DNA from: Gracilimonas sediminicola
GTDB taxonomy: Bacteria > Bacteroidota > Rhodothermia > Balneolales > Balneolaceae
Reading direction: 5' to 3'
Assembly: GCF_024320785.1 (NCBI RefSeq)
Contig: NZ_JANDBC010000002.1
Coordinates: forward strand, 124,001-188,000
DNA length: 64,000 bases
The position numbers and the translations under genes are program-made. Shown here one piece after another: positions 1 through 64,000 of this stretch (position 1 is the stretch's first letter; every line of letters begins with the position of its first letter). The notes beneath the pieces were generated by a model. The model searched no databases and had not been told where the DNA came from. It was given only the letters and a program-made list of their open reading frames with translations.

Positions 1-411
1 TGAAATCACATTTCCCTTGGTATCTATTGGTTCCGGAGCTTCCGGGCGCACCAGGTACATGGTTTTAGTCAGCTCCTCGCCGTTCAGTTCTACTCTGAAT
101 TCTATTTGAGTGGTATCCGACCTGTGCTCCATCATATGTATGAATGCACCGCTTTCGTAAACCTTCACCGGCTTTCCGTTTATATATGCATTTGCAGCGG
201 GGTTCGTGTTAGCTGCAACACGATATCGCGAAAAACTGTAGGTAACCGTATCGGTTTCCGGAATTACAATATTCAGGTAAAGGGAATCACTGACTGCAAT
301 GGTAGTGTCGGCCTGAACCGTATCAACCCTGACAGAATCGACCTGAGCTTGCAGGCATTGTGGAGTAAAATGTACAACCAGAAAAGCGGCTAATAAACTT
401 AAATACTTCAT
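1..411 (-). CDS. Secreted protein, N-terminal part only (possibly a cell-wall amidase)
   Basis: Reading from an ATG at 411, the frame stays open to the window edge (137 codons), so the C-terminus is missing. It starts with a signal peptide (MKYLSLLAAFLVVHF, cleavage probably after LQA). The mature part has a Thr/Asp/Val-rich stretch and then a beta-rich domain containing NTNPAANAYINGKPVKVY and FRVELNGEELTK. Its start lies 3 bp after the namZ stop codon, so it is the second gene of that transcript. A domain of this look precedes amidase_3 domains in some relatives as I remember them, and an amidase would fit beside NamZ and NagZ, but no catalytic domain is visible. The gene is sure; the function is a guess. 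Confidence 0.75.
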   Translation of the reverse strand, partial: MKYLSLLAAFLVVHFTPQCLQAQVDSVRVDTVQADTTIAVSDSLYLNIVIPETDTVTYSFSRYRVAANTNPAANAYINGKPVKVYESGAFIHMMEHRSDTTQIEFRVELNGEELTKTMYLVRPEAPEPIDTKGNVIS

Positions 412-414
412 GAA

Positions 415-1659
415 TTACTTGTATAGATAATAGTTTTGTGATTTCTCTTTGAAGGAGGCTACATCTTTGGAAAGGTATTCCGAGATGTCTGAAACTTTAT
501 AGTTTTGGCTGAAGAGCATCCTAATTTGATCGGTTCCGGTAACTTTCTCAAACATACTCCATCGGTTTTTGCCCATTTCAAAAACATCCTTATCCGGATA
601 CATTTCTTTGTGAACCTGCATAAACCAAAACTGCAGCTTCATTAAATGAGCCTGCGTGTAGTCGCTGAAATGAATCTGAACACCATGTAAAGTCTTGCCC
701 TGATCCCTTCCATAAAAAGGCTTAAATACAATGGGGCGAAATACCACTCCCGGTATATCCAGGGCATTCATGCGGTCGGCAAGCTCACCTTCATCAATCC
801 ACTCAGCGGCAAACACCTGGAAAGGAAGCGTATATCCAACACCTTCCGAGAATACTCCCAACTCTCCCATAATACCTGTGGCCACATAAAAGTAAGCGGA
901 ATACTCATGCGGAATATGCGGTGATGTGGGCACCCAGGGCAATCCCGTTTCATCAAAGGTCATAGAGCGGTTCCAGTCTTCCATTTCCACAACGGTAAGA
1001 CTACATTGTTTGCCATCAGCCAGCCAGCCTTCTTTGTTGATCATTTTGGCTACTTCACCCGGAGTAAGCCCATAGATATAGGGAACCGGAAACTGACTCA
1101 CAAAAGAAAAATATCCTTCTTCCACAATATTGCCTTCCACCTTTTCCCCACCCAGTGGATTGGGACGGTCGAGCACCACAAACTCAAGGTCATGCTCTGC
1201 GGCAGCTTCCATGGCCAGCCCCATTGTACTGATGTAGGTGTACGAACGAACGCCGATGTCCTGAATATCATAAACCAGCACATCCACATTCTCCAGCATT
1301 TCCGGAGTTGGCTTGCGGGTTGCCCCATATAGTGAAAACACGGTTACACCGGTTGCTTCATCCACATAGGTATCAACCTTGTCACCGGCGGCGAACTCTC
1401 CTCTTACCCCGTGTTCCGGCCCGTATAAAGCCGTGAGCTCCACACCCGGAGCGTTGTAAATAAGATCCACAGTAGATACAAGATCAGCATTGACTCCGGT
1501 GGCGTTAGTGATAACTCCAACTCTTTTTCCTTTCAATAATTCGAAGTTGTTTTCAGCCAACACTTCAATTCCGGTTTTAACTTGGTTAGTATGCTGAGTG
1601 AAGCCGTTTGAATATCCCAAAAAACTTACCAGCAGAACGAGCAGAGCTTTTTTCATCAT
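415..1659 (-). CDS. namZ: Exo-beta-N-acetylmuramidase NamZ (DUF1343, GH171 family)
   Basis: Predicted to cut MurNAc from the non-reducing end of peptidoglycan fragments, outside the cytoplasm. The 414-residue product has a signal peptide (residues 1-22, MMKKALLVLLVSFLGYSNG). Family signatures follow in order: YGPEHGVRG at 79-87, DIQDIGVRSYTY at 131-142 and LDRPNPLGG at 163-171. Length matches the family. It is divergent from nagZ with 110 bp between start codons, and the truncated secreted gene follows after 3 bp. NamZ acts on glycan ends from which GlcNAc has been removed (known for the Bacillus enzyme), so an external N-acetylglucosaminidase is expected; the exported GH3 at 59 kb is a candidate. 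Family assignment is firm; substrate is from family knowledge. Confidence 0.93.
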   Translation of the reverse strand: MMKKALLVLLVSFLGYSNGFTQHTNQVKTGIEVLAENNFELLKGKRVGVITNATGVNADLVSTVDLIYNAPGVELTALYGPEHGVRGEFAAGDKVDTYVDEATGVTVFSLYGATRKPTPEMLENVDVLVYDIQDIGVRSYTYISTMGLAMEAAAEHDLEFVVLDRPNPLGGEKVEGNIVEEGYFSFVSQFPVPYIYGLTPGEVAKMINKEGWLADGKQCSLTVVEMEDWNRSMTFDETGLPWVPTSPHIPHEYSAYFYVATGIMGELGVFSEGVGYTLPFQVFAAEWIDEGELADRMNALDIPGVVFRPIVFKPFYGRDQGKTLHGVQIHFSDYTQAHLMKLQFWFMQVHKEMYPDKDVFEMGKNRWSMFEKVTGTDQIRMLFSQNYKVSDISEYLSKDVASFKEKSQNYYLYK

Positions 1660-1769
1660 AATAAGAGTGATCTTTTTTTCATTTTAAGCTGTTGAAGTTA
1701 TACATTCTCAACCTGAACTTCAGGCACGAATGATTACTACTTGTAAAAAATAGAAACCCCTTCAAGCAC
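1660..1769. promoter_or_regulatory. Divergent promoter region between namZ and nagZ
   Basis: These 110 bp separate the start codons of namZ (minus) and nagZ (plus) and must hold promoters for both or be shared by them. The stretch is A+T-rich. I do not see a pair of promoter elements clear enough to place, nor an obvious operator palindrome. The role is inferred from gene orientation. Confidence 0.4.
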
Positions 1770-2831
1770 ATGCCCAACAGCAACCTAAGTACCGTAAGCG
1801 AACTAAGTCTTAAAGAAAAAATTGGCCAGCTTTTTTTAATGGGATTCAGGGGGAATGACATCTCTGAAGATTCGGAAGTTCTGAACATGATTAAAGAACA
1901 CAAACCGGGCGGAGTTATTCTCTTTGATAAAGATATGGTTCATGACCAACCGGTTCATAATATCAAGTCGCCTGAACAGGTTCGAAGCCTTACAAAAGCA
2001 TTACAAGCTTCTTCCGAAACCCCTCTTTTAATTGGTATTGACCAGGAAGGCGGACTTATAAACCGGCTGAAGCCCGAGTACGGATTTCCCGAAACCATCT
2101 CTCATCAGAAGTTAGGTGAGAAAGACGATGAAGAATACACTGAATTGCATTCCCGGCATATCGCCAAAACACTATCTGAAGCCGGTATTAACCTCAATTT
2201 TGCCCCGGTGCTTGATTTAAGCTCCAACCCCGACAGCTCCATCATTGCAAAGAGAGAACGATCGTTTGGAACTTCGCCGGAAAAAGTAACACGGCATGCA
2301 CAAGCTTACATCAAAGGACATCGGCAGGAAAACATACAAACCTGTTGCAAACATTTCCCCGGACATGGCAGCGCAGAAGGTGATACGCACGCCGGTTTCG
2401 TTGACATCACAGACACATGGGAGGAAAATGAACTGGACCCATATGAGACCCTGATCAATGAAGGGCTTTGCACTATGATTATGACCGCACACATCTTCCA
2501 TAATGATATGGATGAAGTTGTGCCCGCCACCCTTTCGAGAAATGTGTTAAAGAATCTGTTAAGAAAAAACCTGGGTTTCAGCGGAGTGATCATCTCTGAC
2601 GATATGCAGATGAGGGCCATTTCCGATCATTATTCCCTCAAAGAATCACTGTTAGAAGGATTAAAAGCAGGCCTCGATATCTTCTGCTTTGGCAACAACC
2701 TGCTTAAAGAACAGGTGGAACTCAAGGATTGCATTTCTGCCGTGGAGCAACTTGTTGAGGAAGGAGAAATTTCGGAGGAAAGAATTGATGAATCTGTGTC
2801 CCGGATTTTGAAGCTGAAGGAAAGCCTCTAA
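1770..2831 (+). CDS. nagZ: Beta-N-acetylglucosaminidase NagZ (GH3), cytosolic
   Basis: Removes GlcNAc from peptidoglycan-derived muropeptides. The 353-residue protein has no signal peptide, so it should be cytosolic. GH3 signatures: IGIDQEGG at 88-95, KHFPGHG at 194-200, the Asp205-Thr-His207 pair typical of the NagZ catalytic loop, and VIISDDMQM at 273-281, which carries the nucleophile Asp. A single GH3 N-terminal barrel and no C-terminal domain match the short NagZ type. It is divergent from namZ and convergent with the sugar kinase, with palindromic repeats after the stop codon. A second, exported GH3 with the same KHFPGHG loop is encoded at 59.2 kb, so the two probably work in different compartments. 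Confidence 0.93.
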   Translation: MPNSNLSTVSELSLKEKIGQLFLMGFRGNDISEDSEVLNMIKEHKPGGVILFDKDMVHDQPVHNIKSPEQVRSLTKALQASSETPLLIGIDQEGGLINRLKPEYGFPETISHQKLGEKDDEEYTELHSRHIAKTLSEAGINLNFAPVLDLSSNPDSSIIAKRERSFGTSPEKVTRHAQAYIKGHRQENIQTCCKHFPGHGSAEGDTHAGFVDITDTWEENELDPYETLINEGLCTMIMTAHIFHNDMDEVVPATLSRNVLKNLLRKNLGFSGVIISDDMQMRAISDHYSLKESLLEGLKAGLDIFCFGNNLLKEQVELKDCISAVEQLVEEGEISEERIDESVSRILKLKESL

Positions 2832-2862
2832 GAACAAGCCCAAAAGTATGTTTCATGATAAA

Positions 2863-3070
2863 AATAGCTTCGTCCTTCAGGACGGGGATTATGAAATTTG
2901 AAGATAACCCAAGCATCTATAGGTATTAAGTTTAGATGCTTATCGCAGGGTTGGGCTTTCCACTTTAAAGGCATATAGCCAAAGCTTCGAACACCTATTT
3001 TACTTAATCTACATCAGGGCGAAGCTTTTCATTTTACTTTTTCTACCCCGCCCTGAAGGGCGGAGCTATT
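2863..3070. repeat. Palindromic element with inverted 25-bp ends (REP/MITE-like)
   Basis: Two 25-bp units, 2863-2887 and 3046-3070, are inverted copies of each other. Each is itself a hairpin: gtccttcaggac in the first and ccgccctgaagggcgg in the second. Between them lies about 160 bp without a gene, including a 9-bp hairpin (aagcatcta / tagatgctt) at about 2911-2941. The element sits between the convergent nagZ and kinase genes. The layout resembles REP pairs or small non-autonomous elements mobilised by IS200-like enzymes; no transposase is present. It may also act as a bidirectional transcription stop. Confidence 0.7.
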
Positions 3071-3150
3071 GCCGATTACTTCTCCTTGATCATCTGTCTT
3101 ATGCCACTCAAAAAACCAAATTTAGAAAGGCAAAGCCATCACAGTCGGAG

Positions 3151-3264
3151 CAACCTTTCAGCGTCCGCAGGTCCTGAAAGCGTTGCGGGGATACGACCGT
3201 GTAGATATCGGATTGCTTAATTTACCGCCGAACGCTCCAAGGTCCTGCGGACGCTTGGAGGTTC
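3151..3264. repeat. Second inverted REP pair (35-bp units)
   Basis: Units at 3151-3185 and 3230-3264 are inverted copies sharing the core agcgtccgcagg, each with imperfect dyad symmetry (aacct...ccgcagg...agcgtt). About 44 bp separate them. The second unit ends about 10 bp from the stop codon of the kinase gene. The unit differs in sequence from the neighbouring 2863-3070 pair, so this 440-bp gap between convergent genes holds two unrelated repeat families side by side. Confidence 0.7.
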
Positions 3265-3273
3265 TTCTTTCCT

Positions 3274-4128
3274 TTAAGCCTTGGATTCTTTCAGATGGTT
3301 CTCCACCAAACGTTCAATTGGTTTTCGGACAATGACGCTTAAATTCAGCCCTCTTTCTGATAAAACGCTTTCAAGGGTTTCACGGTGAATGGCGGCAATA
3401 GATCCTACAAAGCCGATTTCTTTTCCGGACAGGTCCCCGAAGTAGGCCAGCTGCTTATCGGCAAAATCTTCGAAACCGCTCCGCACAATATTCTTGATGA
3501 AATCATGATCAGCAAAATTACCCAGCAGATGAGAAAAGGACGCCACAAACCGATTTCCTTTCGGCTTTTTATACACCATTTCCAGGATGTTATCCAGCCT
3601 CATGTCGTGCCGTTGCTCCAGTTCATTCCTCAAATCTTCCGGCATAATGTTATAGTAGTAACTTCTCAAAATGCGTTTCCCAAAATATCCGCCCGAGCCT
3701 TCATCACCCAGCGTAAAACCCAGCGAAGGTATCTTGTTTACTATCTTTTCCCCGTCATAGATGCACGAGTTGGACCCGGTTCCCAAGATACAAGCCACTC
3801 CCGGCTTATCCCAGAAACAGGCTTTTGCAGCTGCCAACAGATCGGTATCTACCTGAATCTCGGCATTACTGAAACAGGCAGCGATTCCTTTTCTGACGAC
3901 TTCCTTGCTCTTCTCTGTCCCACAGCCGGCTCCGTAAAAAAAGATTTTATCAACAGGCTTACTCTCCAAAACCTGTGCCAGTCCCTCGTCAATGGCATGG
4001 ATGAGTTGCTCAAGCGACATGAAATACGGGTTCAGTCCGTCCGTATGGAAATACTCCTTATGCCCTTCATCATCTATTAAAATCCATTCCGTTTTGGTGG
4101 AGCCACTATCTGCTATCAGTATGTTCAT
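3274..4128 (-). CDS. BadF/BadG-type N-acetylhexosamine kinase (MurK/GlcNAc-kinase-like)
   Basis: Predicted ATP-dependent kinase for GlcNAc and/or MurNAc in the cytosol. The 284 residues show the ASKHA-fold ATPase signatures: phosphate-1 loop ADSGSTKTEW at 6-15, the second phosphate/adenosine loop LGTGSNS at 115-121, and GDEGSGGYFG at 141-150, typical of the BadF/BadG/BcrA/BcrD family that includes N-acetylglucosamine kinase. Members called MurK phosphorylate MurNAc, and the location beside namZ and nagZ favours that. No MurQ etherase is in the window. The stop lies just inside the repeat block; the start is 100 bp from the divergent membrane-protein gene. Family is firm, exact sugar is inferred. 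Confidence 0.85.
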   Translation of the reverse strand: MNILIADSGSTKTEWILIDDEGHKEYFHTDGLNPYFMSLEQLIHAIDEGLAQVLESKPVDKIFFYGAGCGTEKSKEVVRKGIAACFSNAEIQVDTDLLAAAKACFWDKPGVACILGTGSNSCIYDGEKIVNKIPSLGFTLGDEGSGGYFGKRILRSYYYNIMPEDLRNELEQRHDMRLDNILEMVYKKPKGNRFVASFSHLLGNFADHDFIKNIVRSGFEDFADKQLAYFGDLSGKEIGFVGSIAAIHRETLESVLSERGLNLSVIVRKPIERLVENHLKESKA

Positions 4129-4228
4129 GCATCTATTTTAATTGATTGGAGCGAAGATACTTAACACATTATTCCATTACCACTTTGGTTTCTTTTTTTA
4201 TACTATTGGCGTTCACTAAATATTCTTT

Positions 4229-5389
4229 ATGACTACTCTCAGCGGAATTTCATCAGGCAAACGGCTCGTTTCACTCGATTTCTTCAGAGGTGCTACCGTT
4301 GCCGCCATGATTTTGGTCAACAATCCCGGATCATGGTCACACATATACGGACCTTTAAAACATGCGGCCTGGCATGGATGGACGCCAACCGATCTCATAT
4401 TCCCGTTTTTCTTATTCATTGTTGGCGTTTCCATTGTGCTGGCTTTTACCAAAGCAAAGGCAAAAGGTGCCGATGATTCTGATTTGTTGAAGAAGACGCT
4501 CATCCGGGCCGCAAAAATATTCGTCCTCGGACTGGCCCTTTCCGCTTTTCCCTATCTTACATTTATCCCGGATTTCGGACTCCACCAGAACCTGATTGAT
4601 ATTCGCATCCCCGGAGTTCTGCAACGAATTGCTATCTGCTATGCCGTGGGAGCTTTCCTGTTCCTTTACACCAAACCCAGAACCCAAATGCTTACGCTGG
4701 GCGGACTCCTTATCGGTTACTGGATTTTGATGATGGCCATTCCTGTTCCCGGTTATGGAGCCGGAGCCATTGATACCGCAGAAGGAAATCTTGCAGCCTA
4801 TATCGATCAGTTGCTACTCTCCGGCCATATGTGGAAGGAAAACTGGGATCCCGAAGGCTTGCTTAGTACGCTTCCGGCTATTGGAACAACCCTGATTGGA
4901 ATCTGGACGGGACGAATGTTGATGAGTGATAAAGAATCCGAATCTTCGCGAACCATACAGTTTTTCATTTGGGGCTTCATACTCATCATTCTTGGATATG
5001 CCTGGAGCTGGATTTTCCCTGTCAACAAGAATATATGGACCAGCTCTTACACCTTATTTACCGGCGGACAGGCCATGTGTATTTTCGGATTATGCTACTG
5101 GTTTATTGATGTAAAAAGTAAGCAGCGATTTACTGACTGGGGCGTGGCTTATGGAATTAATGCCATCACCGTCTTTTTCCTGAGTGGAGTTATTGCCCGA
5201 GTATTTAACATGATCCGGTTTTCATATGGCGGTGAATCTTATACCCTCAAAGGCTGGATTTACGAAGTGGTTCTCAGCTCTATAGCTTCGCCTATTAACG
5301 CTTCCCTGCTTTATGCAATCATGTGGATCGTGCTCTTTTACCTGCTCGCCGCCTGGATGAAAAAGAAGAATATCATCATCAAGGTGTAG
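4229..5389 (+). CDS. NagX/HGSNAT-like membrane protein (DUF5009/COG4299)
   Basis: Integral inner-membrane protein of 386 residues with about ten hydrophobic segments. The N-terminal signature SLDFFRG (15-21) followed by HAAWHGWTPTDLIFPF (45-60) is diagnostic of the family related to heparan-alpha-glucosaminide N-acetyltransferase, called NagX in some amino-sugar gene clusters. Members have been proposed to transport or acylate amino sugars; from memory, a MurNAc transporter in Tannerella belongs here or nearby. Next to a sugar kinase, NagZ and NamZ, uptake of MurNAc or GlcNAc across the inner membrane is the most economical role, but acyl transfer is not excluded. The ATG at 4229 is the natural start before the first membrane segment. 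Confidence 0.82.
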   Translation: MTTLSGISSGKRLVSLDFFRGATVAAMILVNNPGSWSHIYGPLKHAAWHGWTPTDLIFPFFLFIVGVSIVLAFTKAKAKGADDSDLLKKTLIRAAKIFVLGLALSAFPYLTFIPDFGLHQNLIDIRIPGVLQRIAICYAVGAFLFLYTKPRTQMLTLGGLLIGYWILMMAIPVPGYGAGAIDTAEGNLAAYIDQLLLSGHMWKENWDPEGLLSTLPAIGTTLIGIWTGRMLMSDKESESSRTIQFFIWGFILIILGYAWSWIFPVNKNIWTSSYTLFTGGQAMCIFGLCYWFIDVKSKQRFTDWGVAYGINAITVFFLSGVIARVFNMIRFSYGGESYTLKGWIYEVVLSSIASPINASLLYAIMWIVLFYLLAAWMKKKNIIIKV

Positions 5390-5455
5390 CTTAAGATTCT
5401 TTTTGAGCCAATTTGAATCTCGCACTGCTGTGGATGTGGTTGGTTGTAAAACCCG

Positions 5456-5605
5456 GTCATCGCGAGGAGTTGTACGGTGAAACAGGACTCCCTTGCCTGG
5501 CGACGACGCGATCTCCATAAGCCACTTGGAATGTAGGTACAGGGAGATTGCCGCGTCGTTATGCATCCAGCCCGACATTCGGATTTATGGGCTCCTCGCA
5601 ATGAC
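5456..5605. repeat. 150-bp imperfect long palindrome, copy 1 (gcgaggag family)
   Basis: The outer arms are gtcatcgcgaggag at 5456-5469 and ctcctcgcaatgac at 5592-5605; inner arms are cgacgcgatctcc (about 5504-5516) and ggagattgccgcgtcg (about 5542-5557). The whole can fold as a long stem with internal loops. It lies between the convergent genes for the membrane protein and the phosphodiester glycosidase and accounts for most of the 252-bp gap. A second copy with the same plan is at 8169-8321, on the other side of the glycosidase gene. Confidence 0.8.
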
Positions 5606-5641
5606 GTCAGAGTTTTTACTTCTTCTTATCCCGAATTCGCT

Positions 5642-8077
5642 TTACTTAATGAGCATCATTTTCCGGGAAATGCTTACCTCGCTGGTTGAAAGCCGGTAGA
5701 GATATAATCCGGAGGATAGTGTTCCGGCGTCAAAACTAACGGTGTGATTCCCTGCGCTAAGCCTTCGATCCACTAAAGAAGCTACCTTTCTGCCAAGTAC
5801 ATCATACACATCAAGATCTACCTGGCTTGCATTCGGAATGCGGAAGGAAATATTGGTGGTAGGATTAAAAGGATTTGGATAATTCTGGTTCAAAGAAACA
5901 TCATTCGGAACCTCAGAATCTCCGGTTTTTTCATTAGAAACTACCGTTCGGTTGGGATATACTACTTCAAGATTATCCAGGAAAATGGCTCCGGAATATC
6001 TTTCACCGCTTTGCTGATCGGAGGCCAGTTTGATGCCAATCTTTTTAATGGTGATCGGATAGTAGAAACTGCTGAATGGATCAACCGGGGTAATATCACT
6101 TGTTAGTGCCGGATAGATGTCAAACTGGGTGTTTTCGGCCCATTTTTTAACCCGGACGGTATATAATTCATCGTTGTTATCTGCCAGTTCCAGTTCAATT
6201 AAATGCCTTTTACCATCGGATCTTGCATCAAGGTTGATGGAATCTGGCACCCCAAATACCGGAATATCCGTTTCAAGGTATGCCCATATATTTGGATCGT
6301 TGTCATATACAAATTCATAATCCAGACGAACGGAGTGGGATCCTTCGGTAAACGTGCTGTCAACCACGGTGAGTTCAGAGTTTTGAAGATCTAAATTTTC
6401 TCCGCTCAGCGACCAGCCTTCAAGATCCTCAAACCCGCTGACGGTTTCAATTCCTCCCCCGATCTGCACCTCAACTTCAACCGTATCAGAAATACCATCA
6501 TAGGTTCCGATTACGGGCGTGGTACCTTCTGTTTTACCAATAAACGTTCCATCAATCACCTCCCCTACTTCCTCGCTACCCACTTGCCAGCTGATGTCTG
6601 TATTACTTACCCCACGTTTTTGTCCGTCAAAATCAAAGGACTCATTAAAAAAGCTGAACTCATAGGAACTGTCAGTAGCCGCATATTTGGGGAAAAGAGA
6701 GAACTCGGTAATTCCTTTCACAATAACCATCGCTGTGTCTTTCATTCCCTCATAATCGACATAAACATAACCGGTATCCGGAGCATCGCCGGCTGTAAAA
6801 TTGCCTTCACTATCAATGGTCGCAGTAAAGTTCTCGCTCAGGCTAAAGCTCAGTTTTTGAGGGTCGAGCTCAACCGGATAGTAGTTCTCATCGCTTCCCC
6901 GGGCTGTAAACGTAAACGTATTGCCCCTGTATAATTTTTTGAATGTGGGATCAAGCTTTAAATGCTCCAGTACTCCCGTTTTCTGCTTTAATGAAACCAC
7001 CATCAGTGCATTCGCCACCGCGCGTTCTCCGCTTCCGTCAGAGGGATCATTGACTACCTGATTATGAACAACCATAGTTGTAGAACCGCCGCCATCAAGA
7101 TTCAAAGCATTTTGCACTCCGAATCTTTTCATGAACTCACCCATTTCGGTCAGCGTCATACCGGCACTGGTACTTTGCCGGCCATCAACCGTTAGTAAAT
7201 ACAGTTTTGTTGAATCAGCATTAAAACCTACTGCCGTACGGGGATGTCGTTCCGGCCAGTCGCCCTCATTATTTCCATCATTCAGAAATTTCCCGCGTCC
7301 GCCTACAACTTCTTTGATATCATCGAAACCGGGCATCAGTTGGTGATGCACAACTACGGTATCTCCCGCTTCAAAGCCGTCCAGTATAGTTTTAGAAGTT
7401 CCGTGACCGGATAAAACAAAGGTTGAATCTGAAAGTGCAGCATCTCCCGAGGTTGTTTTCTCTTTCACCACCGCTTTTACTACCCCATTAACTACCCATT
7501 CATCCAGAGCGGTTAGAATAAGCTCTGTTCCAAACTCATTGGTTCCAGTCGAAGCTCCGTAATAGTGATTGTAATAGACTAAAGCGTCCGCTGTTCTGCT
7601 CTGATTTACACCCGTGATATCATATTCATTTCCATCCTGAGAAAGCTTTCCGGTGTAAGTGGTAGGATTTATGAACACCTTTTTTCCTTTAGTATATCCA
7701 AATACATCTCTGCTAATGGGCTTTTTTATGATCTCGCCTTTTATAACCTGTGCATTGGTCGGATTCCCTCCGCCATAAAAGTCACCATTCACCGCAGCAA
7801 TAACCTGATGGCCTTCATAGGATTTTCGCTGTGCCATGGAGCTGGTTCGTTCATAACCTCCGAAGGTATCCTGAGCTTTAACGGTCTCCAGTTTGGTATC
7901 CGGCCGGGTCAAATCCACTTCAACCACATCAAAAGTCCAAGGAACGGAAGGAGCTTCAATGGTATAATGATACATGCCATCCCCGATTTGCTGAACACTC
8001 AGGGTGTCATACTTGATCTGGGCAAATCCGGTGAAGGAACAAAGGAGGAAGGTCAGAGATAGTATCGTTTTCTTCAT
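5642..8077 (-). CDS. Secreted phosphodiester glycosidase (NAGPA domain) with C-terminal sorting domain
   Basis: An 811-residue exported protein: signal peptide 1-19, then a phosphodiester glycosidase domain (NAGPA/DUF2233, about 50-365) with NGDFYGG at 97-103, RHPRTAVGF at 277-285, DGR at 298-300 and NLDGGGSTTM at 326-335. A beta-rich Ig-like part (about 370-550) and a carbohydrate-binding-like jelly-roll part (about 555-710) follow. Residues 732-811 start with NYPNPFNPTT and form a type IX sorting domain ending SRKMMLIK. The family uncaps GlcNAc-phosphodiesters in animals and is thought to act on phosphodiester-linked sugars in bacteria; the substrate here is unknown. The gene is flanked on both sides by the same long palindromic repeat. 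Well conserved catalytic loop, so probably active. Confidence 0.9.
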   Translation of the reverse strand: MKKTILSLTFLLCSFTGFAQIKYDTLSVQQIGDGMYHYTIEAPSVPWTFDVVEVDLTRPDTKLETVKAQDTFGGYERTSSMAQRKSYEGHQVIAAVNGDFYGGGNPTNAQVIKGEIIKKPISRDVFGYTKGKKVFINPTTYTGKLSQDGNEYDITGVNQSRTADALVYYNHYYGASTGTNEFGTELILTALDEWVVNGVVKAVVKEKTTSGDAALSDSTFVLSGHGTSKTILDGFEAGDTVVVHHQLMPGFDDIKEVVGGRGKFLNDGNNEGDWPERHPRTAVGFNADSTKLYLLTVDGRQSTSAGMTLTEMGEFMKRFGVQNALNLDGGGSTTMVVHNQVVNDPSDGSGERAVANALMVVSLKQKTGVLEHLKLDPTFKKLYRGNTFTFTARGSDENYYPVELDPQKLSFSLSENFTATIDSEGNFTAGDAPDTGYVYVDYEGMKDTAMVIVKGITEFSLFPKYAATDSSYEFSFFNESFDFDGQKRGVSNTDISWQVGSEEVGEVIDGTFIGKTEGTTPVIGTYDGISDTVEVEVQIGGGIETVSGFEDLEGWSLSGENLDLQNSELTVVDSTFTEGSHSVRLDYEFVYDNDPNIWAYLETDIPVFGVPDSINLDARSDGKRHLIELELADNNDELYTVRVKKWAENTQFDIYPALTSDITPVDPFSSFYYPITIKKIGIKLASDQQSGERYSGAIFLDNLEVVYPNRTVVSNEKTGDSEVPNDVSLNQNYPNPFNPTTNISFRIPNASQVDLDVYDVLGRKVASLVDRRLSAGNHTVSFDAGTLSSGLYLYRLSTSEVSISRKMMLIK

Positions 8078-8168
8078 AGCTGATAGATGTTAAATTGAAT
8101 AATAAAGCAGGAAATAAACTTTCAGGAATTCCGAAATTTAAAGCGAATCGGGTTCCCCATAAAAAACC

Positions 8169-8321
8169 GTCATTGCGAGGAGCTCGTCAATAAGAATGTA
8201 AAGCCGTGATGCATAACGACGCGGCAATCTCCCTTAACCGATATCCCAAATAAATCAAGGAGATCGCTTCGTCGTCAAACAATAGAGTCCTGCTTCATCA
8301 TATGCTTCTCCTCGCGATGAC
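8169..8321. repeat. 153-bp imperfect long palindrome, copy 2 (gcgaggag family)
   Basis: Outer arms gtcattgcgaggag at 8169-8182 and ctcctcgcgatgac at 8308-8321; inner arms contain cgacgcggcaatctcc and ggagatcgcttcgtcg. Same plan as the copy at 5456-5605. It fills most of the 278-bp gap between the metallophosphoesterase stop and the phosphodiester glycosidase start, so a transcript running from one gene to the other would carry this long stem. Confidence 0.8.
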
Positions 8322-8355
8322 AGTCATTCTTCTTTTCCAATAATTAAAACTCACC

Positions 8356-9372
8356 TTAGTTCTCAATTTCGGCGCGGTAAAGGCTATCCTGCCTTTGCTC
8401 CAGTTGTTGTCTGGTCTGTATTCTTTCTCTTTCCACGGTATCCTCAGGCTCAAGCTGATGCTCCCATTCGTACTCCACGGGATACCACTTCAAAATGTCT
8501 TTATTACCAAGTTCAAACACCGTATATCCGGGTTTAAATCCTAACCAGTTTCCACCCCACCATGCGGCAGAAGCAGACTGAGACGTTGTGTACCACACAT
8601 CATTAAATCTAAAATCCTCGTTGATATGAGTATGTCCCTGAAGCAACATTTTTACATTATGCCTCTCTAAAACATACCGCAGATCAATATTATCCTGCAA
8701 GATGAAAGGACTCATGGCCATCATCTCAAAATCGCTGTTGATTTGCCCTTTATGAGAAAAAGCAGGCATATGCGAAACAAGAATAGCCGGCATGTCTTTA
8801 TGATCGCCAAGGTCGTGGCGGAGCCAGTCCATTTGTTCTTCCCCGATCATGGGTTTATAGGCCGGGCCGTTCTCCCCTTCAAACTCAAAAATGGAATTCA
8901 ACACTACAAAGTGCCAACCTTTATGATTAAAGCTGTAGTAATCTTTCTCCATCCCCAGCTCCTCCATAATCATTTTCCGGCCTATGCCTGGATGATCTTT
9001 CGGAACTTTTCGTCGGGAAGAAAGCCCGAGCACATCATGGTTTCCAAGGCAATGATAATAAGGTACATTAAGCTCTTCCGTGATACTTCGATAAAGTCGT
9101 ATAGATTCCTGATAAGTCTCAAGTTCGGTGTACAAACCGTCAAACACCATATCTCCGCCCATCAACACTAAATCAGGGGCAGGATCAAGCGCATTAATGG
9201 ATTGGATACACTTTTTATATCCCTCATGTCCTTGCCTGCGAGAGGTGACGTGCTGGTCGGTCAGGTGGACAATTCGAAAGCTTTCTTCATCGGAATGTTT
9301 ACCGTTGAACAAAGTGCCCATTCCCAGGGCACTCAGTCCTACGTTTTTTAAGAAAGATCTGCGGGTGGTCAT
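8356..9372 (-). CDS. Tat-exported metallophosphoesterase (calcineurin-like)
   Basis: A 338-residue phosphoesterase with a twin-arginine signal (TRRSFLKN at 3-10, then a hydrophobic stretch), so it is exported folded. All metal-site motifs are present: TDQH 38-41, GGD 72-74, GNHD 110-113, SHMP 200-203 and GHTH 246-249. It follows the GHL10 gene with a one-base overlap (TAATG), which suggests translational coupling and joint function. Members act as phosphodiesterases or phosphatases on nucleotides, lipids or sugar phosphates; nothing here fixes the substrate. Tat export with metal cofactor loading in the cytosol is plausible. Confidence 0.88.
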   Translation of the reverse strand: MTTRRSFLKNVGLSALGMGTLFNGKHSDEESFRIVHLTDQHVTSRRQGHEGYKKCIQSINALDPAPDLVLMGGDMVFDGLYTELETYQESIRLYRSITEELNVPYYHCLGNHDVLGLSSRRKVPKDHPGIGRKMIMEELGMEKDYYSFNHKGWHFVVLNSIFEFEGENGPAYKPMIGEEQMDWLRHDLGDHKDMPAILVSHMPAFSHKGQINSDFEMMAMSPFILQDNIDLRYVLERHNVKMLLQGHTHINEDFRFNDVWYTTSQSASAAWWGGNWLGFKPGYTVFELGNKDILKWYPVEYEWEHQLEPEDTVERERIQTRQQLEQRQDSLYRAEIEN

Positions 9373-11372
9373 TATTTAATCAGCGTCATTTTTCGGGTCA
9401 GGGAAACATCACCCATGTTAAGCTGATAGATATAAATGCCTGACGACAATTCGGAGGCATCAAAATTAACGGTATGTTCTCCGGCCGTCATATTTCGGCT
9501 GACCAGCTCGGTAACCTGCCTGCCAAGCATGTCAAAAACTTTCAACGTGGTGAAGCCACTATTGGGCAAATCGAAGGTAATTCGCGTTACCGGGTTAAAA
9601 GGATTCGGATAGTTTTGAGACAGGGAAATTTGCTCCGGTGTCTCCTCAACCTCCTCGTTTGAAACCACGATTCCACCTTCGGCAGCGGCTGTAGGTTCAC
9701 TTTCTACATTGTTTCGGCTCACAGCTGTAACAAAGTACCAGTGACTTTCTTCGGATGGAGGAGCGATATCGGTATATGACGTCTCCCCGGTTACGGCAAC
9801 CAGGTTATAAGGGCTTTCCATCTCTTCAACAGTATTTGGAGACGAACCGGCATCTACCCGGTAAACCGCATATTTAATCAGCGTGTCAACATGACCGGTA
9901 GCAGATGCTTTAGTCTGCATGTCAACTTCCGGCTTATCCCAGCTCAGCTCAAATACATATTCCTTTTCGGAATCCCGGTTTACCACCAAGTTTTGAGGGC
10001 TGTTCGGGGCCGTTGTATCTTTCCAGGCCATGGTGGGCTGCAGGGCTGCATACTTGTAGAAGTTCGTTTTCAGGGAATCCGCAAATCCTTTGGAAGAATA
10101 GGTGGTAATGTTGCTGGATCTGAAAAACACACTTCCGCTTATGTTTTCATTATTCCTGTTATGGCGAATTTGACGGGGTATTTCATCGGCATCAAACAAG
10201 GTATTGGAAAAGGTACTGCTGCTGGAACGATAAAGTCCATGCCCCGGATAGATATGGCGATCATTAGCCACGGCCTGTTCCGCCCACCAGTCTGCAAGCT
10301 TGCCATAATCCTGGGCCGTCCCGAATCGGGTAAATGCCCAGTACAACTGAGGGGTTATATAATCAATTGTTCGTTGTTCCAGCCATGCGATACCATCACC
10401 GTAGATTACGCTGTAGGCATCCATACCACTCGTGCCCTGAGGTATTCCGCTTTTCCAAATTCCAAAGGGACTGATACCGAATTTAACCCAGGGTTTTACC
10501 ACCTGGATGCTGTCATGGAGCATTTCCACAAAGAGATCGATGTTATTCCTTCTCCAGTCGTCTTTGTCATCAAAGCCCCGCGGGTATTGGGCGAATGTAC
10601 TATCATCAAGAGCTTCATTTTTATTTGAACTGCCCATGTGATTGGGAGGATATGGATAGAAATAATCGTCAAAGTGGATTCCATCCACATCGTAGCGGTT
10701 TACTACATCCATCACCACTTTTACATTGTATTCCATTACCTCCGGCAGGCCGGGATTCATAATGGCAATTTTGTCATTCATTACAAACAGCCACTCCGGA
10801 TGCTTATTTGCTACATGCAGAGAATCGCGTGCGGTAGTTCCGGGAAGCTTATTTTTTGAGTTCGCATCGTAGTATCTGCCGAGAATAGGTTTCAGGCTTT
10901 CGTCGATGTTTTCATTGTTGAAAATCTTTTGTGAGAAATCATCAGGAATTGTACGCATCGCGCGGTAAGGGTTCAGCCATGCATGAAGCTCCATTCCTCT
11001 TTTATGAGCTTCTTCAATTACAAATTCTAAAGGATCCCAATATGGATCCGGAGCAACGCCTTCTTCTCCTGTCAAATACTTCGACCATGGTTCAGTATCT
11101 GAATCATACAGAGCGTCTCCTTCAGTTCTTATCTGAAAATACAAGGTGTTTATTCCCGCTGCTTTAAGGTCATCCAGGCGGTCAGTCAAACTTTCTTTTT
11201 GAAAACGTACGGGTAGATTTCCTGAGGCGGGCCAATCCAGGTTTATTACCGTTGCCATCCATGTGGCTCTGAATTCTTTTTTAGGGGGCTCATTTTGTTG
11301 AGCAAGCGTACTGCCGGCAAGTAAACTTACAATTAGCAGTAGTATTGATTTTTTAAACGACATGATATTCAT
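9372..11372 (-). CDS. GHL10 family glycoside hydrolase with Fn3-like and type IX sorting domains
   Basis: A 666-residue exported protein. Signal peptide 1-24; the start could also be Met4 (11363). A GHL10/DUF187 TIM-barrel domain runs from about 30 to 360 and begins with FRATWMATVINLDWP, with WLNPYRAM and VDGIHFDDYFYPYP as further family motifs. A fibronectin III-like part (about 455-560) and a sorting domain at 587-666 (NYPNPFNPVT to MTLIK) follow. GHL10 proteins are predicted glycosidases, often encoded near cell-wall or glycan genes; substrate is not established. It begins just downstream of a terminator, so it probably has its own promoter near 11.37-11.4 kb, and it is coupled to the metallophosphoesterase. 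Confidence 0.88.
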   Translation of the reverse strand: MNIMSFKKSILLLIVSLLAGSTLAQQNEPPKKEFRATWMATVINLDWPASGNLPVRFQKESLTDRLDDLKAAGINTLYFQIRTEGDALYDSDTEPWSKYLTGEEGVAPDPYWDPLEFVIEEAHKRGMELHAWLNPYRAMRTIPDDFSQKIFNNENIDESLKPILGRYYDANSKNKLPGTTARDSLHVANKHPEWLFVMNDKIAIMNPGLPEVMEYNVKVVMDVVNRYDVDGIHFDDYFYPYPPNHMGSSNKNEALDDSTFAQYPRGFDDKDDWRRNNIDLFVEMLHDSIQVVKPWVKFGISPFGIWKSGIPQGTSGMDAYSVIYGDGIAWLEQRTIDYITPQLYWAFTRFGTAQDYGKLADWWAEQAVANDRHIYPGHGLYRSSSSTFSNTLFDADEIPRQIRHNRNNENISGSVFFRSSNITTYSSKGFADSLKTNFYKYAALQPTMAWKDTTAPNSPQNLVVNRDSEKEYVFELSWDKPEVDMQTKASATGHVDTLIKYAVYRVDAGSSPNTVEEMESPYNLVAVTGETSYTDIAPPSEESHWYFVTAVSRNNVESEPTAAAEGGIVVSNEEVEETPEQISLSQNYPNPFNPVTRITFDLPNSGFTTLKVFDMLGRQVTELVSRNMTAGEHTVNFDASELSSGIYIYQLNMGDVSLTRKMTLIK

Positions 11373-11385
11373 TTTTCATAGGTGT

Positions 11386-11413
11386 AAAAAAAAAGGCAGC
11401 ACAAGGCTGCCTT
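11386..11413 (-). terminator. Rho-independent terminator of the TonB-receptor operon
   Basis: In minus-strand direction: stem AAGGCAGC, loop CTTGT, stem GCTGCCTT, then a run of T. Eight perfect base pairs followed by a T tract, about 20 bp after the stop codon of the sorting-domain propeller gene. It separates that operon from the GHL10 gene. Confidence 0.9.
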
Positions 11414-11431
11414 TTATCGGCTTATTGCCTG

Positions 11432-12826
11432 TTACTTAATCAGAGTCATTTTGTTCGTTAGTCGAACGCCATTAGCCTGCAGCGAATAAATGTAAACGCC
11501 GGAAGACAGGTTAGAAGCATCGAAAGAAACTACGTGCTCTCCTGCATTCATTCGGGTATTTACAAGAGTTGCCACTTCACGACCTGTCATGTCATATACT
11601 TTCAGAGTTACAGGACCTGCCTGGTTGATCGTATATTCAATGTTAGTCGTTGGGTTAAATGGATTCGGATAGTTCTGGCTTAAGCTATAGCCTTCCGGAA
11701 TCTCATTCTTGTTCTCATCTTCGTTAGAAGTATAAACCTGATCGGTGGTAAACTTCTGAAGATCCACATCTGTTTCACCAGCACTGAATGAACCAATGTA
11801 TGCAATGGTACCATCAGGCGAGAAGTCAAGAGCACGAGGACGTGCGTTGTCATAACCGGATGTTACATCAGCACCAGCTGCCCATTGGATACTGTCCAAT
11901 CTTGTTTCGTCAGAACCCAATGTAGAATAGTCAAAGGCATACCAGGTTTGTGGTTGAATACCTTCAGCTGGTACATCATTCAATGAACCTGAACCAATCC
12001 ACAGGTTATAGGTTTGTGGATGTAGATCGAAGCTTTCCGCTTTATAACCTCTTAAAACAGTATCTGGTACAGCACCAAAGCTACTGAATTCGTCGGGACG
12101 TGAGTATTCCAGCACAGCACCTAAGGTATATCCAGCCCACCAGACTTTGTTTCCATCAGGGGAAACCTGGAAGTCACGTGAAAAGCTTGAAGTAAGAGTT
12201 ATGATCTCTTCAGGATTCTCGAGATTAGGATCGTACTTAACGATAGGAGCATCTGTTGCTACTACAGCAGAAACGTAAACATTACCATCACGGTCAGTAG
12301 AAGCTTCTGTAAGTGAACCAATTTCTGGAGCAACTTTAGCTAATACTTTACCATCTGAGTTCAGTTTGAATAATACGTTCCACTGAGAAATAATGATATT
12401 ACCATCATAATCAGCTTCAATACCTCGACCGGATCGGGTATCATATCCTCCCGCTCCATCGTTTAATGAAGGATCCCAGTATCTACCCAGGGTATCGTTA
12501 GGTGTTTCTCCATCTTCCCATTCTAATACGGTAAGTGGCGAGAAATCAGCAGGTGTACCATCCGCATTGTAAACGTAAATGGCACGGGTACTTAATGTAT
12601 CTGGCACCCCGTCATCCCCGAGATCTCTGTTAACAACTATAGTTTCAGTCGAATAAAATGACTGAACCCAAACTTTGCCTTCATTATCTACGGCTACACC
12701 ATGTACCTCGAAGAAGAGATCATCTCCATCAGGGACAAATGTTGTGTCCTGCGTCCACTGTGCAAAAGCCAATGCCGGTAACAGCATAAAACTTAGCACC
12801 ATTAATAGTTTATTCGTTTTCATCAT
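11432..12826 (-). CDS. Secreted beta-propeller protein with type IX sorting domain
   Basis: A 464-residue exported protein: signal peptide 1-22 (ending ALAFA), then repeated segments such as VHGVAVDNEGKVWVQ, GIEADYDGNIIISQ, ASTDRDGNVYVSA and FQVSPDGNKVWWAG, the pattern of an NHL/SMP-30-like propeller, and a sorting domain at 385-464 (NYPNPFNPTT to KMTLIK). It is the last gene before the terminator. Codons look strongly regular compared with neighbours, which may mean high expression (impression only). Function is unknown; a surface-attached or released binding protein serving the upstream TonB receptor is an inference from the operon. Confidence 0.85.
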   Translation of the reverse strand: MMKTNKLLMVLSFMLLPALAFAQWTQDTTFVPDGDDLFFEVHGVAVDNEGKVWVQSFYSTETIVVNRDLGDDGVPDTLSTRAIYVYNADGTPADFSPLTVLEWEDGETPNDTLGRYWDPSLNDGAGGYDTRSGRGIEADYDGNIIISQWNVLFKLNSDGKVLAKVAPEIGSLTEASTDRDGNVYVSAVVATDAPIVKYDPNLENPEEIITLTSSFSRDFQVSPDGNKVWWAGYTLGAVLEYSRPDEFSSFGAVPDTVLRGYKAESFDLHPQTYNLWIGSGSLNDVPAEGIQPQTWYAFDYSTLGSDETRLDSIQWAAGADVTSGYDNARPRALDFSPDGTIAYIGSFSAGETDVDLQKFTTDQVYTSNEDENKNEIPEGYSLSQNYPNPFNPTTNIEYTINQAGPVTLKVYDMTGREVATLVNTRMNAGEHVVSFDASNLSSGVYIYSLQANGVRLTNKMTLIK

Positions 12827-12890
12827 ATATCTCCTTTGTATCTTTTTATCGATAGGTCTTATTAGGTTATTGTTTTGGTTATCGTTTTAG

Positions 12891-14165
12891 TTAAAATCCG
12901 AAAATCCCGGCTCTTCTTCGGTCATTCATATCCAGGAAGTTAATGCTGTTTTCATCTCCACGAACCGTTACTACAGCAAATTCATCATCCCTCCAGGTTA
13001 TGCTTGTGGCACCGGGCTTTAGCATTCCTTCGTAGAAAGCTTCATGTCGCCCATCAGGGAATACCCTTACCATACTTGGCTTCGATACATCATTTATTTC
13101 TCTACCCGTTGTTATAATTAATTCACCATTCGAAGCAAATATCATATCTGAAACAGAACCTCCGTAATGCTGTCCGTAGTCAAAATAGAGACCTCCCTGT
13201 GTCAGGTTTCCTCCTCCATCAATGGTAAATTTCCAAACTTTTTGTCCGCCATCAATTTCTCCACCTACAAATAGCTCGTTGTTATTGCTATAAAATGCAA
13301 CCGAAGACAGCGCTCCTGCAAAGGGAGTCTTGGACTCATTTTTATTAGCCGTGTTGAATCTGTGAATTTGATCACTGTCTGCTCCTACAACCCACAGGTA
13401 CCCGTTGTTATCAAATACAATATCACGAATCTTTAGGTTACCGGACGAAGAAGCCGCCCAAACACCTTCCTGCAGGTCATCACCGAATGTTTTACTGAAA
13501 ATAGCTCTCAGGTTCTGCTGAGCCATAAATAAATCACCATTCGGCCCCACTTCCATCGTGCTGTAAGCAGTAAAGCGCATACTACTGTCAGCCGGATAGG
13601 GGTTATCATTGTCATCTAACTCTGTTGGATACCTGGTCATATCAGTAGTAACAGTTCCATCGGGAGAAATTCTCGTGTACCTGATAATCCCATTCGTGTT
13701 AATAATGGTATATATATTGTTCTGAGCGTCAACTGCTACGGGAGATGTTGGCGTGTTGCTGTCATCAACCCCCGGATATAAACCAAAGGGCTGGAACAGA
13801 TCATATTGATACGCTTCGCTAAAAAATTCTGCTCCACGCACACCTACTCGAACATCCAAATCATCACCCCAAATAGTGCCCGGGCGAACCACCAATCGTG
13901 TTTTAGTCGCGCTTTTAACCACTCCTGCAGAACCGCCAAAGTTGATTACTACACTATCAACATCGGTTGCAAAATTTTCGCCTGTCACTATTACCGAATC
14001 TACCCCGGCCAGATATCCGTCCTCTGGGGTAATATTGGTTACAACGGGATTGGGTCGGGAAGGCTCATAGCCCGGATCGTACACACTATTGCCTTCTTTA
14101 CAGGAGATCAATCCGGTAGCTAAAACTGCTAATAATACGAGATGATTTATTTTTCTGAACTTCAT
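12891..14165 (-). CDS. IPT/TIG lipoprotein with NHL-like propeller
   Basis: Outer-membrane or surface lipoprotein. I prefer the ATG at 14165 because it gives a proper lipoprotein signal, MKFRKINHLVLLAVLATG followed by the lipobox LISC; an ATG at 14180, abutting the previous stop, would add five residues. After the lipid Cys comes an IPT/TIG domain (VTNITPEDGYLAGVDSVIV), then propeller-type repeats with Asp-Gly turns (SPDGTVTTDM, DNNGYLWVVGADSD, SNGELIITTG). The arrangement resembles surface glycan-binding lipoproteins of SusE/F or SGBP type in build, not in sequence. It sits between the PorV-like gene and the secreted propeller gene. Confidence 0.82.
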   Translation of the reverse strand: MKFRKINHLVLLAVLATGLISCKEGNSVYDPGYEPSRPNPVVTNITPEDGYLAGVDSVIVTGENFATDVDSVVINFGGSAGVVKSATKTRLVVRPGTIWGDDLDVRVGVRGAEFFSEAYQYDLFQPFGLYPGVDDSNTPTSPVAVDAQNNIYTIINTNGIIRYTRISPDGTVTTDMTRYPTELDDNDNPYPADSSMRFTAYSTMEVGPNGDLFMAQQNLRAIFSKTFGDDLQEGVWAASSSGNLKIRDIVFDNNGYLWVVGADSDQIHRFNTANKNESKTPFAGALSSVAFYSNNNELFVGGEIDGGQKVWKFTIDGGGNLTQGGLYFDYGQHYGGSVSDMIFASNGELIITTGREINDVSKPSMVRVFPDGRHEAFYEGMLKPGATSITWRDDEFAVVTVRGDENSINFLDMNDRRRAGIFGF

Positions 14166-14180
14166 GCTTACTAATGTCAT

Positions 14181-15185
14181 TTAAAATCCTATTTGAGCAC
14201 TAAACCTGTTTACCTCTCCAAAAACACCGAACTGAGTATATGAGTAATCAACACTCAGCACTAATGGACCGATAGGCTGTTTGATACCGGCACCGAAAGT
14301 AAGCTGCTCTTCATCTTTCGGGAAACCATATCCTCCGCGAAGTACGAACCGATCAATAAACGTGTATTCCAGACCGAACAGAAGTTGTTCATCATAGTCT
14401 CTGGGGCGATTCGCATCTATACTTACCAATAATGAATGAACATCCGGGTCAAGATTCGTCAAGTCCAGCACATCCATGGAAACCCCAATCTTAAACGTAA
14501 GCGGAAGCTCAGCTCCTTCATCATCATAACTTACTTCCGGAGAGAAATTCCTAAGCGCCATTCCAAAATTCAAACTTCTGAACCCTGTTTTATAGAGCAC
14601 TCCGAAATCCAGCACCCCGGTTCCCGCCGAAAATGATTGGGTCTCGTAGTTCCCTGCCCCATCCGTGCTAATTGCAGCACTTCCTAAGTTTTGATTACTG
14701 TATCTGAAGTTTGCACCAACTGAAAACTGGTCGGTCACCGCATTTGCATAAGAAAGGCCTACCGCAAAGGCTGTTGGATTGATGGTTCCAAGGTCAATAT
14801 AGCCCTGCTCGTTGTCGGCTCTTGCCGTGGATAGGATGTCTCCGTAATCCACCGAAATAGCGTTTAACCCTATAACCCCGAATTTACCATCGGCCGGCTG
14901 ATAAACCAGCGTGGCTGAATTGTGGTTGATGTCCGCTATCCATTGCACAGCCCCTACGCTTGCGGTGTACGTACCGTTTATATAGGCCATGGTTGCCGGG
15001 TTGTATAAGGCAGAGTAGGCTCCCATTTCAACCGAAGTAACGGCTCCGGATAGGGCAGAAGCTCTGGCAGAGGGCGATACACTTAAGAATTTCATACTTG
15101 TTTGCGCTCTTTTCTTTTGCCCGTATATATCTGAGGTACAAAGAAGCGCTAAAATACAGAGGAATATTGCTTTGGTTAATCTCAC
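14181..15185 (-). CDS. PorV/PorQ-family outer-membrane barrel protein
   Basis: A 334-residue outer-membrane beta-barrel with a signal peptide (1-22, ending SDIYG). The hallmark of PorV/PorQ-like proteins is present near the N-terminus: FLSVSPSARASALSGA, then AYSALYNPATMAYI, followed by alternating hydrophobic strands and a C-terminal aromatic residue (FSAQIGF). PorV is the shuttle that carries cargo of the type IX secretion system; relatives with one per operon are thought to serve a dedicated cargo. Downstream genes include a protein with the matching sorting domain. A dedicated cargo handler is an inference. Confidence 0.85.
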   Translation of the reverse strand: MRLTKAIFLCILALLCTSDIYGQKKRAQTSMKFLSVSPSARASALSGAVTSVEMGAYSALYNPATMAYINGTYTASVGAVQWIADINHNSATLVYQPADGKFGVIGLNAISVDYGDILSTARADNEQGYIDLGTINPTAFAVGLSYANAVTDQFSVGANFRYSNQNLGSAAISTDGAGNYETQSFSAGTGVLDFGVLYKTGFRSLNFGMALRNFSPEVSYDDEGAELPLTFKIGVSMDVLDLTNLDPDVHSLLVSIDANRPRDYDEQLLFGLEYTFIDRFVLRGGYGFPKDEEQLTFGAGIKQPIGPLVLSVDYSYTQFGVFGEVNRFSAQIGF

Positions 15186-15193
15186 TTTTACAC

Positions 15194-17311
15194 CTATAGT
15201 ATGATTACAATTTTTCTTGTAGCTACTCTGCCGAATTCATCACTGTTGGGATCTTCGTTGATAATTCGGGCAATGTAAATGCCACTGGCTACTCTTTGAC
15301 GGTAGTCGGTCTTTACATCCCAGTAAATGTCACCGCTGCCATTTGTGTTAGTCAAAGTCCTTATTTTTTCTCCCAGCTCGGTGTAGATTTCAATAGTACA
15401 GACACTCGGTACCTCAAAAAAGGCAACCCGGTCTTCACTGGCTACACTTCCAAATTTCAATTCAACGGGGGAATTGGCCCGATACGGGTTCGGAACTACT
15501 CGTATATCTGCCATCGCTTCACCGGCAGGTCGCAGCAAGCGCGCAGGGTCGTAGCTTTGCATGTAGTATCGGTTACTGACCAACTCTGTATTCGTTGGCG
15601 TTTGCCCGGTTCCATCGTTGTTCACGTTGCCGACACTTACTATATAGTAGTAGTAGTCGAGCCCGCGAATAGGGGGATCCAATAAATATTCAGGTCCGCG
15701 ATCCACATCCCCGTCTTTAATAAAATTCTCACTCGGATCAGCTTCATACAACAGCCGGTATGTACTGTCTAACCGGCCGGAAGCACGGTAAATTCTAAAT
15801 CCTGATAGGTTCGATGTATTTCCGGTGTATTCCCATTCCAGGTCAATTCCGTTACCTGCAGAGGTTACCGTAAATATACTTGGAGGCTCAGGCGCTTCGG
15901 GGATGGCATATCCGGATTCGTAATTCGCAATGGCCCGTTCAAATGTTTGAAACAAAGAGTCTCTTCCCTGGAAAACCACCCTGTTCTTTTCTTCAGCTGT
16001 GATATCGCCTCTCTTAAAAGCGGCACCTGTTTCATTGGCTACCTCCCGTGAAATACCTGATGAGGCTTCAGCTATGACGATAGTCACACTGTCTCCGAAT
16101 GCAATGTCATAAGGTCCATATCCATAGGTATAAGCCTGCCCTCCACCTTCACCCAAAGAAGGATCGTTTGAAGGGTTCACAAAACCATCAAAACCACTTG
16201 GCTCTACCACGTAGGCATGTCGGGGTGAAACCCTGCCACGATTCATCATCTCGTACTCATCTTCCATTTTAGTAACGTTAAAAGCATCGTTGTTACTGTA
16301 TAATGGATCATCATTATGCTCATACGACATGGTAAAAGGCTGACCTGGATCATCGGTAGGATCCGTTGAGGAGGCATCCGCATGCAGCGTTACGGTTCCT
16401 ACAAAGTGATAGGCTGCCAGCCTTCCTGTGGTATCATCGGCTGATAAATAACCACCGGTGGTATTTGGTACAAAAATCGGGGCTCCGATATTGTCATAAT
16501 TTGGATTGGCAAAACTTGGGAAATAGCCATGCCATGCAAAAGAAGCCCTGAAGTCTTCCGGTTCACCGGGTCGGGCACCGTCCCCTCGCTGATCATTCAT
16601 GGTATTAATACCCCAGCCTGTTGCGTTACCGATGGTATATCGGGAAGCTTTAACCGGTGCCATTCGGTTCAGAAAGTAGGGTACAAAACCTGTGATATCC
16701 TGCCCCTGCATTTCAATCTCAGGGTCATCATCAGTGTTGCCTGTGTTTACAAAGGTATATTCAATAATGTGATAGTTATCGTGGTACTGCTGGCTAAACT
16801 GCTTGATGGTTCTTTTTACCGTAACACCAATCAGGGTGTTTGTAACCACGCGTATTTCACGGTCAGCTTCCAGGTTTGGATCTATACGATCGTTTTGTAC
16901 ACTTTTTGAAAATGAATCCAAACCATCTACAGTAACTGATGGTGGCTGAAACTTACTTACCGTTTCCATGCTCACAGGGTAAAATTCTCCAAGCCCGGTT
17001 ACACGAGGGCCCACATGGACTACCCGGCTGCTGAAGGTAGTTCCGTTTTCGTCCGTATAGTCTGTTACTCCAAGCCAAAGTGCTTTCATGGCCTGGGCAT
17101 CCTGACCTCTGTAAATAGCAGGCCATTGCCATCCGCCCTGCTGTTCCTTGATAAAGCCTTCTTCAATTTCAGAGCCAATACTGGAATAAAAATTGTGAAA
17201 AGACCCCGCCGATAACCATCTGTTTTCTACTTGCGAATAGGCATTAGCAGACAACCCAAAGGCTATTAGTAGCGAAGCACAGATACTCTTATACAAATTC
17301 TTTCTACTCAT
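15194..17311 (-). CDS. 705-residue exported protein of unknown function (paralogue 1)
   Basis: A signal peptide (1-26, ending SANAYS) leads into a large conserved region beginning WLSAGSFHNFYSSIGSE and including QFSQQYHDNYHIIEYTF, NATGWGINTM, FAWHGYFP and FQGRDSLFQTFERA. Residues about 495-590 look like a fibronectin III-type domain. The C-terminus has VVPNPYRANSPVELKF and ends RKIVIIL: related to, but not, the usual NYPNPFNP sorting domain. A paralogue at 25608-27719 shares the first 480 residues closely. It follows the TonB receptor and precedes the PorV-like gene, each with short gaps. I know of no assigned function; a receptor partner replacing SusD, or a secreted surface protein, is possible. 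Confidence 0.85.
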   Translation of the reverse strand: MSRKNLYKSICASLLIAFGLSANAYSQVENRWLSAGSFHNFYSSIGSEIEEGFIKEQQGGWQWPAIYRGQDAQAMKALWLGVTDYTDENGTTFSSRVVHVGPRVTGLGEFYPVSMETVSKFQPPSVTVDGLDSFSKSVQNDRIDPNLEADREIRVVTNTLIGVTVKRTIKQFSQQYHDNYHIIEYTFVNTGNTDDDPEIEMQGQDITGFVPYFLNRMAPVKASRYTIGNATGWGINTMNDQRGDGARPGEPEDFRASFAWHGYFPSFANPNYDNIGAPIFVPNTTGGYLSADDTTGRLAAYHFVGTVTLHADASSTDPTDDPGQPFTMSYEHNDDPLYSNNDAFNVTKMEDEYEMMNRGRVSPRHAYVVEPSGFDGFVNPSNDPSLGEGGGQAYTYGYGPYDIAFGDSVTIVIAEASSGISREVANETGAAFKRGDITAEEKNRVVFQGRDSLFQTFERAIANYESGYAIPEAPEPPSIFTVTSAGNGIDLEWEYTGNTSNLSGFRIYRASGRLDSTYRLLYEADPSENFIKDGDVDRGPEYLLDPPIRGLDYYYYIVSVGNVNNDGTGQTPTNTELVSNRYYMQSYDPARLLRPAGEAMADIRVVPNPYRANSPVELKFGSVASEDRVAFFEVPSVCTIEIYTELGEKIRTLTNTNGSGDIYWDVKTDYRQRVASGIYIARIINEDPNSDEFGRVATRKIVIIL

Positions 17312-17342
17312 TACGCTTGTTTAATTATTACTGCTCTGTTAT

Positions 17343-20300
17343 TTAAAACGAAAATCTTACACCAAAACGGATCGTCCTTGGATCAAGGAAATTGAAAAAC
17401 CGTTGATTAGGCATATTGATATATGCTTTGTCGTCTAACACTTTATTGACAAAGCCCTTATCTGCTTCAACAAAAGATCCGTTTTCAAACTGGTAATACT
17501 TTCCTTCCTGGGTATTGTAGTACAAGGCCCGCCCGTTCGGGTTACTTATGGTTCCCAAATCAGTAGTAGCTTCAATCGGTACATACTCAACACTTGCAGG
17601 ACGGTAGTCGCCTGGTTGATCGTTACCGGGAACACGCGAGCTCAATAAATTTATCTCTTCAAGCTTTCCTTTTGGCAGGTGAAGTGAAGCCATATAATCC
17701 AGGTAATCGTTACCGTCAATCAGGCCGGAATTGAAAATGCTGAAGTTTCTTCGGTTGATCACATTACTCACATCAGCAAAGAATCGAAGGTTAGATCCGT
17801 CCCCGAGGTCCACGCGTTTTGTCAATCGCAGGCTGGTTCCCCAGAAATCTCTGTATTGCAGGTTATCCACTATACCGGGAATTGAACCTCCTCCTGTATA
17901 AGTAAACTTATCCCCTGCCCTCCAGGTAACTAATGGCACAACCTGCCAGCTACCTAAGGGGTGGCCACCAAGAAATTCAGGTCCAACATCAGATGGTGTC
18001 TGGAAATACAATTGCAAGCGGGCATAAGGACGTGGTGTTGATCTGTTTATGTCATTATCAGCTGTTAAGCGCTCGTATTGACGTTGCTCAAATGGGTTTT
18101 CATAGTTTTCAAGCGTTCCAAAAAACCCAGTCGTTTGCACATCATAGGTGTAATTAATTTCACCCCAGAAAAATCTTCCTCTTTGTTTTCTGAGAGTAAA
18201 TTCTATACCGCGGATATCTTCATATGAAAATGGCCGGCTAACCGTGTAGTTGCTGTTATCACGTCCTGTAAATGAAACCTGAATAGGCTGGTTGGTCAAA
18301 TCTTTATAGTAACCGCTTATTCGTATCAAATAATTATCGAATAAGTTTTGCTCATATCCGAGTTCATAAGCAACGGTTTTAGGTAAACTATTACCCGGAG
18401 CAGCAATACGTGTTACGGTATTCGTAAAAGGCTCAACTCGGACCAGATACAGGTTTTCTGGATCCGGTAGCTGAACGAAATGTCCGTAATTAAAGAACAG
18501 CTTACTGCTTTCGGTGATTGGGAAAGAAACCCCTAAGCGTGGCTGCAGTACAACCTGAGGATCAACATCTGAAGTAGCTGCCGTGTCCAGCGCGGAAGCG
18601 TTTCCACTCGAAAATAAATCAGTAAAAGGCTCATAATCATACCACTCAACATTCGGGTCATTGTAGGTCAGGCGAAGCCCCAGGTTAGCTATCATACCAC
18701 GGAACTCTAACTTATCCTGAACATATGCTCCTATTCGGTACGGAGTTGTATTCCAAACGGAGCGGGTACGGCCTGAAGGTAGCACCTTATCAAAAGAACC
18801 GTAGTTTACCCGGCTGTTGGTCCTGTTAAAATCAATTCCCGCCTTGATCAAGTTAAAGCGATCGACCTGGCTGGTGATGGCGAAATTCACATTCAGGTCA
18901 GAAACCTCACTACTATCCCGGGAGGTACTCATTCCAACTCCCATTCGCATACCGGACGCTAAGCCAAATGAGGTCTCATCAAAGAATCCAAATGGAGCTG
19001 CAGAAAAACCAACTCCTCCAAAACTAACAACATCGGAAGTATCGCGAAATCCACCGGGATTCGTGCTGTTACTTGAATAATAGTTGCTAACCTTTACTTC
19101 GTAAAATGTATTGTTGTTGATGGAGTGAGTAAACTGTGCCCCGAGATTTGCACTTACTCTTTCAGATGGCGCCCAGTAATCGGTAGCATATAATCTGGAC
19201 TCAATGAAACTTACCCGTTCAATACTACCTGCAATACCGGACGGGGATACAAAGAAGCCCGGATTACCTGACTGACTGGCACCTGTACCTGTTTCCTTAC
19301 TGTACAGTCCGTCAATCGACAATTTCATACCCGTTCCCACATTACTCGTTACTTTGGTCTGGAAAGTAGTTTGCTGATACCGGTCTCTTGAAAGCGGTAC
19401 CATGTACATGGTCTGGGTTTGGCGAAGAGATGATGAAAACCGCAAGTCTCCTAACTTTTCACTTACAAACGGAACCGGGCCACCTACCGTCAAATCAATT
19501 TCATAATCAGGCTCGGTGATGGCAAAATCTTTTCTGTGCTGCCATAGAAAAGCCTGCTGAGCTGCCTCAGGTGTCAAATCATTTGTTGGATCGTCGTCAG
19601 CGAGAAGGTTCTGTGAAAAAGCATTCCACCCAATAAATGATGGATAATTCTGCTGGGTGTATCGGTCCCAGGTTCCGTTGTCTGTACCGGTCCAGGCCAC
19701 TTCATCATCCATATAAGGACGAAGCCAGTATGAATTAGGACTGTTTATATCCTGCCCTACATTTTTCTTTTGTGGAGGGGTAATACGAATCAGCCCATCT
19801 ACCGTATAACGATCAGGATTACCTTCTTTACTGGTAACATTAATCAAACCGGACCTGAGGTTACCGTACTCAGCATTAAAACCACCGGTTTGCAGCTGTA
19901 CATTTTCAACTGAAGTAACACTTACTCCGGTAAACGGGCTGTTATCTCGCCCGGAACGAAGAGTAAATCCATTCAGGTTGAACGAAATCTCATCAGAGCC
20001 ACTACCCCGAACGCTTAAACCTTCAACACCGGCTTGCAGACCAACCACATCAGAAACACTGGCTACCGGAAGCGCATCAATATTTTCTTTACTAATATTA
20101 GCCTGACTGGAAGAAACATCTTTCTTCACAACAGGTTGTTCAGCCACAACCACAACTTCTTCCCCTTCAAAGGTTTGTTCCGACATTTCGATATCAACCT
20201 CAGTAGTCAGGTTGATGTTTACTTCCACCTCTTCAATAACAACCGGAGTAAACCCCACAAATGAGGCTCTAAGGGTGTAAGTGCCCGGCTTCACGTTTAA

Positions 20301-20486
20301 TATTTGATAATATCCATCCGGTTGAGTAGCTGTTCCCTGGGTTGTTCCTGCAATAATTACGTTCACCCCCGGAAGCGGTTCCCCTTCCATGTCAGTTACA
20401 AATCCGGTTATCTTACCGGTTTGCGCGAGAAGGGATTGAGAGATAAGCAAAAAGAAGAAGAATGATAGTAGCTTTTTAACATCCAT
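17343..20486 (-). CDS. TonB-dependent outer-membrane receptor with carboxypeptidase-like N-terminal domain
   Basis: First gene of the five-gene operon. The ATG at 20486 is preferred, since it puts MDVKKLLSFFFFLLIS directly as a signal peptide; an ATG 12 codons upstream (20522) is possible. A CarboxypepD_reg-like domain (GKITGFVTDMEGEPLPGVNV) is followed by a plug with LPVASVSDVVGLQAG, LSVRGSGSDEI and GGFNAEYGNLRSG, then a large barrel ending in FGVRFSF. Length of about 1047 residues is normal for the SusC-like class with the extra domain. No SusD gene lies next to it. Substrate unknown; presence in an operon with propeller lipoproteins suggests import of an oligomer or release of a product. 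Confidence 0.92.
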   Translation of the reverse strand: MDVKKLLSFFFFLLISQSLLAQTGKITGFVTDMEGEPLPGVNVIIAGTTQGTATQPDGYYQILNVKPGTYTLRASFVGFTPVVIEEVEVNINLTTEVDIEMSEQTFEGEEVVVVAEQPVVKKDVSSSQANISKENIDALPVASVSDVVGLQAGVEGLSVRGSGSDEISFNLNGFTLRSGRDNSPFTGVSVTSVENVQLQTGGFNAEYGNLRSGLINVTSKEGNPDRYTVDGLIRITPPQKKNVGQDINSPNSYWLRPYMDDEVAWTGTDNGTWDRYTQQNYPSFIGWNAFSQNLLADDDPTNDLTPEAAQQAFLWQHRKDFAITEPDYEIDLTVGGPVPFVSEKLGDLRFSSSLRQTQTMYMVPLSRDRYQQTTFQTKVTSNVGTGMKLSIDGLYSKETGTGASQSGNPGFFVSPSGIAGSIERVSFIESRLYATDYWAPSERVSANLGAQFTHSINNNTFYEVKVSNYYSSNSTNPGGFRDTSDVVSFGGVGFSAAPFGFFDETSFGLASGMRMGVGMSTSRDSSEVSDLNVNFAITSQVDRFNLIKAGIDFNRTNSRVNYGSFDKVLPSGRTRSVWNTTPYRIGAYVQDKLEFRGMIANLGLRLTYNDPNVEWYDYEPFTDLFSSGNASALDTAATSDVDPQVVLQPRLGVSFPITESSKLFFNYGHFVQLPDPENLYLVRVEPFTNTVTRIAAPGNSLPKTVAYELGYEQNLFDNYLIRISGYYKDLTNQPIQVSFTGRDNSNYTVSRPFSYEDIRGIEFTLRKQRGRFFWGEINYTYDVQTTGFFGTLENYENPFEQRQYERLTADNDINRSTPRPYARLQLYFQTPSDVGPEFLGGHPLGSWQVVPLVTWRAGDKFTYTGGGSIPGIVDNLQYRDFWGTSLRLTKRVDLGDGSNLRFFADVSNVINRRNFSIFNSGLIDGNDYLDYMASLHLPKGKLEEINLLSSRVPGNDQPGDYRPASVEYVPIEATTDLGTISNPNGRALYYNTQEGKYYQFENGSFVEADKGFVNKVLDDKAYINMPNQRFFNFLDPRTIRFGVRFSF

Positions 20487-21133
20487 AGACTGAAAAATTA
20501 TTTTTAACAGTAGAAATCCCAAACAGGATTTTTCAGTGTTGACTGAAACCGCATAGTATAAAATTCCAATTAAGAAATAAACTTTTGTTGAAGGTTTTTT
20601 AGCAAACAGTGAAACTCACTGAATTTCGTTAATTCCTTTGCCTCGAAGCTGCTTCATTTAGTTACTTCTCTCTCTTACCTATATCCCTGATATCCCCACC
20701 ACCCTTATAAAAAATTTTCTTCTATATAACTTCCAATCCTTGCTTATGCTTTAACCATCTGAATTTTAATTGACTTGCCATGAAAAATTTTTTCACCAAT
20801 TACCGTTTATTAAACACTCAGCATTTCCCTAAAAGTTTAAATGAACAGCCAAATTTAAGCCCTTTATACTATTCGTTGTGCGCCGGTTCGATATCTTAAA
20901 TTCCGTGTGGTTCCAAGGTTTTCTTCATAGAAAAAATTCTCAAAACCATACCAAGTAACATTTTTTAAATATTTCGCACATAAATTTTGAGCGTGCATGG
21001 TTAAAACCTATCCCGGATTTCAAGAAATCTCAGCTATTTTTGACGAAATGGATCACCTGATTCTATCTTGCAAATTGAGTTTTAGCATCAATCCGCTGAT
21101 CTGGCTATCATTCGGCTCAATCAAATTCGAGCT
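20487..21133. other. Long intergenic control region between the TonB operon and kynA
   Basis: About 650 A+T-rich base pairs separate the divergent TonB-receptor operon and kynA. On the minus strand, a TATACT hexamer (agtata at 20555-20560) lies about 70 bp upstream of the receptor start and could be a -10 element, but no convincing upstream partner is seen. There is no open frame with a coding look, no tRNA and no strong hairpin. The length suggests regulated transcription on one or both sides. Confidence 0.4.
21039..21070 (+). promoter_or_regulatory. kynA: Candidate Bacteroidota-type promoter for kynA
   Basis: TTTG at 21039-21042 and TATCTTG at 21064-21070 are 21 bp apart, close to the TTTG / TAnnTTTG arrangement read by the Bacteroidota main sigma factor. 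It lies about 64 bp upstream of the kynA ATG. A match by eye only, in A+T-rich DNA. Confidence 0.3.
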
Positions 21134-21913
21134 ATGAGCCTTACATATACCAACTACCTGAAAATCGACGAACTGCTTGAACTACAGCAGCTTAAATCAG
21201 ACCCACCTGAACATGATGAAACCCTGTTCATCATTATCCATCAAACCTATGAGTTGTGGTTCAAACAGATATTGCATGAATTTGGGAAGCTCCGCAATAA
21301 CCTGGAAGACGGAAACACCTGGGCTTCTCTTAAAACCATGCGGCGGGTTCTTACCATATTAAAAACCATGGTCTCCCAAATTGATATCCTGGAAACCATG
21401 ACCCCTCTTGAGTTCAATAGCTTTCGAAAATTCCTGGGCCAGTCGAGCGGGTTTCAATCCCTGCAGTTCCGGGAAATGGAAATCGTTTGTGGACTCCGCT
21501 TCCCCTTAATGAAAGAAGCCCATAAAGATCAGCCCACACATATAAAGGTATTGGAGCAGCGGATGGAGGAATCTACGCTGTGGGAAAGTTTTTGTGCCTA
21601 CCTGAGAACGCGGGGATATGACATCCATCCCGAACGGGAAAATGAAAAGGGATTGGTTCATGAACCTTCCGAAGAAATTCAGGATATGTTGGTTAAAGCC
21701 ATGAAAAACGACCCCGAGGCGGCTGTAATCGCAGAGCTGTTTGTGGATTATGATGAAGGGCTGCAGGAGTGGCGCTACCGGCACGTTAAAATGGTGGAAC
21801 GAACCATCGGCACCAAAAAAGGAACCGGTGGATCGGACGGTGCCAAATACCTGCATAAAACATTGAACAACCCCATTTTTCCTGACCTTTGGGCTATCCG
21901 TTCAAAATTTTGA
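21134..21913 (+). CDS. kynA: Tryptophan 2,3-dioxygenase
   Basis: Haem enzyme that opens the indole ring of L-tryptophan to N-formylkynurenine, the first step of the kynurenine pathway. The 259 residues include IIHQTYELWFKQILHE at 34-49, with the substrate-binding aromatic and His residues, LGQSSGFQSLQFREME in the middle, and near the C-terminus RYRHVKMVERTIGTKKGTGG, where His217 is the likely haem ligand. Slightly short but complete for a bacterial enzyme. The next gene, 72 bp on, is a kynureninase-like gene; no formamidase is in the window, so formylkynurenine hydrolysis must be encoded elsewhere or be spontaneous. Confidence 0.95.
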   Translation: MSLTYTNYLKIDELLELQQLKSDPPEHDETLFIIIHQTYELWFKQILHEFGKLRNNLEDGNTWASLKTMRRVLTILKTMVSQIDILETMTPLEFNSFRKFLGQSSGFQSLQFREMEIVCGLRFPLMKEAHKDQPTHIKVLEQRMEESTLWESFCAYLRTRGYDIHPERENEKGLVHEPSEEIQDMLVKAMKNDPEAAVIAELFVDYDEGLQEWRYRHVKMVERTIGTKKGTGGSDGAKYLHKTLNNPIFPDLWAIRSKF

Positions 21914-21985
21914 TTTATGCGAACATTTGGCATTTAAAAACAGTTAACTTAGCACCTTTATCTTCACGTACATCCCTTATTTTTT

Positions 21986-23173
21986 ATGTCTGATATTGAT
22001 TTTTTAGCCAATAAGCTCTCCCCTCATTATTCTCACTTCGATGTAGCAAACCGACTTCTTTTTACCGGTCACTCCCACCAGGCCTGGCCGGATGTAGCGC
22101 GGGAAGGACAAACCGAATATTTCGATGTGTGCGCAAAACATGTAGACAACAAATGGGACATCGCTTTTGAAAAGACGGAAATCCTCAGAAATTACCTGCG
22201 TGATTTTTATGATGACCCTGAAGGATTCTATTGTCGTGAAGAAAGCACTCATGTGCTATTCGTAAGCTGGATGAGCAGTCTGGATCTTAAAAATAAGCCC
22301 AAAATTATATCCACCGATGGTGAATTTCATTCGTTGTTTCGTCAGCTGCACCGGCTGGAAGAAGAAGGCCTGGAGTTTATTCGCGTAGCAACTGAACCCG
22401 ATGAAAATTTTGCAGAACGTATTATTGATGAAATGGATGACCGGACATCGGCCATCATGCTTTCCCGCGTGTATTTTGAGACTTGTCTTATTAATACACA
22501 CCTCACCGAAATTGCTGCAGCGGCCAGAGAAAAAGACATCCCCGTTTTAATTGATGATTATCACGGAACCAATGTTGTTCCTCTGTCTATCCGGGAAGCC
22601 GGGCTGGAAGACTGTTTTATCCTGATTGGAGGCTACAAATATTTGCAGTGGGGAGAAGCAAATTGCTTTCTTCGTTTTCCAAAAGATTGTGACTATCGTC
22701 CTGCTATTACAGGATGGTTCGCAGCGTTCAGCTCTCTCGACAAACCCCGAACCGATGCCCCGGTGGAATATGATAATGGCAACCAACGTTTTGCCAGCGG
22801 AACTTATGACCCTTCCTCCCAATTTCGAGCTGCCCGGGTGGTTGAGTTTTTCCGGGAACACGGATTATCTCCAACTGTTTTGCGCGAACAATACCTGGCG
22901 CAAGTCGGAATGTTAAGAGAACGATTTCTTGCCCATCAGTTTGACAAATCCGTGATTCGCCTCACCCACGAAGAGCCTCTGGAACGGAACGGCGGATTCC
23001 TTTCACTCACCTCTCCCCACGCCCGGGAAATAAGAGCTGCTCTTCTTGAAAAAGGTGTCTTCACCGATGCCCGTGGTGAAATTCTACGGTTTGGGCCTGC
23101 CCCCTATATATCCACTTCTCAGATTAATGAAGCCATAAATGAGCTTAGAACTGTTGTGAAAAATCTGCCCTGA
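21986..23173 (+). CDS. kynU: Kynureninase-like PLP enzyme (aminotransferase class V fold)
   Basis: Predicted to cleave kynurenine to anthranilate and alanine. A 395-residue fold-type I PLP protein: LIDDYHG at 188-194 gives the cofactor Asp and His, and Lys218 in IGGYKYLQWG is the expected Schiff-base lysine. The N-terminal FTGHSHQAWP resembles the substrate-binding start of kynureninases. The family is usually about 410-460 residues, so this is a compact form. Its place directly after kynA is the strongest argument for the substrate; sequence alone would also allow another class V lyase or desulfurase-like enzyme. Confidence 0.82.
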   Translation: MSDIDFLANKLSPHYSHFDVANRLLFTGHSHQAWPDVAREGQTEYFDVCAKHVDNKWDIAFEKTEILRNYLRDFYDDPEGFYCREESTHVLFVSWMSSLDLKNKPKIISTDGEFHSLFRQLHRLEEEGLEFIRVATEPDENFAERIIDEMDDRTSAIMLSRVYFETCLINTHLTEIAAAAREKDIPVLIDDYHGTNVVPLSIREAGLEDCFILIGGYKYLQWGEANCFLRFPKDCDYRPAITGWFAAFSSLDKPRTDAPVEYDNGNQRFASGTYDPSSQFRAARVVEFFREHGLSPTVLREQYLAQVGMLRERFLAHQFDKSVIRLTHEEPLERNGGFLSLTSPHAREIRAALLEKGVFTDARGEILRFGPAPYISTSQINEAINELRTVVKNLP

Positions 23174-23366
23174 AAATTTTTTTTGTAAGGAATCCCTTTT
23201 TAGTTGCTCTAACATGTATCACACATAAACAACTTTTGGGGGAAATATTTTAAATGAGTACATCTGAAATTTGTCTATCACATATATTGAACATATATTC
23301 AAATTGTTTGTTCAGAGGGTGACATGTTCTGTCATTCAGGCTTTGTAAGTTTGTTCCCGGGAAAAA

Positions 23367-23394
23367 TTCCAAGCACCAAATTTCAAATTACAAA
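23367..23394. repeat. Left heptamer array beside the four-helix-bundle gene
   Basis: Four consecutive 7-bp units, ttccaag, caccaaa, tttcaaa and ttacaaa, end 4 bp before the likely ATG of the four-helix-bundle gene. Read on the other strand they are of the form cttggaa or tttgnaa, matching the downstream array at 23786-23834 in inverted orientation. Confidence 0.6.
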
Positions 23395-23398
23395 ATTG

Positions 23399-23767
23399 AT
23401 GGGTACAGCCAAGACATATGATTTACATCAACGGACATATAGCTTTGCTCATTCGATAAGAGATTTTGCTCGTAATGTTCCAAAAGATATCTGCAATATT
23501 GAAGATCTTAAGCAATTAGTAAGAAGTTCCGGTTCAGTTGGGGCTAATTACATTGAAGCTAATGAATCTCTGAGTGATAAAGACTTTATTTACAGAATTA
23601 AGATTTGCAGAAAAGAAGCAAAAGAGTCAGCCTATTGGCTAAGATTAATACATTTGTTTAATGATGCAGAACTTGAGCATAGAAGAAAGAAACTTACAGT
23701 AGAGGCTTCAGAGTTTGTAAAAATATTCTCGACAATCATTCAAAACCGAAGAACAAAATCATCTTAA
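23399..23767 (+). CDS. Four-helix-bundle protein (23S rRNA intervening-sequence protein family)
   Basis: A 122-residue protein starting MGTAKTYDLHQRTYSFAHSI; this ATG (23399) fits the family, whereas an upstream ATG at 23324 would add 25 residues translated from repeat DNA. The motif LVRSSGSVGANYIEANES followed by FIYRIKICRKEAKESAYWL is diagnostic of the IVP/S23 four-helix-bundle family, also related to Avd accessory proteins. Function is not settled; members occur inside 23S rRNA insertions and as stand-alone genes. Here it stands alone between kynU and recA, bracketed by inverted arrays of 7-bp repeats. Its codons are more A+T-rich than those of recA next door, which supports acquisition. 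Confidence 0.85.
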   Translation: MGTAKTYDLHQRTYSFAHSIRDFARNVPKDICNIEDLKQLVRSSGSVGANYIEANESLSDKDFIYRIKICRKEAKESAYWLRLIHLFNDAELEHRRKKLTVEASEFVKIFSTIIQNRRTKSS

Positions 23768-23785
23768 CGAAACGTATATTTTAAA

Positions 23786-23834
23786 ACTTGGAACTTGAGA
23801 TTTGGAATTTGGAGCTTGGGATTTGAAACTTGAA
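23786..23834. repeat. Right heptamer array beside the four-helix-bundle gene
   Basis: Seven back-to-back 7-bp units: acttgga, acttgag, atttgga, atttgga, gcttggg, atttgaa, acttgaa. The common form is RYTTGRR. It starts 19 bp after the stop codon of the gene and is in inverted orientation to the array before the start. The strict 7-bp spacing is seen directly. Confidence 0.75.
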
Positions 23835-23886
23835 CCACCCAAGCCATTAACACCACGGATTTTTATTAATAAAACAGGATACAATT

Positions 23887-24945
23887 ATGTCTAAAGACGA
23901 TCGAATGAAAGCCCTCGATATTGCCGTAGGGCAAATAGAAAAACAACACGGCAAGGGAACCATCATGAAGCTGGGTTCTGAAGCTATTCAGGATATTGAT
24001 GTAATATCCACCGGCTCCATCATGGTTGATTATGCACTTGGGGTGCAGGGAATTCCACGTGGACGTGTAACTGAAATTTACGGGCCGGAAGCGAGTGGTA
24101 AAACCACCCTCGCCCTTCAGGTAATTGCGGAAGCACAAAAAGCCGGCGGATATGCCGCTTTTATTGACGCTGAACACGCCTTTGATCCACGCTATGCTAA
24201 AGCTCTGGGGATTAATGTAGAAGAGCTATTGGTCTCCCAACCCGATAACGGAGAACAGGCACTCGAAATCACCGAAACTTTGATTCGGTCAGGCGCACTC
24301 GATGTAGTTGTGGTTGACTCCGTAGCCGCGCTTGTGCCACGGGCCGAACTGGAAGGTGAAATGGGAGATTCTCACATGGGGCTACAAGCTCGGCTGATGT
24401 CGCAGGCGATGAGAAAGATTACCGGAATCATCAACAAGAGCCGGACGTCCTGCATTTTCATTAACCAGGTTCGGGAGAAAATCGGGGTAATGTTTGGTAA
24501 CCCGGAAACCACCACCGGTGGTCGAGCCCTTAAATTCTACTCTTCTGTTCGTATTGATATTCGCAGAATTGGCTCCATCAAAAGTGGCGACGAAGTAATC
24601 GGTAACCGAACCAAAGTCAAAATAGCTAAGAACAAAGTGGCCCCTCCTTTTAAAGTGGTCGAATTTAATATCATGTATGGAAAAGGGATTTCCCGCATTT
24701 CCGAAATTCTTGACCTTGCCGTAGAGTACGACATTATCGAGAAGCGAGGCAGCTGGTTCCGTCATGGCGGTGAACCGATCGGTCAGGGTTCCGATGCAGC
24801 AATGCAGTTCCTGGAAGAAGATCCTGAATTAGCTGATAAAATTGAGCAGCAGGTTCGCGCTAAACTCCGCGGTGAAGAATTAGAGGAAGTTGAGGAGGAA
24901 AAGGGTAAGAAAAAAGACAAAGAAGCCGTTGAAGAAGAAGGATAA
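23887..24945 (+). CDS. recA: Recombinase RecA
   Basis: Strand-exchange ATPase for homologous recombination and SOS induction. The 352 residues include Walker [10 protein letters not shown] at about 67-75, the motif [27 protein letters not shown] and loop L2 with [20 protein letters not shown]. The C-terminus is an acidic, Lys-rich tail ([17 protein letters not shown]) as usual. No LexA-like box was recognised in the short gap before it. It overlaps the start of recX. Confidence 0.98.
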
Positions 24946-25624
24946 ATATCAACGGTATTCGGAAGAAGCATTCAAGCTTCTTCCGGCCCCTGTTTCCGAA
25001 ATTCAGGTTCAAAAGAAAAATAGCAGCCGGTACTCTATTTTCGTCAAGAACCAATTTCTGATTGGGGTTTCCGACTCTACTCTTACAAAACTAAATCTAA
25101 AGAAGGGCGTTGAAATAACGCCTTCTTTTTTGCAGCAAATTGAGAAGCAGGAAGACCAATGGGCTGCCCGTGAATACATGTTTCGAATTCTCTCACGGCG
25201 CGACCACTCCCGCAAAGAGTTAAAAGACAAAGCCTATAAAAAAGGCTACTCGGGCAGCTTCATCGATGAAATTCTGGATGAGTTCGAACAAAAGGAATAC
25301 ATCAACGATCGGAAGTTTGCAGAAAAGTATGCTGCTGATAAGTTTGAGTTCAACGACTGGGGTCCCTATAAAATCAGAACTCAGTTATTTAAAAAGGGTA
25401 TTTCAAAATCAATAGCCGAACAGGTAATTAATACTACTTTTGGAGATCAGGCGATCAAAGAAAGCATGATGACTTTAATCACCAAAAGGAAAAAGAGATA
25501 CCTAAGAGAGCCGGAAGAAAAACGCCGGAAGAAAGTTTTCGACTATTTAATGAGAAAAGGGTATGATTCAGAAAATATTTTAAAGCATCTGGACGAACTT
25601 CTCTCTCTCATTTCAGGAGAATAA
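24929..25624 (+). CDS. recX: Regulatory protein RecX
   Basis: Modulates RecA filaments by direct binding. The frame overlaps the end of recA; no ATG is available. I place the start at TTG 24929 (overlap 17 bp); TTG 24890 is an alternative adding 13 basic residues. The N-terminal part [20 protein letters not shown] matches the extra N-terminal domain of long RecX proteins such as that of Bacillus, and the core has [27 protein letters not shown] and the RecX triple-helix repeats to [15 protein letters not shown]. An intrinsic-terminator-like hairpin lies inside the reading frame at 25099-25131. The 3' end overlaps the convergent gene by 17 bp. Confidence 0.88.
25099..25131 (+). terminator. recX: Intrinsic-terminator-like hairpin inside recX
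   Basis: AAGAAGGGCGTT (25100-25111), loop GAAAT, AACGCCTTCTT (25117-25127), with T residues at 25126-25131. The stem is 11 bp with one bulged G, and the tail has six T in a row. It lies about 155 bp after the recA stop and within the part of recX coding for the N-terminal domain (around [15 protein letters not shown]). Such a structure should end many recA transcripts and lower recX output. Confidence 0.65.
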
Positions 25625-27719
25625 GTTTTTTGGTAATCGAGTCTCCCCTTTCCATTTCCAACCGGTAGAAATATACACCACTGGCAAAGTCGGTGGCGTT
25701 CCACTCAACGTTATGTGTACCGGCATTTTTTAAACCATCAACTAATGTTGCCACACTTTGCCCTGTTAAATTAAAAATCTGGATTTTAATTTTTTCAGAA
25801 CGGTCGAGACGAAAAGATATAGTTGTAGATGGATTAAATGGATTTGGATAATTTTGGTACAACTCTATCCCAGTAACTCTCCCTACTTCTCTTTCGTTAC
25901 TAACCGGCTGAAAAGTACGTGAAAAGTTATATGTTTGAGTGTAATATCGGCTGCTTTTTAAACGACTGCCTATAGGAGTATTCCCAGTACTATCAACATT
26001 GGTTTCGCCAACAGCTACAATATAATAGTAGTAATTTGTACCACGAACGGGACTGTCTAAAAGAAAATAGCCCGGATAGTTTCTCCGGGATGATGGCTCG
26101 CCGTCAACAATCAAACGCTCATCATTGTCCGCTTTATAAAGTAGGCGATAAGTACTATCTACTTTCTCTGATGCCCGATAGATTTCAAAACGCTCAATAT
26201 TATTGATCAAACTTTGGTCATATTCCCACTCCAAAACAATTCCAGTATCAGTTGAAGCAATCTCGAACTTTGATGGAGGTTTTGGTGCGGATGGTATTTG
26301 GTAGCCAGATTTAAAATTGGCTAAAGCCCGCTCAAAAGTTTGAAAAAGAGAATCCCTTCCTTGAAATACTACTTCGTTCTTTTCTACATCCGTTATTTCA
26401 CCATTCTTAAATTTTAATCCTGTTTCATAGGCTAACTTTCTTGATATCCCGGCTGAAGCCTCGGCTACAACAATACGCACACTATCTCCCGGTTCCAGGG
26501 AATATGGACCATAACCCGATGTATACGAAAATCCTCCACCCTGCCCTAAAGATGGATCTGATCCCGGATCAGTAAATCCCTCATAGCCTTCCGATTCTAC
26601 TTGAAATGCGTGTCGGGGTGAAGTCCTGCCCACGCTCATCATTTCATATTCCGAGTTCATTTTTTCAATATTAAATGCATCGTTGTTACTAAACAGAGGA
26701 TGATCATTATGCTCTTCAGACATTGTAAAAGGTTGTTCTGGATCATCATCAGGATTAGAAGATGATGCATCGGCATGTAATGTTACTGTTCCAACAAAGT
26801 GATAAGCTGCAAGTCTGCCTGTGGTATCATCAGAAGCTAAATATCCCCCGGCCGTGTTCGGAGTAATGATCGGAGCTCCTATATTATCATAATTTGGGTA
26901 CGCGAAATTAGGGAAGTAGCCATGCCAGGCAAAAGAAGCCCTGAAATCTTCTTTCTCTTCAGGATGTAGGCCATCTCCCCGGCGATCATACATTGTATTT
27001 ATTCCCCAACCTGTGGCATTTCCGATAGTATATCTTGATTGTTTTACAGGAGCCATTTGGTTTTTAAAGAAAGGAATAAATCCTTCAATACTTTGATTTG
27101 GAAGTTCAATTTCGGAATCAGCATCTGTATTACCGGTATTGGTGAATATATATTCTATAATGTGATAGTTATCATGATACTGCTGACTGAACTGCATAAC
27201 TTTACGCTCTACTGTCACTCCTATAAGTGTATTGGTTTTACTATAGAGTACGCGATCTGCTTCTAAATTTGGATCTACATCATCTATAACTGAATCATTT
27301 TTATCTTCCAGCTCATCAAAAAGATATACTTCCGGTTTAGGAAACTTTGAAATCAATTTAATCTCAACTGGAAAAAACTCACCTTCTCCTGATACTCGTG
27401 GTCCCACATGGACCACCCTGTTCTCATATTGTGTTCCTGCACTATCTGTAAAGTTTGTTACTCCTAACCAAAGAGCTTTAGATGCCTGGGCATCCTGTGC
27501 TTTATAAATCGCGGGCCACTGCCAACCAGCCTGTTGATTTGGAATGAAGCCTTCCTCTCTTTCAGAACCCATATTTGAATAGAAGTTGTGAAAACTCCCT
27601 ACATCTAACCATTTATATTGAACCTGACCAAAAATTTCACCTGTCAATAAAGAAAAAAATATGACTGAAAAAGTAACTGCTTTTTTCACTATGTTTTGTT
27701 TAGTTGAAATGATACTCAT
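25608..27719 (-). CDS. 703-residue exported protein of unknown function (paralogue 2, with sorting domain)
   Basis: Close relative of the product of 15194-17311: it shares WLDVGSFHNFYSNMGSE, QFSQQYHDNYHIIEYIF, NATGWGINTM, FAWHGYFP and FQGRDSLFQTFERA over about 480 residues, then an Fn3-like part. Unlike paralogue 1 it ends in a full NYPNPFNPSTTISF sorting domain (about the last 80 residues). It has an N-terminal signal peptide with the hydrophobic core VTFSVIFFSLLTG. It stands alone, with no TonB receptor or PorV gene nearby, and is convergent with recX. Third-codon positions look more A+T-rich than in paralogue 1, hinting at a different history. Function unknown. Confidence 0.85.
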   Translation of the reverse strand: MSIISTKQNIVKKAVTFSVIFFSLLTGEIFGQVQYKWLDVGSFHNFYSNMGSEREEGFIPNQQAGWQWPAIYKAQDAQASKALWLGVTNFTDSAGTQYENRVVHVGPRVSGEGEFFPVEIKLISKFPKPEVYLFDELEDKNDSVIDDVDPNLEADRVLYSKTNTLIGVTVERKVMQFSQQYHDNYHIIEYIFTNTGNTDADSEIELPNQSIEGFIPFFKNQMAPVKQSRYTIGNATGWGINTMYDRRGDGLHPEEKEDFRASFAWHGYFPNFAYPNYDNIGAPIITPNTAGGYLASDDTTGRLAAYHFVGTVTLHADASSSNPDDDPEQPFTMSEEHNDHPLFSNNDAFNIEKMNSEYEMMSVGRTSPRHAFQVESEGYEGFTDPGSDPSLGQGGGFSYTSGYGPYSLEPGDSVRIVVAEASAGISRKLAYETGLKFKNGEITDVEKNEVVFQGRDSLFQTFERALANFKSGYQIPSAPKPPSKFEIASTDTGIVLEWEYDQSLINNIERFEIYRASEKVDSTYRLLYKADNDERLIVDGEPSSRRNYPGYFLLDSPVRGTNYYYYIVAVGETNVDSTGNTPIGSRLKSSRYYTQTYNFSRTFQPVSNEREVGRVTGIELYQNYPNPFNPSTTISFRLDRSEKIKIQIFNLTGQSVATLVDGLKNAGTHNVEWNATDFASGVYFYRLEMERGDSITKKLILLK

Positions 27720-27749
27720 TAAGTTTATTAATTTAATAGCACAACTTCT

Positions 27750-28838
27750 TTGGGAAATATCACATTAGAACGGGTAGTAAAATTTATTCTCGGGGCAGCG
27801 GCAGTAGCTGTGGCACTGCTCATTCTATACAACTACTCTACCCTTGTTGTGTTCCTGATCCTGGCAATGATACTCAGTTATATCCTGGATCCGTTTGCCA
27901 ATCGGTTGCAATCAGCAGGGCTGAACCGGACGTTTGGAATTACACTGATACTGGCCACCGTAATCCTGATCCTTGTTTTTATTTCCACCAGCGTTATCCC
28001 GATTATCGCTAACCAAATGGCGGAACTGACCGCACAACTCAGTATTGAAAACATCCGGCGAATTGCGGTACAGGTTGAAAATCAGCTTACCAATAAATTT
28101 GAGTTTCTGCCGGACGGATTCCTGGAAGAAAATATTACCGCAGTACTTAATGAGCTGTTTAACGTAAACCAGATTTCGACCATTGTAAGCGACGCCCTCA
28201 GTATTTTCACCAACATTTTTTCGGCTGTATTAGTAGTACCTTTTGCTGCTTTCTTTTTTCTTAAAGACGGAAGTAAAATCCGCCGTGACCTCCTTCAGTT
28301 GGTTCCGAACAAGTATTTCGAGACCACACTCACCGTTATAGACAAAATTGAAAAGCGTCTTGGCCTTTATTTTAGAAGCGTGCTTTTCCAAAGTTTTCTG
28401 GTCGCCCTGTCTTCTTGGACCACACTGAGCGTAGCCGGACTGGATAACGCTATGTCGGTGGGGATCGCGGTCGGGCTGGCAAATACCATCCCGTACTTCG
28501 GACCTATCCTGGGATATTTTCTTTCCATCATCGTATCCATAATTGAAACCGGCAACTTCTCATTAGTGGCAGCTTGTATCCTGGCCATATTTGTAGTTCA
28601 GATGTTGGACAACATTGTATTTCAACCCATGCTCTTCTCACGATCGGCCGACATGCATCCGGTCGCGATCCTGTTTATTATTCTGATTGGTGCTGAAACG
28701 GCAGGAATTATCGGGATGCTGGTTGCCATACCTATAGCTACAGTTGTAAAAATCACCATTACCCAGGTAAGCTGGAGCTTCAACAATTACCAGGTATTCA
28801 GGCGCGATATTTCTCAATCAACCGGTCCGCCGGGTTAG
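27750..28838 (+). CDS. AI-2E family transporter (PerM/YdiK-like permease)
   Basis: A 362-residue inner-membrane protein with about eight hydrophobic segments. Family signatures: an N-terminal pair of helices (LILAMILSYILDPFANRLQ), FFFLKDGSKIRRDLLQLVP in the middle, and the C-terminal ANTIPYFGPILGYFLSIIVS and DNIVFQPMLFSRSADMHP. The start is TTG at 27750: an in-frame TAA lies 21 bp upstream and no ATG occurs before the first helix. Members export varied small molecules or ions; the name AI-2E comes from one E. coli protein and does not show that autoinducer is carried here. Confidence 0.88.
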   Translation: MGNITLERVVKFILGAAAVAVALLILYNYSTLVVFLILAMILSYILDPFANRLQSAGLNRTFGITLILATVILILVFISTSVIPIIANQMAELTAQLSIENIRRIAVQVENQLTNKFEFLPDGFLEENITAVLNELFNVNQISTIVSDALSIFTNIFSAVLVVPFAAFFFLKDGSKIRRDLLQLVPNKYFETTLTVIDKIEKRLGLYFRSVLFQSFLVALSSWTTLSVAGLDNAMSVGIAVGLANTIPYFGPILGYFLSIIVSIIETGNFSLVAACILAIFVVQMLDNIVFQPMLFSRSADMHPVAILFIILIGAETAGIIGMLVAIPIATVVKITITQVSWSFNNYQVFRRDISQSTGPPG

Positions 28839-28917
28839 CAAGAAAGTCCTTCATTACACCCAAACATTTACTATCTTCAACGCCCAATCAGGCACTGCAA
28901 AATCCATCACTACTTTC

Positions 28918-29502
28918 TTGAAGAATATTGTTGTTTTTGCCTCCGGTTCGGGCACCAATTTCCAGTCAATAATTGAAGCTGTTCAGCGTGGTGAGCTTTC
29001 TGCCCGCATCAGCGGCCTGATAACCAACAAACCCGGAATAGGCGCCATTGAACGGGCCGAAAAAAACGACATTCCCGTAAAGGTTATCAATCCTGAAGAA
29101 CCTGGTTCTGAGCAGGATTTTGAAGAAGCACTTTTGCGACAATTAGAAGCCTGGGATGCAGACCTGATAGCTTTAGCCGGTTATTTGAAGAAAATTCCTT
29201 CCTCTGTCATCAGGAAGTATTCCAACCGAATTCTGAATATTCACCCATCCTTACTTCCAAAGTTTGGAGGTAAAGGGTTTTATGGTTCCAATGTACATAA
29301 AGCAGTACTTGAAGCCGGGGAAACTGAATCGGGTTGCACCGTCCATATTGTCACTGAAGAATTTGATGAAGGGCCCATCCTTGCCCAAATCAAAGTTCCG
29401 GTTCATGAAAACGATACTCCGGAAGATTTAGCTAAGCGAATATTAAAGGAAGAGCATCGGCTCTATCCCCAAACCATACAGAAGCACTTACAAAACTTAT
29501 AA
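28918..29502 (+). CDS. purN: Phosphoribosylglycinamide formyltransferase PurN
   Basis: Transfers formyl from 10-formyl-tetrahydrofolate to GAR in purine synthesis. The 194 residues show KNIVVFASGSGTNFQSI at the N-terminus, the formyltransferase loop NIHPSLLPKFGGKGFYG with the catalytic Asn and His, and TVHIVTEEFDEGPILAQ with the catalytic Asp. The start is TTG at 28918, placed exactly where the family begins; no ATG is available. purH follows after 18 bp. Confidence 0.96.
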   Translation: MKNIVVFASGSGTNFQSIIEAVQRGELSARISGLITNKPGIGAIERAEKNDIPVKVINPEEPGSEQDFEEALLRQLEAWDADLIALAGYLKKIPSSVIRKYSNRILNIHPSLLPKFGGKGFYGSNVHKAVLEAGETESGCTVHIVTEEFDEGPILAQIKVPVHENDTPEDLAKRILKEEHRLYPQTIQKHLQNL

Positions 29503-29520
29503 ATTTCAAAACCCAAAACC

Positions 29521-31095
29521 GTGGCTCTTAAACCTCTCTCATCCCTTCCTAAAACACCTCTTAAAATCAACCGCGCACTGCTTTCTGTTTCTGATAAAAC
29601 CGGTTTATCAGAACTTGCCAAAGCCCTTCATAACGCCGGCGTGGAAATTATATCAACAGGTGGCACAGCCAAAGCTATTGAAGCAGAAGGAATTCCGGTT
29701 AAAGATGTTTCCGAGGTTACCGGGTTTCAGGAGTGCCTGGATGGCCGGGTAAAAACTCTGCACCCTATGGTTCACGGCGGAATTTTAGCCCGTACTTCTC
29801 ACGAGCCTGATGTGAATGAAATCAAAGACCTGGGAATCACTCCCATCGAATTGGTAGTTGTGAACCTTTATCCCTTCAAAGATAAAGTTGCTGAACCTGA
29901 TGTTACTGCTGCCGATGCAACAGAATTTATTGACATCGGTGGACCAACCATGATCCGGGCGGCAGCCAAAAACTTTGCCCATGTTTCTATTCTGAGTTCT
30001 CCTGATCATTACGCTGATTTTATCGAGGAGCTGGAAGAAAAGATGGCGATTTCTTTTGAGACGCGTCAGAAACTGGCCAAAACTGCTTTTGCTCACACGG
30101 CTGATTATGACAGTGCTATTGCCAATTATTTTACGAGTTTGATTGAGGAAGAGCCTGCCCGTCAATTCAATACCTCCCTCCCGCTTTCACAGGAACTCAG
30201 GTATGGAGAAAACCCCCATCAAAAAGCGGCCGTTTATGGAAGTCAGGATGATTTTATTGATTGTTTTCATGGCAAGCAGCTCAGTTACAACAATTACCTG
30301 GATGTAGATGCCGCACTTAACATCATTTCCGATTTCGATAAGGATGAGCCCGCCTGCGCCATCATCAAGCATACCATTCCAAGTGGCGTGGGCGTGGCCG
30401 ACAACCTGACCGAAGCTTATAAGAAAGCCTTCAGCACCGATAGGGTTTCTCCTTTCGGAGGCATCGTTGTTGTAAACCAGCAAATGGATATTGATACAGT
30501 AAAAGCCATTGATGAGATTTTTACTGAAATCATCATAGCACCCGACTATTCGGATGAAGCCCTGGAATTGCTACAACAGAAAAAAAACAGGCGATTAGTC
30601 AGGATCAAAAAGTCGGTTCGTGAAGTACAAGCTTCATCATTCCGGTCAATTTTTGGAGGATTGCTGAATCAGGATGCTGACTTGGCCCCTGCAAATCCGG
30701 ATGATTTTGAAATTGTGAGTAAGCGAAAACCAACGGACCAGGAAATGAAAGACCTGCTTTTTTCGTGGAAAGTAGTTCGTCATATCAAGTCTAACGCCAT
30801 CGTATATGCTAAGAACAGTCGCACTTTGGGAATCGGCTCCGGACAAACAAGTCGGGTGGATTCTTCGGAAATTGCTGTTGCCAAAGCCAATAAAGAAGGA
30901 CTGGATTTAAGCGGATCGGCCATAGCCTCGGATGCTTTTTTCCCTTTTGCAGATGGTGTTGAAGCTGCAGCTAAAGCCGGGGCTAAAGCGGTGATTCAAC
31001 CGGGAGGCAGTATCCGAGATGAAGAAGTAATTGCCAAAGCAGATGAATACGACATGGCTATGATCTTCACCGGAAAACGTCACTTTAAGCACTGA
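29521..31095 (+). CDS. purH: Bifunctional AICAR transformylase / IMP cyclohydrolase PurH
   Basis: Catalyses the last two steps of IMP synthesis. A 524-residue protein with the MGS-like cyclohydrolase domain first ([34 protein letters not shown]) and then the AICARFT domain ([12 protein letters not shown], and C-terminal [15 protein letters not shown]). Start is GTG at 29521. The catalytic Lys-His is present in [12 protein letters not shown], but the usual NPCG after it reads IPSG. Forms an operon with purN. Confidence 0.97.
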
Positions 31096-31168
31096 TATTT
31101 ACCGCTTAAAACTGACCTTACATTTCGGTTTCATAAATTTCCTAATATTCGTTGCTTATACATTCGCA

Positions 31169-31190
31169 AATACAATTTCAATATTGTATT
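31169..31190. other. A+T-rich hairpin between purH and mreB
   Basis: Perfect 8-bp arms AATACAAT and ATTGTATT with a 6-base loop, about 50 bp before the mreB ATG and 74 bp after purH. It could be a weak terminator for purH (followed by ttctc) or an operator for the mre operon. The stem has only two G-C pairs, so termination would be weak. Confidence 0.35.
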
Positions 31191-31241
31191 TTCTCATGAT
31201 TATATCATCCCATTAAAGTTCAATTCACTTAATCAGCGCAA

Positions 31242-32306
31242 ATGTCAGATTCCAGCGGAGCAAACCCTTCACAGTCTTCAAAAAAACAAGCTCAGAAGGG
31301 CTTTTTAGATTTTCTTTACACCGATATAGCTATTGACTTAGGAACCGCAAACACGTTGATCTACTCTCGGGGAGAAGGTATTGTCTTAAATGAGCCTTCT
31401 ATTGTTGCTCTCAATCAACAGAATGTTCCCGTTGCTACCGGCCACCAGGCGCGGTTGATGCACGAGAAAACGCACAACAAAATCAGAACTGTACGCCCGT
31501 TAAGAGATGGCGTTATTGCTGATTTTGAAGTTGCCGAGCAGATGATCCGCGGGATGATCAAGAAAGTGAAGATGAAGTGGTACTCCACCACCCGACAAAT
31601 GGTTATTTGTGTACCCAGCGGAATTACGGAAGTTGAACGCCGTGCCGTACGTGACAGTGCCGAACATGCCGGAGCTAAAGAAGTTTACCTTGTGGATGAA
31701 CCCATGGCCGCTGCAATCGGAATCGGGCTGGATGTTCACGAGCCGGTGGGAAGCATGATCGTGGATATTGGCGGTGGTACTACAGAAATTGCCGTAATTG
31801 CGCTATCAGGAATTGTTTATGCGCAGTCGGTTCGTTTAGGCGGTGATGAGCTCAACGAAGACATCATCAACTACTTTCGAAGAAATCATAACCTGTTGAT
31901 CGGTGAGCGAACGGCAGAAAAAATTAAATGTGAAATCGGTTCAGCCGCCCCTCTTGATGAAGAGCTGGAGATGATTACCAAAGGGCGTGATCTTGTAAAC
32001 GGTGTTCCAAGAACACGTCATATTACTTCCAAAGATGCACGCGAAGCCATTGCGGAATCGGTAAACACCATTGTTGAGTCGATCACGAAATCCCTGGAGC
32101 AAACGCCTCCTGAACTGTCGGCCGATATTCTGGATCGCGGAATTATGCTGACCGGAGGCGGAGCCTTGTTAAAGAATCTGGATAAGCTGATCATGGAAAC
32201 AACCGATCTCCCTGTCCACATTGCAGAAGATCCATTAACAGCCGTAGTTCGTGGAACCGGTGCCATACTTGAAAATCTCGAATATTACCGTCCGGTAATT
32301 TCCTAA
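31242..32306 (+). CDS. mreB: Rod-shape-determining protein MreB
   Basis: Bacterial actin that directs lateral wall synthesis. The 354 residues include the nucleotide-binding signatures IAIDLGTANTLIYSRG, MIVDIGGGTTEIAVI and LTGGGALLKNLDKL. The N-terminus has an extra Ser/Lys-rich stretch of about 25 residues before FLDFLYTDIAIDLG; relatives often start nearer FLDF. First gene of the mreB-mreC-mreD-mrdA-rodA unit. Confidence 0.97.
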   Translation: MSDSSGANPSQSSKKQAQKGFLDFLYTDIAIDLGTANTLIYSRGEGIVLNEPSIVALNQQNVPVATGHQARLMHEKTHNKIRTVRPLRDGVIADFEVAEQMIRGMIKKVKMKWYSTTRQMVICVPSGITEVERRAVRDSAEHAGAKEVYLVDEPMAAAIGIGLDVHEPVGSMIVDIGGGTTEIAVIALSGIVYAQSVRLGGDELNEDIINYFRRNHNLLIGERTAEKIKCEIGSAAPLDEELEMITKGRDLVNGVPRTRHITSKDAREAIAESVNTIVESITKSLEQTPPELSADILDRGIMLTGGGALLKNLDKLIMETTDLPVHIAEDPLTAVVRGTGAILENLEYYRPVIS

Positions 32307-32320
32307 TCCCCTGGAAATGA

Positions 32321-33163
32321 ATGCGATTTAGATCATTCAATTTAAGTGATGCTAAAGATTACATAGTTACCGCTCTTATCCTGGTTTTTGCCTTAGCTAT
32401 AATGATTGGCAGGCATCAGGGCGGCATTGACACCCTGCGAAAAATTTCCGTCACGGGCTTGAGTCTGCTCGAAGAACCTTTGGCTAACATCAGGGTTTAC
32501 CGCCAAGCCCTCAACACTAATACCTACCTGCAGCGCCAGAATATTTTATTGCAGGATGAGCTCAGTCGGCTCCGGTCCATTGAGCAAGAGAATCGTGAGC
32601 TTCGACGTCTTCTGGGATACAGAGAGCGCAGTCAGTTTGAATTAGCACCTGTTTCTATTGTCGGGAAGCAGTTAACAGGATCAAATAATATCCTGACCAT
32701 TGATGCCGGAAAATCTGACGGATTAGAAGACGGAATGCCCCTTGTTACTTCTGATGGATTGATCGGAAAAATTGTACTCACCGGAACTTACTACTCCCAG
32801 GTGATGCCCTATTATAATTCTCTGTTCAGGGTAAGCGCCCGCATTCAGGAGAATCAGGCTCATGGCATTGTGAGCTGGCCGGGTGATATTTATGGTGAAC
32901 TTGTGATGGACTTTGTACCCAAGACTATTCCTATTGACAGTGGCTTTGTGGTGGAAACATCAGGAAACAGCAACCAATTTCCGGGCGGTATTCCTATTGG
33001 AAAGGTAATCCGGTCTGAACCGGAACCGGGACGTGAAACCCAACGTATTTATTTAGAACCCTTTGTGATGCTGGCTGATATTGCACAAGGCTTTGTCATC
33101 GAGTTTCAGCCTGATACGAGTATCGTAAACCTTCAACAAGATTATAATCAGCTTTTTGAATGA
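32321..33163 (+). CDS. mreC: Rod-shape-determining protein MreC
   Basis: Periplasmic scaffold of the elongation machinery. One membrane segment (about 13-30, YIVTALILVFALAIMIG), a coiled coil (about 60-95, RQNILLQDELSRLRSIEQEN) and then the beta domain with TIDAGKSDGLEDGMPLVT and GLIGKIV. It is 280 residues, normal for the family. Begins 15 bp after mreB and overlaps mreD by 4 bp (ATGA). Confidence 0.95.
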   Translation: MRFRSFNLSDAKDYIVTALILVFALAIMIGRHQGGIDTLRKISVTGLSLLEEPLANIRVYRQALNTNTYLQRQNILLQDELSRLRSIEQENRELRRLLGYRERSQFELAPVSIVGKQLTGSNNILTIDAGKSDGLEDGMPLVTSDGLIGKIVLTGTYYSQVMPYYNSLFRVSARIQENQAHGIVSWPGDIYGELVMDFVPKTIPIDSGFVVETSGNSNQFPGGIPIGKVIRSEPEPGRETQRIYLEPFVMLADIAQGFVIEFQPDTSIVNLQQDYNQLFE

Positions 33164-33630
33164 GTGCAGAAACCCTAAAAGACTTTTTTATTGGCTTATG
33201 TTTCATTCTGGCTGAAGTACTTATTTTTCAGCACTTGAGCTTATTTGGAACCACTCCCGACCCGCTGATTCTTTACCTGCTTTGGCTGGCCATGAAATAT
33301 GATCGTATTAAGCTGGTGTTATTTGCTGCCTCACTTGGCCTGGTACAGGATGCCCTTTTTGACTTTTGGGGATTACACATGTTTGCCAAAACGCTGATGT
33401 GTTTTGCTTTCTTTAATTTCGTGAACCAAAGAAAAGAAGGGCGTTTATTATTGTGGCAGATTTTCCTTGTTATCACTGCGGCGGCTGTTTTCCATAACCT
33501 GATTTTCCTTGGATTAAGCAGTTTCATAGAAGCTTATACAACCGGATTTAGTCCTATAATTTTTACCCTTGGAAACAGTTTATATACTGCACTGCTGGGA
33601 GCCATGCTTTTCATTTTTAAAGGAAATTAG
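33160..33630 (+). CDS. mreD: Rod-shape-determining protein MreD
   Basis: A 156-residue inner-membrane protein with about five hydrophobic segments, small and poorly conserved as usual for MreD. Position between mreC (4-bp overlap) and mrdA (6-bp gap), plus the motif DPLILYLLWLAMKYDR and GLVQDALFDFWGLHMFAKTL, identify it. Confidence 0.9.
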   Translation: MSAETLKDFFIGLCFILAEVLIFQHLSLFGTTPDPLILYLLWLAMKYDRIKLVLFAASLGLVQDALFDFWGLHMFAKTLMCFAFFNFVNQRKEGRLLLWQIFLVITAAAVFHNLIFLGLSSFIEAYTTGFSPIIFTLGNSLYTALLGAMLFIFKGN

Positions 33631-33636
33631 ACACAG

Positions 33637-35502
33637 ATGTCCACCGGTCAAACAAATCGAACAAGAACTTCTATCCGGGCGCTTCAGGTTATCATACTTG
33701 GGCTTACTCTGATTGTACTGGGGCGGATTTTCTACCTGCAGATTGTGGAGTACGAAGTGTACGCTGCACTGGGTCAGGAAAACTCCGTTCGGCAGGAATA
33801 TGTAGATCCTGCCCGCGGTTTGATTTATGACCGGAATGGAAATCTTATTGTCGATAATGAACCAATATTTTCGATCACCATCACCCCTTCCCTTTTCGAT
33901 AAAAGTAACATTCCACTGCTCGCTGATTTACTTGGTGTCTCTGACTCCCTCTTAACCACCAAGGTTCAGGAAGCTCAACAGTATTCCTGGCATCGTACTT
34001 CCCGGTTGTTTACAGAGATAGATTTCCCCACGTTCTCGGCTGTTCAGGAAAACCTGTGGCAGCTGCCCGGAATTGGTCATCAGATAGAGAGTAAACGTCA
34101 CTATCCCACCGAGATGAAAGCCTCGCACCTCCTTGGATATTTACGGGAAGCCAATGAAAACGAATATCGGCAATCTGAGACCATCCGTCTTGGCGACAAA
34201 ATTGGCAAAAGCGGCCTTGAGATGATCTATGAAGACTCATTGCGCGGAGAACTGGGCATCAGGTACCTCAAAGTAAATGCTTTTGGACAAGCTCTTGGAG
34301 AGTTTGAAGGGAATGAAATTGGCCGCAATCCCGAGCAGGGGAGCAATATCATCACCACTATTGATACGGAGCTACAGATATTTGCTGAAAAGCTGATGGA
34401 AGGTAAACGCGGAGCTGTGGTTGCTATGAACCCAAATACCGGAGCCATTCTTGCCATGGTCAGCTCTCCTACTTACGACCTTAGCAAACTCGCCGGACGG
34501 CTGGATCAGGATTACTGGCAGGCAATTAATGCGGATTCAACAACTCCCCTGTATAACCGGGCCATTTCAAGCCGTCAACCCCCGGGCTCTACCTTTAAGC
34601 CGTTAATGGGAATCATCGGTTTGCACATGGGAATCATCACCCCGCAAACAAAAATTTATAACAGCGGAGCTTATGTGCGCGGGCGGGCCTACCGAGATTT
34701 AGCTCCCGTTGGCGAGTATGACCTGAAAAAAGCCATCACTTTTTCCAGTAACACCTATTTCTTTTCGCTGATGGATAAGATCGCTTCTCAGGGTAAGCTT
34801 AATGAATGGAGCAGCTTGGTTAAAGATTTCGGTTTGGGTGTAGCCAGTAATGTGGATCTGCCTAACGCCAATTCGGGCCTCATCCCGGACAGCACGTACC
34901 TGAACAGACGGCTTGGGGAGCGCAGATGGGGTCTCGGAGACCTTATCAACTTTGGAGTTGGGCAGGGAATGGTTTCTGTCTCCCCTATTCAAATTGCTCA
35001 AATGACCAGCATCTTTGCCAACGGAGGGTATCGGGTAAAACCTCATTTAGTGCAGGTTTTCAAGCACCCGGACGGATCCATAAGCCGCTTACGTACCGAA
35101 AGCACAAGAATTGACTGGCTGCGAGATGAGTATCTTGAAGTGGTTAAAGCCGGGATGCGTGGTGTTGTTACAGAAGGAAGCGGACGCTGGTATGCCAATC
35201 ATCCGAATATTGAAATTGCCGGGAAAACCGGGACGGCTCAAAATCCACATGGCATGGATCACGGATGGTTTACCTCCTACGCTCCGCTTGACAATCCTGA
35301 AATTGTCGTTACCGCATTTGTTGAGAACGCCGGCTTTGCTTCCACATCGGCAGCCCCCATTGCCTCTCTGGTAATTGAGAAGTATCTGCAGGGCGAAATA
35401 ACCCGGCCTTACGTGTATGATTACGTACTTAACTTTGAGCCCAAAGAAGAGGAAGACGAACAACCTGCCCCACAACTAAATCAGCCCGCACAAAATGAAT
35501 AA
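33637..35502 (+). CDS. mrdA: Penicillin-binding protein 2 (elongasome transpeptidase)
   Basis: Cross-links peptidoglycan during side-wall growth, in complex with RodA. A 621-residue protein with one N-terminal membrane anchor (about 16-34), the PBP dimer domain from RGLIYDRNGN (60-69), and a transpeptidase domain with SxxK at Ser318-Thr-Phe-Lys321, SxN at Ser370-Ser-Asn372 and KTGT at Lys530. All catalytic motifs are intact. The C-terminus ends in a Glu/Pro/Gln-rich tail, and the last 8 bp overlap rodA. Confidence 0.96.
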   Translation: MSTGQTNRTRTSIRALQVIILGLTLIVLGRIFYLQIVEYEVYAALGQENSVRQEYVDPARGLIYDRNGNLIVDNEPIFSITITPSLFDKSNIPLLADLLGVSDSLLTTKVQEAQQYSWHRTSRLFTEIDFPTFSAVQENLWQLPGIGHQIESKRHYPTEMKASHLLGYLREANENEYRQSETIRLGDKIGKSGLEMIYEDSLRGELGIRYLKVNAFGQALGEFEGNEIGRNPEQGSNIITTIDTELQIFAEKLMEGKRGAVVAMNPNTGAILAMVSSPTYDLSKLAGRLDQDYWQAINADSTTPLYNRAISSRQPPGSTFKPLMGIIGLHMGIITPQTKIYNSGAYVRGRAYRDLAPVGEYDLKKAITFSSNTYFFSLMDKIASQGKLNEWSSLVKDFGLGVASNVDLPNANSGLIPDSTYLNRRLGERRWGLGDLINFGVGQGMVSVSPIQIAQMTSIFANGGYRVKPHLVQVFKHPDGSISRLRTESTRIDWLRDEYLEVVKAGMRGVVTEGSGRWYANHPNIEIAGKTGTAQNPHGMDHGWFTSYAPLDNPEIVVTAFVENAGFASTSAAPIASLVIEKYLQGEITRPYVYDYVLNFEPKEEEDEQPAPQLNQPAQNE

Positions 35503-36745
35503 CATCAGAGAATTTAGCTGGTCTGTGGTTTTCGCCTGGGTGGTGCTGTTCACCATTGGTATTGTAGCCATTTACAGTGCTACACAGGGCCCGGTGTCTC
35601 AGTTTTTACCGGAATACATCCAGGATAATTTTTATAAGCAACTCATTTTCGTTTCCCTGTCCGTTTTTATGCTGGCAGCGGTTCAGCTAATATCACCGAG
35701 AAACTTCATTCAGCTTTCTTATGCCTTTTATGCCATCTGCCTCGTGCTAATGGTGATAACCCTCTATTTTGGTACCGAAGTAAATGGTGCCAAAAGCTGG
35801 CTGCGTTTTGGGCCATTTAACCTGCAAACCAGTGAGTTAATGAAGATTGCCACGATCCTGGCTACGGCAAATTATCTTACAAGTCGCCGGGATATTTCTG
35901 CAGAGAATGTTCGTTACGCTGTTATTTCCGTGATCATAATTTTGATACCCACCATTCTCGTTTTCATGCAAAACGATCTTGGAACGGCATTGATTTTTCT
36001 GACACTGATTCCCGTCATGCTGTTCTGGTCCGGTTTACCGTACGGAGTTTCGCTCTTCATCATATCTCCGGCCATCATCGCTTATTTATCGGTTATAGAA
36101 TGGTATTATGGTGTGATTGCAGCCGTAATTTTGACGGCCGCCATCTTCTTTATTCAGCGAAGAGTCTGGTTATCCATCACATCCCTCATCACTGGCTTGC
36201 TCACTACCTCAGGCGTACAGCTGGCACTTACGCAGCTGCTGCAACCTCATCAAATTGCCCGCATTGCCGCATTTACAAATCCTGCTTACGACCCTACCGG
36301 AGCTGGATGGAATGTAATTCAGGCGAAAACAGCCATTGGCTCAGGCGGATTAACCGGCAAAGGATTTTTAGAGGGAACCCAAACTCAGCTTAAATTTTTA
36401 CCGGAGCAGTGGACTGACTTTATTTTTTGTGTGATTGGAGAAGAATTTGGCTTTGTAGGTGCCGCTATTGTAATCATCACTTTTTTGTTCTTATTCATAC
36501 GCTTGTTGAACATGGCAGGAAGCCATAAGCACCCTTTTGCTCAGTTGGTAACGGTGAGTGTTGCCTCTGTCTTTTTTGTACATTTCTTTATCAATGTGGG
36601 GAGTGCCTCCGCCCTTCTCCCGGTAATCGGTTTGCCGCTTCCGTTTGTAAGCTATGGCGGGTCAGCATTTATCACCAACACCCTTATGCTGGCCATATGT
36701 TTAAATATGGATTTCTATAAACGGGATTTCAGCATCTACCGCTAA
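35495..36745 (+). CDS. rodA: SEDS peptidoglycan polymerase RodA
   Basis: Glycosyltransferase partner of PBP2. A 416-residue protein with about ten membrane segments and SEDS signatures GAKSWLRFGPFNLQTSELMK, VFMQNDLGTALIFL, GGLTGKGFLEGTQTQLKFLP and PLPFVSYGGSAFI. Overlaps the end of mrdA by 8 bp and ends the mre operon; the convergent rnhB stop is only 7 bp away, with no terminator between them. Confidence 0.96.
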   Translation: MNNIREFSWSVVFAWVVLFTIGIVAIYSATQGPVSQFLPEYIQDNFYKQLIFVSLSVFMLAAVQLISPRNFIQLSYAFYAICLVLMVITLYFGTEVNGAKSWLRFGPFNLQTSELMKIATILATANYLTSRRDISAENVRYAVISVIIILIPTILVFMQNDLGTALIFLTLIPVMLFWSGLPYGVSLFIISPAIIAYLSVIEWYYGVIAAVILTAAIFFIQRRVWLSITSLITGLLTTSGVQLALTQLLQPHQIARIAAFTNPAYDPTGAGWNVIQAKTAIGSGGLTGKGFLEGTQTQLKFLPEQWTDFIFCVIGEEFGFVGAAIVIITFLFLFIRLLNMAGSHKHPFAQLVTVSVASVFFVHFFINVGSASALLPVIGLPLPFVSYGGSAFITNTLMLAICLNMDFYKRDFSIYR

Positions 36746-36752
36746 AGCAGAT

Positions 36753-37454
36753 TTACTTTGAAGGTCGCTTTTTTGAAGTGCCTAACTTGAAGGAGGCCCG
36801 GTGATGTACGGTATAGCCAAATTCTTTCAATCCTTTTTTATGAGTGGCTGTAGGATAACCGACATTTGTATCCCAACCATATTCCGGAAATTCTTCGTGG
36901 AGTTTTCGCATCAAATCATCCCTGTAAACCTTTGCCAGAATGGATGCAGCCGCAATACTCATCGACCGGTCGTCCCCTTTTACCAAACATGTGTAAGGTA
37001 TCAGCGAGCTAACGTATCGATTGCCATCCACCAGCAAATAATCCGGGGTGATTTTGGTGGAATCGACGCATTTCTGCATGGTGTGAAGTGAAGCCCAGAG
37101 AATATTCAACTTGTCAATTTCAGCAATACTTCCTTCCTGAACTGTCCACAGCAAGGCTTCCTCTTTTATTTGCTTTGCCAACCTGTTTCGCTCTTCTTCT
37201 CCAATCCCTTTACTGTCTCTTATCTCCGGTATGTCTGTATCAGGATGAAATACTACTCCGGCGGCTACAACCGGACCTGCCAGGCATCCGCGGCCTACTT
37301 CATCCAGTCCCATTACATGCGTGTAGCCTTCTGCCCACAACTGTCGTTCAAATTTTAACCGGTCGATGATATGCTTTTCTTCGTTCCTGATTTCGCATTG
37401 AATATATTCATGTATTCTATTCTTTTCTGAATTAATGGAACTCATTTGCTCCAC
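36753..37454 (-). CDS. rnhB: Ribonuclease HII
   Basis: Removes ribonucleotides from DNA. The 233 residues contain MGLDEVGRGCLAGPVVAAGV at about 43-62 with the first acidic catalytic pair, IRDSKGI, LLVDGN and GDDRSMSIAAASILAKVYRD, all standard for type 2 RNase H. The N-terminus has about 40 extra residues (INSEKNRIHEYIQ...), predicted helical, before the usual start. Its start codon is only 31 bp from the divergent VWA gene. Confidence 0.95.
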   Translation of the reverse strand: MEQMSSINSEKNRIHEYIQCEIRNEEKHIIDRLKFERQLWAEGYTHVMGLDEVGRGCLAGPVVAAGVVFHPDTDIPEIRDSKGIGEEERNRLAKQIKEEALLWTVQEGSIAEIDKLNILWASLHTMQKCVDSTKITPDYLLVDGNRYVSSLIPYTCLVKGDDRSMSIAAASILAKVYRDDLMRKLHEEFPEYGWDTNVGYPTATHKKGLKEFGYTVHHRASFKLGTSKKRPSK

Positions 37455-37485
37455 TTAGTATTTGATATGAAAAAGGGATCTGATT

Positions 37486-38598
37486 ATGCACTTTAAATAT
37501 TTCGAGTGGGATGAGCGATTTGCAAAGACAAATGGGAAATCTCCGTTCGATACTTTGTGGGACTTGTTTCAACAGCTGCTAACTATATCCAGCGGGGAAG
37601 TGAAACAAGCCCTGAAATGGCTTACCGATCTCGATAATGAATATGACATTACCGGACAGTTTGATGACGGCTATTCTCTGGGTGATTTCATTGAAGAACT
37701 GAAGGAAAGAGGCTATATCGAAAATGATGATGGTGGTGCCGGTTTCATCATGACCAAAAAAACGGAGCGCAGCCTCAGAAAACGTTCACTGGAAGAAATA
37801 TTTAAGGACCTTGAGAAAGGTGGTGTGGGCTCGCACAAAACGCCCCACACCGGTAAAGGATTGGAACGCCAGCCAGAGACCCGAAAATGGACGCAGGGCG
37901 ATGACATCGGGCAAATAGACAGTGTGGGCACTATGTTGAACATGCTGAACCACAGCAGTATTGATGCCTTCAACCTACAGGAAGATGATCTGGAAGTTTA
38001 TGAAACCGATCACTACACATCTAATGCTACGGTTCTGCTGATCGATTTGAGTCACTCTATGATACTTTATGGTGAAGACCGCATCACACCGGCCAAAAAA
38101 GTGGCTATGGCCCTTTCAGAACTTATCATGAATAACTATGCCAAGGATTCCCTCGACATTGTAGCGTTTGGCAATGAAGCCTGGAAAATTTCCGTGGATG
38201 ATCTGCCTTATTTAAAAGTGGGGCCGTATCACACCAACACCAAGCAAGGTCTTGAAGTGGCACGTCATATTCTTCAGCGTAAAAAGTACGCCAACAAGCA
38301 GATCTTTATGATTACAGACGGTAAGCCGTCCTGTATGATTGAAAACGGAAAACTTTATAAGAACAGCTTTGGGCTGGATCGTAAAATCGTCAATAAGGTA
38401 CTTGACGAAGCCGTGAAATGCCGCAGAGATCAAATTACCATCACCACCTTCATGATTGCGCAAGATCCTTATCTGCAAAGTTTTGTGCGGGAAATGACGG
38501 AAGCCAACAAAGGAAAAGCCTACTTTGCCTCTCTTGATAATTTAGGCGGATATATTTTTGAAGATTATATCCGGAACCGGAAAAAGAATGTGAAATAA
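37486..38598 (+). CDS. VWA-domain protein (MIDAS intact), function unknown
   Basis: A 370-residue soluble protein. The N-terminal half is helical and charged; a von Willebrand A domain begins about residue 180 with the metal site LLIDLSHSM (DLSHS at 187-191), and FMITDGKPSCM supplies a further MIDAS Asp. The family resembles the CoxE-like or MoxR-partner VWA proteins, which normally work with an AAA+ ATPase, but no such gene lies in this window. Preceded by AAAGGGATCTGATT, a passable ribosome-binding site. No signal peptide or membrane segment, so it is probably cytosolic. Confidence 0.82.
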   Translation: MHFKYFEWDERFAKTNGKSPFDTLWDLFQQLLTISSGEVKQALKWLTDLDNEYDITGQFDDGYSLGDFIEELKERGYIENDDGGAGFIMTKKTERSLRKRSLEEIFKDLEKGGVGSHKTPHTGKGLERQPETRKWTQGDDIGQIDSVGTMLNMLNHSSIDAFNLQEDDLEVYETDHYTSNATVLLIDLSHSMILYGEDRITPAKKVAMALSELIMNNYAKDSLDIVAFGNEAWKISVDDLPYLKVGPYHTNTKQGLEVARHILQRKKYANKQIFMITDGKPSCMIENGKLYKNSFGLDRKIVNKVLDEAVKCRRDQITITTFMIAQDPYLQSFVREMTEANKGKAYFASLDNLGGYIFEDYIRNRKKNVK

Positions 38599-38626
38599 AA
38601 AAAGCCGTCCAGAATTGAACGGCTTT
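38597..38626 (-). terminator. Terminator of the bamA-ompH operon
   Basis: In minus-strand direction: AAAGCCGT, a 10-base loop, ACGGCTTT, then a run of T. It lies about 27 bp after the stop codon of the last ompH gene. On the plus strand the same stem directly follows the VWA gene but has no T tract, so it mainly serves the minus strand. Confidence 0.88.
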
Positions 38627-38652
38627 CAAAGTATTGTTAGATACGTATTCGC

Positions 38653-39201
38653 TTAGTTGAATACACCCAGTTCCTGCATTACCGCATCGGTAATATCATA
38701 TTTAGACTGGTATTCATCAGAAGCATAAAGAATAATCAGGTCACCGCTTGAGGTGGTTGTATTCAATACATAAGTCAGGCCTTTTTCTTTTGCTACCGCA
38801 TCAATGGCTGTACCAATTTGTGTAAACATAGGGCCTAACAGTTCCTGACGGCGCTGCTGAAGTGCTTGCTCCGCTTCACGCTGAGCTGTGCTTAAATCCT
38901 GTTGCAGCTGAGCCAGACGCTCTTGTTCTCTTTGGTTAGCTTCTTGCGTTCTTACACCGGCTTTTTGCTCATACTCAGCAACCTGCTGTTGAAAATCCTG
39001 CTCTTTCTGAAGCAACTCCTGCTGCTTCTGCTCTGCAAAATTTTGCAGTCTTTTCTGGATCGCAGCCATTTCCGGCATTTTAGCAAGCACAGCTTGCGGA
39101 TTTACGTAACCGATTTTCATTTCTGCTTCCTGTGCCTTAGCAACATCCATGGATGAAAAGGCAATCAAAAAGGAAACAAGTAATAAGCTTAATTTCTTCA
39201 T
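38653..39201 (-). CDS. OmpH/Skp-family periplasmic chaperone, third copy
   Basis: A 182-residue protein with a signal peptide (1-23, ending DVAKA) and the OmpH pattern: KIGYVNPQAVLAKMPEMAAI, then a long Gln/Glu-rich coiled coil (about 45-125) and a C-terminal strand (YVLNTTTSSGDLIILYAS). Skp proteins form trimers that hold unfolded outer-membrane proteins on the way to BamA. It is the last of three tandem copies downstream of bamA and directly precedes the terminator. Confidence 0.93.
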   Translation of the reverse strand: MKKLSLLLVSFLIAFSSMDVAKAQEAEMKIGYVNPQAVLAKMPEMAAIQKRLQNFAEQKQQELLQKEQDFQQQVAEYEQKAGVRTQEANQREQERLAQLQQDLSTAQREAEQALQQRRQELLGPMFTQIGTAIDAVAKEKGLTYVLNTTTSSGDLIILYASDEYQSKYDITDAVMQELGVFN

Positions 39202-39224
39202 TTGTATCGTTTTATTGGCTTTGA

Positions 39225-39743
39225 TTATTTTAATTTTGCTATAATTTTGTCGGTGATGTCGAGCCCTTCATTTTCTGCGAAAAAGATAATGGCGTCTCCG
39301 TAGGAAGTACCTTCATTCAATACCAGATCAAGGTCCATCTCCTGCGCAACTTCTTCCATTGCTGCATTCATCTTTTCGATGATGGGGGCCATTAATTCAT
39401 TTCGCTTTTGACGAATTTCATTCATCATGGTCTCTCGATCCTGCTCAAACTCCTGGTTCATTTCCATCAGCTCCTGCTCTTTAACCGCTCTTTCCTGCTG
39501 AGAAAGATTGGCCATAGAAGACTCATAGTTAGAGAAAATTTGTTGTAGATCGGTGGCTTTTGCAGCCAGTTCCTCATCTCTTTGATCAATCAGGGTATTA
39601 ATTTGTTCGTCAACCTCTTCTACTTCAGGAAGTTGGCTAAGTACACGGGCGGGATTGGTGTAACCGATTTTCACCTGTGCCATAGCATCCTGGAGCGCAA
39701 AAACGCTCAGGAAAAGGATAATTGCGGTAATTCTTTTACTCAT
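39225..39743 (-). CDS. OmpH/Skp-family periplasmic chaperone, second copy
   Basis: A 172-residue protein with a signal peptide (ending DAMA), VKIGYTNPARVLSQLPEVEEV, a long coiled coil (about 45-120) and LDLVLNEGTSYGDAIIFFAE near the C-terminus. Same layout as its two neighbours and clearly diverged from both. It lies 23 bp before the third copy and 53 bp after the first. Confidence 0.93.
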   Translation of the reverse strand: MSKRITAIILFLSVFALQDAMAQVKIGYTNPARVLSQLPEVEEVDEQINTLIDQRDEELAAKATDLQQIFSNYESSMANLSQQERAVKEQELMEMNQEFEQDRETMMNEIRQKRNELMAPIIEKMNAAMEEVAQEMDLDLVLNEGTSYGDAIIFFAENEGLDITDKIIAKLK

Positions 39744-39796
39744 GTTTGTGGATCTGTCGTTTTTTCTAATTTAAAAGTTTTTTCAGTCAATTGTCG

Positions 39797-40333
39797 TTAC
39801 TGTTCTTCTACCTCGATTCCCAGTTCCAACAAAATATCATCATTTAAATTGTATTCATTATTGGCATACACCATATAGATGTCGCCTGAACGGTCGAACA
39901 CAAAATCAAAACTCTGCTGCTGAGCCACTGCTCGTACTGCTGTAAAAACCTGGCGTTGTATAGGCTCTAACAATTCACGCTGCCGGGAAAAATACTCTCC
40001 CTCCGGTCCAAATTTCTGGGCAAGGTATTGCTCTTTTTGTTTCTTCTTTTGAGCTATTTCCTGCTTTTTTTGATTACGAATTTCATCGGTATATAGTATT
40101 TCTTTGGCTTCATAGTCTTCCTGAAGCTGCTGAATCTCATTCTCCATCTCTTCTACCTGCTCCTTCCACTGGGTGCTCAGTAAATCCAGCTGCTGCTGAA
40201 TTCCTTCATACTCCGGTATTTGCTGAAGGATGTAATCGGACTCATAAAATCCAATTTTTTGCTCCTGCGCCCATATAGACTGAGATAGTCCCGAAACCAG
40301 AGCAGCAATAAATAAATACTTATACAATCGCAT
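39797..40333 (-). CDS. OmpH/Skp-family periplasmic chaperone, first copy
   Basis: A 178-residue protein with a signal peptide (ending SIWA), QKIGFYESDYILQQIPEYEG, a Gln/Glu/Lys-rich coiled coil and the end DFVFDRSGDIYMVYANNEYN. Its ATG overlaps the bamA stop by one base (TAATG), pointing to translational coupling with the barrel assembly protein it serves. Confidence 0.93.
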   Translation of the reverse strand: MRLYKYLFIAALVSGLSQSIWAQEQKIGFYESDYILQQIPEYEGIQQQLDLLSTQWKEQVEEMENEIQQLQEDYEAKEILYTDEIRNQKKQEIAQKKKQKEQYLAQKFGPEGEYFSRQRELLEPIQRQVFTAVRAVAQQQSFDFVFDRSGDIYMVYANNEYNLNDDILLELGIEVEEQ

Positions 40334-42804
40334 TAGAACGGTGCTCCTATGTTAAATAAGAATTCCCAGTTCCCCGGCTGTACGTCAGCACTGTTTGGAA
40401 CCGTCACGCCATCAAGTCGGTAACCGTAACTCAGGTCAACCAAGCCCAGCACGGGAAGGTATAATCGAACTCCCAAACCGGCCGATCTTTTTACACGGAA
40501 GGGATCGAAATCATTGAAGTCAAGATATGAATTACCTGCGTCGGTGAAAACGTAAGGAATAATCTGAACCTGTTCGTTGGAAACGGCCGGATATCTCATT
40601 TCCAGAGAGTATTTGCTATACATGGTTCCTGCCACTTTCTGGCCATCTACAATGGGTGAAATACTGGTTGTGGTACCACCGGGGTAACCACGCAGATCAA
40701 TGTTATCATACAAAAAGCTTTGACGTTGTTGTAACTGCGTACCGCCCACTAAAAACTTATTCAGCTCACTTCGCTTGTCATCGGTAAAGTATCCGATGTA
40801 TCCGTATTGCACCTGACTGGTTAACACCAGCTTTTCAACAATTGGGACGTGATGCTGATAGGCCGATGTCAATTTATAATACTCGGAGAATCCCGGCAGT
40901 GGAGGAGCCGCTTCAAACGAAAGCGTAAATTTAGAACCCGTCATCGGTGAAATAGGGTTATCAACAGAGTTTCTTTCCAGCACCTGCTCAAAAGTTAACA
41001 GGCTGGAAGTTCCGTCAGCGAGGAAAGAAGAGTTCCCTTCAATATTATATAACTGATAGCCGATAATTGACTGTGTAGAGAAATAATCATCCGGCCACTT
41101 CAAACGTTTACCCATAGATACGGAGCTTGAAAACAGCTCATTTCTTTCGGTGGAACCTCTGTAGTTCAGCAAGTTGTAGGATACATTCACCCCTACTGAA
41201 GTTGGTTTACCTTTGAACCACGGCTCCTGGAAACCGAAGCTGTAGCTCTGATAACCGGTTCCGGTAACCTGAACACCCAACGATAATTTTTGTCCATCAC
41301 CGGAAGGGATTGGAGTCCAGCCGCCATCTTCAAAAGCACGTTTTAATGAGAAGTTATTGAAGTTAACCCGGGCAGAGAGAATCACACCAATACTCGGGCC
41401 ACCGTAACCACCGGAAAACTCAAAGTTACTGGTACTCTGGCTGTCATCTAAGCGATAATTGATGTCAACGGTTTTATCTTCGCGGTTCGGCAGAATATCG
41501 GGTTGAATGTTTTGCGGATCAAAAAAGCCAAGGGTTCCGAGTTCTCGAATGGTTCGGATAACGGCATCTCTGCTATAGCGATTTCCGGGAGTGGTTCTCA
41601 ACGTACGGCGTACTACGTCATCGTGAGTTCGTGTATTTCCGGAGAAACTGACGTGGCGAATATTGGCAATTTCATCCTCATAAATATCAAAGTGGATATC
41701 GAGAGAGTCTTCAGCAACCTTCGTTACATTTGGAACTGCCTGAAAAAATAAATATCCATTGTTCTGATAAAGACTGCTTACGCTGCTTTCGCCAAAGCTG
41801 TAATTTTCTTCAAATTTGTTCTGGTTGAAAATGTCCCCTTTCTCAAAACCCAGTACCTGTGTAAGCGTTTCATTGGAGTAAACCGTATTTCCGTCCCAGG
41901 TGATATCACGGACTTTATATTGCGGGCCTTCTTCAATAGTCACCACTACCTTGAGTCCGGTTTTATCTTTGAACAATCCGTCATGCTCGTACGTGTACAC
42001 CGAATCTTTTAAAATTCGGGCATCGGTGAATCCATTTTCACGGTAGAAGGTTAACACACTTTCCTTACCCTCTTCAAATTCTTCTTCTTTAAATACCTTT
42101 TTGCCAAAAATTTTCCACCAGGCATCTTCCTTAAGTGGCTTTATTTGACGACGCAGCTTTCGGTCTTTGAACTCATCAGCACCTTTAAAAACAATGTCCT
42201 TAACCTCTAATCGTTCTCCCGGCTTGATGTCAAAAATGAGTCGAACACGGTCTTCCACCCCTTCCACTTCTTTTGTGCTGGTTTCAATTTCGGTGTACCA
42301 GTATCCTTTATCTTCGTAAAAACGTCGGATCGTGTTCTTGGCTTGACCAATAGCGGATTCAGTAATTACCGTTCCGGGGGTTAAGACCAGTAAATCTTCC
42401 AAATCACGTCGCTCTGAACGCTTAATGCCCTTCAACTTATACTCCAGGATGCGTGCCTGCTCCTCTACTTTAATAAGAAAACTGATTCCGGTAGAAGTTC
42501 GATCTGTAACAAAAATCTTGATATCTGAAAAGAGTCCTGACCGGTAGAGTCGGCTGATGGCTCTTGTCAGTTTATCGCCACCCGGGTAGGTAATGGAACT
42601 TCCCTCAACCAGCGTACTCGCATTTTTGATGAATTGCTCGCGGGTGTTTTTATTCCCTTCAACCGTTACCTCCATAATTTGATATTCGGCCGGGGTGAGT
42701 GTAGTGGGGTCGGTTAATTCAATATCCTGAGCCTGTAAAAGATGAGAAGTGAAGCCGAACGTCAATAAGGTTGCAAAAAGTAATCTTTTCAAAAGTAACA
42801 ACAC
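40333..42804 (-). CDS. bamA: Outer-membrane assembly factor BamA
   Basis: Inserts beta-barrel proteins into the outer membrane. The 823 residues comprise a signal peptide (1-25), five POTRA repeats (about 40-460, for example IMEVTVEGNKNTREQFI and IRHVSFSGNTRTHDDVV), and a 16-strand Omp85 barrel with the lid-loop region VGGTQLQQRQSFLYDNIDLRGYPGG and the C-terminal LGVRLYLPVLGLVDLSYGYRL region, ending in Phe. First Omp85 in the operon uppS-bamA-ompH. Confidence 0.96.
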   Translation of the reverse strand: MLLLLKRLLFATLLTFGFTSHLLQAQDIELTDPTTLTPAEYQIMEVTVEGNKNTREQFIKNASTLVEGSSITYPGGDKLTRAISRLYRSGLFSDIKIFVTDRTSTGISFLIKVEEQARILEYKLKGIKRSERRDLEDLLVLTPGTVITESAIGQAKNTIRRFYEDKGYWYTEIETSTKEVEGVEDRVRLIFDIKPGERLEVKDIVFKGADEFKDRKLRRQIKPLKEDAWWKIFGKKVFKEEEFEEGKESVLTFYRENGFTDARILKDSVYTYEHDGLFKDKTGLKVVVTIEEGPQYKVRDITWDGNTVYSNETLTQVLGFEKGDIFNQNKFEENYSFGESSVSSLYQNNGYLFFQAVPNVTKVAEDSLDIHFDIYEDEIANIRHVSFSGNTRTHDDVVRRTLRTTPGNRYSRDAVIRTIRELGTLGFFDPQNIQPDILPNREDKTVDINYRLDDSQSTSNFEFSGGYGGPSIGVILSARVNFNNFSLKRAFEDGGWTPIPSGDGQKLSLGVQVTGTGYQSYSFGFQEPWFKGKPTSVGVNVSYNLLNYRGSTERNELFSSSVSMGKRLKWPDDYFSTQSIIGYQLYNIEGNSSFLADGTSSLLTFEQVLERNSVDNPISPMTGSKFTLSFEAAPPLPGFSEYYKLTSAYQHHVPIVEKLVLTSQVQYGYIGYFTDDKRSELNKFLVGGTQLQQRQSFLYDNIDLRGYPGGTTTSISPIVDGQKVAGTMYSKYSLEMRYPAVSNEQVQIIPYVFTDAGNSYLDFNDFDPFRVKRSAGLGVRLYLPVLGLVDLSYGYRLDGVTVPNSADVQPGNWEFLFNIGAPF

Positions 42805-42820
42805 GCCTTTTGGTTAATGC

Positions 42821-43708
42821 TTATGATTTTTTGTTAACTAAACGAGATGAATATGAGTTTTCGTCTTTGGATGATGGAATTTTTCCAAACCTTCGGTCTC
42901 TTTGCTGATAGGAACGAATGGCTTCGTATAATTCATCTCTTCTGAAATCCGGCCAGTAGGTTTCCGTAATGTAGAGTTCGGAGTATGCCAGCTGCCATAA
43001 TAAAAAGTTACTGATGCGATACTCCCCACTGGTACGGATTATTAAATCCGGATCGGGAACATCTGCAGTCGAAAGGTGATCACTTATCATTTGATCGTTG
43101 ATAAGGTCGGGGTCTAAACGTCCTTCCTTTACATGATGGGCTATTTTCTTAACTGCCTCGGTGATATCCCATCGTCCGGAGTAACTCAGTGCCAGGCACA
43201 ATTCCAGCAGCTTATTATCTTTGGTGAGCTCAATAGCCTCCTGAAGCTCATTCTGGCAATTTTTTGGAAAGCGGTCCATCTGGCCAATGGTTGCCAGCCT
43301 GATATCGTTTTTATTCAGGTTTTCAGCCTCTTTACGGAGCGAGGAAACCAGCAATCTCATCAAGCCCTGTACCTCTGCGGATGGACGTCCCCAGTTTTCT
43401 GTTGAAAAAGCATACAGGGTTAAATATTTAACACCCAGCTGAGCACACGATTCTGTTATGTCCCGAACCGAATCAACTCCAACTTTGTGGCCATGCAGCC
43501 TGATACTTCCCTTACTCTTAGCCCACCGACCGTTGCCATCCATAATTATGGCAATATGAAGAGGAATCTCGCCTGAATTCTTCAGGATTTCCTGATTCTT
43601 CTTATCGTCTTCAGTCTGTACGGTGTTTGTTAAAGTAAGCTCTTTCAAGTGATTTTTTGGGCTGTTTTTGAAGCTTTGAAAATTAGAGCTTTGCTTGTCC
43701 TTTATCAA
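42821..43708 (-). CDS. uppS: Undecaprenyl diphosphate synthase
   Basis: Makes the C55 lipid carrier for peptidoglycan. The catalytic start IAIIMDGNGRWAKSKG holds the Asp of cis-prenyltransferases, followed by LTLYAFSTENWGRP and the C-terminal RTSGEYRISNFLLWQLAYSE. At 295 residues it is about 45 longer than usual because of a polar N-terminal extension (MIKDKQSSNFQSFKNS...), which may be genuine or reflect a later non-ATG start. Lies 14 bp after ribH and 16 bp before bamA. Confidence 0.95.
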   Translation of the reverse strand: MIKDKQSSNFQSFKNSPKNHLKELTLTNTVQTEDDKKNQEILKNSGEIPLHIAIIMDGNGRWAKSKGSIRLHGHKVGVDSVRDITESCAQLGVKYLTLYAFSTENWGRPSAEVQGLMRLLVSSLRKEAENLNKNDIRLATIGQMDRFPKNCQNELQEAIELTKDNKLLELCLALSYSGRWDITEAVKKIAHHVKEGRLDPDLINDQMISDHLSTADVPDPDLIIRTSGEYRISNFLLWQLAYSELYITETYWPDFRRDELYEAIRSYQQRDRRFGKIPSSKDENSYSSRLVNKKS

Positions 43709-43722
43709 GGTAAATAATCTTT

Positions 43723-44193
43723 TCAGGAAGTTAGTTTTTGTTCCATTGATATCATCTCTAAAAGGGCCAGAGCGGCTTCTCCGCCTTTGTTCCCTTTCTC
43801 ACCGGCTCTTTCCATTGCCTGTTTAACATCATCGGTAGTTAAAACTCCAAACGCCACGGGTTTATTATGTTTTAAAATTAAATCGGTGATACCTCGGTTT
43901 ACAGCATCACAAACGTAGTCAAAATGCGGTGTTCCTCCTCTTATCACAACTCCAAGGGCAATCACACCAGCTACGTCTCGGTTCTCCAGCACCTTTTGCA
44001 CGGTTAACGGTATTTCATAGGAGCCGGGACATTTTACTACCGTGATGTCCGCTTCCTCTATCCCATTACCTTTAAGCGCTTTTAAAGCCCCGTCCAGCAT
44101 CTTATCGGTAATCATGGAATTCCACTTTGATACCACGATGCCAATTTTCACTTTTCCGGGATTTGTGTCTCCTTCTATTAACTCTGCTGCCAT
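43723..44193 (-). CDS. ribH: 6,7-dimethyl-8-ribityllumazine synthase
   Basis: Penultimate step of riboflavin synthesis. The 156 residues show CPGSYEIPLTVQKVL, the catalytic-His motif GVVIRGGTPHFDYV (His90) and GVLTTDDVKQAMERAG. Its position inside an envelope operon, one base after the PHP gene and 14 bp before uppS, is by co-transcription only; no other riboflavin gene is in the window. Confidence 0.96.
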   Translation of the reverse strand: MAAELIEGDTNPGKVKIGIVVSKWNSMITDKMLDGALKALKGNGIEEADITVVKCPGSYEIPLTVQKVLENRDVAGVIALGVVIRGGTPHFDYVCDAVNRGITDLILKHNKPVAFGVLTTDDVKQAMERAGEKGNKGGEAALALLEMISMEQKLTS

Positions 44194-44194
44194 A

Positions 44195-45046
44195 CTAACT
44201 CTTAATTTCCGTAATGTTTTTTCGTTGTTCCGTCATTTTCTTCATTTTCTCAATATGCTTGTAGGCAATCGTAACCACACCCAAATTGGTATATCCGGTA
44301 TCAACACCTTCATGGGTATCACTGCCTCCGGTCATCAATAATCCGTGCTCCTCACAAAATTCGGTGTACTTTTTCTGCAGCTTGAAATTATGGCTTGGGT
44401 GAATACACTCAACACCGTCAATGCCTGCATCTACAAAGGCCTGCATTTCATCAGTAGAATAAAACCTGCCGGGATGAGCAACCACACTGGCTCCGCCCAC
44501 ATTTTTGATGATCTCAATCACTTCCCGGTAATCAGGATAAGTGCTTTCAATAGAGCCCAGCTTTTGATTGCTCAGGTACCTAATAAAAGCCTCTTTAGGG
44601 CTGCTTACATATCCTTTCTGGGTAAGCACCCGGGCCAGGTGTGGCCGGCCGATATTCGCTCCGTTTGCTTCTGCCCAAACCTCATCATACTCAACATCAA
44701 TTCCCGACTTCTTCACCGTTTTGATAATCCCTTTAATCCGATTTTTACGAGCTTTTTTCTGCTCTTTCAGAAATTCTTCCAGATAATTGGTATCGGGATC
44801 AAAATAGTAGGCAAGTATGTGAACTTCTTTTCCTCCCAGTACGGATGTAATCTCCACACCGGGAATGAGCTCAATATCCAACTCATTTGCTTTATCAACA
44901 GCTTTGAAATACCCCTGACAGGTATCGTGATCCGTTATCGCCAGGCTTGCCAGATTTTTATCCTTGGCCACTTGCACGGCTTCTTCAGGTAATAAACGGC
45001 CATCAGAGCAGGTGGTATGGATATGTAAATCTGCTTTGAGAGGCAT
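44195..45046 (-). CDS. PHP-domain phosphoesterase (YciV/RNase AM-like)
   Basis: A 283-residue metal-dependent phosphoesterase. PHP-fold metal ligands are in place: ADLHIHTTCSDG at 5-16, AITDHDT at about 36-42, PGVEITS, VVAHPGR and TGGSDTHEG. This COG0613 type in E. coli removes 5' nucleotides from short RNA and hydrolyses 3',5'-bisphosphate nucleotides; the same activity is likely here. No signal peptide. Tightly packed between the S41 protease gene (3 bp) and ribH (1 bp). Confidence 0.88.
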   Translation of the reverse strand: MPLKADLHIHTTCSDGRLLPEEAVQVAKDKNLASLAITDHDTCQGYFKAVDKANELDIELIPGVEITSVLGGKEVHILAYYFDPDTNYLEEFLKEQKKARKNRIKGIIKTVKKSGIDVEYDEVWAEANGANIGRPHLARVLTQKGYVSSPKEAFIRYLSNQKLGSIESTYPDYREVIEIIKNVGGASVVAHPGRFYSTDEMQAFVDAGIDGVECIHPSHNFKLQKKYTEFCEEHGLLMTGGSDTHEGVDTGYTNLGVVTIAYKHIEKMKKMTEQRKNITEIKS

Positions 45047-45049
45047 TCT

Positions 45050-46693
45050 TTATTCCCCTGAAAGCAGCTTATTCATTTCCGTTTCGTTGGCAATAAACTC
45101 AAGTGCTTTGAGTACGTCCGGGTCGGATTTAAGCCCGGCCTCCACCCTTCCGGTTTGTCCCTCATATCGGGAAACTAACTCAAGATATAGGTTTCTGCGA
45201 ATTTCGGCTTCATCTTCTGTAAACTGATTCTCCTTTTCTTGGGAAATAGCCGTTCTCAGTCCGTTTAATTGATTTTCGGCTCCTTCCACTCCCGCAAGCT
45301 GTGCAGACAATTCGTTTAGTAGTTTCTCGGAATCAGTGGTGAAATCAAAGCCATTCTCGGTAAGATAATTTCTGAATTCCTCAAAACCATCATCAGGTAA
45401 TGCATCATAGTCAAAGGAATCATGCGTGGCTTCATATTCTGTGGCAAAATCGAAATACATTCCTTTTTGGAGCAAGGCTACCTCCAGAATACTCAGGTCG
45501 CCTTTTCCAGATTCCACATCGGGCTCAATGCCTCTTCCTTCATACACCGTTCTGCCGTTGCGGGTCTTGAATTCTCTTTTGGATGAGTCCTGATTCATAA
45601 CCGCAGAATTTCGCCCCTGATGCGTGTACTGAATAGACTGAATACTTCTGCCACTTGGAATGTAATAACGCGAAACAGTGATCTTCAGGGATGTGTTATA
45701 CGGCAATGGCTTAACCACCTGCACCAATCCTTTTCCAAAACTCTGTTCTCCGACTATCAATGCCCTGTCCAAATCCTGAAGAGCGCCGGCAACTACTTCT
45801 GATGCACTGGCACTTCCTTCATTCATCAGAACTACCACCGGTTTGTCGAACATAACAGGCTCTCGTGTTGCAAAGGTCTGATTATACTCAGCTACACGTC
45901 CGCGTATATCCACCACGGTAATGCCGGGCTCAATAAACTTGTCGATAATACCTACAGCTTCCTGTAAAATGCCACCGGGATTGTCGCGCAAGTCGATCAC
46001 CAAACCATTCAGCTCCGTGCTTTCCGTTAAGGTAATCATGGCCTGTCTGACTTCCTCAGCAGAGTTACTGCCAAACTGAGTGAGTCTCACATACCCGGTG
46101 TTTTCTTCGTCCCCTATCAAACCAGAATAAGAAATATTGCTTACCTCAATGCGCTGGCGGGTAAGGGTGAAATCCAGCGTTTGATCAAGTCCAAAACGTT
46201 CTATGGAAATGGTAACATCTGAACCGACCTCTCCGCTTGTCAGCGCATTTACTTCTTCGGGTTGAAGTCCTTCGGTTGAAACTCCATCAACGGCAACAAT
46301 CACATCTCCGGCCCTGATGCCAACTTGTTCGGCCGGTCCGCCTTCCGTAGGTGCAATCACAACCACTTCCCCATCACGATAACCGGCTTCAATACCGATG
46401 CCTGCATAATTGCCTCGCGACATGATTTCAGCCTGCTCGTTTTGGGATTCATTGAACATGACGGTGTAGGGGTCCAATGTTTCGAGCATGGCATCAATAC
46501 CATTTCGCATAAGAATCTCGGGATCTACCTCATCCACATACTCCAGGGCCACATTTTCATAGGCATTACTGAAAATGCTAAAGTTCTTTTTGATCAGGAA
46601 ATAGATGTCTGTCTGCTGTGCAGCAATCCCCGCCGAAGCAAGTATAATCAGTGCTGTGGCTAAGGTTGCTTTATATTTCCCTTTCCTGGTCAT
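45050..46693 (-). CDS. C-terminal processing protease, S41A family (CtpA-like)
   Basis: A 547-residue exported serine protease. N-terminal signal or membrane anchor (about 8-25), a PDZ domain (about 95-180, GIGIEAGYRDGEVVV...VGIRAGDVIVAVDG) and the S41 catalytic domain with the Ser296/Lys321 dyad (NEGSASASE and SFGKGLVQ). The C-terminal 150 residues are a charged helical extension. In other bacteria CtpA enzymes trim peptidoglycan hydrolases and lipoproteins; adjacency to a lytic transglycosylase gene fits that. Confidence 0.93.
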   Translation of the reverse strand: MTRKGKYKATLATALIILASAGIAAQQTDIYFLIKKNFSIFSNAYENVALEYVDEVDPEILMRNGIDAMLETLDPYTVMFNESQNEQAEIMSRGNYAGIGIEAGYRDGEVVVIAPTEGGPAEQVGIRAGDVIVAVDGVSTEGLQPEEVNALTSGEVGSDVTISIERFGLDQTLDFTLTRQRIEVSNISYSGLIGDEENTGYVRLTQFGSNSAEEVRQAMITLTESTELNGLVIDLRDNPGGILQEAVGIIDKFIEPGITVVDIRGRVAEYNQTFATREPVMFDKPVVVLMNEGSASASEVVAGALQDLDRALIVGEQSFGKGLVQVVKPLPYNTSLKITVSRYYIPSGRSIQSIQYTHQGRNSAVMNQDSSKREFKTRNGRTVYEGRGIEPDVESGKGDLSILEVALLQKGMYFDFATEYEATHDSFDYDALPDDGFEEFRNYLTENGFDFTTDSEKLLNELSAQLAGVEGAENQLNGLRTAISQEKENQFTEDEAEIRRNLYLELVSRYEGQTGRVEAGLKSDPDVLKALEFIANETEMNKLLSGE

Positions 46694-46697
46694 AAAA

Positions 46698-48704
46698 TCA
46701 GTTGGCAGAAATTCTAAGAGTCTGGCCTACATAAATCCTGTTTCCAGAGATATTATTCAGGCTTCTCAATTGACTTAAGCCAACGCCAAAGCTTTCTGCT
46801 ATTTCGCTAAGGGTGTCGTTTTGCTTAACGGTATAGGTGGTATAATTATCGCTATCGGTGGATGTTGCGGATGCGATAAAAATGTCTTCTCCACGGCGCT
46901 GCTTGCGTTCAATAGCCTGCTTCTCGGCGTAGCTCATTTCGTTTACTTTTTCATAATGGCTCTTCCGGCTGTTAGGCACATGAATGGTAAGCGACTGCCC
47001 CACCCGGATGGTATTCCCAATTCCATTCCATGTACGGATATTCCACGCTCTCACATCATACCACTCAGCAATATGCCCAACCGTATCACCTGTTTTCACT
47101 TTATAGGTCACGGCTGTTGAATTTGCAGGGGCGCTAACCTGAGATGAGGACGACCGTCTGGTAGTCACACTTCGCTGCTGGTTTGTGGGTTTGTTGGCCG
47201 AAATCTGTGTAGCACTTCCCTGAGGAAGAGGCACTACAATTTTCTGCCCCGGATAGATAGTACTGGAGAGGTTTTCATTGGAGCCATACAAACCGGCTAC
47301 AGTAGTTCCATATTTACGGGCAATGATTCCCAGTGACTCTCCTCTTTGAACCGTGTGCATGGTTATGTTCTGGCTTCGGCTTTCTTTAGGAATCTCATTG
47401 TACTCAGCCAGAAATTCTTCCCTGTCCGTTTCAACAGGCAGTTTCAGTGGATACTTCCCTCCCGGAGGGGTTGCCCAGCGAAGCAGTTCAGGATTGTATT
47501 CTTTCAGTTCTTCAGTGGTGATACCTGCGGCAGCTGCTAAATCGGCTAATTCCATTAACCCATCAACTTCTACTACTTTGTAGGAATAGGGCTCACCGGG
47601 ATAGCTTTTCTGGAATCCAAATTCTTCCGGGTTCATCCCAATTAGGGTTGTGGCAATAAAGCCGGGAACATACCCGCGGGTTTCTCTTGGCAGATATGGA
47701 TAAGCTGCCCAGTAATCTTCAACTCCACCCGCTCTGTTGATGGCTCGTTTCAGCCCGCGCGGACTAATATTGTAGTTCGCCATTGCAAGGTGCCAGTCAC
47801 CCCAAATATTGTACAAGTCTCTTAAGTGACGTGCTGCTGCACGTGTTGCTTTTTCGGGATCGCGACGCTCATCAATCCACCAGTTTGCTTCCAGTCCATA
47901 AACGGAGCCGGTTGCCCGGATAAACTGCCACATTCCGACAGCAGCAGCCCAACTTCGTGCACTTGGGTTCAACCCACTTTCAATAAAAGCCAGATATGTG
48001 AGTTCTTCGGGTACGCCCTCTTCTCTGAAAATCTTGCGCATCATGGGCTGGTACTTAACCGCTCGTTGTAACCACGTTTCCATTACTTCGGGCCTGCGAA
48101 GCGTGTAATAAACAAGGTGTCGGTTAACTTTGTCATTCTGAATAAGCGGAACATCCGTTTTATTCAGTGGAAGGTCTTCCGGGAAGTCATAATCTTCGTT
48201 CATCCAGCTGTCATCTTCGGAAAACAGTTCTTCCTGAATAGCAAAAATCTCTCCTTCAGGCTCATTAGCAACTTCCGTGATACCATAAAACTGCCGGTAT
48301 TCTGAAATTACGGACCGGTACAGTTCGGTAAATCGCCGGTCGCCCCGGATTTCAGGATAATCATCCAACAGCCCCTGAGTGGCAGCTACGGCATCATTTA
48401 TCTGAGCTTCTGCTTCCAGAGGATCGTTGCCGACCTGTGCTTCCATCGCTTTAATGTGTATGCGATAGATATCCGAAATGCGACTCATGATATCTTTCTG
48501 GAAGTTGTCCAGTTCCTGCATGGCTGGTTGCTGGGTTATTCCATCACCTTCCTGCAAACCTTGCATAGGGCTTTTATAATCCAAAAGCCGCAGGGGCATT
48601 TCTTTTAAATCGAGTGTTGCAGTGGTGTCCTGGGCAGAAATGCCGGGAGCAATAAACATACAACAGGTTATGGCAATAGCCGTTTTTCGTAACTTCTTAA
48701 GCAT
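46698..48704 (-). CDS. MltD-like lytic transglycosylase with three LysM domains
   Basis: A 668-residue periplasmic or outer-membrane-associated enzyme cutting glycan strands. Signal peptide 1-24 (a Cys pair at 14-15 could suggest a lipoprotein, but no good lipobox is seen). The SLT domain holds LTYLAFIESGLNPSA with catalytic Glu242, then AVGMWQFIRATG and MANYNISPRGLKRAI. Three LysM modules follow at about 461-505, 543-587 and 622-666 (HTVQRGESLGIIARKYG, YKVKTGDTVGHIAEWYD, YTVKQNDTLSEIAESFG). Four bp before the S41 protease gene, it begins the envelope operon. Confidence 0.94.
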   Translation of the reverse strand: MLKKLRKTAIAITCCMFIAPGISAQDTTATLDLKEMPLRLLDYKSPMQGLQEGDGITQQPAMQELDNFQKDIMSRISDIYRIHIKAMEAQVGNDPLEAEAQINDAVAATQGLLDDYPEIRGDRRFTELYRSVISEYRQFYGITEVANEPEGEIFAIQEELFSEDDSWMNEDYDFPEDLPLNKTDVPLIQNDKVNRHLVYYTLRRPEVMETWLQRAVKYQPMMRKIFREEGVPEELTYLAFIESGLNPSARSWAAAVGMWQFIRATGSVYGLEANWWIDERRDPEKATRAAARHLRDLYNIWGDWHLAMANYNISPRGLKRAINRAGGVEDYWAAYPYLPRETRGYVPGFIATTLIGMNPEEFGFQKSYPGEPYSYKVVEVDGLMELADLAAAAGITTEELKEYNPELLRWATPPGGKYPLKLPVETDREEFLAEYNEIPKESRSQNITMHTVQRGESLGIIARKYGTTVAGLYGSNENLSSTIYPGQKIVVPLPQGSATQISANKPTNQQRSVTTRRSSSSQVSAPANSTAVTYKVKTGDTVGHIAEWYDVRAWNIRTWNGIGNTIRVGQSLTIHVPNSRKSHYEKVNEMSYAEKQAIERKQRRGEDIFIASATSTDSDNYTTYTVKQNDTLSEIAESFGVGLSQLRSLNNISGNRIYVGQTLRISAN

Positions 48705-48803
48705 GTATTAGAGATGATTTTAAAATGATTGTATAAAGTACTAATTATTGTATAGAATTGGGAGAGTAGAACTCATGGCAACATCAACGTAAAAAACACC
48801 AAA

Positions 48804-50525
48804 TTAGCGCCCTTCTTTATTAATTTTTCCGGATTGAATGATTTGCTTCTCCTGCCCGGTCCATTGTTGCGCCAATGGCCATCTGCGTCCTGTTCCAAAA
48901 GCTTTTGCGGACACTTTTAGCCCGGGTGGTGCCTGGAACCGCTTGTGTTCGTTCAAATCTACCAATCGGAGGGTTTTATCTACGGTGTGCTCGTCTAAGC
49001 CGCTGCTGATGATTTCTTCTCTTGATCGCTGCTCCTCCAGGTAGTATCTCAAAATGGTATCTAAAGTTCCGTAGTCGGGCAAAGAATCTGAATCTTTTTG
49101 ATCCGGGCGTAATTCCGCACTTGGGGCTTTGGTAAGAATGGCCTCAGGAATTACTTCCTCCCCGTAATATTCTTCATTCAGCCAGCGGCAAATATCATAA
49201 ACTTCGGTTTTGTAAACATCGGAAATGACGGATAATCCCCCGGCCATATCACCATACAGTGTGCAGTAACCGACGGCCATTTCGGATTTATTTCCTGTAT
49301 TCAGCAGCATATATCCAAACTTATTCGCAATGGCCATGAGTAGATCACCACGGGTCCGGCTTTGTAGGTTTTCTTCTGCTACATTGAATTCAGTTCCCTC
49401 AAATACCGGAGCCAGCGCGTTCAGATATTCTTCGTAAATATTTTTGATGGGGATTTCGAGGAGTTCAACACCCAGATTCTCCGCCAGCCTTTCGGAATCG
49501 GATACACTTCCTTCCGATGAAAACTTCGATGGCATCGTCACAGCTTTTACATTCTCTGCCCCGAGTGCTTCTTTCGCAATCGTACAAACCAAGGCAGAAT
49601 CAATTCCCCCGCTCAGGCCTAATATCACTTTATCGGCAGCCTTAGATTTCTTCAAATAATCCCGAACCCCCATCACAAGTCCTTCAAACATTACCTGCTC
49701 TTTGGCCGGTGTTTCAAAGTTTGCTTCCAAATCCGTTATAGCTTCAACCGACTGATCTTCTTCGTTGAAGATAATATCCATGTAGTCCGGTTCGAATCTC
49801 TTGGAGCGAGCTTTCATCTCTCCGGATCCGTCAAAAGTAAGGGAATCACCGTCAAACAGGAGTTCGGTTTGCGCCCCCACCTGATTCACATAAAAAAGTG
49901 GTGTTCCCAACTTCCGGGCGTGATTTTGAAGCATCCTTTTCCGGGACACCGGTTTATCCTTATTAAAGGGAGATGCCGAGATGTTGATAATGGCTTTTGC
50001 CCCTTTATTTGCCAGTACTTCGGCAGGATTTACATCGTAAATGTGGTACTGAATATCATTATCGTTAAACCAGATATCTTCGCAAACGGTAATCCCGAAT
50101 GGGAATCCTTTAATAACAACCGGCTCGAATTCATTACCCGGCTCAAAATACCGCAGATCGTCAAATACATCATACGTCGGGAGCAGTGCCTTGTGAACCC
50201 GTGTCTTCTCTTCCCCATGCTGGGCTACAATAGCTGAATTGTAGCAAGACCGGCCTTTCCCCGTCAGGTTTTCTGTAATTGAGCCAAATATAACCGTTGT
50301 TTCTCCCGTACAATCAATGATTTCGCGATTCACCTTGTAAAGCAATTCGCGAAATACACGGCGCTCCATTAAATCCATAGGCGGGTAGCCGCACGTCACC
50401 AATTCGGGTAGCAATAACAGTTCTATTCCATCTTTCTCAGCTTCACGAATAGCTGACAGAATCAGTTCCTGATTTCCGGTTAAATCCCCGATTATCGGGT
50501 TCAATTGTTGAAGTCGTATGCGCAC
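48804..50525 (-). CDS. nadE: Glutamine-dependent NAD+ synthetase
   Basis: Final step of NAD synthesis. A 573-residue two-domain enzyme: an N-terminal nitrilase-type glutaminase with the Glu41-Lys112-Cys148 triad (LLPELVTCGYPP, HKALLPTYDVFD, TVCEDIWF) and a C-terminal synthetase with the PP-loop LGLSGGIDSA (about 302-311) and LLNTGNKSEMAVGYCT. Both active sites are complete. About 100 bp upstream of the MltD-like gene on the same strand; may be a separate unit. Confidence 0.96.
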   Translation of the reverse strand: MRIRLQQLNPIIGDLTGNQELILSAIREAEKDGIELLLLPELVTCGYPPMDLMERRVFRELLYKVNREIIDCTGETTVIFGSITENLTGKGRSCYNSAIVAQHGEEKTRVHKALLPTYDVFDDLRYFEPGNEFEPVVIKGFPFGITVCEDIWFNDNDIQYHIYDVNPAEVLANKGAKAIINISASPFNKDKPVSRKRMLQNHARKLGTPLFYVNQVGAQTELLFDGDSLTFDGSGEMKARSKRFEPDYMDIIFNEEDQSVEAITDLEANFETPAKEQVMFEGLVMGVRDYLKKSKAADKVILGLSGGIDSALVCTIAKEALGAENVKAVTMPSKFSSEGSVSDSERLAENLGVELLEIPIKNIYEEYLNALAPVFEGTEFNVAEENLQSRTRGDLLMAIANKFGYMLLNTGNKSEMAVGYCTLYGDMAGGLSVISDVYKTEVYDICRWLNEEYYGEEVIPEAILTKAPSAELRPDQKDSDSLPDYGTLDTILRYYLEEQRSREEIISSGLDEHTVDKTLRLVDLNEHKRFQAPPGLKVSAKAFGTGRRWPLAQQWTGQEKQIIQSGKINKEGR

Positions 50526-50567
50526 AGTCTCTTAATTAATTCGATTCAAGATAAGGAGTTTGGTGGT

Positions 50568-50670
50568 TAAGTGATAAGGTCATGAAATGATTAAGTGATT
50601 AGGCGATAAAGTGATATAGGTTGATGGATCTACTTACTCATCAATTCATCAATATTTACTTTTCACTTAA
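50568..50670. repeat. A+T-rich ttaagtgat repeat stretch
   Basis: Degenerate repeats of the form ttaagtgat/gcgataaagtgat from 50568, with an inverted counterpart (tttacttttcacttaa) at the right end. The inverted arm supplies the Lys-stop codons of the aldehyde dehydrogenase gene. Related sequences lie at 56235-56277 and 56814-56946. Confidence 0.5.
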
Positions 50671-52024
50671 CGTACACTGTTTTGGTGTTTACGAATTCGT
50701 GGATGCCATATAATCCTAATTCTCGTCCATAGCCGGAATTTTTAATACCACCAAATGGCAGGCGGGGATCGGATTTAACAAGTTCATTTACAAAGCAGCA
50801 ACCGGCTTCCAGTTTTGTGGCTGCAATTTCTTCGGCATGTTTTACATCCTGAGAATATACCGAAGCACCTAAGCCATAATTTGTGTCATTGGCTACCTGA
50901 ATGGCTTCTTCTTCATCCTTCACTTTAATGATACTTGCCACCGGACCGAACAACTCCTCCGAATAGGCCGGCATTCCGGGTTTTACATTCTTAAGGATAG
51001 TTACAGGATAAAAAGCTCCATCCCCTTCCGGTTTTTCTCCTCCCATAACCAGTTCAGCTCCATTCTTTATACTTTCGTTAACCTGTTCATGAAGCTGATC
51101 TCTGAGATCAACCCTTGCCTGTGGACCAACATCGGTGTTATCATCAAATGGATTTCCCACTTTTCTCGCTTCCATAAGCGCAGTGAATTCTGCCAGAAAT
51201 TCATCATACACATCTTCCACTACCACAAAGCGTTTGGCAGCAATGCAACTTTGCCCGCTGTTCAGCAGCCTTGAGTTTACGCAGGTCTCAGCGCTGGCTT
51301 TAATATCTGCATCTTTAAGAATGAGGGATGGATCACTGCCACCCAATTCAAGTACGGTTTTCTTGAGCATTTCTCCGGCCTGGGCTGCCACCGCCTTTCC
51401 TGCCCGAGTGCTTCCGGTAAGGGTTACGGCAGCAATACCTTGATGCTGAATAACCTCCTTCATGTTGGATTTATCACGCACAATCGTTCGAAATAAATCC
51501 TTGGGAATTCCAGCTTCATGGATGAGTTCTTCAATCTTTAAGGCACATCCGGTTGTATTCTCAGAATGTTTAAGAACAGCACCATTTCCGGCCATGAGTG
51601 CAGGGGCCGCAAACCGAAATAACTGCCAGAAGGGGAAATTCCACGGCATGATGGCCAAAACCACTCCCAACGGATTGAAGGTAACATAGCTTTTGGAAGC
51701 ATCTGTTTGAACCGGGTCATCCTTCAAAAATTCCCCGGCGTGTTCAGCATAATATTCACAAACCCAGGCACATTTCTCGGCCTCTCCGATTCCCTGCTCC
51801 AGAGGCTTCCCCATCTCTTCTGCCATCAGCCTACCCAACTTCTCCTTCTGCTCCCTCAGAATTCCGGCAATTTCATTGAGGGAAGATCCTCTTTCTTCAA
51901 AACCGGTTTTTTTCCAGTCAGCCTGAGCTGTATTCGCTTTTTGAATAATCTCATCCACTTCATCAAAGCCCATCTCATCATATTCTTTGATGACTTTTCC
52001 GGTGGCAGGATTTATAGTTTTCAT
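50663..52024 (-). CDS. NAD(P)-dependent succinate-semialdehyde-type dehydrogenase (YneI/Sad-like)
   Basis: A 453-residue aldehyde dehydrogenase. Catalytic Cys260 in NSGQSCIAAKR and general base Glu226 in VLELGGSDP are intact, with the Rossmann motif LTGSTRAGK at 202-210 and MPWNFPFWQ at 126-134. The short form and the SDPS pattern match the YneI/Sad group, which oxidises succinate semialdehyde. A class III aminotransferase lies 175 bp upstream on the same strand, so the pair could form a GABA-type shunt. Substrate assignment is inferred. Confidence 0.88.
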   Translation of the reverse strand: MKTINPATGKVIKEYDEMGFDEVDEIIQKANTAQADWKKTGFEERGSSLNEIAGILREQKEKLGRLMAEEMGKPLEQGIGEAEKCAWVCEYYAEHAGEFLKDDPVQTDASKSYVTFNPLGVVLAIMPWNFPFWQLFRFAAPALMAGNGAVLKHSENTTGCALKIEELIHEAGIPKDLFRTIVRDKSNMKEVIQHQGIAAVTLTGSTRAGKAVAAQAGEMLKKTVLELGGSDPSLILKDADIKASAETCVNSRLLNSGQSCIAAKRFVVVEDVYDEFLAEFTALMEARKVGNPFDDNTDVGPQARVDLRDQLHEQVNESIKNGAELVMGGEKPEGDGAFYPVTILKNVKPGMPAYSEELFGPVASIIKVKDEEEAIQVANDTNYGLGASVYSQDVKHAEEIAATKLEAGCCFVNELVKSDPRLPFGGIKNSGYGRELGLYGIHEFVNTKTVYVK

Positions 52025-52100
52025 GTAACTATTCTTTTGTTGAGTTTCTTAATAGGTAAAACAGCGTAGCGATAGTTTCAATTCCGTTTCTTCAAAAGAT

Positions 52101-52199
52101 AAGGATTGAACCACGATTTTCAGGATTTCCGGATTACCAAGATTCAGGCGCATTTCAAAATCCATGATCATCCGCCAAACCCGCTTTATCCGCGTTCCA
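52101..52199. repeat. Relict dispersed repeat (ggattaccaagattcagg type)
   Basis: The 175-bp gap between the two genes holds words such as aaccacgattttcagg, ggattaccaagattcagg and gcgttcc that resemble widespread intergenic repeats with the theme ccacggattt-aggatt. No open frame. A similar short word (accacggattttt) stands just before recA. Reported as a likely degenerate repeat, not a gene. Confidence 0.35.
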
Positions 52200-53378
52200 T
52201 CACGAATGCTTTTCTACAGATTCCAAAATCTTATCCAGCACTTCATGCAGTAAATCGTCTTCGATAATTAATGGCGGTGCCAGGCGAATCAGGGTATTGG
52301 AGTGAAGGGTCCAACCCAGCAAAATTCCCATCTCAAAACAATCTTCAACAACCTTTTTGGTTAAATCCCAGTTTTTCAGCTGAAGGCCGAGCATGGCGCC
52401 TTTTCCACGTACTTCAACAATCCCCGGACCCCTCAATTTTTCTTTGGTGATTTGCTCTATTTGCTTCGCTCGCTGTAAATAATTGCCCGATAGCAGTTCT
52501 TTGAGGTTGGCATATGCGGCAGCAGCAGAAACCGGGTGTCCTCCAAAAGTCGTTACGTGATTCAGCGGTGGGTCATACTTAAAAGTTTGAAAAATTTCGG
52601 CGGATGAAACGAAGGCTCCCATCGGCATTCCTCCGGCCATAGCTTTAGCCAGACAAAGGATATCAGGAGTAACTTCGTATTCCTCAAAAGCAAACAAGCT
52701 TCCGGTCCGGCCAAAACCCGATTGAATTTCATCAAAGATAAGCAGTGCGCCGGCTTCATCACATCTTCGGCGGACTTCCTGCAGCCACTGCTTATCAGCG
52801 GGAATAATTCCGCCCTCTCCCTGAATGGGCTCCATGATTACAGCTGCGGTCTTATCATCGATCAGATCCAGATTATCTTCCGAGTTAAATGAAAGAAAAT
52901 GGACATCCGGCAGGAGCGGCAGATAGGGATCCCTGTACACATCCCGGCCGGTGACACTCAGTGAGCCATGGGTATCACCATGATAGCTGTTCTTAAAACC
53001 AATAAGCTTTGTTCGCCCGGTGTATTTTTTTGCCAGCTTCAGAGCGCCTTCGGTAGCCTCTGTTCCGCTGTTTACAAAATAAACCTGATTCAACTGTTCA
53101 GAGAGATTTGAGGTTAGCAAATCCGCAAAATCAACCTGCGGTTTTTGCACAAATTCTCCATACACCATTACATGAAGGTGTTTATCCACCTGTTCGTGGA
53201 TAGCATGAATTACTTTTGGATAGCGATGTCCCAGGCTGCTTACGGCAATGCCGGAAATAAAGTCCACGTACCGTTTATTGTCTGTGGTAAAAATGAAGGG
53301 GCCTTCGGCATGAGAAATTTCCAGCCCTATGGGAGCATCACTAGTCTGAGCTATGTACTTGAGGAATTTCTTTAACAC
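52200..53378 (-). CDS. Class III PLP aminotransferase (ornithine/GABA-type)
   Basis: A 392-residue fold-type I aminotransferase. [15 protein letters not shown] at 102-116 binds the PLP phosphate, [14 protein letters not shown] at 213-226 holds the cofactor Asp216, and Lys245 in [10 protein letters not shown] is the Schiff-base residue. Members include acetylornithine, ornithine, GABA and succinylornithine aminotransferases; the sequence does not decide which. Proximity to a succinate-semialdehyde-type dehydrogenase mildly favours a 4-aminobutyrate substrate. Confidence 0.9.
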
Positions 53379-53440
53379 TTCTGAATTTTAGCTAAGATTT
53401 TCCCTAAGATAGCTAAGTAATTCAAAATAAATGTAGTGGC

Positions 53441-54085
53441 TTACCGATTTCCGGTTTTGGGTTCATTCTTCTTCCACTCATCGAGTAGCTGCATAAATTC
53501 TTCCTGCATAGCTTTCCCTTTGTTGCGGGCATACCATAAATGCAGATTTTCAGAAGCAACCTTATTCTCGATTTCAGGGTTTGCCCTTTCGCTCATATAT
53601 ACTTCCTGAATTTCCTTTGGTCGTGGACCCCAGGTTCCCAAAACCTCCAGCGTTTCACTGTCCAGAGCAATCAGCTTGGGGATAGAGCGGGAGCCATTGG
53701 TCAGAAATTCATCCATTACTTCCGGATACTGGTCTCTCAGAATAAGTTTAAGCTCAATGTTATCCGACAATCCGGCCATTTTGTGTATGAAAGGCAACGA
53801 CTGAGCCGCATCCCCGCACCAGCCTTCGGTAATAACCAGCCACGTCATCCGGTTTGGAAAGTTCTTAAGCTCCTGTGCAAGCTCTTCAGAGATTCTTGCT
53901 CTCTTATTCCATTTGGAGGTCCGGTGTATATTCAACTTGGTATATTCCAGCATATCAGGACGGTTATCCTCATTGGTTGTCCGGTCCTCATCAAATAATT
54001 GCTGTACCAGGTCAGTGTATTCCTCAAAAGAAATGGTGTTCTCAATGAGCTCTCTCGTTATTATCGAATCTACTGTTGTTTCCAT
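53441..54085 (-). CDS. Thioredoxin-fold protein with WCGD motif
   Basis: A 214-residue cytosolic protein of the Thioredoxin_9-like type. TWLVITEGWCGDAAQSLPFI (81-100) is the thioredoxin active-site region, but the CxxC pair is reduced to a single Cys90 (WCGDAAQ), and NGSRSIPKLIALD supplies the cis-Pro. Such proteins are common in Bacteroidota-like genomes without a known partner. Disulfide exchange of the classical kind is unlikely with one Cys. Confidence 0.82.
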   Translation of the reverse strand: METTVDSIITRELIENTISFEEYTDLVQQLFDEDRTTNEDNRPDMLEYTKLNIHRTSKWNKRARISEELAQELKNFPNRMTWLVITEGWCGDAAQSLPFIHKMAGLSDNIELKLILRDQYPEVMDEFLTNGSRSIPKLIALDSETLEVLGTWGPRPKEIQEVYMSERANPEIENKVASENLHLWYARNKGKAMQEEFMQLLDEWKKNEPKTGNR

Positions 54086-54255
54086 ACTTATTGTTAGTCG
54101 TCCTTCTTTAGATGTATTTGTTCTGTTGCTTCGCTTCCATAACTAATCGATTGTATAGAAGCTTCCACAAGCTGTTTTCTTACTTCAATCGTAATCAATG
54201 AAAACGAATCTATTTGGAGATTATATGAAGAAGAAAAAATCTGCTTATTCCCCAT

Positions 54256-54318
54256 AACCCTTCCAGAGTTAAGCCCATTCGCTTGAATCAATCCAATTGC
54301 CATAACTCTGGAAGGGTT
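54256..54318. repeat. Inverted REP pair (aactctggaagggtt)
   Basis: Perfect 15-bp arms, aacccttccagagtt at 54256-54270 and aactctggaagggtt at 54304-54318, enclose 33 bp. The pair occupies part of the 282-bp gap between the prenyltransferase and thioredoxin-fold genes (both minus). A third REP type in this window. The short frame running across it is not considered a gene. Confidence 0.7.
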
Positions 54319-54367
54319 AGATAGGGCTGGGGATAAATCAACTGCAGGCTTCCAATATCAATTGAAC

Positions 54368-55234
54368 TCAATTTTGAAAAAGAATTTGTAGCAACAACGT
54401 TCCACCTATAAAAGCGACAAAGCTGAAAGAAGCAAAGAACTTCATTTTCATCACGGTATCATATTCATCCTGATTTCCTTTCAACTTCCACACAAAGGTA
54501 CTGAGCACGGTATAGGCTGTAAAAGTCACGCCTCCGAATATCATTCCCAATTGCTCATTTTGGTGATAAAGCATTACAGAAAGCAAGGTTGCTCCAAGTA
54601 AGAAAAGGATGGCAAAGAACCATTTCACCCCTTTCAACCCAAACCGAATCGCAAAGGTGCGATCTCCCCTTCCCCCATCTTCTTCTGTCTGATAAATCTG
54701 GGAAACCGGGTACAAACTCAATATTATCGCGGCCACTCCTAAAGCAATGATATCTTCCGAGAAGCTAATCGGGTAAGCTCCCGCAGCCAGATATCCCAGA
54801 AAGAAGGAGTTGGTTCCGGTGCTGACCCCAATGGCAACTATGCTAAGGATCGGTTTCCCTTTCCACCGGGCAAGCGGGGTTGAATACAGCCAAAAAAACA
54901 ACATGCTGACTGCATAAATGATGGCATAATTCCATCCGACAGTAATTGCCCAGCCTAAACCGGCATATTGCATGATCAATGAAGCCGGCCACATCCATAC
55001 ATTCATTTTTGGAGGTGACTTTAGCCCGCCAATAGGACCTTCATCTTTATCCCACCAGGAGTTATAGGCCGTAGCCCCGCCAAATAAGAGCACATGCACG
55101 TTTAAAAACTGAAGCCAAAATTGGTCCCATGCTACTGCATCCACAAAGAGCGCTGCCATTAAGTATCCTCCGGAAAGGATAAAAAACTGGTAGTGCAGCC
55201 GAAGGTGAATGATAAAATTCAGAAGTTGCTTCAA
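54368..55234 (-). CDS. UbiA-family prenyltransferase
   Basis: A 288-residue integral membrane protein with about nine hydrophobic segments. The first Asp-rich motif is NSWWDKDEG (Asn58, Asp62, Asp64) and the second is YQTEEDGGRGDRTFAIRFG (about 184-202). These bind prenyl diphosphate and metal. The acceptor could be a quinone ring, haem or another aromatic; no quinone gene is near, and the sequence is divergent from MenA and UbiA proper, so the substrate is left open. Confidence 0.87.
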   Translation of the reverse strand: MKQLLNFIIHLRLHYQFFILSGGYLMAALFVDAVAWDQFWLQFLNVHVLLFGGATAYNSWWDKDEGPIGGLKSPPKMNVWMWPASLIMQYAGLGWAITVGWNYAIIYAVSMLFFWLYSTPLARWKGKPILSIVAIGVSTGTNSFFLGYLAAGAYPISFSEDIIALGVAAIILSLYPVSQIYQTEEDGGRGDRTFAIRFGLKGVKWFFAILFLLGATLLSVMLYHQNEQLGMIFGGVTFTAYTVLSTFVWKLKGNQDEYDTVMKMKFFASFSFVAFIGGTLLLQILFQN

Positions 55235-55333
55235 ATGTTTGATCTTTGATAATTCAGATAGAAAACTTCTCTGTTGCTCAATTTAACCTATTGAGTTTTT
55301 AATTCCTGAATAATCATTCCTTATCTTTCTGAT

Positions 55334-56230
55334 ATGTTAGCAGAGACAAAACAAATTGAGAATCAAAAACTGATTGCTGAGCCTGAGTGGCTGCAGGAAA
55401 AGGAAGCTCACGAACATCGTGTGGATGAGTTACTTAACAATTACCTGGAAGCGCGGTCTCGTCAGGAAAAGAATCCCGTCATGGATTTTCTTTTCGAATA
55501 CTACGCCTTTCGTCCTTCGGGGTTGAGAAGATGGTCGCCCGGAATGGGAATATCGCTTTCCTTTTCAAATTTCGATTTGTTACCTGAAGTAAGTGAGCTT
55601 ACTGTTGAAGGCGACATCGCTTTTATAGACCCCTCCCTGTTTCCTGAAAAACGTATCTCCTCTTTGAAATGGATGCTGCAGATGCTGGAGAACACGCAGA
55701 ACAGCCGACCCTCATTTGGCTGTTTTGGAATGCACGAATGGGCTATGGTTTATAAAACGGATAATCCAAGGCATGATCAGGTTCCCATGCGTATGGAACC
55801 GGATGAGCTGGCCGAATTTGTGGAATCACGACCGTTGCTTTGCACCCATTTTGATGCCTTCCGCTTTTTCACCCAACCGGCAAAACCCATGAATCGCTTT
55901 GAGTTATCACGGGAGAAATTTCACGAGACCGAACAACCGGGGTGCATTCATTCCAATATGGATTTGTATAAATGGGCTTTCAAGATGTATCCATGGATTT
56001 CCAGTTCACTCATCCTGGATGCCTTCGAACTGGCGGTTGAGGCCCGACATATAGATATGCAAGCCAGCCCTTACGATTTACGAGATCAAGGGCTGGAGCC
56101 CATCAAAATTGAGACGGAAGCCGGCAGAAAGGAATACAAACAAAAGCAGGAAATGATCTTCCGAAAAGGACTCCCCATCCGCGAGAAAATCATTGAGAAG
56201 ATGAGGGAAGTTTTAAAGAAAGTGGAATGA
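55334..56230 (+). CDS. Conserved protein commonly labelled 3-methyladenine DNA glycosylase
   Basis: A 298-residue soluble protein. Conserved blocks include NPVMDFLFEYYAFRPSGLRR, SFGCFGMHEWAMVYK, LLCTHFDAFRFFT, TEQPGCIHSNMDLYKWAFK and DMQASPYDLRDQGLEPI. The same blocks occur in actinobacterial proteins often annotated as 3-methyladenine DNA glycosylase, but I see no helix-hairpin-helix or any known glycosylase motif. Invariant His, Cys, Asp and Glu residues suggest an enzyme, perhaps metal-dependent. The glycosylase label should be treated as unproven. Confidence 0.8.
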   Translation: MLAETKQIENQKLIAEPEWLQEKEAHEHRVDELLNNYLEARSRQEKNPVMDFLFEYYAFRPSGLRRWSPGMGISLSFSNFDLLPEVSELTVEGDIAFIDPSLFPEKRISSLKWMLQMLENTQNSRPSFGCFGMHEWAMVYKTDNPRHDQVPMRMEPDELAEFVESRPLLCTHFDAFRFFTQPAKPMNRFELSREKFHETEQPGCIHSNMDLYKWAFKMYPWISSSLILDAFELAVEARHIDMQASPYDLRDQGLEPIKIETEAGRKEYKQKQEMIFRKGLPIREKIIEKMREVLKKVE

Positions 56231-56234
56231 TTAA

Positions 56235-56277
56235 GTGATATGGTGATGATCGAGCGATCACTCAATCACCATATTAC
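56235..56277. repeat. Hairpin gtgatatggtgat / atcaccatattac between convergent genes
   Basis: Arms 56235-56247 and 56265-56277 pair at 12 of 13 positions around a 17-base loop. It lies between the convergent 3' ends of the glycosylase-labelled gene and the NTF2-like gene and could end transcription both ways, though no T tract follows. Same theme as 56814-56946 and 50568-50670. Confidence 0.55.
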
Positions 56278-56291
56278 CATGTCACTACCAC

Positions 56292-56750
56292 CTATTGATG
56301 CCTGTGATACACTTTAGCGACCACTTTCCAACCGCTTTCAAATTTCAGCAAAGACAGGTAGTCCGTAAATACATGCTTCCCTTTATGATGTAATTCCAGT
56401 TCTACAGAAGCAGCATTTCCGGTCACGCTGATGTTTGTGAATTCCGGTTCCCAGACGTTATTCTCAGGATCGAATTCCGTACTTTCTTTTCGTTTCTTTG
56501 TGCTTTCAATCCATTTGGAGATTGGATACCTGCCAATTTCTTCCCCATTTACAGAAAAGATGGCAAAGTCTTTATGAAAGGTTTCCGCCATTGCTTCAGG
56601 ATTTAATTCATTGAATGCCCCGTGGGCATAGCCGTTCAGAATTACTTCCTTAACAGCTTCTTCTTCCTTGGCAATATATTCGGTGGCGTTTATACCTACC
56701 AGCAGCAGAGCAAACACAAAAACAGAACTTAACAGTACAGACTTTCTCAT
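56292..56750 (-). CDS. Exported NTF2-like (putative lumazine-binding type) protein
   Basis: A 152-residue protein: signal peptide (1-23, MRKSVLLSSVFVFALLLVG) then an NTF2-like alpha-beta fold with EEAVKEVILNGYAHGAFN, HKDFAIFSVNGEEIGRYP and YLSLLKFESGWKVVAKVYH. This small-pocket fold binds many ligands or has simple enzyme activity; no catalytic residues are recognised. Stand-alone gene, convergent with the previous one. Confidence 0.78.
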   Translation of the reverse strand: MRKSVLLSSVFVFALLLVGINATEYIAKEEEAVKEVILNGYAHGAFNELNPEAMAETFHKDFAIFSVNGEEIGRYPISKWIESTKKRKESTEFDPENNVWEPEFTNISVTGNAASVELELHHKGKHVFTDYLSLLKFESGWKVVAKVYHRHQ

Positions 56751-56813
56751 GGTAATATAGATTTGGTGAGGGTTAACAATCTTTTATCACGTTCAACGAA
56801 GAAAATAGTTACA

Positions 56814-56946
56814 GGGTGTGGTGATGTGGTGATTTTTTGTATTCATCTCGCAACGAATGCCCGAGATCTTCATGCTTTAAAAGAAAATCGGATTCCACCT
56901 GCATAGTTGAAACTTAGACCCACTTCATCACTCATCACCCTATCAC
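56814..56946. repeat. Inverted ggtgatgtggtgat repeats downstream of dnaG
   Basis: Left arm ggtgtggtgatgtggtgat at 56814-56832 and right arm with atcactcatcaccctatcac (about 56927-56946) can pair imperfectly around about 95 bp. It fills the gap between dnaG and the NTF2-like gene. The right arm ends next to the dnaG stop codon. Same theme as the repeats at 50.6 and 56.2 kb. Confidence 0.5.
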
Positions 56947-56948
56947 TC

Positions 56949-58982
56949 TCACTCCTCCCCCTTCATCTTGTACTGAAAAACCTTGTCGTTAACCTGGTGA
57001 TCAATATCAGAATCCGGATCGGGGTATAAGTCATCAGGGTCGGTTGTTTCCCGGCGGGTAAGTTTTGATTTAATATCTTTCTGTCGCTCCATCAGTTCCA
57101 GCTTTTCCTCTCCGTTAGCGGCAGCGATTTTATCAGCCAGCTCATTTTGTTTATGCCGGTAAAAGTTTATCTGTGACGCTCTGATTGAGCTTTTCGCAGT
57201 TTTATAAGGATTCTTATCCTTCTCGTACTTCAGTCCTACTTTCTCTTCATGGCGATCACTGGCCGTATGCTGCTCCAAAAGAACATCTCCCACCAAACGA
57301 GGGAAAGGGTCATCCATACCGGAATAGGTATTTACAGAAATCTCTTTTTCTTCTTTGTATCGCTCAATGATATCCTCATAAAACGTCCGAAGTTCATCAT
57401 CCTCAAAGAGCTTGGAATTCGTAAACGAACAAATGTATTCCACCATACTGCGTCCATAAGTAATCATCAGACGAATGAGCTCTTTCTCAAAGTGAGGTTT
57501 TTTCCTGGAGCGAGGTTGAGGCCTTCCTGAAAAAGGCTCGCCGGATGGATGCGGAGGTTCATCCATTGGCCCACCGTCCATTCCCTGATCCTGGGTTACA
57601 CGATCATCCTGAAAACGCTGTCGGGCTTCTTCCCTTCGCTGTGAGCGCTTTTCTTCCCAGCGCTTGTCGTTCATCACCCGCTCCAGCTGCTCGTATAAAT
57701 CGCTCTCCTTCACCTTCTGGAACTTCTGCATCTTCTGATGCAGGTACTGCACGTACACTTGTCGCTGAATGGAATCTTTGATGTTGGCAATCGACTCCAG
57801 TATCTCAGCGATCACCTTGGGTATTTCAGTAGGCTTTTCGAGTCGACCTTCTTCACCGGCCTTCAGCAACAGAAAATCTACAAAATCGCCGGATTCCTCT
57901 TTCTTCAGCTCTTCAAATGATTCCTTGCCGAACTGCTTCACAAAAGAATCAGGGTCCTGATCTTCAGGCAGCTCCAGCAGTTGTACTTCCATCCCCTCGG
58001 CCAGGGCGATATTGATACCCCGCTTCATCGCCGTTTGCCCCGCATCATCGGAGTCATAAATCATGACAATGCGTTCACCATAGCGATGCAAAATCTTCAT
58101 TTGTCCGGATGTGAGCGACGTTCCACTGCTGGCCACCACATTCTTGATGCCATGCTCATGAAGGGTGATTACATCCGTGTAGCCTTCCACCAGAATCACT
58201 TCTTTATTCTTGCGGATCTCATTCCTGGCAAAATTGACCCCGTAAACAACCTCGCTCTTGTTATAGACTTTGGTTTGGGATGAGTTGATGTATTTCGCCG
58301 TTTTTTCATTGCCCAGAACCCGTCCCGCAAAGGCAATTACTTTTCCGGTAGGGTTGAATATGGGAAACATCAGTCTTCCACGAAAAGTATCGTAAAAGCC
58401 ACTGCCGCGGTTACTTGGCTTAATCAGGTCTGCTTCCACTAAGTAATTCTCGTCAATGCCCGCATTCTTTGCTGCTTTCCATAGTTCCTCTCCTCCCGAT
58501 GGAGAAAAACCCAGCCCGAACTTTTTATACACTTCCCGGTTATATCCCCGGTTTTCAAGGTACTTGATAGCCTTTTCAGCTTCCGGGTTCTCAATCAGGT
58601 TTCGATAATAAAACACACCCGCGAACTTGAGTGCATGGTAAATACCTTCCCGAAGCTGGGTATTCTCGCTGGGCTCTTCGTTATCTTCTTCGGGGATGAA
58701 GACTCCGTACCGCTCGGCGAGCTGACGAACGGCCTCATTGAAGCCAACCCCTTCCTGATCCATCACAAACTTAAATACATCCCCTGATTCACCACAGCCA
58801 AAGCATTTAAAAATCTCAAGGCGTGGAGTGACGTTAAAGGAGGGTGTTTTTTCATCATGATAAGGACAGAGCCCCACAAATCCACTGCCCGACCGCTTCA
58901 GCTTTACATAGTCTGAAACCACCTCCACGATATCTGCGGCTGCCCGTACTTCTTCTTTTTTCTCGTCACTTATCATAGTCAA
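56949..58982 (-). CDS. dnaG: DNA primase DnaG
   Basis: Makes RNA primers for replication. The 677 residues include the CHC2 zinc finger (Cys39, His42, Cys60, Cys63 in LCPYHDEKTPSF and KCFGCGESGD), the RNA polymerase core with FRGRLMFPIFNPTGKVIAFAGR, and the TOPRIM part VILVEGYTDVITLHEHG and MIYDSDDAGQTA. A Pro/Gly/Arg-rich linker (about 445-495) leads to a divergent helicase-binding end. An ATG two codons in could be the true start. Not in the usual rpsU-dnaG-rpoD arrangement: neither partner gene is near. Confidence 0.96.
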   Translation of the reverse strand: MTMISDEKKEEVRAAADIVEVVSDYVKLKRSGSGFVGLCPYHDEKTPSFNVTPRLEIFKCFGCGESGDVFKFVMDQEGVGFNEAVRQLAERYGVFIPEEDNEEPSENTQLREGIYHALKFAGVFYYRNLIENPEAEKAIKYLENRGYNREVYKKFGLGFSPSGGEELWKAAKNAGIDENYLVEADLIKPSNRGSGFYDTFRGRLMFPIFNPTGKVIAFAGRVLGNEKTAKYINSSQTKVYNKSEVVYGVNFARNEIRKNKEVILVEGYTDVITLHEHGIKNVVASSGTSLTSGQMKILHRYGERIVMIYDSDDAGQTAMKRGINIALAEGMEVQLLELPEDQDPDSFVKQFGKESFEELKKEESGDFVDFLLLKAGEEGRLEKPTEIPKVIAEILESIANIKDSIQRQVYVQYLHQKMQKFQKVKESDLYEQLERVMNDKRWEEKRSQRREEARQRFQDDRVTQDQGMDGGPMDEPPHPSGEPFSGRPQPRSRKKPHFEKELIRLMITYGRSMVEYICSFTNSKLFEDDELRTFYEDIIERYKEEKEISVNTYSGMDDPFPRLVGDVLLEQHTASDRHEEKVGLKYEKDKNPYKTAKSSIRASQINFYRHKQNELADKIAAANGEEKLELMERQKDIKSKLTRRETTDPDDLYPDPDSDIDHQVNDKVFQYKMKGEE

Positions 58983-59206
58983 TGATGAGCATTTTCAAGC
59001 TGTAAATAAAGTGAAAATGTGTATTCATAGAGAAAATTTATTCCATCGGAATTTAAGTGAACCAAAATTCAGTTTAGAAGTAGTAATAGCACGGTCATTG
59101 GGAAGTTTTCCTCTGAAAAGCTAAAAAATAAAGCGTTGGCGTAGTCTGTTACTAACACGTACATTTAGAGCATAATTAGGTCAAAAATCATCTACAAATC
59201 GTTTTT

Positions 59207-62107
59207 ATGAAAAGCAGGTTTTCCACAGCTTTTTTTATCGTGATCGGTTTTCTTCTGATTAATACTACAGCAGGGAATGCCCAAAGTTTGTCCGAGTTTC
59301 TTTTTGGGCAAACCGTTCAAAACTTCCCCGAAAAAACGATCGATAAATCTTCAGAAGAATATCTCGACTCCCTGATTGTACATACCACTTTGAAAGAAAA
59401 AATCGGGCAGCTCTTTTTTATTCCGGCCGAAGGTGAGTTTACAAACCGGGAAGACCGTAATTATAAACTGCTGGAAGAGATGGTGCAAAAACATCATGTG
59501 GGTGGCATCATCTTTATGCACGGTGATATATACGGGCAGGCCATCATGACCAACAAATTGCAGCGGATGGCCAAATTCCCCCTTTGGGTATCGCAGGATA
59601 TGGAATTCGGAGCTGCGATGCGGGTGTCGGGTACAACCCGGTTCACCCCTGCCATGGGCGTTGCTGCCACCGGCGACAAGCGCAATGCCTTTATGATGGG
59701 AAAGATAACCGCTATTGAAGCCAAGGCATTGGGTGTTCACCAGATTTATGCTCCTGTTCTGGATGTAAACAACAATCCGGATAACCCGGTCATCAATGTG
59801 CGCTCTTTTTCAGGAGATCCTCAGATTGTATCTGAATTCGGTACTGCGTTTATGCAAGGCGTGCAAAGTGAGCGCTTGGTTGCCACCGCCAAACATTTTC
59901 CCGGCCATGGAGATACCGATGTTGATTCGCACAGCGACCTTCCCGTTGTCAATTATGACTACAACCGCCTTGATTCCCTGGAATTGATCCCATTCCGTGC
60001 TGCTATTGATGGTGGTATCGGAAGCGTGATGAGTGCTCATATCGCCTTTCCGAACCTGAACCCAACTGAATTCCTCCCCGCCACTCTCGATTCGGTTATC
60101 CTGGGAAGTTTGCTCATGGATTCTCTTAAGTTTGATGGCATGGTAGTGACCGATGGACTGGAAATGAAAGGCATCAGTTCCAAATTTTCACCCGGGCGGG
60201 CTGTTGTACAGGCTTTGAATGCCGGTGCCGACATTATGCTCATCAGCCCGGATGTTTATACCGCCATCAACGAAGTACATCAAGCCGTTGAAGATGGTGA
60301 AATCACTGAAGAGCGAATTAACAAATCGTTTGCCAAGCTGATGCTCTGGAAGCAGCAATACGGACTATTTGATTCGGAGAACCAGGCAGATGTCAATGAG
60401 CTGGATACCAAGATAAACACGGCATTTCATGAAGCTGAAGCCCGTCGCATTGCCCGGGAGTCTATCACGCTGCTGAAGAATGAGAATAATATCTTGCCTC
60501 TGCTCCCATCTGAATATCCGGAGATCATGGTGGTTTCGGTTGCCGATGACCGGTCCGGCCGAACGGGATCTGACTTTGTGAGAGAACTCCGCGACTATCA
60601 CCCCGATGTTACTTTCCATATCTACGATGAAAGAACGAGTGAGCAGGATAAAAAAAGGATTTTGAATAAAGCCGGTGAAGTGGACCTGATCATCATCGGT
60701 TCATTTTTACACCTTAAAAACGGTCAAACCGTTCACCTGAATTCCGAGCAGCAGTATTTCCTGAACAACCTGGTAAAAAGCCGGAAACCCACCGTACTGG
60801 TTTCATTTGGAAACCCATATGTACTTTCAGATTTAAAGGATACCGATGCCCATGTATTAGGCTGGTACCATTCATCCCAACAGGTTCATGGTGTGGTTCC
60901 AGCCCTGTTTGGAGCCAGTAAAATCAGTGCCAGGCTCCCCATCGAAATACCAGGGCTTTACCCCTTGGGAGCCGGACTGGAAATGGAGCATACCACCCTG
61001 CGGTTTGGGGAACCGGAAGAAGTTAACCTGGATCATGAAAAGCTGTTTGAAGTGGACCGAATTATTAACCAGGCCATCAGAGATTCTGTGTTTCCGGGAG
61101 CCGTAGTTGGTATAGTAAAAGATGGTGTGCTGGCTTACAATCGCGGATATGGTTACCAGGATTACGAAAAAACAGAGGCCGTAAGAGATACGGATGTATT
61201 TGATTTGGCATCCATCACGAAAGTAATGGCTACCACAACCGCTATTATGAAACTGGTTGATGAAGGTGAACTTACCCTCGATGACCCTATTGCCAACTAC
61301 ATTGAAGAATTCAACACTGACAAGAAGAAGAACATTACCATCCGCGACCTCCTGCTCCATCAAAGCGGACTTCCGGCTTTCCGCGTGTATGTGGATTCAC
61401 TTACGGAAAGAAGCCAAATTGTGGAGGCAATTAAGAATGAGCCTTTGGTTTTCGAACCCGGCTCTGATTATGTGTACAGTGACTTGGGGATGATTCTTCT
61501 GGGTGAAATTGTTTATGAAGTAAGCGGCAGCCGGCTCGACCGGTTCATGAGAAATGAATTTTATTTCCCGATGAATATGTATAGCACTTTTTTCAATCCG
61601 GCTTCAACCAGTCGCTGGCTGGTACCCAGAATATCACCCACTGAAATTGATACCGTTTTTGATCGCGGAAAAGTACGAGGCAGGGTGCATGACGAACGCG
61701 CCTACTTCATGGATGGCGTGGCCGGTCATGCCGGGTTGTTTTCATCTTCCATCGACATGGCCAAATACAGCAACATGCTGCTGAATGAAGGCGTGTATTC
61801 CGGCAAAAGATATCTGAAAGCTGAAACCATCCGCGAGTTTACCTCCAAACAATCGGAGCACAGTGGGCGCGGTTTAGGTTTTGACCGAAAAAGTCCGGGC
61901 GGTTTTTCAACTGCGGGGATGCTTGCCGGTGAGGATACTTTTGGTCATTTAGGCTTTACGGGCACCAGCCTTTGGATTGACAGAGAGAAAAATATGGCCG
62001 TTATTCTGTTAACCAATCGAACATTTCCGTACCGGTCGTATGGAAAGCGAATTAGTGAAATCAGGGCTAAAGTTGCAGATGCAGCCTTTTCCGCAATAAC
62101 CAATTAG
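59207..62107 (+). CDS. Exported fusion of GH3 beta-N-acetylglucosaminidase and serine beta-lactamase-like hydrolase
   Basis: A 966-residue protein with a signal peptide (1-25). The GH3 barrel (about 40-395) has KHFPGHGDTDVDSH at 229-242, with the Asp240/His242 pair of NagZ enzymes, and VVTDGLEMKG; a GH3 C-terminal domain spans about 410-590. The last third (about 620-960) is a class C beta-lactamase/DD-peptidase-like domain with Ser669-Ile-Thr-Lys672, Tyr757-Ser-Asp, and HLGFTGT at 914-920 in place of KTG. Both domains appear catalytically complete. The pairing suggests trimming of peptidoglycan sugars and peptides or esters on one chain. It is followed after one base by the cytidine deaminase gene. 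Confidence 0.92.
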   Translation: MKSRFSTAFFIVIGFLLINTTAGNAQSLSEFLFGQTVQNFPEKTIDKSSEEYLDSLIVHTTLKEKIGQLFFIPAEGEFTNREDRNYKLLEEMVQKHHVGGIIFMHGDIYGQAIMTNKLQRMAKFPLWVSQDMEFGAAMRVSGTTRFTPAMGVAATGDKRNAFMMGKITAIEAKALGVHQIYAPVLDVNNNPDNPVINVRSFSGDPQIVSEFGTAFMQGVQSERLVATAKHFPGHGDTDVDSHSDLPVVNYDYNRLDSLELIPFRAAIDGGIGSVMSAHIAFPNLNPTEFLPATLDSVILGSLLMDSLKFDGMVVTDGLEMKGISSKFSPGRAVVQALNAGADIMLISPDVYTAINEVHQAVEDGEITEERINKSFAKLMLWKQQYGLFDSENQADVNELDTKINTAFHEAEARRIARESITLLKNENNILPLLPSEYPEIMVVSVADDRSGRTGSDFVRELRDYHPDVTFHIYDERTSEQDKKRILNKAGEVDLIIIGSFLHLKNGQTVHLNSEQQYFLNNLVKSRKPTVLVSFGNPYVLSDLKDTDAHVLGWYHSSQQVHGVVPALFGASKISARLPIEIPGLYPLGAGLEMEHTTLRFGEPEEVNLDHEKLFEVDRIINQAIRDSVFPGAVVGIVKDGVLAYNRGYGYQDYEKTEAVRDTDVFDLASITKVMATTTAIMKLVDEGELTLDDPIANYIEEFNTDKKKNITIRDLLLHQSGLPAFRVYVDSLTERSQIVEAIKNEPLVFEPGSDYVYSDLGMILLGEIVYEVSGSRLDRFMRNEFYFPMNMYSTFFNPASTSRWLVPRISPTEIDTVFDRGKVRGRVHDERAYFMDGVAGHAGLFSSSIDMAKYSNMLLNEGVYSGKRYLKAETIREFTSKQSEHSGRGLGFDRKSPGGFSTAGMLAGEDTFGHLGFTGTSLWIDREKNMAVILLTNRTFPYRSYGKRISEIRAKVADAAFSAITN

Positions 62108-62108
62108 T

Positions 62109-62813
62109 ATGAGCTGGAATCCACTTTACGAACAATCTTATGTACCCTACTCTTCGAACAAACACGCATGTGTGGTAGAAAGCAAATCCGGGAAATGTTA
62201 CGCCGGGGTGAGAATTGAGAATATTTCATACCCACTCACTATTCCGGCAGCCCAGGCTGCTTGTGCCATCTGCCTTAGTGAAGGTGAGATTCCTGCTAAA
62301 ATCTATACTGAAGATCCTTCATCTGAACAGCTGGATTACTGGGGCAAAGAGTTTGAGCTGGAAGTCATAGAAACCAACAACCCATCACAGGATAAACTGG
62401 AAGATCTCTTCCATCCCTCAAAAAAAGATTTTGAAGTACTGCCCAGATTAAAAACACTGCTGGACAATGCCGTTACTCCCAACTCCGACTTCCCGGTTTC
62501 TGCGATTTTATTTACAGAAGATGGATATTTCGAAGGCGTGAACGTGGAAGTAAGTGCATGGACACACGGCATCTGCGCAGAAAGAGTAGCTATTTCCAAG
62601 GCTTTTGCTGCAGGACGTACCGAGTTTACCCGTCTGGAAGTGCACACCCGAAAGGGAGAAATCAGCAGTCCATGTGGGGCCTGCCGCCAGGTAATCTCCG
62701 AGCTGCTTCCCTATCATGACATCGTTCTTCATCATTCTGATGGAACACAGTCGGAGCACCTTTCCCTCGACCTTCTACCCTTTAGCTTCAAGTCTTCTGC
62801 TCTCAAGAAATAA
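62109..62813 (+). CDS. cdd: Cytidine deaminase with inactive N-terminal repeat
   Basis: A 234-residue protein made of two deaminase-like halves. The C-terminal half has the full zinc site: Cys156-Ala-Glu158 in HGICAERVAI and Cys189/Cys192 in PCGACRQV, as in free cytidine deaminase. The N-terminal half starts like an ordinary deaminase (YVPYSSNKHACVV, AGVRIENISYPLTI) but the Cys-Ala-Glu site reads Pro46-Ala-Ala-Gln49, so zinc and the catalytic Glu are lost. In the E. coli enzyme the order is the reverse, active half first. Starts one base after the GH3 fusion gene. Confidence 0.9.
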   Translation: MSWNPLYEQSYVPYSSNKHACVVESKSGKCYAGVRIENISYPLTIPAAQAACAICLSEGEIPAKIYTEDPSSEQLDYWGKEFELEVIETNNPSQDKLEDLFHPSKKDFEVLPRLKTLLDNAVTPNSDFPVSAILFTEDGYFEGVNVEVSAWTHGICAERVAISKAFAAGRTEFTRLEVHTRKGEISSPCGACRQVISELLPYHDIVLHHSDGTQSEHLSLDLLPFSFKSSALKK

Positions 62814-62902
62814 CGGCAGTCCGTAAATGGAAATCAGATGAAATAGGTTAGTCATCAACAGAATGAATAGCTAATTTCAAGCTTTTATAATCAATCGCAT
62901 AT

Positions 62903-63547
62903 ATGTCCATAAACTTTATCGCTGTACTCGACCACGAACATTTGGAGAATTCTGTTTTCCTGACGGCTTTTGCCAAGTCGCTGGCCAAGCTTGGCGACCG
63001 TAAGGGGCTCGTAGTACATGGTGACAGCCCCTACACCGACCGGCTCATACAAACAGGCATGATGAGAGAGGACGCCCGGCTCAGAGCCATTAAAGACCTC
63101 AACAAACGGCTGGTGGGATTATTTGCAGACCAGGGAATTCCCACTATAGGTATTCATGGATTTCAAAAGGGATTAATCACCAAACAGGAAGATGCAATCA
63201 GCCTGAACAAGAAAGCATTAGATGCTCATCATGCAGCCCCCAATTTGTTGATTTCAAGTCTTGTAGAGCAAAACGGAGGTCCTCAGCATGTTCCATTACC
63301 TCAATTCAGCCGGTCTTTATCCATTGAACTGAATAATGCAGATATCCTTTTGTTTTCAAAAAACGAGAAAGATGAAATCCTGATTTCAGAATCCAAAGAA
63401 AAGCTCTCATGGGGCAATTTACCGGCCGGATTCGCAGAAACCACCCTTCCCGATGAGTTTCGGAATTTTGATTATCCTGTAAAACTGACCACCGCTACTG
63501 ATTTTACCAACTGGCCATCACTGAATAAAGTGACAAAAATCGAGTGA
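62903..63547 (+). CDS. Amino-acid-kinase-like protein, divergent
   Basis: A 214-residue soluble protein. LVVHGDSPYTDRLIQTGMMRE and LNKRLVGLFADQGIPTIGIHG resemble the substrate-binding start of acetylglutamate kinase and its relatives (VVHGGG..., NK.LV.LL...G..A.GLSG), and SIELNNADILLFSKNEKDEI resembles the ATP-site strand of the same fold. The glycine triplet is reduced (HGD for HGG) and the protein is shorter than the usual 250-300 residues. It may have a different substrate or be a regulator. Family assignment is by eye and moderate. Confidence 0.7.
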   Translation: MSINFIAVLDHEHLENSVFLTAFAKSLAKLGDRKGLVVHGDSPYTDRLIQTGMMREDARLRAIKDLNKRLVGLFADQGIPTIGIHGFQKGLITKQEDAISLNKKALDAHHAAPNLLISSLVEQNGGPQHVPLPQFSRSLSIELNNADILLFSKNEKDEILISESKEKLSWGNLPAGFAETTLPDEFRNFDYPVKLTTATDFTNWPSLNKVTKIE

Positions 63548-63590
63548 CACGAAAAAAGTTTAAAATTTATACTAAAAAAGCACTTTTTAA

Positions 63591-63622
63591 TTTGACTCAA
63601 TATCCCCGATTGAATAGCTTCA
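63591..63622 (+). promoter_or_regulatory. Candidate promoter of the histone-H1-like gene
   Basis: TTTG at 63591-63594 and TAGCTTCA at 63615-63622 are 20 bp apart, near the TTTG / TAnnTTTG arrangement of Bacteroidota promoters; TTGACT (63592-63597) also overlaps the upstream element. It lies about 58 bp before the ATG. By-eye match. Confidence 0.35.
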
Positions 63623-63679
63623 ACGCACTTTCTGAAAACAGAAAATTTTAACTAATTAATAATTTAACGGAGCTACATA

Positions 63680-63856
63680 ATGAGTAGAGTTGAAGAAATC
63701 AAAAATCTCGTAGAAGAAACCACAGTAGAAATGGAAAAATTCTACGACAAGGGCAACAAAGCAGCGGGTACACGTGCGCGTAAGGGCCTTCAGGAATTAA
63801 AAAAATTAGCTCAGGAGATCCGTCTTGAGATTCAGGACATCAAAAACAAAGACTGA
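63680..63856 (+). CDS. Histone-H1-like DNA-binding protein (58 residues)
   Basis: The frame encodes 58 residues beginning MSRVEEIKNLVEETTVEM and ending EIQDIKNKD, with the core KFYDKGNKAAGTRARKGLQE. This is the small Lys-rich H1-like nucleoid protein common in Bacteroidota-like genomes, named after chlamydial Hc1. Predicted to be almost all helix with a basic centre. Preceded by ACGGAGCTACATA, with GGAG 8 bp from the ATG, and followed by a strong terminator, so it is a single-gene, probably highly expressed unit. Confidence 0.88.
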   Translation: MSRVEEIKNLVEETTVEMEKFYDKGNKAAGTRARKGLQELKKLAQEIRLEIQDIKNKD

Positions 63857-63880
63857 TTTTTTACAGCTCTAAGTTTTTAC

Positions 63881-63909
63881 AAAAGCCGCTTACACAAGCG
63901 GCTTTTTTT
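63881..63909 (+). terminator. Terminator of the histone-H1-like gene
   Basis: AAAAGCCGCTT, a short loop (acac), AAGCGGCTTTT, then more T: eleven pairs with a T tract, 25 bp after the stop codon. A textbook intrinsic terminator. Confidence 0.93.
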
Positions 63910-63961
63910 ATATCCGAACATTCTGTATCTACCTCCTTATCATTAAAAATAAACGCCTAAA

Positions 63962-64000
63962 ATGCGATCTCTGTCTTTCTTACTGCTTTTTTGTTTCCTC
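63962..64000 (+). CDS. Start of an exported protein, cut by the window end
   Basis: ATG at 63962 opens MRSLSFLLLFCFL, which has the look of a signal peptide. Only 13 codons are present, so nothing can be said about the function. Confidence 0.5.
   Translation, partial: MRSLSFLLLFCFL

Follow-up and report, generated by a model that had tools for sequence, protein, structure and literature searches.

Genes of the IVP family between mirror arrays of a changing 7-bp word: a candidate hairpin element in Gracilimonas sediminicola and other bacteria

Genes of the IVP or 'four helix bundle protein' family are bracketed by mirror-image arrays of a tandem 7-bp word. This design is general in the family, with the word differing from locus to locus. 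One such gene lies in the window, the stretch of 64,000 nucleotides of Gracilimonas sediminicola DNA analysed here. The gene and its mirror arrays very probably form one evolutionary unit, and the unit is probably mobile or selfish. On balance, we read the left arm, gene and right arm in the window as a single copy of a selfish hairpin element that is widespread. That the element moves or is maintained through single-stranded DNA (ssDNA) in transformation is a more tentative proposal. The family is large and has PDB structures, and no role is known for it. The proposed element would link three loose ends, namely the origin of the intervening sequences (IVS) of 23S rRNA, the function of the IVP proteins and the unexplained excess of heptameric repeats in many bacterial genomes.

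The window gene (23399..23767, plus strand, 122 aa) runs by direct reading of the sequence from an ATG at 23399 to a stop codon at 23765-23767. Its product belongs to the family PF05635/TIGR02436 by HMM scores above the curated cut-offs (47.4 bits, cut-off 33.8; 66.1 bits, cut-off 24). A Pfam search finds only 23S_rRNA_IVP in this protein and no DDE, HUH, tyrosine or serine recombinase, nuclease, integrase or reverse transcriptase (RT) domain. Its net charge is +6; IVP proteins are mostly basic, with a mean of +2.8. Single-sequence structure prediction was poor (mean pLDDT 55.7) and was not used.

The left arm (23367..23394, minus strand) consists of the heptamers TTTGTAA TTTGAAA TTTGGTG CTTGGAA. 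On the plus strand these read TTCCAAG CACCAAA TTTCAAA TTACAAA and are followed by ATTG and then the ATG. Its inverted partner, the right arm (23785..23833, plus strand), reads AACTTGG AACTTGA GATTTGG AATTTGG AGCTTGG GATTTGA AACTTGA. TRF reports the right array at periods 7, 14 and 21, and it is the sole period-7 segment of the window at a score of at least 13, a level at which the shuffled window has none. By a repeat search the arms (23364-23396 and 23778-23810) are an inverted pair, 73% complementary over 33 nt with a spacer of 381 nt, and these inverted repeats place the gene in a loop. The original prediction had four minus-strand heptamers ending 4 bp before the start and an exact 7-bp register across 49 bp downstream, just as the sequence reads. 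Its seven plus-strand heptamers are also there, but they begin 17 nt after the stop and not the 19 bp given.

As had been stated, the gene and its arrays sit between the end of kynU (23173) and recA (23887), so that this copy is intergenic and not within a 23S rRNA gene. Upstream of the element lies a promoter-like motif of the recA leader, GTAAGGA-N14-GCTCTWAC (23185..23213, plus strand); the element is positioned between this motif and recA itself. The impression that it was inserted here agrees with the polymorphism of the site between close relatives. The IVP gene is absent from the site in G007, the closest relative compared (recA protein 100% identical), and an IVP relative is present in G003. 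The site offers no clean empty junction, and the recA leader beside the element is unalignable between G. sediminicola (G000) and G007.

The G. sediminicola genome holds 12 copies of the family. Many are flanked by 7-bp, in some cases 8-bp, mirror arrays whose word is different each time (for example TAGGTGT, GTCATTG, TTGGATA and GTTGCGG). The heptamer YTTGRAA is the word of the window copy and not a motif of the family, since each copy has its own. Among 98 Balneolales loci, lag-7 self-match in the 80 nt 3' of the gene is 0.389, against 0.279 when shuffled. The period-7 signal, with harmonics at 14 and 21, stays within ~100 nt of the genes and is gone at +100-200. The flanks of many family genes, named at the outset as the place to look for period-7 inverted arrays, do carry them. 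A strong array stands on at least one side at 166 of 191 loci from many phyla, and the downstream array score is at least 9 at 115 of the 191, compared with 0.7% of shuffled flanks.

Arm matching was examined at 239 family loci (Bacteroidota, Proteobacteria, Planctomycetes, Acidobacteria, Chloroflexi, cyanobacteria, Methanophagales and others), most of which have period-7 arrays with mutually matching arms. Matching arms are found in Gammaproteobacteria, cyanobacterial plasmids, Planctomycetes, Acidobacteria, Chloroflexi and one Methanophagales archaeon. The reverse complement of the left flank scores a mean of 17.9 against its own right flank and 9.1 against those of other loci. At 170 of the 239 loci own-arm complementarity exceeds the cross-locus 95th percentile, and at 102 it exceeds the 99th. 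Each copy has its own heptamer, or sometimes octamer, inside a loose 3'-arm grammar, HHH-Y-T-R-A, whose information is 2.07 bits versus 1.59 (sd 0.02) for column-permuted words. The 3' arm is poor in G. Arrays of stop codons were rejected as the cause of the period, stop density being only slightly above that of column-permuted arrays.

Phages and plasmids were considered as vehicles and rejected, the family having 0 matches among 50,697 phage records and being found on 23 of 72,556 plasmids, mostly cyanobacterial. On one plasmid, pPg_01 of Pseudanabaena galeata (L359), an IVP element with long heptamer arms lies between cas6 and cas4. Placements of this kind may explain why the family is listed as CRISPR-linked (PMC10910872).

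The arms could in principle be kept by selection on an RNA stem. The arms would then pair in the transcript, RNase III would cut the stem, the IVP protein would bind RNA and the unit would be immobile. The presence of the same arms in 23S IVS is consistent with this, as are the G-poor 3' arm and the operon-embedded copies of the broad set, which are co-directional with the upstream neighbour by 65:2 and with the downstream neighbour by 59:6. However, compensated stems should favour G-U over A-C among the mismatches between arms, and 192 G-U and 231 A-C are seen. Selection on an RNA stem was rejected on this count; the lack of a G-U excess argues for a process at the DNA level. Nor does the RNA-level reading account for hairpins that lack the gene and yet share words with gene-bearing copies (see below). 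The orientation bias itself also speaks against it. In Balneolales, the motif GTAAGG...CTCTTAC stands between the left arm and the start codon in many IVP copies. Copies with the motif are oriented 9 same to 16 opposite, whereas motif-free copies are 39:4 co-directional (p=3e-6). The bias is relaxed when the gene has its own promoter, which implies that it reflects a need for transcription. It appears that transcription of the IVP gene matters for the persistence of the gene. Altogether, an RNA-level origin of the arrays is unlikely.

The motif GTAAGGA-N14-GCTCTWAC has 21 exact and 25 one-mismatch sites in the G. sediminicola genome, versus 0 and 1 for a reversed-pattern control (the window site at 23185-23213 and 24 further ones are L431-L455). 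Across the Balneolaceae, the family in which it was examined, the exact form is found only in the genus Gracilimonas, with 17-26 sites in each of 8 genomes and 0 for the control. In G. sediminicola it precedes comEC, comM, radC, ssb, recF, recQ, recA and an integron integrase, three IS200/IS605 transposases, five RAYTs, a GIY-YIG nuclease and IVP genes. A further 26 sites sampled from sister genomes include 9 ahead of IVP, 5 of RAYT, 3 of integron integrase, 2 of RecQ, 1 of ComM and 1 of RecA genes. Some repair genes excepted, the genes downstream of the motif are competence functions and known handlers of ssDNA hairpins. Because of this gene content, the motif looks like the mark of an undescribed competence regulon of this genus. 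The joint membership of competence and ssDNA-hairpin genes is the main reason for proposing an ssDNA stage in natural transformation.

Word and protein lineage travel together. The same protein lineage with the same word occurs at different sites in three sets (L145/L152/L187, L151/L188 and L083/L373), the last pair coming from different phyla. GTGATTA-type words are found at two sites in Flavobacterium and in another Bacteroidetes genome, the word ATAACAAG is common to Galbibacter and Brumimicrobium copies, and CAGAATT to a Balneolales genome and a gammaproteobacterium. The DNA homology of homologous copies at different sites ends near the arms, which indicates that gene and arms behave as one unit. 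Among pairs that are not at the same site, word sharing rises from ~0.1-0.5% to 37% when protein similarity exceeds 0.7 (n=19). A strict code between word and protein was rejected, since the correlation is clear only for closely similar proteins (Spearman ~0.06 overall).

The words also change, and both arms change with them. At orthologous sites (65 pairs) the arms of one copy have a similarity of 0.60 to each other, compared with 0.38 between species, and in 25 pairs both arms have shifted jointly to a new word. Arrays of G. sediminicola and G007 differ by whole units (+14, +28, +42, -7 and -14, and +8 in one 8-mer array).

Many arrays have no gene at all. The census covered 400 kb of the G. 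sediminicola genome and 80-kb or 20-kb samples of other genomes. Within the 400 kb there are 24 period-7 arrays at a score of at least 12, compared with 0-3 at the control lags 5, 8, 10, 11 and 13, and most of the arrays sit away from any IVP family gene. In all, 26 gene-less arrays were collected here, many of them inverted pairs. The original prediction held that arrays occurring widely without the gene would refute the association. They do so in this genome, but with words shared with its own IVP copies; in other genomes they are nearly absent where the family is missing. Compared with the 12 IVP copies of their own genome, the words of the gene-less arrays reach a mean best score of 0.521, with 8 of the 26 above 0.6; random sets of 12 give 0.398 (sd 0.029) when taken from the genus and 0.372 (sd 0.017) from other genera. 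Period-7 arrays run at ~6 per Mb in genomes without the family, where 478 kb yielded 3, largely AT- or GC-rich, and reach 125 per Mb in multi-copy IVP genomes; they are missing from several genomes with a single copy and from one with four. The sharing of words and the near absence from family-free genomes fit non-autonomous derivatives. With 16 of 18 found at the matching position in G007, the gene-less arrays are not highly mobile.

Two gene-less arrays lie in the window. At 50558-50677 an inverted 8-bp array (GTGATTAA-like / TTTTCACTTAAC) stands between two genes and is a probable gene-less relative of the IVP element. At 56810-56965 the units of the inverted array are 7-8 bp (TGTGGTGATGTGGTGA ... 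CACTCATCACCCTATCAC) and the arms are ~80 nt apart. The window also contains, at 3152-3263, a member of a palindromic repeat family that is not heptameric (core GCGTCCGNAGGTCC). A hairpin similar to this GCGTCCGNAGGTCC-core family occupies in G007 the site of L010 (L263).

Could the arrays result from ordinary slippage, with 7-mers made by the polymerase and turned palindromic by template switching, around an IVP gene that is a tolerant bystander? The change of arrays in whole units between G. sediminicola and G007 would be expected, and among the long simple repeats of many bacterial genomes heptamers rank first in frequency (cited in PMC4692102 and PMC4679880). Against this, arrays at 166 of the 191 family loci have no counterpart around 10 co-regulated G. 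sediminicola genes, RAYT and IS200 included, where one marginal score was the only sign of them. Slippage alone would also not explain why family-free genomes nearly lack arrays, or why word and protein lineage move together. We consider it about as improbable as the RNA-level reading.

Close relatives differ by gain or loss of the IVP gene at fixed intergenic sites. The 'empty' partner sites are often not empty junctions; several hold a hairpin with a different word. At the single clean empty site (G004, L270) the junction has a 2-bp overlap and no target-site duplication. Among the loci compared, copies at different sites are never near-identical, the best pair having 82% DNA identity, and hence no recent jump is seen. 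Of the 'minimal mobile or selfish unit' suggested earlier, the association of the arrays with the family and the unity of gene and arms stand, mobility is a probable reading, and no acting enzyme was found. At one intergenic site, the IVP copies of G. sediminicola (L005) and G007 (L061) belong to different subfamilies and point in opposite directions. Where G007 has the IVP copy L065, two small genes are found in G. sediminicola between the same neighbours (L267, G000:C1:1114200-1116000); by eye only, the pair resembles a MazF/PemK-type toxin and its partner.

This variation in gene presence between close relatives speaks against the possibility that IVP is an autoregulated host gene, whose arrays are operators for the encoded protein and whose gene-less arrays are other operators of the same regulon. 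Such a regulator would suit the sharing of words, within a genome, between gene copies and arrays without the gene, and the mostly basic protein. It does not suit the joint move of both arms to other words at orthologous sites, and an operator does not need a paired inverted layout around the gene. We regard it as very unlikely. Least probable, by a little, is a role of IVP like that of Avd, a distant relative, with an RT in trans copying an RNA form, for although one family member weakly matches the Avd model NF033474 (21.8 bits, under the cut-off of 80; E 1.8e-4) and structural homology between Avd and 2GSC has been stated (PMC10053308), the window protein has no listed match to NF033474, and an RT partner was rejected because RT (PF00078) occurs in 15/36 IVP-positive and 14/36 IVP-negative gammaproteobacterial genomes, without association.

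The hairpin element that we prefer is as follows. Its arms are inverted repeats at the two ends, each built from tandem units of a word of 7 bp or sometimes 8 bp, and either DNA strand can fold into a long hairpin with the IVP gene in the loop. The word drifts by gain and loss of whole units, both arms being kept matching by concerted evolution, most simply through DNA-level copying on the hairpin template. Copies that lose the gene would persist as short hairpins, with words in common with those that retain it. Some IVP genes of the host genus have their own promoter, of a regulon that also comprises genes for competence, recombination and single-strand transposition. The IVP protein, which is small, mostly basic and devoid of a catalytic domain, may bind the hairpin or array as ssDNA during natural transformation. 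Once bound, it might help uptake, keeping or integration of the element by means of borrowed enzymes. Copies landed in rRNA genes would be the 23S IVS that contain an ORF. Of all this, the architecture, its generality, the sharing of words, the concerted change and the membership of the regulon are shown, and the ssDNA stage, the binding of the array by the protein and the way of integration are proposed.

Taken as a whole, this may amount to a class of mobile element that has so far gone unrecognised and that spans many bacterial phyla as well as some archaea, although we put it forward with less than even confidence. Such a class would have mirror ends of a freely evolving 7-bp word and a non-enzymatic four-helix protein as its sole gene, would use an ssDNA hairpin in natural transformation, and would seed gene-less hairpins and the 23S IVS. 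Inverted arrays that stay matched while their sequence changes would make a testable system, with a tie to natural transformation and ssDNA recombination. The 23S IVS, the heptameric repeats and the IVP structures are each known separately. A literature search, largely outside subscription journals and without bioRxiv preprints, found no report that joins them and no link of IVP genes to heptamer arrays.

Among known systems, DNA transposons and insertion sequences with their MITEs resemble the IVP element in having gene-less copies that share ends, but they encode a transposase domain, which the window protein lacks. With REP/REPIN sequences and their RAYTs, too, a gene lies between inverted hairpins and many gene-less copies are found elsewhere in the genome, and in the host genus RAYTs share the promoter motif with IVP genes. 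However, IVP has no Y1/HUH domain, and REP/REPIN is a fixed palindrome whereas the ends of the IVP element are tandem words. Other palindromes, not heptamers, border the RAYT genes here; with no arrays in RAYT and IS200 flanks, the heptamers were rejected as REPs of these genes. Y1 transposases occur in 31/36 genomes with the IVP family and in 21/36 without it (p=0.017), but are not required, being absent from 5 genomes that have the family. Avd of the diversity-generating retroelements is likewise a small, helical, partly basic protein with distant sequence homology to IVP, but IVP has no genome-level link to RT.

By published descriptions, the heptameric repeats of Xanthomonas (GGGAATC), Nostoc (GGGGATT) and Beggiatoaceae (TAACTGA) are intergenic and have a 7-bp unit like the IVP arrays. 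The window arrays are of this kind, as tandem 7-bp units in an intergenic, inverted pair, and TAACTGA fits the HHH-Y-T-R-A grammar of IVP arms. Xanthomonas has 70-75 convergent inverted heptamer pairs per genome (PMC4692102), and X. campestris encodes the IVP family member XCC0516 (PDB 2gsc). Unlike in the reading proposed here, the published repeats have been taken as G-quadruplex or regulatory sites, and our literature search found no link of the Xanthomonas, Nostoc or Beggiatoaceae heptamers to an IVP gene. If the element is real, a large part of the heptameric repeats in bacterial genomes could be explained by its gene-less hairpins.

The 23S IVS of Leptospira and Coxiella, with their S23p/IVP ORF, have the same protein family as the window element and the same placement of the gene in an inverted-repeat loop. 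They differ in that the window copy, like nearly all others, has a protein gene on either side, and in that the arms of these copies are a general word array with turnover, of which gene-less copies exist. Excision by RNase III belongs to the 23S IVS and is not known for intergenic copies. Two IVP copies of our set lie inside LSU rRNA genes, on the Azospirillum lipoferum plasmid AZO_p2 (L361) and in a gammaproteobacterial assembly (L385). The former is a plasmid-borne 23S rRNA gene with an IVP-type intervening sequence, at a place where the plasmid table lists no features. The arms of these rRNA-located copies are heptamer arrays too (GACGGAT GACAGAG GACGGAG and its mirror; GACAGAA... and CTGTCTT...), and the Coxiella IVS is reported to have three GACAGAT heptamers before its ORF (PMC4990558). 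The same heptamer arms inside rRNA genes suggest a wider element, of which the ORF-containing IVS is just one placement.
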